From: Macrocybe gigantea
Taxonomy: Eukaryota > Basidiomycota > Agaricomycetes > Agaricales > Callistosporiaceae
Direction: 5' to 3'
Length of the DNA stretch: 35,151 bases
Assembly: GCA_011319805.1 (NCBI GenBank)
Contig: SJRY01000154.1
Location: 1-35,151 of the forward strand
Positions 1-35,151 of this stretch are shown piece by piece (position 1 is the first letter of the stretch; every line of letters begins with the position of its first letter). The notes beneath the pieces were generated by a model. That model had not been told where the DNA came from and did not search any database. It worked only from the letters and a program-made list of their open reading frames with translations. Both the position numbers and the translations under genes were made by a program.

Positions 1-2481
1 GAGAACAGCATGCACCTGTCCAGCTCCCAATCCGAAAACCCAAATGCGTCACTGAGCCCGATCGCCTCCGGTATGAGCCTTCGCAGACGTCCTTGATCGC
101 GAGGCGCAGCGCGCGAGTCGGATCGGTCGACGTCACGGCGACGACGAGGAATCCAGACCCGAGCCCGAATCCGGATTGCGCAACAGGCCGAAGGACAGCA
201 AGTCGACGAGGCCAGCCTCGGCCGTCGTAAGCAGATACTACATTCCCAAAAAAAAACCATTCAAGCTCAACTAGCAGGAACAAAATCACAGGAACACGAA
301 GCGACGCACCAAGATGTACAAACTCCTCACAGCACGCCCGCTCGCCCCATCAAGCACAAGCCCATCCAGCATCGCGCCGACCTGAGTCGCAACAAACGCC
401 TCCGTAACGGCGCGCGACACGCGTTGCGCCACAGACGCATCGGGAGCATGCACCGTCTGCGCATGGGCGCGCACCAACGCCGCAGCGCGCCATTCGAGCA
501 GCATGATGAGACGCAGGGGGTCGTACAACGCCGCTTCGTCGCTGAGCTCGGGCGGGCGCGCGGCGGGATCGAGGAGGAGGCGGAGGTAAGCCGAAGGTGC
601 GAGGCTCGACGCGTCACGCGAAGCGAGAAAGCCATCATGCGCGCTTTCAACGCCGCGCGGACGACCTGCTGGTCCAGCACGAAATTGTCGCCTTCATACC
701 TGCAACCAGGGGCGAGCCGTGTGAGAAAAAAAAATCGGCAGGGAAGAAAAACGAACGTCGTGCTGGGAAGGTAATCCGCATAAAGCCGCCCGAGTCCTGC
801 GAACGCACTGAACCCATGTCCGCCCATCGCGCGGCGTGCGACCTCGAGATCCGCAACGCCGGTGCTTGACACGAGGACCTTCAGCCCCGCCGTGATCGCA
901 TGCATCTCAGCAAGGAGGGACGCATCGCCGGCCGCAAGGCGCTGCGCCATCGCGTCGAACGCGCGCGTGATCGTCTTGCCGAGCTGAATGAAGACGTACG
1001 CGCGGGCGAGGATGGGGAGCAGGCGCACGTAGACGGACGGGTAGCTGATGATCTGCCGCTCGAGGCCGTCAGGGCCCTGCTCGCCTTGGCGTCTGACCGT
1101 CGCATAACGGATGGACACCGTAGCGGCTGGAAGGATGGTTAAAATAACATGCTATCGACGTTATCTCACCTTTCGCCATCATCCAACCTGCTCCCGTGAC
1201 CATACTTGAACGACATCGGCAACTTCGATCTTTGCCTTAGATAGTCGCGACCACTTACTTGGCTCGTATATACAACATCTATACAAAAAATATCATTAAA
1301 CAGAAACACAGATTGGACACGGGGTCAGGAACATACGCCGCCGTAGCTGATCTTGGCATGAGGCGGTTTGACATAAGTGCCGTCGTCGAGAACTTGGGCA
1401 AACTTGGAAAGCATGTTTTCCTTTGGTATGCGAACATGGTCGAACATTGCAAAGCCGTTGTCAGTCGTCGCGTATCCGCCTAGCGCCTTGGGCCCTGCAC
1501 AGCGATGTTTAGCACATAGCTGGAATACAGTGATGCAATGGACCTATATCCCCAATGACGATGCCTGGCAGCACTCGATGGTCCTCTGTCAAAAGAACAA
1601 GGTCACATTTCCACACCTCAGCACGCAAACACCCCAAACACATACCCAAGCCCCTCAACTGCACAAAGAACAAATGCGGGCCGACATCCCCCGCCAGGCA
1701 AGAGCAGCCTCGCCTGGACGACGCCATGCGTAGCCGTCTTGCCCAGAGCGCCGATCCACCACTTTGCGCTCGCGCGGACCGGCGAATGGAGGACAAACTC
1801 CCTCGCCGCGACATCGTACGTCGCCGTCGTCGCGAGCCGCGCGACGTTGCTCCCGTGCGCGAGCTCGGTCTGGAGGTAGCACCCCACGATGCCGCGCGTC
1901 TGGATCAGCCGGCCGTACCGCGCGAGGAGAGCCGGCGAGGCTTGGGAGAAGAAGACGGGCTGGAAGGCTTTGCGTGTGGTGGTGGTGGGGGGTGGTCAGG
2001 CAGATGTTTGTGAGGCGAAGCACGGCGCGGAACGCACGCACCCATGTTGTGCAAGCTGATAGGCAGAGCCTCGTCCAGGCTCGCAAACGCGAGCGCGGTC
2101 TCGTGCGGCGTCCACCCGAGCTGCTCTTCCAACTCGTATATCCTATTCACGATCTCCATGCCGCGGGTATACCTCTCCGCGCGCGTCATAAACTCCCTTG
2201 CAAGAAAAAAAGGTTCGAAACCCAACGTCCGGCGGACCAAAACCACACGAACGCTCACCGACGCGACTTGTCAAAACACGGGTCGCTCTCCAGTACCCGC
2301 AATATCTTTTTCGTTTCTCCCATTCGTCTCTTCCCCCTGCAGACTCGCAGTTGTAAACCCCCAGTTCAGGAGCACAACTACCCGACTCACCATGAAGAAA
2401 GTCTCTAACGAGCTCGGCATCAACCGTCCCTCTGGCCCTCGCATTGGCCATATCAACGACAGTCTGCTTCGCGGCATCCAT
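1..2481 (-). CDS. POX1: Peroxisomal acyl-CoA oxidase (3' end cut by window edge)
   Basis: First, FAD-dependent step of peroxisomal beta-oxidation: oxidises acyl-CoA to trans-2-enoyl-CoA and makes H2O2. The start ATG at 2481 opens an N-terminus of the acyl-CoA oxidase type ([14 protein letters not shown]). Further exons give [86 protein letters not shown], then [31 protein letters not shown] and [18 protein letters not shown]. The C-terminal domain continues to the left edge ([12 protein letters not shown]). At least eight short introns are visible. The gene is divergent from the La gene. The frame is broken by missing single bases near 2307-2311, 1688-1692, 631-645, about 137 and 79-82; conserved sequence resumes after each, so I read these as sequence errors. 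The family assignment is certain; the last residues lie outside the window. Confidence 0.95.
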
Positions 2482-2818
2482 GCTTGTGGGCTATAATGCG
2501 AAACGAGGAAGTACCAGCTGAATCCGGCTTTGGCTTCCCCGCCATAGGGCTGCCCGACACGGACACCGGGAAGGCAGAGTTGCCGAGTCGATCGATCAGC
2601 TGACCCCGACCTCATGTCTGTCACGTGCCAAATAAACCCTAACCTGCAGTTATCTGTCGAAAAAAGATTTCGACCTCAAGCTGCCGACTCGTCCACACGA
2701 CTTTTCTTCTATCTATTCGCTTTTCGTTGTTTTCGATCGTTGTTTGATTTATTTCTTCTTTTCTTTTATTCGATTCATACGTTCGAACTCGCAAAAAGGA
2801 TTGGTCTGACGAGCCACC
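2482..2818. promoter_or_regulatory. Shared divergent promoter region, acyl-CoA oxidase / La
   Basis: These 337 bases separate the start codons of two divergently transcribed genes, so they must hold both promoters. The La-proximal half is T-rich (2700-2790) and the La ATG sits in a CACCATGG context. I saw no clear TATA box. Confidence 0.5.
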
Positions 2819-4676
2819 ATGGCTGATGTTGCTGCTGCTGCTGCTGAAGAAAAAATGAATGTCGACAAGACGGAGATGGAGACGAAGACATCGACCGTTG
2901 AAACGGCGCCTACGTCGAAAGACGACGAAACGCTCAAAAAAGCCGTCAACCAAGGTGCGCCATCTCATCTTTCCCCATCTCACATCCCGCCAACCCCTCT
3001 TACCCAGTGGAATTCTACTTTGCCGACTCCAACCTTCCCTACGACAAGCAAGTCCTCCCAGTCCACCTCTCTTCCGCTTTTCCTCATTTCTGATCAACAG
3101 GTTCATGTGGACGCTGTATACCAAGGACCCGGAGCACTGGGTGCCTGTGCAGACGATCGCGTCGTTCAAGCGCATGCGCGAGTTTAGCGCGCACGGGCTG
3201 GACTGGCTTGTGCACGGTCTGCGCTCGTTGAGCTCAGCGCTAGAAGTCGACGCGGCTGGCGAGAAGCTGCGCCGCCGCACGGAGGTACAGGAACCAAAAG
3301 GCCAATTCGAGCGAAGCGTCTACGCCGTGCGTGCCTGCTTCCCTCTTCCAACGAAAGGTTTTTTTTTCATGATTTTACAGAAGGGCTTCCCAGACGAGGA
3401 GCCGACGCTGCAAAAGAGGCTAGAGGCGTTTTTTGAGCAATACGGCACAACAAACGCCGTTCGCATGCGGCGAGACGAGACTAAAAAGTTCAAGGTTCGT
3501 TCTCAAGCTATTCCATCTTTTCCAGAGTACTTAATTCCATCCAGGGCTCCGTCTTTGCCGAATTCGCAGACTACAGCACAGTCGAGCGCTTCCTAAACGC
3601 GGATCCCAAGCCCTCCTTTGAAGGCGGCGAGCTTCTCATCATGTCAAAGTCCGTTATTCAACCATGTACCTCAACCTTTGGTTCACAATTTTTTTTCTTT
3701 TACAGGGAAGCGTACTGCGACATGAAGATCAAGGAAAAGGGGCTCAAGGGCAAAGCAGCGAACAACCGGCGGGACCTGATCTCGCGCGGACGCGGGTTCA
3801 ACGCCTTTCGAGAGATGGCGCGCGAGAAGGAGGCAGCGGGCAAGGGCAAGGGCAAGAAAACAGACGACGCGGGCGACGAGGCGAAGAAGGACGTGTACCT
3901 GGAGTTTATGGGCTCCAAGATCCTGATTCATCGAGACGAGGAGGGGAACGGCGTCGTGAAGGAGGAGGACGTGCCGTACGTCAAGGGCGCGACGCTCAAG
4001 TTTGAAGGGTGCGGGGGACGTCAGGTGGACGGACATCAAGGTTAGATCGAAAGTTGAGCTGTGGCGTGTGGGACCTCACTTTCTCTCTTTTTTTTTTTTT
4101 CTTTGGCAGGATCCTATCAAGGAACACTTTGACGGACGAGCGCCGTTCATCAAATACGCGCGGGGGGACGACTCTGGGCTGGTCGGGTTCCACAAGGCGC
4201 TCTCCGACGAAGACATCGCCTTTGTCAAAGAGCACATCCAGACGCTCAACTCGCACGAGGTCGCGTGGACGCTTCCCGAGGAATCGGAAGAGAAGCAGTT
4301 CCAGGTCGAGCGCGCGCAGACGGCCGCCAAGAGCGCGTTGAGCTCTGCGAACGGTGGCGATCGGCGGGGTGGCAGTGGCAGTGGCGGTGGAGGTGGCGGC
4401 GGTAGAGGTGGAGGCCGAGGACACGGGCGTGGACGTGGGCGTGGGCGAGGACGGGGCGGCGGCAGGTCGAACGGCCGAGACGCAGCGGCGTCGAAGCCGG
4501 ACGCGGCAGAAGCAGCCTCAGAGGAGAGCGCGCAGGCGGGCGAGAAGCGCAAGCGCGCTGTCGAGCCGGACGGAGGACCGGACGTCGGTGTCAGAGGCAA
4601 CAATGCGCCTCCCATGCTGCAGAAGGCGGCATCGAAAAAGGCAAAGACGGAGGGCGAGGACTCTCCCGCGTCGTGA
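2819..4676 (+). CDS. LHP1: La protein (La motif + RRM RNA chaperone)
   Basis: La-family protein that binds the 3' UUU-OH ends of new RNA polymerase III transcripts and assists pre-tRNA and small RNA maturation in the nucleus. After an acidic leader, the La motif starts as VEFYFADSNLPYDKFMWTLY, followed by HWVPVQTIASFKRMREF. The first RRM is read from KGFPDEEPTLQKRLEAFF, NAVRMRRDETKKFK, GSVFAEFADYSTVERFL. A second, degenerate RNA-binding part follows (YVKGATLKFEGCGG, DPIKEHFDGRAPFIKYARG), then a Gly/Arg-rich tail (about 4360-4480) and a basic end that may act as a nuclear signal. Introns: 2955-3007, 3048-3100, 3285-3380, 3495-3544, 3649-3705 and 4041-4109. A five-G run at 4013-4017 should probably be six, since the frame shifts there inside a conserved segment. 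The WRAP53-like gene starts only 150 bp downstream. Confidence 0.95.
3048..3100 (+). other. GC-AG intron in the La gene
   Basis: The donor reads GCAAGT instead of GTAAGT and the acceptor is AACAG. Removing exactly these 53 bases joins the La motif in frame between Tyr-Asp-Lys and Phe-Met-Trp, one of the most conserved parts of the family, so the boundary is well fixed. The exon before it (3008-3047) is only 40 bases. Confidence 0.85.
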
Positions 4677-4826
4677 TCTCTCCACTTGCGAAGAGAGACA
4701 AAGGAAAAAAAGGCTCTGCGTTGATATTGAACCAGTGTACTTGTGCTCGGCCTGCCATTTTTTTGCTTGGAAATTGTATTACAGTACTCGTACTGAGTGT
4801 GAGAAAAAACCCCGCTACTTCTCCTC

Positions 4827-6503
4827 ATGGACCCTACACCTGAATACACGTGGTCTCCTCCGCAATACGACACCTCAAAGCCACCCTCGCTTGACGCCGT
4901 CTATGCCCTCGCCGACACCAGCAGCCCAAGCACCGACTTTCCCCGCTCCGCAAAATGGTCCGTGCACTTCACGGCGTATCACTCGTTTTGACCAAACACC
5001 TCCGAATCTTTGCAGGTCCCCGGACGGATCGGTCTTTCTCGCGCACTGCGAGCGTCCCGCGCTGCGTCTGTTTGAAACGTGAGTTCGCCCGAGTCTGGTC
5101 TCTCTTTTTTTTTTTTTTGTAAAACAGCCTGACCAGACGCGAGAGTGCGTTTCTCAGCTCTTTGCACGATGCGCCTGTCGCGCCTGCTTTGCCCATCCTG
5201 CCCGTCCGCAGTTCGAGCAGTCCTCGCCCGTGCTTGACTACGCGTGGTACCGACCGCCTCGCCTTCCGACCCCGCGTCCTTCTGCTTCGTCGCATCGGTG
5301 CGCGAATGCCCCGTCAAGCTTCTCGACGCGTCAGACGGCCGCGTAAGGATCTGCATCATTCCGAGCACCTGGAATCCCGATCTCACGTCCGATTCAACGA
5401 TGACAGCTCCGCGCGTCGTACCCGATAGTAGACCATCGCGAGCGCCAGGTCGCGCCACACAGCCTCGCCTTCAACAACACCACGGACAAGTTGCGTGTTG
5501 CGCTCTCCGGTTGCGCTCTCCAGTTCACTCACTTCACCTTCTCCTGCGGCCCTGCTGCACAGGCTGTACTGCGGTTTCGAAGACGCAGTGGAAGTATTCG
5601 ACGTGTCACGTCCGGGTCAAGGAACACGCCTGCCCACGACGCCCTCCAAAAAGAGCCGAGACGGGCTCAGCGGCGTCCTCGCCGCCCTCGCTTTCTCATC
5701 CGCTCAAGGATCCGACATGTACGCCGTCGGAAGCCTCGCCATCCCATCTACCACCTCCGGCTCGAACCTCGCGCTCTTCAGCGAGACGCACGGTCCGGAA
5801 CCCGTGATGTTCGTCGGAGGCGCGCCGCGCGCCGGCGTCTCCCAGTTGCTGTTCGACCCCGCCCGGCCGCACATACTGTATGCGTCTTTTCGGAGGCGTG
5901 GGTTGATCTGCAGCTGGGACGTGCGCGCCGATGTGGATCGCCCGATGAGAGACTATCGTTTTTGCGTTGAGGACGGCGCGCAGATGACGAACCAGCGCAT
6001 GCGCTTCCATGTCGATTATGGCGGTCGGTGGCTCGGCGTCGGTGATCAGGTGCTCGGGACTCTCCTTCATTATTACGCAGGGACCTGACCCGTGCTTTTC
6101 AGACTGGAAATGTGTCCTTGTTCGATTTAGGTAACGACGAGGAGGACGAACGCGCTCGTGAAATCAAACCGACGATTCGGTTCAAGGCACACGAGGGTGA
6201 GACCAGCATTCCATTGCGGAAGCTATTCATGTCTGATGAATCCATAACAACCGCACAAAAAAAGACGCTGTAGGCTCTGTTGCGTTCCACCCGTTCCGTC
6301 CGCTCGTCCTCTCGGTGTCCGGATCCAGGCACTTTGTCGAGTCCGAGTCCGAGTCCGAGTCCGAGTCCGAGTCCGATGACGACGAGGACGAGGACGAAAG
6401 CGGCTCAGATGCCACCGGCTCGGAACATCACGATCACGGCGCGGTTCGTCGGCACCCGGTCGTTTCATACGACTCGTCGCTCAAGGTGTGGAACTGGGCC
6501 TGA
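4827..6503 (+). CDS. WRAP53: WRAP53/TCAB1-like WD40 protein (Swt21 type)
   Basis: WD40 propeller of the WRAP53/TCAB1 family. In animals it binds the CAB box of telomerase RNA and small Cajal-body RNAs; the yeast relative is Swt21. Diagnostic segments in order are SPDGSVFLAHCERPALRLFE, FVASVRECPVKLLDASDG, VDHRERQVAPHSLAF, LYCGFEDAVEVFDVSRPG, SKKSRDGLSGVLAALAFS, GVSQLLFDPARPHILYASF, LICSWDVR and TNQRMRFHVD, matching the human protein's order (HSLCF, LFCGF, TNQRIYFD). The last repeat ends SYDSSLKVWNWA. It has at least six short introns. An acidic Ser/Glu stretch from a hexanucleotide repeat lies in the last blade. Frame breaks near 5205-5215 and 5255-5262 each need one extra base. The family is clear; whether it serves telomerase in this fungus is inference. 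Confidence 0.9.
6339..6374 (+). repeat. Hexanucleotide repeat (GAGTCC)x6, coding for Glu-Ser pairs
   Basis: Six perfect GAGTCC units lie inside the last exon of the WD40 gene and encode alternating Glu and Ser just before an Asp/Glu tract. Length changes would stay in frame, so copy number may vary between strains. Confidence 0.9.
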
Positions 6504-7816
6504 GGTTTGCAGATTGCGTCTCTTCTGTTCGTTTTTTTTCACCCTGACTTTGTGTGGTTATTTGTATGCGTAGTGAGGGAATAATACGTGTCTTGACCAA
6601 CGTTAGTGCCTCTGGAGCATGGCAGATCTCCATCGAAAAGGCAAAAGGCAATACAGGTAAACCTTTCAGTCTTTGATCTGCATTTTTTTCGTTCGTCTGA
6701 TTTGTGGCTGTTGGGCGTAGCGTATATCAAGAATGGATGAGGATACGGGTGCGTTTGTGGGGAAGGGAAGATGAAATGCGGTGGTGTTTCTCGGAGAACT
6801 TTGTGGACATTGTCGTAGCCGCGTCACGATGCACTGCACGCGGATTGGCCAAGCGGCGGAATTCATAGTCACGCTGAAGATGCTGTCGGCGTGCCCGCGA
6901 CTCCTGCTCGGCATGGGCGAACAGGCAGGCGTCCAGAGATGACCAGGGGACTTCAAAAAGAACAAGAACTCGCCCCCGTTCGTGCGGCGACACCGTAGCT
7001 TTCCACGCGTTCGCGTTGGGGGATTGAAGACGATTCAAAGCATGGTCGGCTTTGTTCCGCCGCTCTTGCTCTTGCAAGCTTGGCAAGCGCGGTCAAGATA
7101 CGCGCGAGGGCAAAGCGAGAAGGCGAGAGATGACGCGTGTAGTCTGCAGGTACATCGTTCCCTGCTTTGTCTGGCGGTCATTCGTCTGATCTCAAATGTG
7201 ATGTGTTTCGCGTGCCACGGAACGGAACAGCGTCGCGTCGAGACAGGGAAACGGTCCTGCACGGTCGCGCAAACAAAAAAATGTAGCACTATCGCGCCTA
7301 CGGCGATGAAGTCTGCAAATGACTCTTTTCCTTGAATTCTAGGAAAATGTTCCTGGTTCTACGTTGAGAGCAAGGCAGGAAGATGAAATGTCACAAGACC
7401 CACCGGTATTATTCTTTCACTTTGCTTCATTCCATCGCGACGCTGATCCATAAGATATATCCCAGCACCGATGCACGTCCTGCAAAATGACGCATATTTG
7501 GACTTTGCGTTACATTCCTCAATGAGCACGTGATCCAATTCCTCCCACTGCCTCAAAAGGAAAGATCGCCTGCTCAAGATTCTTACCACAATCTCTTCGT
7601 CTAACCGACTTGTTACTCGCTTTGCGAACTGCATGCAACTGATCTTTGACTAACTGCAAACTCAACTGACAATATGAAACCACTTCTCTGAATTGGATGT
7701 CGTCCTTTGACGATGCCACTGAAAGGCAAGTGTTTTTCCCCCAACTTTGAAACATACGCGAACAGTGGGGGCTCACGAAAATTAACCACCTACTCAGCTT
7801 CGACTTCAGTCTATTC
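6504..7816. other. Gap without an identified gene; weak minus-strand coding signal
   Basis: There are 1.3 kb between two plus-strand genes. The best candidate is on the minus strand: an ATG near 7184 opens MYLQTTRVISRLLALPSRVS, which resembles a mitochondrial presequence. After a stop or frame change a basic, open frame of about 119 residues runs from 7086 to 6727 (PHERGRVLVLFEVPW, AHAEQESRARRQHLQRDYEF). I do not recognise it and cannot show that it is a gene. From 7330 to 7816 I see only short chance frames and the promoter of the next gene. Confidence 0.25.
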
Positions 7817-9624
7817 ATGGCAACTCCCACTACGCCAGCGCCTACTCCTACTAGCGCAAGCCCTCAGGACGCGTGCAAGAAACGAGGAGAGAAGCGCAAG
7901 TGGCCATTTTTCAACTCGATCTCTGCCTCCGCGGAGGAGCATCCTAGGAAACGCCGCAGGACGGCGTCCAACGATGCAGAGCGTACTCCAGAAGTGCAGA
8001 CGAGGCGCACACCGCCCGTGAGGTGAGCTTTTCCTTCGCTCAGCCTCCGTTGTCGTTGTTATTTATTCGCGCGTCTGCAGTACGGGGATCGGTTCATTCC
8101 ACGCGTCGTGTCTAGCGTTCCTCTCAATGTTCGACTATCTGAGGAGATCGGACGCTTGCGCGAGCGATGGGATTGATTGGGGAAGAAACTAGGATGTACG
8201 ATTTTTCAAGAGTGCCACCGCCTCGGCCGTCATCCGTCGTGCCACCCGTTCTGAAACCACTGATCCAAGAAGCCCTTCGACCGTCCCCTCCACCGAAGAA
8301 CCCGGCTTCTGTTGTCGCTAACCTTGGCTGGACCCGAAAACCGGCATGCGAGCTCGACCTGGAAGGTCTCTCCGTCGGGCCGGACACTGATTTTCCGCTT
8401 AGTCACTCCAATTCTGGAGTCCTCGCCATTGCTGTAGAAGGAGACGAAATTCTACTTTCACGCAATCATGGAAATGAGTGCATAGGTCGCTCTACGACTC
8501 TCAATGGTACAATGCGGATTTGATCGAAGCCAGAGGTTTCGGCGGTGCCATCTATGCCCTGACATGGGGACGGAGCCAGCCATGGGACCGTTTTATCGCG
8601 GTCGGCACCGACAAGGCGTCGTGGAGATCTGGGACGAATCGTACACGATCTCTGACGAAGAGAATTTCTTCATGTTCAAGCCGTACATGGATCGCGTGGA
8701 CGTCGCGGTCGTGTGTCTGGATTGGCACGAGAATCTGTTGGCGTGGGCATGGAGAACGGACGGGTCTGCGTATATTCTTTCCGCATCGTTGAGAATGAGG
8801 TCAGGGGAGGTGCCAGAAAATTGGCAAGACTAGTCGGGGCGCTATCCTGAATGTCAAGTTCAACCCGGATGGCAGCATGCTCGCTGCCTCGGACTCGAAT
8901 GGCATAGTCAGAGTTTGGGACTATGCCACGAGCGAGTTGATCACCAAGCTGCGCCACGAAGACCAAGCGCCTATTCCGGCGCTCTCCTGGTGTCCCTGGC
9001 AAAAGGACCTTCTCGCGACGGGGACGCTTTTCCCGGACGGCGCCATCCGTGTCTGGTCTGTCTCAAAGCCTTCAAACGGCAGTCCCACTCGCAAACCGAA
9101 GCCAAAGATGCATTTGCCTCTGCATACGGAAGTCCTTGCAGTCTATTGGTCCCCTTATTCCAAGGAGCTCGCCAGCACGCACGGCTTCGCGTTCTGCCCG
9201 GAAGCAGCAAAGGGCCGGTCGTCAACGGTAGGCCCGCGGCGTCCTCCACAACCGCCAAAACCGTCCGAGGAAAACAACAAAAGAAACACATATCGTCTTT
9301 TTCCCCTCTTCCCGACATCCATCGCCCGGACTCGGAACCCAAGCCCGAAGTGACATGACGTATAAATGGAAAGACGCCGAGGATCCGCAGCTCCAGCACA
9401 ACATCGCGGTTCACGCGTACCCGTCCGGCAAACGTGTCTTCTCCATGAGGGTTCATGACTCTTCCCCTATGCACTCCTGTCTGGACCGGACGGGTGAATG
9501 TGTTTGGACTGTCGCGATTGATGAGGAACCCGAGCAGAGCGTCCAGATGTGGCATCTGTGGAAACAGCCCCCTCCTCCAAAGAAGACAATCGAGAAGTCA
9601 TTCGAAAATTGTATCATTCGATAA
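7817..9624 (+). CDS. APC/C activator, Cdc20/Cdh1 (fizzy) family, divergent
   Basis: WD40 co-activator that brings substrates to the anaphase-promoting complex ubiquitin ligase. Three hallmarks are visible: a C-box (YGDRFIPRV, about 8080-8105, the APC/C-binding site), a WD40 propeller, and a C-terminal Ile-Arg dipeptide (CIIR-stop at 9624), the tail that docks on the APC3 subunit. Blades include VGTDKGVVEIWDE, NPDGSMLAASDSNGIVRVWD, IPALSWCPWQKDLLATG, GAIRVWSV and EVLAVYWSPYSKELASTHG; the last two match the Cdc20 signatures LAWCPWQ..LATG and SPHYKELISGHG. The short basic N-terminus (KRKW, PRKRRRT) lacks a destruction box that I can see. At least four frame breaks (about 8030, 8165, 8485, 8612) each need one extra base. 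It diverges from standard Cdc20 and Cdh1 and may be a meiosis-specific Ama1-like form, which is inference. Confidence 0.87.
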
Positions 9625-10335
9625 TCTCGAATTTGATGAACGGCGGACATGTGCTTTTCTGATTTATCGATTTTTTTTTATTTTCTTTTCTATCGCTCGG
9701 GATAGAATATGTATGTAGGTAGGTATGCGGCTCTGTTTATTTCTAGCATTTCCATCTCATCTAGCTCTTAGTCAAAGTAACGTAGACGTAGTATTATACA
9801 ATTTGTACAAGTGACTCTCCAATTAATTTTGCCGTTAGCTGAAGAGACCCAGTTCATGAATGTCATACTAACCCTACACATCGGACACCCCACTTTTTGG
9901 ACAGTCACACCGCGACTTGTGGTTTATTCGAACTGAGCGACCACTCATAGTCCCACGTCCGCGCACTGCTATTTTTTAATTTGAAACATGATATAAAGTC
10001 CGACACAGCAGTTATTGGCAAGCCTAACGAGCAGCAATTTCTGCGGCTTTTAACAAAAGCACATTCTGATCAAAAATAGTATGCAGGAAGAGTTTATATG
10101 ACATGTTAGGCTCTGCCTAGGAAGTACGGTACCAATTGAGTCAAGTTTGCGCAAGATATTTGTGGTGTTCGCAAAGTGCAGGGTAGTATTTCCAATCCTA
10201 CACCTGAGCTGCATGTATTTTGACGAATTTGGAATTGTGGGTCCCGGGCCTTATTGATTCAACGTTCCACAGCTTTAGCCGCCTGGCTGGCGGCTACTGC
10301 CATCTCACCCTTTCTTCTCTACTAGTGCCTCAGAT
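9625..10335. other. Intergenic, A+T-rich, no gene seen
   Basis: About 700 bases with many stops in all frames. The first part is the 3' region of the APC/C activator gene. The last 150 bases are the promoter of the next plus-strand gene and hold the motif listed separately. Confidence 0.6.
10225..10245 (+). promoter_or_regulatory. Upstream element shared by two paralogues (copy A)
   Basis: The 21 bases GAATTTGGAATTGTGGGTCCC match 18 of 21 positions with a stretch upstream of the second family member at 22914-22934. Copy A ends 91 bases before its ATG and copy B 62 bases before its own. It may be a regulatory site or retained leader sequence from the duplication. Confidence 0.45.
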
Positions 10336-11478
10336 ATGCCAGAGTCTTCCGTGCTCCGTATAGGACTCGAGTGCGTCCAAAACGTTGCCATTTTCCCTCT
10401 ATGGTGCATCATCAAGCTCCTCATACTGTGTTGCGTCTCGTCGACGCATACGGTCAGAACAACACGTATGTACCACCACGTCTTATTTCCGAACGACGCT
10501 GTGGCAGCATTCCTATGGTGCAGCTTTTTGGAAATGATCGATCCCGAGTTTCCCGAAGACCGTTTCGTGAAGAAAGTCCTGTTCCTCAAGTTCAAACGTC
10601 AACAACACGAGGTCATCGTCGTGCAAATCTGGAATGGAAAGACGAATGCCCATGAAGGCTGGTTGAGGCTAGAACGTGCCGGGGAAGATGTGCGACGGAA
10701 TGCGAAACCGTGGCGGACTGAGGATCAAAGAGAGCAACCTGGCTCCAGCGGCAGCTTCGGATACAGCAGACTGCCAGAAAACAGAGTGGCGGGAACGTAC
10801 AATCCAGACCGCTATAAGAACAGTCAAGCTGTCATCGTCTCGACCATCACGTTCACAGGAAACACCATCCCCACGCTAGCCGATCTCGTTCTGGCGACAA
10901 GAGCAGTATCCAACATGTATAAACGTCCTCCACCGTTCACTTTCTACGAGCACTGGTTTACCGACTCGATCCTAGCAATCCTTGAGCATGTGGCCGGTCC
11001 ATCGAATTACAGAGTGGAATTCCGTCCCGGATGGGTCAAACGATTTCCCAAAGGCAAAGGCAAAAGGCTCAGCCAATTCAGTAAGGTCTGGGCTGGTCTG
11101 CCGGTCGATGTACCGGACGCGCCGATTCTGCAGGATCTGGTCAGAGAATTTAGAGCACAGAAGGCGAAGTACCAGAATCACGTGAGTCTACTGTTACATC
11201 GCGAACCGCCCTTCGAATTGATGTTTTATTTTGTGGATACTTGAATAAAGTGCAATGCGGTAGAGGAAGAGAGGAGAAAAGAAGAAGAAGAAATACTACG
11301 CCCGCTTTTGGCTCAGATAGCTGAGCGCGTTAAGATCATCGCCGAACGTACGCAGGTGATTGCTATGCTCGAAGAGCAGAAGAGGCTCGCGGCTCAACTC
11401 AAGGCTCTGGAGGCGATGCGTCTGAGCGGGGATGAGGGCGCAATGCGTGCAATTTTAGAGGAAAACCGAGTAGCATGA
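10336..11478 (+). CDS. Unnamed fungal family protein, copy A (predicted permuted papain-like fold, Cys lost)
   Basis: No characterised function known to me. The paralogue at 22996-24609 supports the model: both have an N-terminal hydrophobic segment (here VAIFPLWCIIKLLILCC), then VKKVLFLKFKRQQHEVIVVQIW, GWLRLER, NTIPTLADLVLATRAV, WFTDSILAILEHVAGP and GKRLSQFS. The pattern of a His before a beta-strand (QHE-VIVV) and, about 120 residues later, a residue opening a long helix resembles circularly permuted papain-like proteins (LRAT, PPPDE); this is inference. Where copy B has Cys-Tyr-Trp-Phe, this copy has Glu-His-Trp-Phe, so a Cys nucleophile would be missing. An intron at 11182-11250 (GTGAGT...AAAG) leads to a last exon coding a Glu/Arg/Lys-rich helix, likely a coiled coil, ending ILEENRVA. 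ATG 10336 is chosen because the N-terminal helix aligns with copy B. Confidence 0.75.
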
Positions 11479-11879
11479 CATACCACTCATACAACTCGTG
11501 GCATACACGCCACAATATGCGTGAAATAGTGCGGATATAACAGTTTTTGGATGTCATTGCTGCTGTAAACAGAGCGACAATGACGCGTCTGATTATTGAA
11601 AAAACTAAAAGAATCCATGTATTGTAGATTACAAATACGATGTCCGCAGGCATACTGGTCCGAATTTTGTCCAAAAAAACATCTGGAACCATCCAAAAGA
11701 GATGTACTATTGCGACTTCCCCATTGCCGGGGCTTCGAGGATACTAACTAGATCGCTCGAGAAGAGGTAGAGAAGGAAATCCAAACCGATCGATCGCCGT
11801 GCAAAACAAAGAAGGCATAGCAAGTAATTGTGTTCTGTTTCATCCACCAATAAAAAGGTGCCTTCTATCCCCCCTAACA
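11479..11879. other. Convergent intergenic spacer, no gene seen
   Basis: This spacer lies between the 3' ends of copy A (plus) and the GH79 gene (minus). Only short chance frames are present. It probably carries both 3' untranslated regions; an AATAAAA at 11849 is on the plus strand. Confidence 0.55.
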
Positions 11880-14457
11880 TCACCGTCCCATCACTCTCCC
11901 AAACACGCTCATAGCGGCAGCGGTCACGATGCCCAGCAGGACGGTACCCATGCCCAGCCCTAGCCGCACGCTGTTCGCGGCACTGACACTACCGTGGCTT
12001 GTGCTGCCGAGCTTGTTGCCCATACCACTGTGGCCATTGGAGGTTGCGAGCACGCTGGGGTCGACCGTCGCCGTATTTTGCGTCTTGGTGTGCGCCGTGG
12101 TGGCGAACGTTGTCGAAGGTCCGCCGCCGTTCTCGCTCGAGGACAGCGCGTCGTCGGTAAGGAAGACGAGTGCGACACCCGGCGCAGGCACTGGAATACT
12201 GCAGAGATTCGTGCCTTGGTCACACTGGATCGTCGTAACATTTTCTTGCCCTTGGAGACGACCGTCCGATTCAAAGTTGCCTCCGAACGTCTGGAATAAG
12301 AATTAGATATTCTGCGGTATCTTGGGCGGTTGACGAGACTGTACCTGACCAGCCCAAGAGAAGTTACCCTTTGTTGAGACGGACGGAGCAAGCAAGTATC
12401 TATGGCATGCTTATCGTAAAAAACTGGGAGAAACTATAATCAGAATCTACGCACTTGACTTTGACCTGGGTAGGTGATTGATTCGGTTGGCCAATGCCTG
12501 AGCCTCCGATGGCAATCTGAGCGTTGATCTGGCTACTGCCCGAGGGGTCCGTCACAAAATTGATGATCACCACGCGAGCGGCGTTTCCGTTTTCATAGAT
12601 GGCGTAGGCGGGTGTGTGGACATCGCCGTTGTTCGCGTTCAGGTCAACAACCTGAGAATTGTTAGACGGGCCGATGGCCTCGGCCATGACGAGTGCCGAG
12701 TAGTAAATCGGGCCGATAGTCCACTGGCGGAATGTCGACTGATTCGTCGGAGGCGCTGTCAAATCGGGTGAGATGTGACGCAGACATCGCGGCATAGAAA
12801 AAACGCACAAGTGAAAGGCTATATGGCGGTGAAATTGATTGTGAAAAGATGGTCAGAGGGAAAGAACATCAGACTTACGTTGTAATACACGTTCTGTCCA
12901 CCAACGTGGAACAAAGCCCCGAGAAATTGGAATAAGCCATCTGTAATGCATAATCCAATCCCCACAGCGCGGCGCCAAATGAGTCACTGATACCCGGGAA
13001 ACCACCACAAGACGCAGTGTTGGTCTCAAACATCAAGAACTGCTTATTCTTCGTCTGAGCATAAGCAGTGGAGTTGAGGTACGGCTTGATGATGTTCTTG
13101 CCACCGTTATGGTCCAGGAACATCGGGAAGGTTGCCTGCGGGTCATGGAATGTGCCGACATTGAATTGTGCGAAACAGTTATCGATGGGATAGCTGACAT
13201 GATCAACAGATTAGACGTGCGGGGGAGATAGAAATGTGTGAAAGCGTACTGTTCGACGGCGAGAAAGGCCAAATTGTTAGTAAATTGGTCCACGAAGCCG
13301 GTATCCCACACTTGTTCTGGAATCCAATCGCCAGTGGCAAGATTGGGTGCGATGAGAAGGTTTTTATTAGGAATTGATGCGTCGTTGTTCATTGCGGTGA
13401 CCAGATTCGAGACTTCGCCAAGGTAGTCAAAAGGGCCGTACGTCTAAAAATATTGTGATGAAAGGTTTGATTGGTTATCTTAAGAACCTACTTGTGGACG
13501 ATGACCGTGTCTAGCGTACAGATCAGGTTCGTTTCCAGCCTGGAGACCGATGAGATAGTCGCCCAAGATGTTTTCACCGGCCTCGATGATGCCGAGGCGG
13601 AAGTTAGATGTGTCATTGAACGGGATACCTTTCTGGGTGTGAGAAATCTACATATAACAAGGGATAACTTCGGAACTACATACCAAGATACCACCTGACG
13701 TTGACCATCGACGAAATATTCCGCATCATATACAGAAGCTCGCGAGTGAATACCAAAGGCGGCGTTTGGGTCTGGACGCACAATTAAAATCGTCGTTTTT
13801 TTAATTTTGGCAGGATACAAACTGGGTTGGAGGCGCCACTGATATCCTTTTCGAGGATTCGTCCGTCGGACGTGCTGTCGACCAGAACAGCAGTTTCCTG
13901 AGTGTTACCACCGACACGAACGTGCACTCGACCCGCTCGTTGCTGAAGATTAGCCATCAAGTTAAGGAAAGGCACCTGGATGAAGGATCTTCAAAAAACG
14001 GCATAAGTTTACCACACGGGCAGAAAAAGCCGCGAGGTCTTGGTACTCACGAATTTTTGCCCACTACAAGGGCAAGACCATGGTCAGAGTACGACAAGAC
14101 GACGATGAGTGAAAGACACTCACAGACTTGGTTAGCGACGGACATTTCGATCGAGAAGCCGAAAAATGAGCCGGCCTGGGGTATCGACAAGCCTTGCATC
14201 CCGCCATTCTGCAATTGGAGGACAAACTGGGTGTTTAACGGACTGGGAACAGGCGGCGGGTTCAAGACGGTGGGATTATAGGCTGCAGCACCAGTGTAGT
14301 TGGCAGCGCCACCGGTGGCAGTGGGGGATGCTGACAAGGGCGCCTGACCCTTTTGATAGTATACAGTGACGGACGAGAGGGCCGGCGAAGGTGCATGGAC
14401 AAGTATGCCCACGCCAAGCGTCAGGACGAGGTGAGTTAACGAGCGTAAGAGTTTCAT
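11880..14457 (-). CDS. Glycoside hydrolase family 79 (beta-glucuronidase-like), C-terminally anchored
   Basis: Secreted or surface enzyme of the GH79 type, which removes glucuronic or 4-O-methylglucuronic acid from glycans such as arabinogalactan proteins. ATG 14457 opens a signal peptide (MKLLRSLTHLVLTLGVGIL). Then come GSFFGFSIEMSVANQV, RVHVRVGGNTQET, the acid/base motif GLQAGNEPDLYARHGH (Glu at 13528-13530) and the nucleophile motif FLMFETNTASCGGFPG (Glu at 13025-13027). A beta-sandwich C-terminal domain follows (RQWTIGPIYYSALVMAEAIG, AYAIYENGNAARVVIINF). The end is a Ser/Thr-rich stretch and a hydrophobic tail (LGMGTVLLGIVTAAAMSVFG), suggesting a GPI anchor or membrane tail. It has eight or more short introns. 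A four-C run at 12917-12920 seems one base short. It lies 246 bp downstream of a sugar transporter on the same strand, which suits release and uptake of sugar. Confidence 0.93.
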
Positions 14458-14532
14458 TTCCTTGGTCCTTCCAGAGACGTGAATCAGCCAAGGAAAAAAG
14501 CCAAGGCCAAGCCTGTGCTATTCAAGGGTGGG

Positions 14533-14540
14533 TATATATA
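14533..14540 (-). promoter_or_regulatory. TATA box of the GH79 gene
   Basis: A palindromic TATATATA lies 76 bases before the GH79 start codon, within the 246-base gap to the transporter's 3' end. It is the clearest TATA element in the window, which fits a regulated rather than constitutive gene. Confidence 0.55.
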
Positions 14541-14703
14541 ACGACTGTGGTCTTCGAGAATGCGTCCTGCAAACTCCGAGTCTATAGAGGCTGGCAGCGG
14601 GAATCGATTGGAAGGAGGACGAGGACGAGAGAGGGTCGCAAGAGTGGAAGCTGCGCTCTGACGGGTGCAGATTGTCTGGGAAACGCAGAGAACACGTGAC
14701 TAT

Positions 14704-17012
14704 CTATGTCCTAACCACCTCGCTCATCTTCCGCCCGCTGTCCAGCTCTTCCTTCAGCCGCCTAAAGTGTCTCTCTTCGTCCCAGACAAACGGGCTCTTA
14801 CTTGCGAACAGCAGGTCCATCTCTTCCAGCGTGCGGTTGGCAGTTCTGTCCGCATCTTGTCAGGCGCGGGGCGCTTGTGATGCCCAATAGGAACTCACTC
14901 TGGATAGAACGCCCAGACGATGGGTATCGACAGGAAATTTACCACGCCAAAAATATGAAGCGTACTACGCCCATGGAATTGTTACTCGTATTCCGATGCC
15001 GTCGTGGAAGGGAACTCACTTCTCGCCAATGCGGCTAAACATGACGGGATTCAGCAGCGTCAGCCAACCGTTTCCAATGCTCCAGCCCACCACGCCCCAA
15101 GCGTTTCCTTTTGCCCTAATCTCTAGTGGGAACGTCTTACAGTCATACTCAGGAGGAGCTCGTGCATATACCCCAATAAAGTCGCGCACCTCGGTGGGAT
15201 AAACCCAGGGAATAGTCAGCCACGTCGCCCCAAACACTGCTGTATATAAGAACACGAAGAATGCCGCTGCACCGCCGTATGGACCCGCTTTCTCTGGATG
15301 ACCTTTAAGCAAGCGTGCAAATCCGCCTGCAAGTATCTAAACGGGACAATGTTAGCAGAAACCATTTCCGTCTTCTCTAGAAGACCACACACCAAAGAGA
15401 CACCTTGTCCTACCGCACCCCACCACAGCCCAACACGTCGTCCCCACCTGTCTATCGTGATTACCGCGAAAAGTGTCGCGAGCATGTATGTCACCTGTGC
15501 ACTCCAGGTTCACGTTCAACCTTGATTTCCTGAGAAAGAAATACGCACATCGTTTAGGCCAGACAACCACTGGATTTGCGTGCCCCGTAACCGGCTTCAG
15601 CGAAAATGGTAGGCGCGTAGACGGTGACAGCAGCGATGCCCACCCATCTTCCAGATCGTAAATCTAGCAACGTAAGCAGGTTCCATCAATGGACTCACTC
15701 CTGGATTATCTGCAGCCAAATTGACAACTGGACTCTCCGAGCTATGTGCAGATTCCCAGACCCTGGTTTGCATATCAAGCTATCAGATGCCACATCATTG
15801 CCCGAACAGCGCCCACCGATGCCCCAAAACATATTCCAGTATCCATTCATTCTTGAATGCTTCTTTTCTAGATTTGTGGCTTCGACAATTGCCTCAAACT
15901 CCTCCGCACCGGATCTAATCATTCGTTCTTCTCCGTGTCGTCCGGCGTCGACTGCCCGCTATGTTTGTCGTCCAACGAATCTCGCCTAAGCCTGCTCAAG
16001 ACTGCTTTAGCGTCATCCAGCCGCCCAACTTTGACCAGCCATCGTGGAGACTCAGGCATCCAGTGCAAGGCCACCTGCAAATTCACTATTGATAATACGG
16101 TTGAGGGGACGTCCACACATCTCACCATGAATGCCAAAACTGGGATGATCTGAAAAGCGATTGGGAACCGCCATCTGACCTGCGAACGACCGTCGCCGAC
16201 GAATCCCAGACCAAATTCGAGCCAGTACGCTACGACCACTCCGAAAATATTCAGAGTAAACTCTAGCGCTATAAAGGCTCCTGGACCACATTCACTGTCA
16301 TCAGCGCGACAGAAAACGGCTCATAGTGCGAACGTTGCTTGCCTCGGGAAGTGTGCGTCGCCACTTCCGCACTCCACACCGGCACGATAGCGTTGAGATG
16401 GCCTGTTCCTATCCCATTGATCACGCGAGCACACAACATCCTTTATGATCACATGTTAGCTGCCGGCCGATAGCTCTCTATTCACCGTCTTTACAACCCA
16501 CCACGCAATATTCTGTGCAGAGCACTGCAAGGCAGCTCCAAACACGACCCACACGCCCCCGACCAGCATCGTCTTCCGCCTGCCGATTCTATCACCGATA
16601 ACTCCGCCCATGAGGCATCCGAGTAGTGTTCCCAGGTAGTAGACTTGGCGTGCGATGCCACGCCAATCAGCCCCGGCGAACAGATCGTACGTGAAGGGTG
16701 AACGCACTGCTAACAATACCGCCCTGCCGCGTCGGGCGCGTGATTGTGACGACGTAGCCCTCTGATGGACCCTTGTACGTCGAGTACCCTAAATTCATGA
16801 CCTTGACATAGTCAGGGGAGGTGTTCACGCCGCCCATCATTCCCTGATCATATCCAAAACTGTTCGATTTTGTTTCCGTTTCAGAAATCGCCAAGACGTG
16901 AGGGACAAAGAACGCCGGCTGGACGACTGGGACGATGTACGCACAAGAAGATGGCCAGGCCGGCGACGAAGTTGATGAGGTAAATGAGTTTCTTTCCTGC
17001 GAGTTGAGCCAT
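14704..17012 (-). CDS. MFS sugar transporter (sugar porter family)
   Basis: Twelve-helix proton-coupled sugar importer of the plasma membrane. ATG 17012 gives MAQLAGKKLIYLINFVAGLA. Family signatures in order are FGYDQGMMGGV in the first helix region, GDRIGRRKTMLVGGVWVVFG after helix 2, PESPRWLVKVGRLDDAKAVL in the central loop, DRWGRRVGLWWGAVGQGVSL, FGATWLTIPWVYPTEVR and GVVGWSIGNGWLTLLNPVMF, then TLHIFGVVNFLSIPIVWAFY. The cytoplasmic tail is TANRTLEEMDLLFASKSPFV, ending at the stop in 14704-14706. Many short introns interrupt it. The substrate cannot be read from sequence. The adjacent GH79 gene suggests co-use on plant or arabinogalactan sugars, but GH79 releases uronic acids and sugar porters of this type usually carry hexoses or pentoses, so a direct substrate link is unproven. 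Confidence 0.93.
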
Positions 17013-19229
17013 GGGGTGAGCTGAAGGAAACGATCAAGACCCGGTTTTCTGCCGAAGCCGCTCTTTTTCTTCTCGAGATCGGACCTTCTGTCCATGGTAA
17101 GCGAGTCACTCCCAAAGGAAAAACCTGCTTCGCCAGATAGATAACAGTTTTTGACCGATCTTCCTCTCGTCCGGAACGGTATAGGTGCATCACAATGACT
17201 ACCCAGCCAGCCACCGAAGACGGCCGACAGTCTGCGCGGTCCACCAATGCAAGCACTCGAGTTTTGGCTCACCCTTCCGGGTTATTTTCCCGCCCTTCCG
17301 GACGCTGCGTTGCAGGGCAACATAAATGGAGCGGATGTTTCGGCTAAGCGCCCGGACGTCAAAATTTGATAGCCAGATCCTGTGACGCGCATGGAAGTCG
17401 TGGATGAGGGGGAGATTTTACTTCCGAGTCAGCTGAGCACGGTTTTCCCCATCCTCACAGAAGACGAGATTCCTTGCGGACCGTTGTTGATGGCAATGTA
17501 GGTCAATTCTACCGCACAACATTGCCTCTCCGTGTTCGATCTCCATGCCATCGGCCTCGTCTCTGTCTTCTAAATCTCCTGATTGTTGGTCACAGCAGAG
17601 CTAGTTGATTTGGCTGTTCTTCTCAAATTCGCTACATAAAGCTGTGCCAAGCTCGGTATCTGCGGTGCGCTTTCTGGTCTTGCGATCTACTCGGCTTCGC
17701 CCAAACTCAATTCAGGCAAGGGCGCATGCTCTTAAAGAGATTCCATGATCTGAAAACATATCTGGCCTCTGCTTGTCGCCTTTCTGATCTTCCGCCGACG
17801 TCAGTGGGCGACCTAGCAAACATCCCAAGCGGACGACACGGGCTCCCGCACCAGTCGCTACAACACCATGGGAGCACGGAATCAGATATCACCACTGGCG
17901 GTCTGGGCGATGTTGCTATACAGTCCGTTAAGTTGTCGAACCTGCCGGATTTCTCCTTCATGGGAGAGACCTTTGCTAAGGCCGACCTGTCAATACACTT
18001 TCTCGATTTCATGATCATTGCAAAATATGAACGAATTGCACCTAAAAGTAGTCGAGATAATCCTGAGGTCTCTTGGTCGGAAGAAAGTGGCACGGGCATT
18101 TGATCCTCAAAGCTTTTCTTTCACCAAAGACAAGTCTACAGTGACATTATTCAAGCATCTACTTCTACCAGTTTGTTGGGTTTGTAACGTCGGAAACCAG
18201 CGTGTTGAATACCTCTCCCATCATGTTATGAAATTGCTCCGCGAACGACGAATGGGCTGATTGTAGGTGGGAGAGTGACCAACATTGCAGTCACATGGGA
18301 CATGGCAATAACATAGCACTGCCACTTGCTGCACACTTGTCCGCTACTTACCCAAAGGATCTGCAGCTTGAATGTTGCATCAGGCTCCGTTCGTCATTGA
18401 AACATTCGATCAGCAAACGTCTCAGGTTGTGAGGCAGTTTCTTAACACCTAGTGTCCGAAACACTGCAATAGCACCGCGCTGATCCCCACCTCCATTTGT
18501 CCTGTGATCTCCATTCATGATGAAATGTGAGCTTGGGATCGTTCCTTCAGTCAGAGCCCGCTTGCCTGTGTGTGTTCATCATCCATTTGCTGACCGTTCT
18601 TGATATCACGATAGATACAATGGTCGATGGTGTGCCAATAGCAACACGATACATCCTCCAGCACTTTTTATCCTTCCCTATAGGTATGCATTATGCCATT
18701 TTCGGATCAGGCAAACTACTACAGGTGACCCTCCTACAACGCGGACTTGAAACACCCGCTCTTTGTTCCTGTGCCAACTTTGCACGATTTTTATGTAAGA
18801 CCATGTGGCTTGCATCGTCGAGGGAAACTTTCCCGTACTACCGTATCTTTCCGCATCAAGATCACGGAAAGATTGGGCAAGCAATGCCAGACTCGATGAC
18901 ACCCTTTCCATCATCGAACAAGCGCCAAGGACAGCACTCTGCGTATCAGGGAAACAGGACTGGTGATGCTCAAAAGCGACTCCATTTAGTTCCCTATCCC
19001 TGCGTTTCCAACGGCCATGCTGTCAATGCGAAACCCAGGCTCCGCGCATTAAATATCGCTGATCTTGGGGGGTTGGCTGTCCACGTTCAGCAGGTCTGAA
19101 TTCATAACATCGTTATTCTTCCAACCCCCCTCCCCAAACCGCCTCTCAACGGGACTCCAATCTTCCTCAGCTGGTCTGACAGGAATTCGCCTTCCTCATT
19201 CTCAAGAATAAGCACACACCCTTTTCGTC
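17013..19229. other. Unresolved region with coding-like segments on both strands
   Basis: No gene can be named in these 2.2 kb. The first part is the transporter promoter. On the plus strand, 17391-17499 opens with an ATG (MEVVDEGEILLPSQ) and ends at a good donor, and 17726-18103 is open for 125 residues (SFMGETFAKADLSIHFLDFM). On the minus strand several short stretches look protein-like: SLALLAQSFRDLDAERY (about 18870), an ATG at 18516 leading to GAIAVFRTLGVKKLPHNLRR (about 18470-18420, ending at a GTAAGT donor at 18352) and FAEQFHNMMGEVFNTLVSD (about 18240-18185). The pieces could be one or two small genes broken by sequence errors, or gene relics. A 190-residue plus frame at 18527-19099 has no motif I recognise. 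Confidence 0.3.
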
Positions 19230-20192
19230 ATGAAACTCACCTTTTATTCCTTCGTCTTCGTCGCCGCCGTCGCGACTGTCCTGGTCGCCGCCTCGCCCGC
19301 GCCCGTCGCCGAACCCGACGGCAATCTCGTCTTCCTCAAAGAGCGCGACATCGAGGAAACCCCAGTGCTCGTCGTGCGGTCGAAAGCGGGCAGGGGGTTC
19401 AAGAAATTCCTGGGTGGCCTCGGCCACTTCCTCGGCTTTCGACGCGACGTCGACGAGGACCTTCTGCTGTCTGCTCGCGAGAAGACGGTACCGAGATCCT
19501 TGCCGCACGGTCCAAGGCCGGTCGAGGCTTCAAGAAGTTCTTGGGTGGTTTGGGACATTTCTTGGGTTTCCGACGAGATAATGTGTAAGGCATTTTATTT
19601 CAGTCCCGGACACCATGCAGACAGAATTAATGCTCTATTTTTTTTCTATAGTGCTTCTGATCCATCGATGCTCACGACGCGTGGAGAGCCTCAAGATGAA
19701 ATGCTTTCAGTCCGTGACCAGGAGGGCACGACCCTATCTGCTCGCGAGGAGGATTTGGAGCTCGATTTAGTTGAACGTGATCTAGACGTCATGGATCCTC
19801 TCATAGTGCGCGATTTTGACGGTTCAGAAGACCTCGTAGAGAGGGACCTGGACGTCGTGGATGATCTGGTCGAGCGGGACCTCGACGCCGAGGAATATCT
19901 CCTTGAGCGTGACCTGGACTTCGATGAAGACCTCGCCGAGCGTGATTTAGATTTCACGGACGAGCTGGTTGAGCGTGATTTTGACATCACTGGAGATCTG
20001 GTCGAGCGGGACCTGGATACCATGGATGCGCTTGTCGAACGGGGCCTCGAGAGTTCGGACGACTTCGTCGATTTGGTCGAGCGCGACTTGGACCTAGTCG
20101 GTCCACTGGTGGAGAGGGACGTTGATGTCCCCGAACCGTTGGCTGCGCGAGGCATTGAGCCTCAGCCACTGGATGCACGTAGTCTTGCATGA
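19230..20192 (+). CDS. Secreted repeat peptide precursor with two identical cationic peptides and an acidic repeat tail
   Basis: Not a family I can name. ATG 19230 opens a signal peptide (MKLTFYSFVFVAAVATVLVA) followed by PAPVAEPDG. Two copies of a 24-residue cationic segment with core GFKKFLGGLGHFLGF follow (19377-19448 and 19508-19579), each preceded by a single Arg and ending in Arg-Arg-Asp, a Kex2-type site. Exon 1 ends at 19584; an intron at 19585-19653 (GTAAGG...CTATAG) leads to exon 2, which encodes LTTRGEPQDEM and then about eleven 11-residue units of the form LVERDLDxxDD to the stop at 20192. The two cationic copies lie 131 bases apart, one short of a frame multiple, so a base is missing near 19480-19485. 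The build (signal, cationic cores, dibasic sites, acidic spacers) suggests proteolytic release of an antimicrobial or surface-active peptide, or a repellent-like peptide. That role is inference. Confidence 0.82.
   Translation: MKLTFYSFVFVAAVATVLVAASPAPVAEPDGNLVFLKERDIEETPVLVVRSKAGRGFKKFLGGLGHFLGFRRDVDEDLLLSAREKTVPRSLPHGPRPVEASRSSWVVWDISWVSDEIMCKAFYFSPGHHADRINALFFFYSASDPSMLTTRGEPQDEMLSVRDQEGTTLSAREEDLELDLVERDLDVMDPLIVRDFDGSEDLVERDLDVVDDLVERDLDAEEYLLERDLDFDEDLAERDLDFTDELVERDFDITGDLVERDLDTMDALVERGLESSDDFVDLVERDLDLVGPLVERDVDVPEPLAARGIEPQPLDARSLA
19377..19579 (+). repeat. Twin cationic peptide units, protein-identical and synonymously diverged
   Basis: The units 19377-19448 and 19508-19579 each encode the same 24 residues, from Arg-Ser-Lys-Ala through GFKKFLGGLGHFLGF to Arg-Arg-Asp. 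By codon comparison 17 of 24 codons differ, all synonymously. Hydrophobic residues (Phe, Phe, Leu, Leu, Phe, Leu) are spaced as on one face of a helix, with Lys, Gly and His on the other. Confidence 0.9.
19767..20153 (+). repeat. 33-bp (11-residue) acidic tandem repeats
   Basis: About eleven degenerate units follow the pattern Leu-Val-Glu-Arg-Asp-Leu-Asp plus four variable, mostly acidic residues. One unit is lengthened (SSDDFVDLVERD) and the last ones fade into PLAARG and LDARSLA. Each unit carries one Arg after Glu or a small residue, so the block is strongly acidic. Confidence 0.9.
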
Positions 20193-20490
20193 GCATAAAT
20201 GTATGTAACCACCTCCTGAACATTCAACAATCTCGAGCGCATACACATCATAAGCTTTGTAATCATACCAACAATCATACGAACTGTCTCTTCAGATCAG
20301 TGACGTCCCCTGGGCCTTTTGTGGCCTCATTGACGGTTCGTTCAATAACCTATCTGCGAATGAGTATGGTGGGGGGACGAGACGACGGCAGTGCCAATGA
20401 TGTAGAGAAGAAATGCGACTCCAACTATTCATAGAGAAAAAAAAGTAATAATAGTAATGATCCGGCTTTCAAGCCCTCACAGCCAACGGC
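20193..20490. other. Convergent 3' spacer, no gene seen
   Basis: These 298 bases lie between the stop of the peptide precursor (plus) and the stop of the kinase gene (minus). They hold only 3' untranslated sequence as far as I can tell. Confidence 0.6.
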
Positions 20491-21376
20491 TTAGACTAGA
20501 GTCACGCGAGAGCGACTTCGCCACTGCCAATCGATATCCAACGCTTCGACACAGTCTGGAAGAAACTCTCGAGCCATCAGCAGCCATTCAGAATCTTCGT
20601 CGACTTCCATCCAAGTGGCTTTCAGCGCGTCCCACCAATACGGCATCCACCCAGCATACTCCCAGTCGAGAATGCAAACCATCTCGTCTCCCTTCCTCCA
20701 CTCCTCGAGTCCGCCCGGAAGGACCAAATTCTTCGGAAGAATGTCTCCATGGCTAAACACGATGGGAACGTCGCTCCGATCAATCATAGGTCGTATGAGG
20801 GCCCGCAGCTCCTGGTTTCCTGGCCAGTCTAAGCCAAGCCAAACCTGCTCGGAAAACTCTCGACAAGAGGAGAATGTACGGGGGTCATCAAGAATCCACG
20901 GAAGTCGAAAATCGGCGACGGCGCCACCCGCCGCATTGCAGATAGTTCTGGTAGCTGTGGTGGACGTGCGATCCCGGAGCGCTTGCAACTGTATGCGAAG
21001 CTCTTGCACAAGCCTTTTCTTATCCGACCTGTCAAGCTGATCCCACACGTAACCTACGTTGTCGCCTTCAACCCACTTGTGAGAAGAAAAGACCTTTTCT
21101 GGGTGGCGAAGGCGTCGATGCAAAGCGGGATATGAATGCATTGCAATCGCCTACAAAGCGTAGGGCAGAGGCTTCCACTTCAGTAGGCCCCTTGAAAGTC
21201 TTTAGCGCTAGCCCGAAAGGAAGCTTAAAGACATAGCTGTTAACGGACGTGCTTAGGCATCTGTTTTTAATGCACGCCATATATATGCTCGATTTCAGCT
21301 GGCGAGGAAGGAACAAGAGAATGGCTTTCAAGATCCGCAAATGGATTGGCAGAAGCATAGAATTTCTGGACATCAT
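20491..21376 (-). CDS. Aminoglycoside phosphotransferase (APH)/choline-kinase fold protein
   Basis: Small-molecule kinase fold of the APH family, common in fungi and usually of unknown substrate. The catalytic loop is SHGDILPKNLVLPGG, with the His-Gly-Asp and a following Asn, and the metal-binding Asp-Trp-Glu is in CILDWEYAGWMPYWWDALKA. The N-terminal lobe is read from an ATG pair at 21371-21376: LPIHLRILKAILLFLPRQL, VFKLPFGLALKTFKG, VEASALRFV, then WVEGDNVGYVWDQL. The frame changes near 21120-21150, either an intron (a TTTGTAG acceptor is visible) or a missing base. It ends at 20491, convergent with the peptide precursor. The upstream side abuts a broken copy of that precursor's exon 2. Real aminoglycoside resistance is not implied. 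Confidence 0.85.
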
Positions 21377-21420
21377 GAGTTTCTGAAAAGACGGTGCAAT
21401 CACAGGATCAATGTGCCATC

Positions 21421-21568
21421 TTTTCTATAGCACCTCAGATTCGTCGACACTCACGACGCGCGGAGAGCCTCAAGACGAGGTGCCTTCGATCCGTGGCCAG
21501 GAGAGGGTACGTTCTTATTTGCCGACGAGGAGGCTTTGGAGCTCGAATTTGGTTGAACGGAGGGATGT
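21421..21568 (+). pseudogene. Partial duplicate of exon 2 of the peptide precursor
   Basis: From the intron end TTCTATAG onward the sequence parallels 19646-19793: it encodes LTTRGEPQDEVPSIRGQE where the intact gene has LTTRGEPQDEMLSVRDQE, and ends in SNLVERRD where that gene has LDLVERDLD. Similarity stops at the first acidic repeat. The signal peptide, the cationic copies and the rest of the tail are absent, so this is a truncated copy. Between SIRGQE and LVER the reading frame drifts, consistent with decay or a missing base. Confidence 0.8.
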
Positions 21569-21654
21569 GCAAATTCGGATACCGAGTATGGAACATCACT
21601 GATTTGGCTTGTTTTCGAAATCTTGAGCGCCCATACTTACAAACCCATAAAAGC

Positions 21655-21657
<3 letters not shown>

Positions 21658-21684
<27 letters not shown>
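21658..21684 (+). repeat. Microsatellite (CAA)x9
   Basis: Nine perfect CAA units lie just downstream of the exon-2 remnant and upstream of the small gene at 21813. They are not in any supported coding frame. Confidence 0.95.
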
Positions 21685-21685
<1 letters not shown>

Positions 21686-21812
21686 GTGAACCTACTGTAC
21701 TTGTTCACTTAAAAGTAGGCTTGAGACTCGCAATTTGATAACGTTCCTCAGGCCTATACACCAGTGCTTTCATACCGTCAACTGTAGACTCGACTCTGGA
21801 AACTACCAAGAA

Positions 21813-22348
21813 AATGTCAGTTGTCAGATGGACGATCTGTGTCTTCTCTGTTCAAATTTAACATGCTCACTCCTTCGACTAGGTCATTCACGATCGGCTC
21901 ACTCTACCTTGCCGGATTCGCTTAAGCAGGCGCCCCTCACGTTGGACTCCTGCTCGCGCAGAGTACTGCGAAAGGCCACTTAGCACACATCCACGTCGAA
22001 GACGATGCATGGGCGTACGAGTTCACGGAACGTCGGATAGAGGGTTCTCTCGAGCTCACGACGCTGCTGAAGATCCACAACGCCTCTGCAGATCCAAATG
22101 CCCCATCCGTAACGCGTGAGCAACTCCAGGCGATAACGCAGTGCATGCATATACCACCTGGTAGGGAATTCGGCGAGTGCCTCCCTTGGGCGATCCAAGC
22201 TGTGCAAGCTCTGCATGGCGAAGGTCTGGTGGTCTTAATTTCGGCGGAGAAGCTCGCAATCGAGTTTTCAGATTTTGCCGCAGGCAGTCGGGCCTATGCT
22301 AGAAGGAAAGTGTTTCCGAATGTTAAGGTTTCTGCTTATTGCTCTTGA
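21813..22348 (+). CDS. Small conserved fungal protein of unknown function (in-frame stop)
   Basis: A frame open from 21926 to the stop at 22348 encodes GAPHVGLLLAQSTAKGHLAH, IHVEDDAWAYEF, GSLELTTLLKIHNAS, EFGECLPWAIQAVQALHGEG and FAAGSRAYARRKVFPNVKVS. This matches my memory of a roughly 150-residue family widespread in mushrooms, with no known function. The conserved start of the fold (SFTIGSLYLAGFA) lies directly upstream in the same frame but is separated by a TAA at 21923-21925. A first exon beginning at ATG 21813, joined across an intron ending in CGACTAG (21893), is plausible but not certain. The His of PHVGLLL and the Cys of GECLPWA, the latter opening a helix, are placed as in permuted papain-like folds. 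It is either a recent pseudogene or a sequence error. Confidence 0.5.
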
Positions 22349-22995
22349 GCATTCGTAAACATAAATCAATGCACCCGTCTGCCCTCTGTCGCATCTATAA
22401 TGTCGAGGCTAGTTTCACTAGCTTGAGCATTCGAAATATACGCTGGCCGCTCTACATGCTCGTGGCATGACATATGCACATTCTGACTAGAAGAGTCACT
22501 TCTTCAATATCGCCATTTGAATGTGCTAGATAACGCCCACAGCGTTGATGTCCTCGTGGTCTTTCTATCTATGACTTTCCACATGTTGTTGGCATCGGAA
22601 TTTGCCAAGACTGCAGAAGCGTGCAAAACATCCACGACGCTGGTATCTAGCCTCACACACGCATCCTTTATTCTCTATTTTGAGAACAAATCACTCGAAA
22701 CGCCGAACATCATCTCTGAAAATAGAGGTTCCTGAAGCTGATGCAGATAGATTAGCGGATGCAGAATTTTGACCCTGGCACGGGGCGTGCCCCTCCGTGT
22801 CACAGAATGCTCGTTCAGCCTGAAACTCAGCTGCAGACCGTTATCACGGTTGATCAATCCTTATTTCGGTGAGCGTTCGTTTCTCAACTGCTCATATTGG
22901 CTTTTGTTGTAGTGAGTTTGGGATAGTGGGTCCCAGCGGCGCGTTAAAGAAGTTCGCCTCGTTGCAAGCCGTCTTCCCATTCAAATCTCTCAAAT
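22349..22995. other. Intergenic, no gene seen
   Basis: This is spacer before the second paralogue. Short frames (for example 22517-22735) show no motif. A GC-rich inverted repeat, GGCACGGGGCGTGCC, lies near 22777. The last 100 bases are the promoter of the next gene. Confidence 0.55.
22914..22934 (+). promoter_or_regulatory. Upstream element shared by two paralogues (copy B)
   Basis: GAGTTTGGGATAGTGGGTCCC is identical at 18 of 21 positions to the element at 10225-10245 and lies 62 bases before the ATG of copy B. Flanking bases do not align well, so the match stands out from its surroundings. Confidence 0.45.
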
Positions 22996-24609
22996 ATGAG
23001 GTCCCTCAGACTTCGCAAAGGGCTCAGGCGTATCCAAAGTGCTATCATCCTTCCTTTCAGGTTCCTGTCTGGAGCTGCCGCTGTGTTCTGGGCAATGGGT
23101 ACGGTTAACACACCAACAAAGGATCAGCTTTTTCCACAGTCCGAAATCACGGTCCCCTATTGGTATGATGTTCTGGAGTTGTTTGAGCCTGGCACCATCG
23201 AAAGCTGGCCATCGTGAAAAAAGTCGTATTCCTCAAGTTCAAGCTTCCGACGCAGCACGAGGCCATCATAGTGGAAATATGGATCGAGCTAAAGATAGTC
23301 GGAAGGGTTGGGTGCGAATAGAACGAAGCAGCGAGAACGTAAGATCGATAAAGGCTCAAGACACAGGTGAGTGAATAATTTGGAGTACATCTTTCTCCAT
23401 TTCATTTTACGTCCGTTCTTTCAGATGCTTCCGCCGCGGTATCATCTGCGGAGGAATTGGGGAGGCCAAGCACTCAGGGGGGCGCCCAGCTTTCTGAATC
23501 GTCTCCTGAGCGTCCGCGCCCAAAAAAATTTTTGTCTCGTTTCTCCCGTAGGCGCGATCGACTATCGGCGACAGAAGACGAAGTCCCGACTTCGGAAGCC
23601 GAGGCCAGCGACAGCGCCAGACCGCAGCCCGAGAGCAGGCACAGGCGGTTTCTCTCGAGTTTGTCCGTTTCGAGTGCTCGGCGCTCCTCTTCTGCATCAT
23701 TCGCCAGTGTCCAGTCGTCGTTGCAGAGAAACGATGAGGACTCGCAGACCAGTAATCCCGATAGTAGCAGTTCAAAACCGGATGCTGATGCAAAAGATAT
23801 CGTGCGAGATTGGTGCGATCCAGAGCACGACAGGAGGGTCCGAGACGCCATCGTCGCGACCATCAAATACAAGGGGGAAAATATTCCTACGCTGCCTGAT
23901 CTCATCCTCGCGGCCAACGCGGTGCATGGCGTAGAAACGCACTATCGTGTGTTTTCTCATCAGTGCTATTGGTTCGCAGACTCGATCTTGGCAATCCTTG
24001 AACATGTGGCTGGACCAGACAATTTCGACGTTGAATTCGTCTCGAAAAGACGTATTCCAGGCCTAAAACGCGAAGGCAAGAGGCTCAGTCAGTTCAGCGG
24101 ACGCTGGGTTGGCTTTAAAATTCACCAACGTGATGAGGAAGCTCTGAACAACTTGATTGAAGAATTCGGAACCTGGAAGCAGACTCACCAAGCCTTTGTG
24201 AGCGTGTCACTGTGTTATGGACCGCTTCCACTAATATGAACTTTCTGGAAAGTTAAACAGGGCGAAGGAAGAACAGCAGAAAAAAACCGAAGACATACAG
24301 CGCCCACTCATAGCACAGCTCTCTCAGAAGGACGAGGCGCTTTCCAAGAAGGACGAGGCGCTTTCCAAGAAGGACGAGGTGATTTCTAAGAAGGACGAGG
24401 TGATTTTCAAGCAGGGCGAGGAAATCTTGAAGAAGGACGAGGTCATTTCGCAGAAAGACGAAGTGATCTCGAAGAAGGATGAGGAGATTCTGAAGAAGGA
24501 CGAGGAGATTTCAAAGGCACACAGAATCATCGCGCAGCTCTTGGCCGAAAGAGAGGGCAGGCCAAACGCCACATCGTCCGCCGTCGTCGAGGGTTCATCG
24601 GCTGCTTGA
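22996..24609 (+). CDS. Unnamed fungal family protein, copy B (predicted permuted papain-like fold, heptad-repeat tail)
   Basis: Paralogue of 10336-11478. ATG 22996 starts a basic and hydrophobic N-terminus (GLRRIQSAIILPFRFLSG), then LFPQSEITVPYWYDVLELF, KKVVFLKFKLPTQHEAIIVE, KGWVRIERSSENVR, a Ser/Arg-rich insert absent from copy A (after the intron at about 23367-23424), NIPTLPDLILAANAVHG, SHQCYWFADSILAILEHVAG and GKRLSQFSGRW. His of TQHEAIIV and Cys of HQCYWF are the candidate catalytic pair of a permuted papain-like (LRAT/PPPDE-type) fold, which is inference from pattern only. After an intron near 24199-24261 the tail consists of nine seven-residue repeats (KDEVISK type) and ends EGSSAA. 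Two frame breaks (about 23212 and 23293) and one at the last splice junction each need one extra base. Confidence 0.75.
24328..24516 (+). repeat. Nine 21-bp repeats encoding a KDExISK heptad helix
   Basis: The 189 bases are exactly nine units of 21. Units read KDEALSK twice, KDEVISK, KDEVIFK, QGEEILK, KDEVISQ, KDEVISK, KDEEILK, KDEEISK. The constant Glu-Lys spacing of four residues favours a long, straight, charged helix. Confidence 0.93.
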
Positions 24610-25240
24610 CATCTTACAGTACATCAAGCGCAAGTTCCGTCTCCGTCGCGTTCTGCATTTTTTTTTTTTTCGAATCCTGAATTCTTTTTGAATAGTACTG
24701 TACCTGCACGTCTGGTTACTTGGCACAACCGTGTACTTTAGCGAGTCAATCTTTTCACGTTTACGCGCACATCATCACGCGAAACCCATTTCTGAGCTTG
24801 ACTGACCACCACAACGGCACCAACCTCGTCACCGACACAAATGCCATTAAACCGTCATCAAACCCGCCACGCATCGAGCACTTGAATCCTACAGTATGTA
24901 TTGCAAAAGCCAGCCAAATTACACGATTAAGGATACATTAACTACTTGCGAACGGAAAAAGGGACGAAAAAAAAAAGATGGGATGGAGTGCAGATAAGAA
25001 CAGAATAGAAAAAAGAAGTAAAGAGAGTCGAAGCTTGAGCAGGAAAAAGATGACAAAGACCCTGAAAATACAGGGAACGACGACGGGGCCCAGTCTATAT
25101 AAAAAAAAAACAATGATCAAGTCTAGGTCTCGTTTTCCATCGCTTCCTTCTCGAATTTCTTCTTCATCGCGCTCACTGAGAGAAAAAAAATCAGCCACGC
25201 CAAAAAAAAAAAAAAGGTAGCGAGCACTCATCACGTACCA
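24610..25240. other. Convergent intergenic spacer, no gene seen
   Basis: About 630 bases between copy B (plus) and the HPC2-like gene (minus). The sequence is A-rich on the plus strand from 24950 to 25220, with several runs of eight or more A. I found no coding signal. Confidence 0.6.
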
Positions 25241-28200
25241 TCACGCGAGATCTGGCCAGAAGACATCCACCCCTCCGGGAACGCAGCGACGATCTGGATG
25301 TTTCGGAAACAAGGACCCATATGAGCCAACAACGAACAACGTTCTCTTCCGTTCCCTCTCAAACGCACGCACCTTCTGATACAAGACCTTTCTCAATCCC
25401 TGCTCGCTGACCTGAATGACCGACCCTTCGAGCGTGCTACAAGCACCATCAGTTTTCCACTTTGATCTCAAACACTCAGCGAAGCGCACTTTTTCTCGTT
25501 CTCAAGCCGACAGCACTCGTTGCTCAGCAGCACGAGCTGCCACACGATCGCCTTCATCGACTCTGTCAGGCGATACTTTTTCGCCGGCGGGTGATCCGTC
25601 TTGCCCGCCCCCGCTCCCACACCTGCAGCACCTGCAGCACCAGCCGAACCACCAGAGACAGCGCCGGCACCAGGCGCATGGTCAACGTCCATCTCCTCGG
25701 TCGGATGACGCGTCGGACCGCCCGAGTCCGTGCCGTCCATAGACGTGGACGGCGCGATCGAAGACGACTGCTCTGCACGGAGCTTCTCCTGTCGTTTGTC
25801 TGTCCGATGGAAGCGCGTATAAACTCAGGAACGGAAAAAAAAAAAAAGAGAGGAGGGAAGAGACGCACCCCAAGCGACGACGCTCTTCTCCCACTCCTCT
25901 TCAGCCTTGGTAAAACCGGTCTTGGCCTGATCAGCGAGCTCCTTGAGCAACGCCTCCTGCCGCTCCATCAACAATGCCGTGTGCTCATGAAAGACGGTCC
26001 GCTTGATCAATTTCTGTCTCACAAAAAAAAGCCATCAGACGCATGTCGAAGAACGAATTAAAAGAAAAAAAAAAAAAGAGGGCAGAGACGCCACGCACGC
26101 TCATGGTAAACTTGTTGTACGGAAAGAGCGTCGGCATAAGGTTGAAAAAATGCTCGTCATACTCGTCCAGCTTGATCGCGAGCACGGCTAGCTGCGACAG
26201 CAACGGCTTGAGGGTCGGCGGGAACTTGCCCTTCTGGTCCCAGTTCTCTGCGCATTTTTTTTGTCAATCAGAGCAAGTCCTTGCAAAGGACGCGGTTACC
26301 GCGACAGACGGCTCACCTTTCGTGATGGCCTGCTTAAGGTTCTCAATCGCTTCTTGCAGCTGCGGGTGGAACGAATTCTTGAGGGAAAAAAAACACGTAA
26401 ATCCATCATAAAGCCAAACCAAAAAAGAAAGAGAGAGAGAAACGCACAACATCGACGACCTTGCGCTTCTTGCCACCTTCAACAACAGTAATATACCGCT
26501 TCCTCTTCTGGCCGACCGCATACTCGTCCGGCGCACCCGCACCCGCACCGGCGCCAGCTACCGCAGCCCCACTCGCACCACCAGCCGCACGCTCAGAAGC
26601 CTCCTCCTTCGTCCTACTCGCAGGCCTCGCCGTGCCTTCTTCACCTTCGCCCACCCCCCAACGCCCTCCTTCTTCGTCGCGCCAGCGGCAGAACCAGCGG
26701 CAGCAGACACGGGCGCGCTCCTAGCCGCAGCAGCAGCAGTAGGACCTGAAGCAGCGGTGGACGACGCGGCGGCAGCATTAGCAGCAGCGCGACCGGTGCT
26801 CATGTGGAGCGGATTCTTGGACTTTGGTTTCTTGGGCGTCTTGTCCTTGAGCAACGCGACCTCGCCCGAGGAAACATAAAACCCTTGCTGCTTGTCTGCG
26901 CGAACCACGTGCGCTCGTCGATGGCGAGCTCCGAGTCGTCGATGAACGGATCCGTGATGTCGTAGTACTCTGACGCCGGGTGTTTTTTCTGCCCGGGGGG
27001 AGGGCGGCATGCATTAGTTAAGGGGAAGGACGCAACATCCGGAGACGACGAACCTTTTTCTTCTTCTTCCGTCCCTCGCCCTCTTCCTCTTTCGCGCTTT
27101 CTCCCGCCTCCGCGCCCGTCCCCGTGCCCACCACCACCACTGCAGCAACAGCAGCAGTAGCAGCGGCGTTCGGCGCATCAGGCGTCCTAGGCCGCTGTCC
27201 CGTCTCCTTCGCCATCTCGGTCACATCCACAGCATAATTGCTCGGGCCGCCGAGCGCGATGTCGAGCCGGATCGTCTGCAGCGGAGCCTGACGCGCCGCT
27301 TGCGCGGACGTGGGTGATTTCGGAGAGGGCGAGGGCGTCCGCGCGTGTTTTGGTTTGGAGGGTCGTTTGGAGGGCGGTTTCGTCGTTATAGCGCTCGTCG
27401 TGGTCGTGGTGGTCGTGGTGGTGCCTGTTGAACTGTCGGCGGCGGTCATGCCAGTGGTGGCCGTCGTGGTGGAGAGCGGTTGGGAGGTCGTGTCTAGTGG
27501 AGGAGATTTGGATTTGAAGCTTTTCGGCTTGGTGCTGTCAGGGGTCGTAGTGGTCGCATCCGCGACGTGGCCCGCCGAGGACGCCGCGTCTTTCACGGGC
27601 ACGGACACAACAGCAACCGCAGCGGCCTTCACGGCTTCATCGCCGCGTCCCACGTCCGGGCGAATGGGTATGGCTTCTGCGTCCGATCGGCGTCTCTTCT
27701 CCTGCTCGCTGCCTTCCTCTTCAGCTTCCTCAGCTTCCTCAGCCTCGTCGTCGTCCTCGCTCTCATCCTCATCCTCCTCGTCCTCATCGACGGCAATCGG
27801 CTCGCGCGGGGCTGGCCAGACTTGGTGCCTTCCTCCTCCACGTCGTCTCCTTCGTCCTCGCCTTCCTCTTCTTGCACTTGCTCATCTTGCTCTTCCTCGT
27901 CTTCATCTTCATCCGCGTCACCCTCCTCGCCTTCGTCCTCGCCTTCCTGCTCGTCCCGCTCCTCATCGCTGCCGCTGCCGATACCATCGCCGCTCCCCAC
28001 GTCTTGCTCCTCCTCCGCGCCTCGTTCGCTCACACCGCCGACGTTTCCATTGACAACGACGCTGGCGCGGTCCGGGGGGTTTCTGGCCGCACCACCGCTA
28101 TCACCACTATCGTCAAGCAGGACGATGTCCTTGAACTTGCGTGACGGCGGCTGGCTCTGGCTCTGGCTCTGGCTCTGGCTATGCGGCGTCGAGGGCGAGG

Positions 28201-28730
28201 GCGACGCGGGAGAAGAGTGTATCGAGATGACAGACACCGAACCTGGACTGCGCGCAGCGGGAGAGGCGGTGGTGGTGGCATAGAGCTGCGCGGGCGAGCG
28301 CATGCGTGCGTCTCCGACTCCGCGGGGGACAAATCAGCGCGCGAGCGGGAGTGGGAGTGGGAGTGCGGATGGGGATGGGGAAGGGAGTGAGGATGGGAGG
28401 ATGTGTGATGGAGCGTCGCCGCCGAGGGCGTGTTGGACAGGGTCGCTAACGGGGGCGGCGAAAGCGAGTTGGAGTGCGAGTGCGAGTGTGAGTGTGAGCG
28501 GGATGACTGCGGGATGTTGAGGGCGTGCGGCGGCGGGTGGGTGGTGGTAGGGGACGTTGATGAGGAAGGGGGCGGGAGGGGCGGGGCGGTGGCAGCGCAT
28601 GCGGATAAGCCGCAGAAGACGTGTTGTGCTGCGTACTGAAGCGCCGGCGCTGATGAGACAGGCGGGCGCCAGCAGAGCCAGCGTCGGGGCTGCCGTCGAC
28701 GGTACGCATCTCGACGTCCGAGTCCGCCAT
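25241..28730 (-). CDS. HPC2: HPC2/ubinuclein, HIRA histone chaperone subunit
   Basis: Subunit of the HIRA complex, which deposits histones independently of DNA replication. ATG 28730 gives MADSDVEMRTVDG and a long Ser/Pro-rich, then acidic, disordered N-terminus (about 27860-28650). A motif near 27200-27270 (IRLDIALGGPSNYAVDV, ending MAKETGQRP) precedes the HUN domain at 26880-26990 (ASEYYDITDPFIDDSELAID, TWFAQ, KGFYVSSGEVALLKDK), whose acidic core contacts Asf1/HIRA partners. After a basic linker (KRKRYITVVEGGKKRKVVDV) the ubinuclein middle domain follows: FHPQLQEAIENLKQAI, PTLKPLLSQLAVLAIKLDEY, EHFFNLMPTLFPYNKFTM, HTALLMERQEALLKELADQA, RLTESMKAIVWQLVLLSNEC and VIQVSEQGLRKVLYQKV. It stops at 25241-25243. 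Introns contain long T runs on the sense strand. Frame changes in the low-complexity parts fit missing bases. Confidence 0.9.
28148..28180 (-). repeat. (CTCTGG)n repeat encoding Ser-Gln pairs in HPC2
   Basis: A short hexanucleotide array in the disordered N-terminal part of the HPC2 gene codes for alternating Ser and Gln. A second array of GAGTG-type repeats follows in the same region (28345-28375 and 28470-28500). Confidence 0.8.
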
Positions 28731-29668
28731 ACGTCGAGTGATGTTCTAAATTGTATCACCCAAAGCGTGTTGTTTGTCTTCGAAGCGAGAGAGTGGAAAT
28801 GGGAGGGAGGGGGCGCAGGGGATGGCCGTTGGATTGCGATGTTGCCGTTCTTCTGCTCACCCCGGAGGAAGAACAAGGGGGACAAAAAAAAGGATATCTG
28901 AGACTTGCGATGATTTTTTTTTTCGACTCCTCTCTTCAAGTGTGTCAAGGAACCAAAAAAAAAAAGTCCTGAAAAAAAAAGGCAGGACAACGTCGATGAT
29001 GTGGCGCAGCGGGACCGGTTCAAACTGAATTATTTTTTTTTTTCTCAAGCTGTTTCCACGGAAGCGCACGGACGCACGGACAACAAAGCCCAGCCTTTCG
29101 AACCAAGGATCTCAGCACCAACACTCCAGTCGAAATCTTTTCTTTTTTCCTAACAGAATCCAAAAAAAACGCGTGAGAGGCCTTTTCTGCGTTCCTATTG
29201 GCTCGGGATTTGCCATCTTCCACCTCCTATACCCTTTCCCACGCGTTTCGTGTCTCCGAGAATCCGAACTCTCTGCCCTCCTCCGTGCAGCCCGCTCTGA
29301 GCTTCGCAGTTGTTCAGCATTCGTGAAGAGCTGAACGAGACAGGGTTTCATGTGAGTTCCAGGACTTGAGCTCGGCATAATGTCTTTGGTTATCGGCTTT
29401 TGCATTATCCCAAAGTCAAATTCAGCATGTTCAGACTATCCAACCTAGGCCCTCCGCAGTACACCGTTACACGTCCTCATGTGAATCTTGAAGATGATGG
29501 TATGCGCGTGCCGCCGAGAGGATGATTAAAGACCATCAGGCTTTGTGCCGTCCTTACAAGTTGCACTCCGGCGTGCCCAAAAAAGACCTGTCGGACGCCC
29601 ACCAACGCATGCACAACAAAGATACACATGACCACCAGAGACTTCCATCGACTCTCCACAAACGGCGG
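28731..29668. other. Intergenic region with several A/T homopolymers, no gene seen
   Basis: This region holds the HPC2 promoter and the 3' region of the next gene. From 28880 to 29050 there are several runs of eight or more A or T on both strands. The minus frame 29659-29477 directly follows the stop of the cyclotransferase gene in the same phase and is discussed as a finding. Confidence 0.5.
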
Positions 29669-30263
29669 CTACGACAACGGCGGGATAAACTCCCTCAAGA
29701 CCGTCCGGACGTACTCGGGCGGGACGCCCTTGTCCAGCGCGTCCGCGATGCCCTTGTTCATGCGCACCACGTACTCGTCCTTCGGCACGCCCATCTGCGT
29801 GACGCCCACGTACATCAGCGCCATCTTCGCTATTTCTCGAGGCTCTGACACGGATCCAGACACTGACTCGGACTCGGAGTGCGGACGCACAAATTCGATC
29901 TCGAGGTACGTTTTCTGGTACGCATGCGGCACGCCTTCGTACCCGTCCAGCGAAACCTCGTCATGCACGCTGATCTTGTACACGAGCCCATACACGACAT
30001 GGCCGGCAGCAGGCTTGACGTTGGCATATCCTCTTCTGTCTATGAACCATCGCCTGCAGCGCGTTCAACGTTTAGACATTTCAATTGAATTTTCCTTTTT
30101 TTTTTAAAAAAAAAGGAACTGACCAGTCTTTTAATCTTGCAATGCCGACAAACGAACTCTGAGGGCACCGCTTCTTCATCTGCTCCATCCATAGATTAGA
30201 GCCGTACCCGAAATACAGCGTTTCGCAAGAACTCAGCGCATCGTTTGCTTCGCCTTGCGACAT
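29669..30263 (-). CDS. Gamma-glutamylcyclotransferase-like protein
   Basis: Member of the gamma-glutamyl cyclotransferase fold, which releases 5-oxoproline from gamma-glutamyl peptides in glutathione turnover. ATG 30263 leads to the diagnostic substrate loop LYFGYGSNLWMEQMKKRCP. One intron (about 30053-30124) joins it to WFIDRRGYANVKPAAGHVVY, GLVYKISVHDEVSLDGYEG, VPHAYQKTYLEIEFV, MALMYVGVTQMGVPKDEYVV and NKGIADALDKGVPPEYVRTV. The Glu of SLDGYEG is in the position of the catalytic acid of the family. It ends REFIPPLS with a TAG at 29669-29671. The length, about 170 residues, suits the family. The exact substrate is unknown. Confidence 0.85.
30092..30118. repeat. T10A9 inverted repeat inside the cyclotransferase intron
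   Basis: TTCC followed by ten T, nine A and GGAA forms a near-perfect palindrome. On the sense strand it lies just behind the donor site and could fold as an A-U hairpin in the pre-mRNA. Confidence 0.85.
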
Positions 30264-30730
30264 CGATTTCGAAAAGGTGTGGAGAGCGAAGCGAACGGAT
30301 GTCCTGTGCTTGACTATATAGCTTTTTCGTGGGTGCTTGGATGTGCTCAGCTACAGGCCACATCTGGTTACAGCTTTATTACAAGATCGTAGGCGTTCAT
30401 CGATAATGAACCTTATGAAATGGCCATCTCCGATCACCTGACCATTACGTTTGCCATTGGCTATTTGGGGAAACAGACGCGTCCTCATTGTGATTCCATC
30501 AGCATCCACCCCTTTCTGCCAAAAGGCCATGCTCGTGCTAGAATCCGAGCAATCAGGTGGTGTCACGCCAGACTGGCGAGGGGATTGCTTCCGACGCAAG
30601 GAGTACTACGAAGCCTGGTGCTCCGAATGGCCATTCGCGGTCCACGGATGCATGGTCGACCCTGGGCCCGCGATTCTGAAGGTTGGCAGCGTCCCGGCAT
30701 ACGTGTCCGTCCAGAGATGCGTCCTCAGGT
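30264..30730. other. Intergenic, no gene seen
   Basis: This holds the promoter of the cyclotransferase gene and 3' sequence of the membrane-protein gene. Overlapping short frames on both strands carry no recognisable motif. Confidence 0.5.
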
Positions 30731-32079
30731 TCAAGCTGCGAAATGAAACGGCTCGAAATCAGCCGGGCGCATGTTGGATATCGGAAAAGGAGCGCTAGCT
30801 GCCCACCTGGCAAGCATTGAGGTGGAATAGACTAGGAAGATCCTTGCCTGTGACCGAGACGCTGCGACCTGGACCGATGAAGGGCACTCACGTTTCGTGG
30901 TCAACAACTGCATGCCGAGCCACACGAGGTTGGAACCCATCGTGAGGAACTGCATGTGGAATCATCAGTGCGCGTGTAGGCATGCTGCGATGAGGCGAGA
31001 GGGCGCACTCTTACACATATGGACCTTACAGATGAGACGACGCTGGTGTGCAAAGTCGTCGGTCAGCACCCCACCCGAAATCCCAGTTGAACCCCACGGC
31101 TGTCATGTCCTCACCTAGTCAACAATCCGGTTTCTGCGATGCGTCGATCGGGGATGTGAGCATCAAGCACCGCTGCGCCCCTTTCGAAGCGAACAATTTG
31201 ACGACTCACGGATGGAGCTTATGATGAGTCTGGCCAGGAGTTTCTTCGTCTGCCTGCCAGAGCCCGTCAGCAAAAAAAAAAAAAAAAAAGAAAAAGAAAA
31301 AGCTCAAAAGCTCGTCTGAAAGCTGATCTCGACGCACCTCGGGCCGTCCTGGCGACGACGCCACAGCCAGCGGCACAAGACCGCGCTGGTGAGAACGTCC
31401 AGCGAGGCGCCGGTGAACATGGCGACGGCGCCCAGCGTGCCGACGCGCTGCTGCACCGTGATTGGGAGAGCGCCGGCATTTGCGCGCTCACCCACAGCGT
31501 GAGAGAGAAGCGGAAGAGGTCCAGCGCCCAGCAGACTAAAGGCACGAGGAGCCATCTGCCGGACATGAGCTTGCCACACGCGGTATAATAGTGGGCCTTC
31601 ACGGGACATGGCTGTGAGCGCTGAAGAGTTGTGGCAGGGTTGGGGCGGCGCACCTGTATTGCGCCGTCGGTAATGGCGGTCAGGCAGATGGAGGCAGCGA
31701 ACGAGAACGGGAACAGCACGTCGGGCTGCATGTGCCTTAGTGTGTACCATAGGAAATGGGACGTCAGAGCCGAGTGTGCGCACTCGAGGACCCTGAGGGA
31801 GAGAATTGATGAGCATTGTTCATCGAAACCGCAGAAATGCGCGAGCCACACACGCACCAAGTCATGAAAACCTGTAACGGGCGAAGATAATGTAATAAAA
31901 ACGTGAATGCGGAGATCGTTGTCGACTCACGAGCACCCGGACGTGCCGCGGATCAGCGGTAAAGATCGAAAAGTACTTGAAGGCCTGCATCGTGATGATG
32001 CCAGACAGGAAGATGCTCAGCAGCAGGCCGACCTCCAGCGCGCCGATGGTCAGATGGAATTCGAGTTCGAGGTGGGCAT
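30731..32079 (-). CDS. Multi-spanning membrane protein, DUF6534 type
   Basis: Resembles the seven-helix membrane proteins annotated with DUF6534 that are abundant in mushroom-forming fungi and have no known function. The proposed ATG is at 32079 (MPTSNSNSI), followed after a one-base break by LTIGALEVGLLLSIFLSGII and TMQAFKYFSIFTADPRHVRV. Later exons give LRVLECAHSALTSHFLWYTL, LFPFSFAASICLTAITDGAI, SGRWLLVPLVCWALDLFRFS, LLARLIISSI and AETGLLT. The end is SNLVWLGMQLLTTK joined to LYSTSMLARW across an intron with a GTGAGT donor and CCTAG acceptor; the NS/TS-LLA motif after a Lys-Leu-Tyr is typical of this family's C-terminus. The stop is at 30731. The intron near 31270-31330 holds a run of about 18 A on the plus strand. 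Confidence 0.75.
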
Positions 32080-33817
32080 GGTTGACGCATGTGCGAATGT
32101 TGAGCCGTGGATATGGAGGGAATCGTCCGTTACATGCCAAGCTCCGACCCTCAGTCTTGTATGCTCGGCGTGAGCGTCGAGGCCCCAGGGGCCCATGTGC
32201 TCGAAATTTTTTTTCCCGTGACGACAAGATGTTGTCGGATTCTCAGGCAACCAGATCTGCGCGTCTAATCGTGATGTTGCACGACAACTGTTTTTTTTTT
32301 TTTTTTTCCTGCTTCAGATCCGAGTATGCCAAAATGACAGCTGTTGAATCTGTTTCGAACAAGAAGATGGATTCTTCTCTGAATCACGACCGGAGATCAG
32401 AAGGGCGAGCACTGTCTCACGGACGGTCCTCTCGCGACGCTCGCGAGCTCCTGAGAGAGCAACACGTCGCTACGTGGCCGAAGGCCGTTCGTTCAACAAA
32501 GCGGCTGGGCACGTCATCCACCAGCATTGAGGAGACCGTTCTGAAATAGACGCATCAGAAGTTGAATGATGCATCAATGCGTCAGGCGGTGATCTACCCT
32601 GAGGCTGTTGCGATGGACGAGGAGGCGATCGTCAAGGTCTCGGGAGCGCTTTTAATTTTAGCATGTGCAGCCGCATGGCACTATGCACATTCGACGGGTG
32701 CTCCACAACTACCAAACGTTCCGATGAAGAAGGCGATGAACATACCTTGGAGCAGATGCGAAGCACACCACGAGATCCAACTACTGTTCATGACAGCCAT
32801 GGGTGGTTTGTTCTTTTTCGAGTCTAGTCCACAGCTGTCGGAATGTTTACGGCAAGTCGAATGGGATAGGGATGTTGCCGGCATGTTCATTAAGCAAGTT
32901 CAAAATTGAAACGGAATCTCTGAGGTCAATGTCCTAGATACGAATAGGGGCATCAATAACATAGCGGTGACCGAGAGCGTCGAAGCATCTGTTACATATC
33001 ATCGACAGAGAACTGTCAAAATACGACGTTGTTCAGCTATTCCTGCATTGAAGATAGTTCTAGAAGCCCGTTCGTCCATTCAGCCAGTGGCAGCCAAATA
33101 AAACTAACCTGAATCTGGCAACTCATGACTGGGAGGCCCCCCCAAAAAAAAGTGTAGTTCAGCGGGATGCTGGTATAGTAAAAGGCACATGCAGACACAT
33201 GCATATTGCATGAGCATCCTCTTCCCATTGAGTCACCGGCACCATTTCCAACCGCGAGCTTACATGGTCACCGACGCTGCACACTGTGATGGATAATGGC
33301 AGAGGTACATACCGGCCCCATCACTATATGCGCCATATGCACATGCATGGTGGTACGACACGCCCTACGCAGCCCTAGGTTTCCCAAAAATATGCCGGTT
33401 TATGTATGGCTTTGTACCTCAGGGCAAGTGGTTGAGAGGGACGGACAGGAGAGAAGACTGTTCCGGGAGGCCGGGCCCGGACCGGTGGATTGGTATGCAA
33501 GAGAGACTTGACCTGATGCTTGCGTATCTCAATGGCATTATTGCGTGCTCATCTCCCTGCCAACTCTTCTCCTTTCCTCAGCAAATGCTTGGATACTTGG
33601 GACGGAACCGGACCTGGGCTAAGCCATACTTGCAAGACGAACGTTCGTCTGCCCGAATGCGGGGAGGTGCGTGTGTGTGGGGTAATTTGTAATTATTTTG
33701 TTTGATGACATAATTTGGATCGTCTATGCATTTGATAACGTCTCTCGCTTAGCCCCAGCTCCAGCTCATCAGAACCTCTATTCAAACCCGCGAATCCGTA
33801 GCACAACTGCTTCGGAA
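32080..33817. other. Long intergenic stretch without an identified gene
   Basis: The first 200 bases are the promoter of the membrane-protein gene, with a run of about 16 T at 32290. A plus frame from 32562 to 32909 (115 residues, one hydrophobic stretch ALLILACAAAWHYAH) and another at 33402-33692 are open but show no motif I know. They may be chance frames or relics. Confidence 0.45.
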
Positions 33818-35117
33818 ATGGTCTGTGCTTCTTTCAAGAGTCTTTTTTGCGTGTATCAGCACTCATTCCAGATTCGTAGCCGACACGAGCCCATCCGCCC
33901 AACGCAGAGCACTTGTCACAGCATCAGCAACAGCAAGCACAACAGCATCAGCATCAGCAACAACAACAACAACAGCAGCATCATGATGCCGTGACAGGAC
34001 TCAGCAGGAATCTACAGCACAAAGAAGCCCTCAGGCTCGCCCTGGGGAGCATTCTCAACCCCGTGCGTCTCTCCCCTAGCGCCCAGCTCCCTTCAGCTGC
34101 GATAACACACGATTTCGCTCCCCCTTCCTCTCATCGCAATCGCTGATCTGATAAGAAACGGCCGTACACACCGCCCTCCCGCTCCTCGTCCGGCACGGCG
34201 AGCCCTGCGTATTATACTACGGCTGCGTCGTCGCCGTTTGGACATCCGTCCCCTGCGGGCGGCCCGAGTGCCATTGCCACCACTAGCGGTGGTAACAGCC
34301 CGCCGCATGCACTAGTGCCTGTGTCGATGTCATCGACAGCTATAACGCCATCGGCCACCCCATCGCCACTCATCATGCCGCACCCCGCCCCAGCGGCGGC
34401 GGGGACTGCATCGCACCCGCACCCGACGCCCGCGATACAGGTGCACCACATTCACGACCCGAGCCGGTCCGATGTGCACCTGCATACCGTTTCGAGGCAC
34501 CTCCCGCACACGCCGTCGCGTTTGGTGAGTCGATTGCGTATCCGTCGCACGTTCACTCATGTGTGTCTGAATGTAGGGAACTGAGAGCGTGCACTGGCCG
34601 CATCCGTACGCACATCCGCATCCGCATCCGCACGCACACGGGGTGACGGGCTCGTCGGCTTCGGCGTCGTCTCCGCCACGCCTTCGTCCACGTCTTCGCC
34701 GCTGCTCTCCCGCGCACAGGCACGAGCGCGAGCACGAGCGTGGGTTCTTCTCAGGCGCACTCGCCGATCCACGAAACGCCTCCTCCGCTCGACCTGCCGC
34801 CGTCCCTGTCCCTGCACGCGCCTGCGCATCCGCATCACGAGGACGAGCTGCAGACGCACCTGCACGCCCCGGCGCCGCACCTCGCGTCCCATGCAGCCGG
34901 TTCGGCCTCCCCTTCTGCTTCTGCTTCTGCTTCTGCTGCGGCATCGGCTGCGACGTCGCCGGCTCTGCATCCTGTGAGCGACGGTCCCGTCGATGGGGCA
35001 GAAAGACAGGGCGGGGCGGGGCAAAATTCTCATACGCCCGTGCCGCGCGCCAAGTTTATCGAGACGCTGCAGAGCAAGAGCGCGTGGGATGCGCTGATTC
35101 ATGGATCGTTTTCGTGA
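33818..35117 (+). CDS. Low-complexity Gln/His/Pro/Ser-rich protein with conserved C-terminus, function unknown
   Basis: A plus-strand frame enters at an acceptor (ATTCGTAG, 33876) and encodes a Gln/His tract (33916-33990), HKEALRLALGSILNPVRLSP, then after a probable intron KKRPYTPPSRSSSG, GNSPPHALVPVSMSSTAITP and VHHIHDPSRSDVHLHTVSRH. After the intron at about 34525-34576 come WPHPYAHPHPHPHAHG, a Ser/Ala-rich stretch, and a non-repetitive end, RAKFIETLQSKSAWDALIHG, closing SFS at 35117. The short block around KEALRLALGSILNPV and the last 25 residues are the only parts that look constrained. A start at ATG 33818 with a short first exon is a guess. It could be a transcription or RNA-related factor, but nothing here proves that. 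Confidence 0.55.
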
Positions 35118-35151
35118 GAGGCGGTGCAGCTTTTCAAAATGAGTAATTCTT

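Follow-up and report, generated by a model that had tools for sequence, protein, structure and literature searches.

Gene Architecture at the Locus

The window, i.e., the whole stretch of DNA analysed, is contig C154 in its entirety (35,151 bases), one of 333 contigs of a 41.2 Mb assembly. Its forward strand harbors an open reading frame of 320 codons at 19230–20192, in agreement with the preliminary description of this DNA. The latter also placed two identical cationic segments (hereafter cores) in this single frame. Both cores exist and both are followed by Arg-Arg, but the second is read in another frame: its bases (19508–19579) translate into unrelated residues in the frame of the ORF. Thus, what the 320-codon frame itself encodes is a predicted signal peptide, a single cationic core and the acidic tail. 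The features of the locus, all on the forward strand, are the following:

19230..19292, + strand: predicted signal peptide, residues 1–21 (hydrophobic stretch and −3/−1 rule)
19293..19379, + strand: short pro-segment with LKER (19335–19346) and LVVR (19368–19379) (translation, table of Arg residues)
19377..19448, + strand: core 1, RSKAGRGFKKFLGGLGHFLGFRRD; predicted released peptide at 19380–19445 before carboxypeptidase trimming (translation, comparison of the cores)
19449..19507, + strand: spacer with LSAR plus the opening three residues of LAAR; it contains the one-base frame change of this contig (translation, haplotype alignment)
19508..19579, + strand: core 2, the same peptide as core 1 in a different frame in this contig; predicted released peptide at 19511–19576 (translation)
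19585..19651, + strand: predicted 67-nt intron, GTAAGG...CTATAG, across which the frame of core 2 continues in that of the tail (trial of donors and acceptors)
19653..20189, + strand: acidic tail, 179 residues, with the stop codon at 20190–20192 (translation, table of Arg residues)
21421..21559, + strand: truncated tandem duplicate of the end of the intron and the beginning of the tail (also on the contig C295, see below)

The signal peptide assumed in the preliminary description is predicted here as well, from a hydrophobic N-terminus (its best 15-residue Kyte–Doolittle window being SFVFVAAVATVLVAA) with four −3/−1 sites, the last of them VAA|SPA. The pro-segment begins with the run SP-AP-VA-EP (19293–19316), an XP/XA series which resembles STE13 substrates and does not adjoin a core.

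Three of the eight donor/acceptor pairs tried downstream of core 2 preserve the tail frame, removing 19, 40 or 67 nt; the 67-nt intron was chosen because of its length and its direct read into the tail. Since this predicted GT-AG intron links the frame of core 2 to that of the tail, core 2 and the tail would go together, and the sole misfit left in the gene model would be the one-base frame change between the cores in the window contig. Inspection by eye revealed between the cores neither a GT-AG pair of the usual length giving the needed shift nor a slippery heptamer of the kind expected for programmed frameshifting.

The Second Haplotype and the Integrity of the Gene

Positions 1–21700 of the window match another contig, C295, at 99.3% (78 substitutions and 39 indels); judging from this sequence, C295 represents the other haplotype of the locus. 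The match ends at about 21670–21700, beside a CAA repeat; past about 21700, no megablast match to C295 was obtained, 60,000 bases of the latter being covered. C295 has the spacer and both cores (from GFKKF on) in one frame, but its signal-peptide frame breaks off early in core 1, among its first residues, so an unbroken coding frame is found in neither contig. The coding pieces contain nine substitutions between the haplotypes. The two in the cores are synonymous; three of the seven outside the cores are nonsynonymous, and none of these destroys an LxxR motif, a conspicuous element of the precursor described below.

Taken at face value, a frame break in each assembled allele, at different places, together with a truncated tandem copy downstream, could mean that the gene is decaying, i.e., that both alleles are truly broken and give rise to no precursor. 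Still, the WD40 gene of the same window (8050–9750) is likewise split into several frames by one-base differences (of its three pieces scanned against Pfam, one hit WD40 families and the other two gave no match), while C295 carries it as one 526-residue frame, suggesting that bases were lost during the assembly. Hence, the frame break between the cores is likely an assembly error as well. In addition, both cores and all 16 LxxR sites of the tail are intact at the protein level, which argues against decay, and we regard a decaying gene as very unlikely.

The truncated copy is found in both haplotypes (in C295, near 6862–7000) and matches positions 19642–19777 at 78–79%, each haplotype being measured against the other; the stretch before it bears no significant trace of the cores. 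A search of the genome with the signal and pro-segment returned only the two alleles, and a search with the tail returned the two alleles plus the truncated copy on both.

Conservation and Physical Properties of the Twin Cores

The core GFKKFLGGLGHFLGF occurs twice, with Arg-Arg directly after each copy. Over the stretch RSKAGRGFKKFLGGLGHFLGFRRD, the two copies are the same at 24/24 residues, although they differ at 17/24 codons and 20/72 bases, all of these differences being synonymous. The path-averaged pS between the cores amounts to 0.97, and the pN of 0.04 arises from multi-step paths between synonymous codons. The binomial probability of such an identity by chance is 1.3e-12 to 1.9e-12, depending on the site counts, and in a simulation the peptide was kept in 0 of 200,000 sequences. 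Because all 20 base differences are synonymous and the residues identical, the core peptide itself is under selection at the protein level. The eight residues preceding the cores (EETPVLVV and DGTEILAA) coincide at only 2/8 positions versus 24/24 within the cores; therefore, the conserved block starts at the predicted cut site. Recent gene conversion was considered as a cause of the core identity and rejected, the silent-site divergence between the copies being too high.

According to calculation and modelling, the 20-residue core has a charge of +4 and, as a helix, displays Phe and Leu on one face and Lys and Gly on the other. The preliminary description had proposed that the helix and the hydrophobic moment be predicted, and both predictions turned out in favor of an amphipathic helix: the moment of the 20-mer is 0.495 at 100 degrees, a value reached in 0.82% of 20,000 shuffles, vs. 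0.047 at 170 degrees (strand), and the AlphaFold model of a 43-residue piece, built from one sequence, comprises a single helix at residues 14–42 with a mean pLDDT of 82. The charge of +4 and the moment of 0.495 are the combination expected of a cationic amphipathic antimicrobial peptide.

The Acidic Tail as a Row of LxxR Motifs

The tail was initially described as an acidic repeat. It is indeed acidic, with 62 Asp and Glu against 16 basic residues, all of them Arg (0 Lys), giving a net charge of −46, and it is repeated; yet it is more than an acidic mask, since it represents a row of LxxR motifs. All 16 tail Arg have Leu at −3, i.e., they stand in the extended Kex2 motif, while the intervening residues vary, a pattern absent from the preliminary description. 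The repeat consists of twelve units of 11 residues (DLDxxDxLVER-like), one of 14 and three of 10, and ends in a C-terminal SLA.

In the columns from −8 to +3 around the 16 tail Arg (n = 12), only Leu at −3 and the Arg itself are invariant. The next-strictest columns are Asp at −8 (75%) and Asp at +1 and +3 (69% each), and positions −7 to −4 accommodate 7 to 10 different residues. The invariant Leu is encoded by six codons and the Arg by five, and the two residues between them form nine different pairs. The binomial probability of the tail pattern, 2e-13, overstates the independence of the 16 sites, because they arose for the most part from a single repeated unit; the codon pattern carries more weight. 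Between the tail units, pN/pS amounts to 0.46, vs. no amino-acid difference between the cores.

The motif is also encountered outside the 11-residue register, as LKER and LVVR in the pro-segment and as LSAR and LAAR in the spacer, so that an LxxR stands before each core (LVVR and LAAR, respectively). In the coding pieces of the window, the only Arg residues outside LxxR are the internal Arg of each core (SKAGR|GF) and the latter Arg of each Arg-Arg.

A scan for such rows of LxxR covered 295,151 bases (the window, 60 kb of C295 and 20 sampled 10-kb stretches), where 2,070 of the 2,493 frames were scoreable. Only the two alleles of this gene stood out, at 1.2e-7, the next frame being at 1.2e-3; since the sample makes up <1% of the genome, the scan tells little about the frequency of precursors of this class.

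Putative Processing by Kexin

Three features are directly observed: the twin cores, the conservation of these at the protein level and the pattern of LxxR motifs. From them, we propose a secreted precursor which would be cut by kexin after LxxR and Arg-Arg into a twin cationic amphipathic peptide and about sixteen mostly acidic fragments, the peptide likely acting on membranes or surfaces outside the cell. On the sequence evidence, this scheme appears reasonably probable. The predicted signal peptide would route the precursor into the secretory pathway, where the uncut tail, by virtue of its net charge of −46, would offset the cationic cores and likely keep them quiet inside the producer. Golgi kexin would then cut after LVVR and LAAR before the cores, after the closing Arg-Arg and at each LxxR of the tail, as the motif suggests. 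By analogy with the known pathway, a Kex1-type carboxypeptidase would remove Arg-Arg, leaving SKAGRGFKKFLGGLGHFLGF with a charge of +4. Eventually, the 20-residue peptide, an amphipathic helix by calculation and modelling, may operate at a membrane or at the cell surface. The Kex2-like release put forward in the preliminary description is therefore retained in part: Arg-Arg closes each core, but the N-terminal cut is predicted at a single Arg (LVVR, LAAR) and not at a dibasic site.

The genome encodes a kexin of its own, with S8 and P domains and with Kexin as the best PDB match (E 3.5e-69); the presence of a kexin is one of the traits expected of a KEP-producing genome. Together with the assembly size of 41.2 Mb and the predicted short intron, this kexin points to a fungal origin of the DNA, possibly in a mushroom-type basidiomycete. 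Kexin-type P domains were located at three places, two of them about 3 kb apart on contig C228 (429414 and 432396) and one on contig C68 (427946), with an S8 domain near C228:432396 and near C68:427946. From their spacing in the sequence, the pair on C228 likely represents tandem kexin genes.

The published preferences of the enzyme fit the motif in several respects. LXXR was strongly preferred by yeast Kex2 in a pentapeptide library assayed in yeast, as stated in the available text of PMC6258133. In the part of PMC8528282 at hand, LxxR appears as the expanded Kex2 motif and Glu as one of the five next-best residues at P2 (here, P2 is Glu at 10/16 tail sites), and Asp at P3 is given as unfavorable, which concerns 1/16 tail sites. 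Furthermore, mushroom KEPs expressed in Pichia yielded products apparently cut after a single Arg (PMC9769878, as far as its accessible text goes). Several features may speak against the kexin-precursor reading, namely the broken frame in each contig, the lack of homologs in the protein searches described below, the Asp at P1′ in 11/16 tail sites, the single tail site LDAR with its Asp at P3, and the Arg outside LxxR which one of the three nonsynonymous haplotype differences adds to the C295 spacer.

Alternative Interpretations

The tail may have been conserved for a reason other than cleavage. It also displays a helical hydrophobic period, so its Leu and Arg could have been retained for structural reasons: the L..R pairs on an 11-residue period would form a long acidic helix pairing with the cationic cores, the tail would stay uncut and only the Arg-Arg sites would matter. 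This is compatible with the 11-residue units, with the hydrophobic periodicity calculated over 99 residues of the tail (0.39 and 0.48 at 98 and 65 degrees, respectively) and with the helix in the model of the tail, which is poor (mean pLDDT 62). A structural helix does not readily account for the preservation of LxxR in the 10- and 14-residue units and, off register, directly before both cores, nor for the lesser strictness of the other columns (Asp at −8 in 75%, at +1 and +3 in 69%); on balance, it seems unlikely. By number of units, the acidic 11-mers could be viewed as the main products, twelve of them facing two cores, which would then be leaders or by-products. Since the units drift between their anchors (pN/pS 0.46, with 7 to 10 residues at −7 to −4) and the cores remain unchanged, we give this idea very little credence, even less than gene decay.

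As for the twin peptide, its total conservation, glycines included, exceeds what a generic lytic helix needs, and this is a point against the membrane reading. The absence of any amino-acid change at saturated synonymous divergence would also fit a receptor ligand, i.e., the precursor and its processing may be as proposed with the peptide serving as a sequence-specific, pheromone- or hormone-like signal instead of a membrane agent; alpha-type pheromones are among the published KEPs (PMC6339444, as stated in its available text). At the same time, the charge and amphipathicity of the core are typical of membrane peptides, and it begins with SKAGRG, without the XA/XP (STE13) dipeptides described for alpha-pheromone precursors, so a signaling role is conceivable but rather doubtful. 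Alternatively, the freed peptides might assemble into a water-repellent coat on hyphal walls, like those of Rep1 of Ustilago maydis, a repeat precursor that Kex2 cuts into peptides forming amyloid-like fibrils on the surface, according to the accessible text of PMC8528282. Phe, Leu and Gly abound in the core, as would suit such a coat; however, there are only two copies per precursor and the pattern corresponds to a helix rather than a strand (0.495 at 100 vs. 0.047 at 170 degrees for the 20-mer), and a coat of this kind is distinctly unlikely. Release of a membrane- or surface-active twin peptide by kexin is the reading adopted in the comparisons below.

Comparison with Known Kexin-Processed Precursors

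In the text available from them, the KEP screens are defined by dibasic sites: KR, RR and then KK in PMC6339444; KR, KK, RK and RR in PMC7329392; and KR, RR, KK and RK in PMC9769878, where a second method consisted of RADAR repeats inspected by eye in secreted proteins of <300 residues. At least three repeats (or four fragments) between KR/RR/KK/RK are demanded, as worded in these sources. The coding pieces described here contain two RR and two KK (the latter inside the cores), 0 KR and 0 RK, and fall short of this count. With regard to other KEP traits, a hydrophobic N-terminus with −3/−1 sites is observed, and if the definition is widened to repeats between any kexin-recognizable sites, LxxR included, 16/16 tail Arg conform (as a motif only). 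Overall, the precursor would work like a KEP, yet it is not a KEP by the printed counts. As described in the accessible parts of PMC6339444, PMC7329392 and PMC9769878, KEPs share with it a predicted signal peptide, short repeats, kexin-type sites and a small, presumably secreted precursor, but have their repeats between dibasic sites, whereas here the repeats are marked by the monobasic LxxR.

Other known systems resemble it in part. In the known LxxR-cut protein, LxxR serves as a kexin motif, as proposed here, but there one N-terminal pro-domain is removed, whereas here LxxR recurs along the whole precursor. Ece1, the candidalysin precursor of Candida albicans, also combines many kexin sites with a freed amphipathic peptide; by description, on which alone the comparison is based (available text of PMC5784256), it possesses seven KR motifs and one active peptide, as opposed to two identical peptides predicted here, and no KR punctuates the present coding pieces. 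Rep1 resembles the proposed scheme in that Kex2 cuts short surface-active peptides from a repeat precursor, but it gives many, fibril-forming peptides (PMC8528282, as far as its available text goes), whereas the present precursor has an acidic tail and two cationic cores of helix type. The XA/XP dipeptides which follow the kexin site in alpha-pheromone precursors are not found: the cores begin with SK, and at the second position past the 16 tail sites only L, E, F, Q, V or I occurs, with no A or P.

We tentatively suggest, with less than even confidence, that some fungal precursors form a class in which monobasic LxxR replaces dibasic sites as the punctuation; this gene would be the first example seen, dibasic KEP catalogues would be blind to the class, and selection would act on the exact sequence of the twin peptide, beyond its amphipathicity. 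Only dibasic cuts are considered in two kingdom-wide KEP surveys and in the main method of a third study, which would therefore miss a precursor of this kind; as noted in the available text of PMC6339444, unusual Kex2 sites cannot be excluded for catalogues without KEPs. The LxxR precursor provides a rule for re-scanning fungal secretomes, i.e., a search for evenly spaced rows of LxxR behind a signal peptide. The twin peptide, in turn, has defined ends and bears the mark of within-gene selection at the protein level, and it is open to direct synthesis and testing.

Database Searches and Neighboring Genes

In line with the preliminary description, where no described family with this core was known, neither a relative nor a printed copy of the core was found, the fungal content of the protein database being uncontrolled. 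In particular, a protein search with the whole ORF scored 7,993 candidates with no match at E 0.1, and searches with the core region of the ORF and of the C295 frame (24 and 28 candidates, respectively) gave no match at E 10. Because of the uncontrolled fungal coverage, this absence of homologs is weak evidence. Neither the ORF nor the core 2 piece matched a Pfam family at E 1. The core strings were not found in a literature search, and among the matches listed for papers about LxxR, Kex2 and repeat precursors, none had a title or abstract opening that dealt with LxxR-punctuated precursors. A search of the PDB by sequence listed eight sequences at E 0.18 to 1.7, all of them proteases, some named HIV-1 protease; these were judged to be chance matches.

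DUF3328, expected near dikaritin-type RiPP precursors, was not among the Pfam matches of the 16 window stretches scanned, two of which are the gene's own. Elsewhere in the window, 10279–11241 and 23379–24239 encode two related proteins with the blocks IPTLxDLxLA and DSILAILEHVAGP common to both and with Pfam matches only below the curated cut-offs. The stretch 24235–24609 encodes a piece of a low-complexity repeat protein of the KKDEVISKKDE type.
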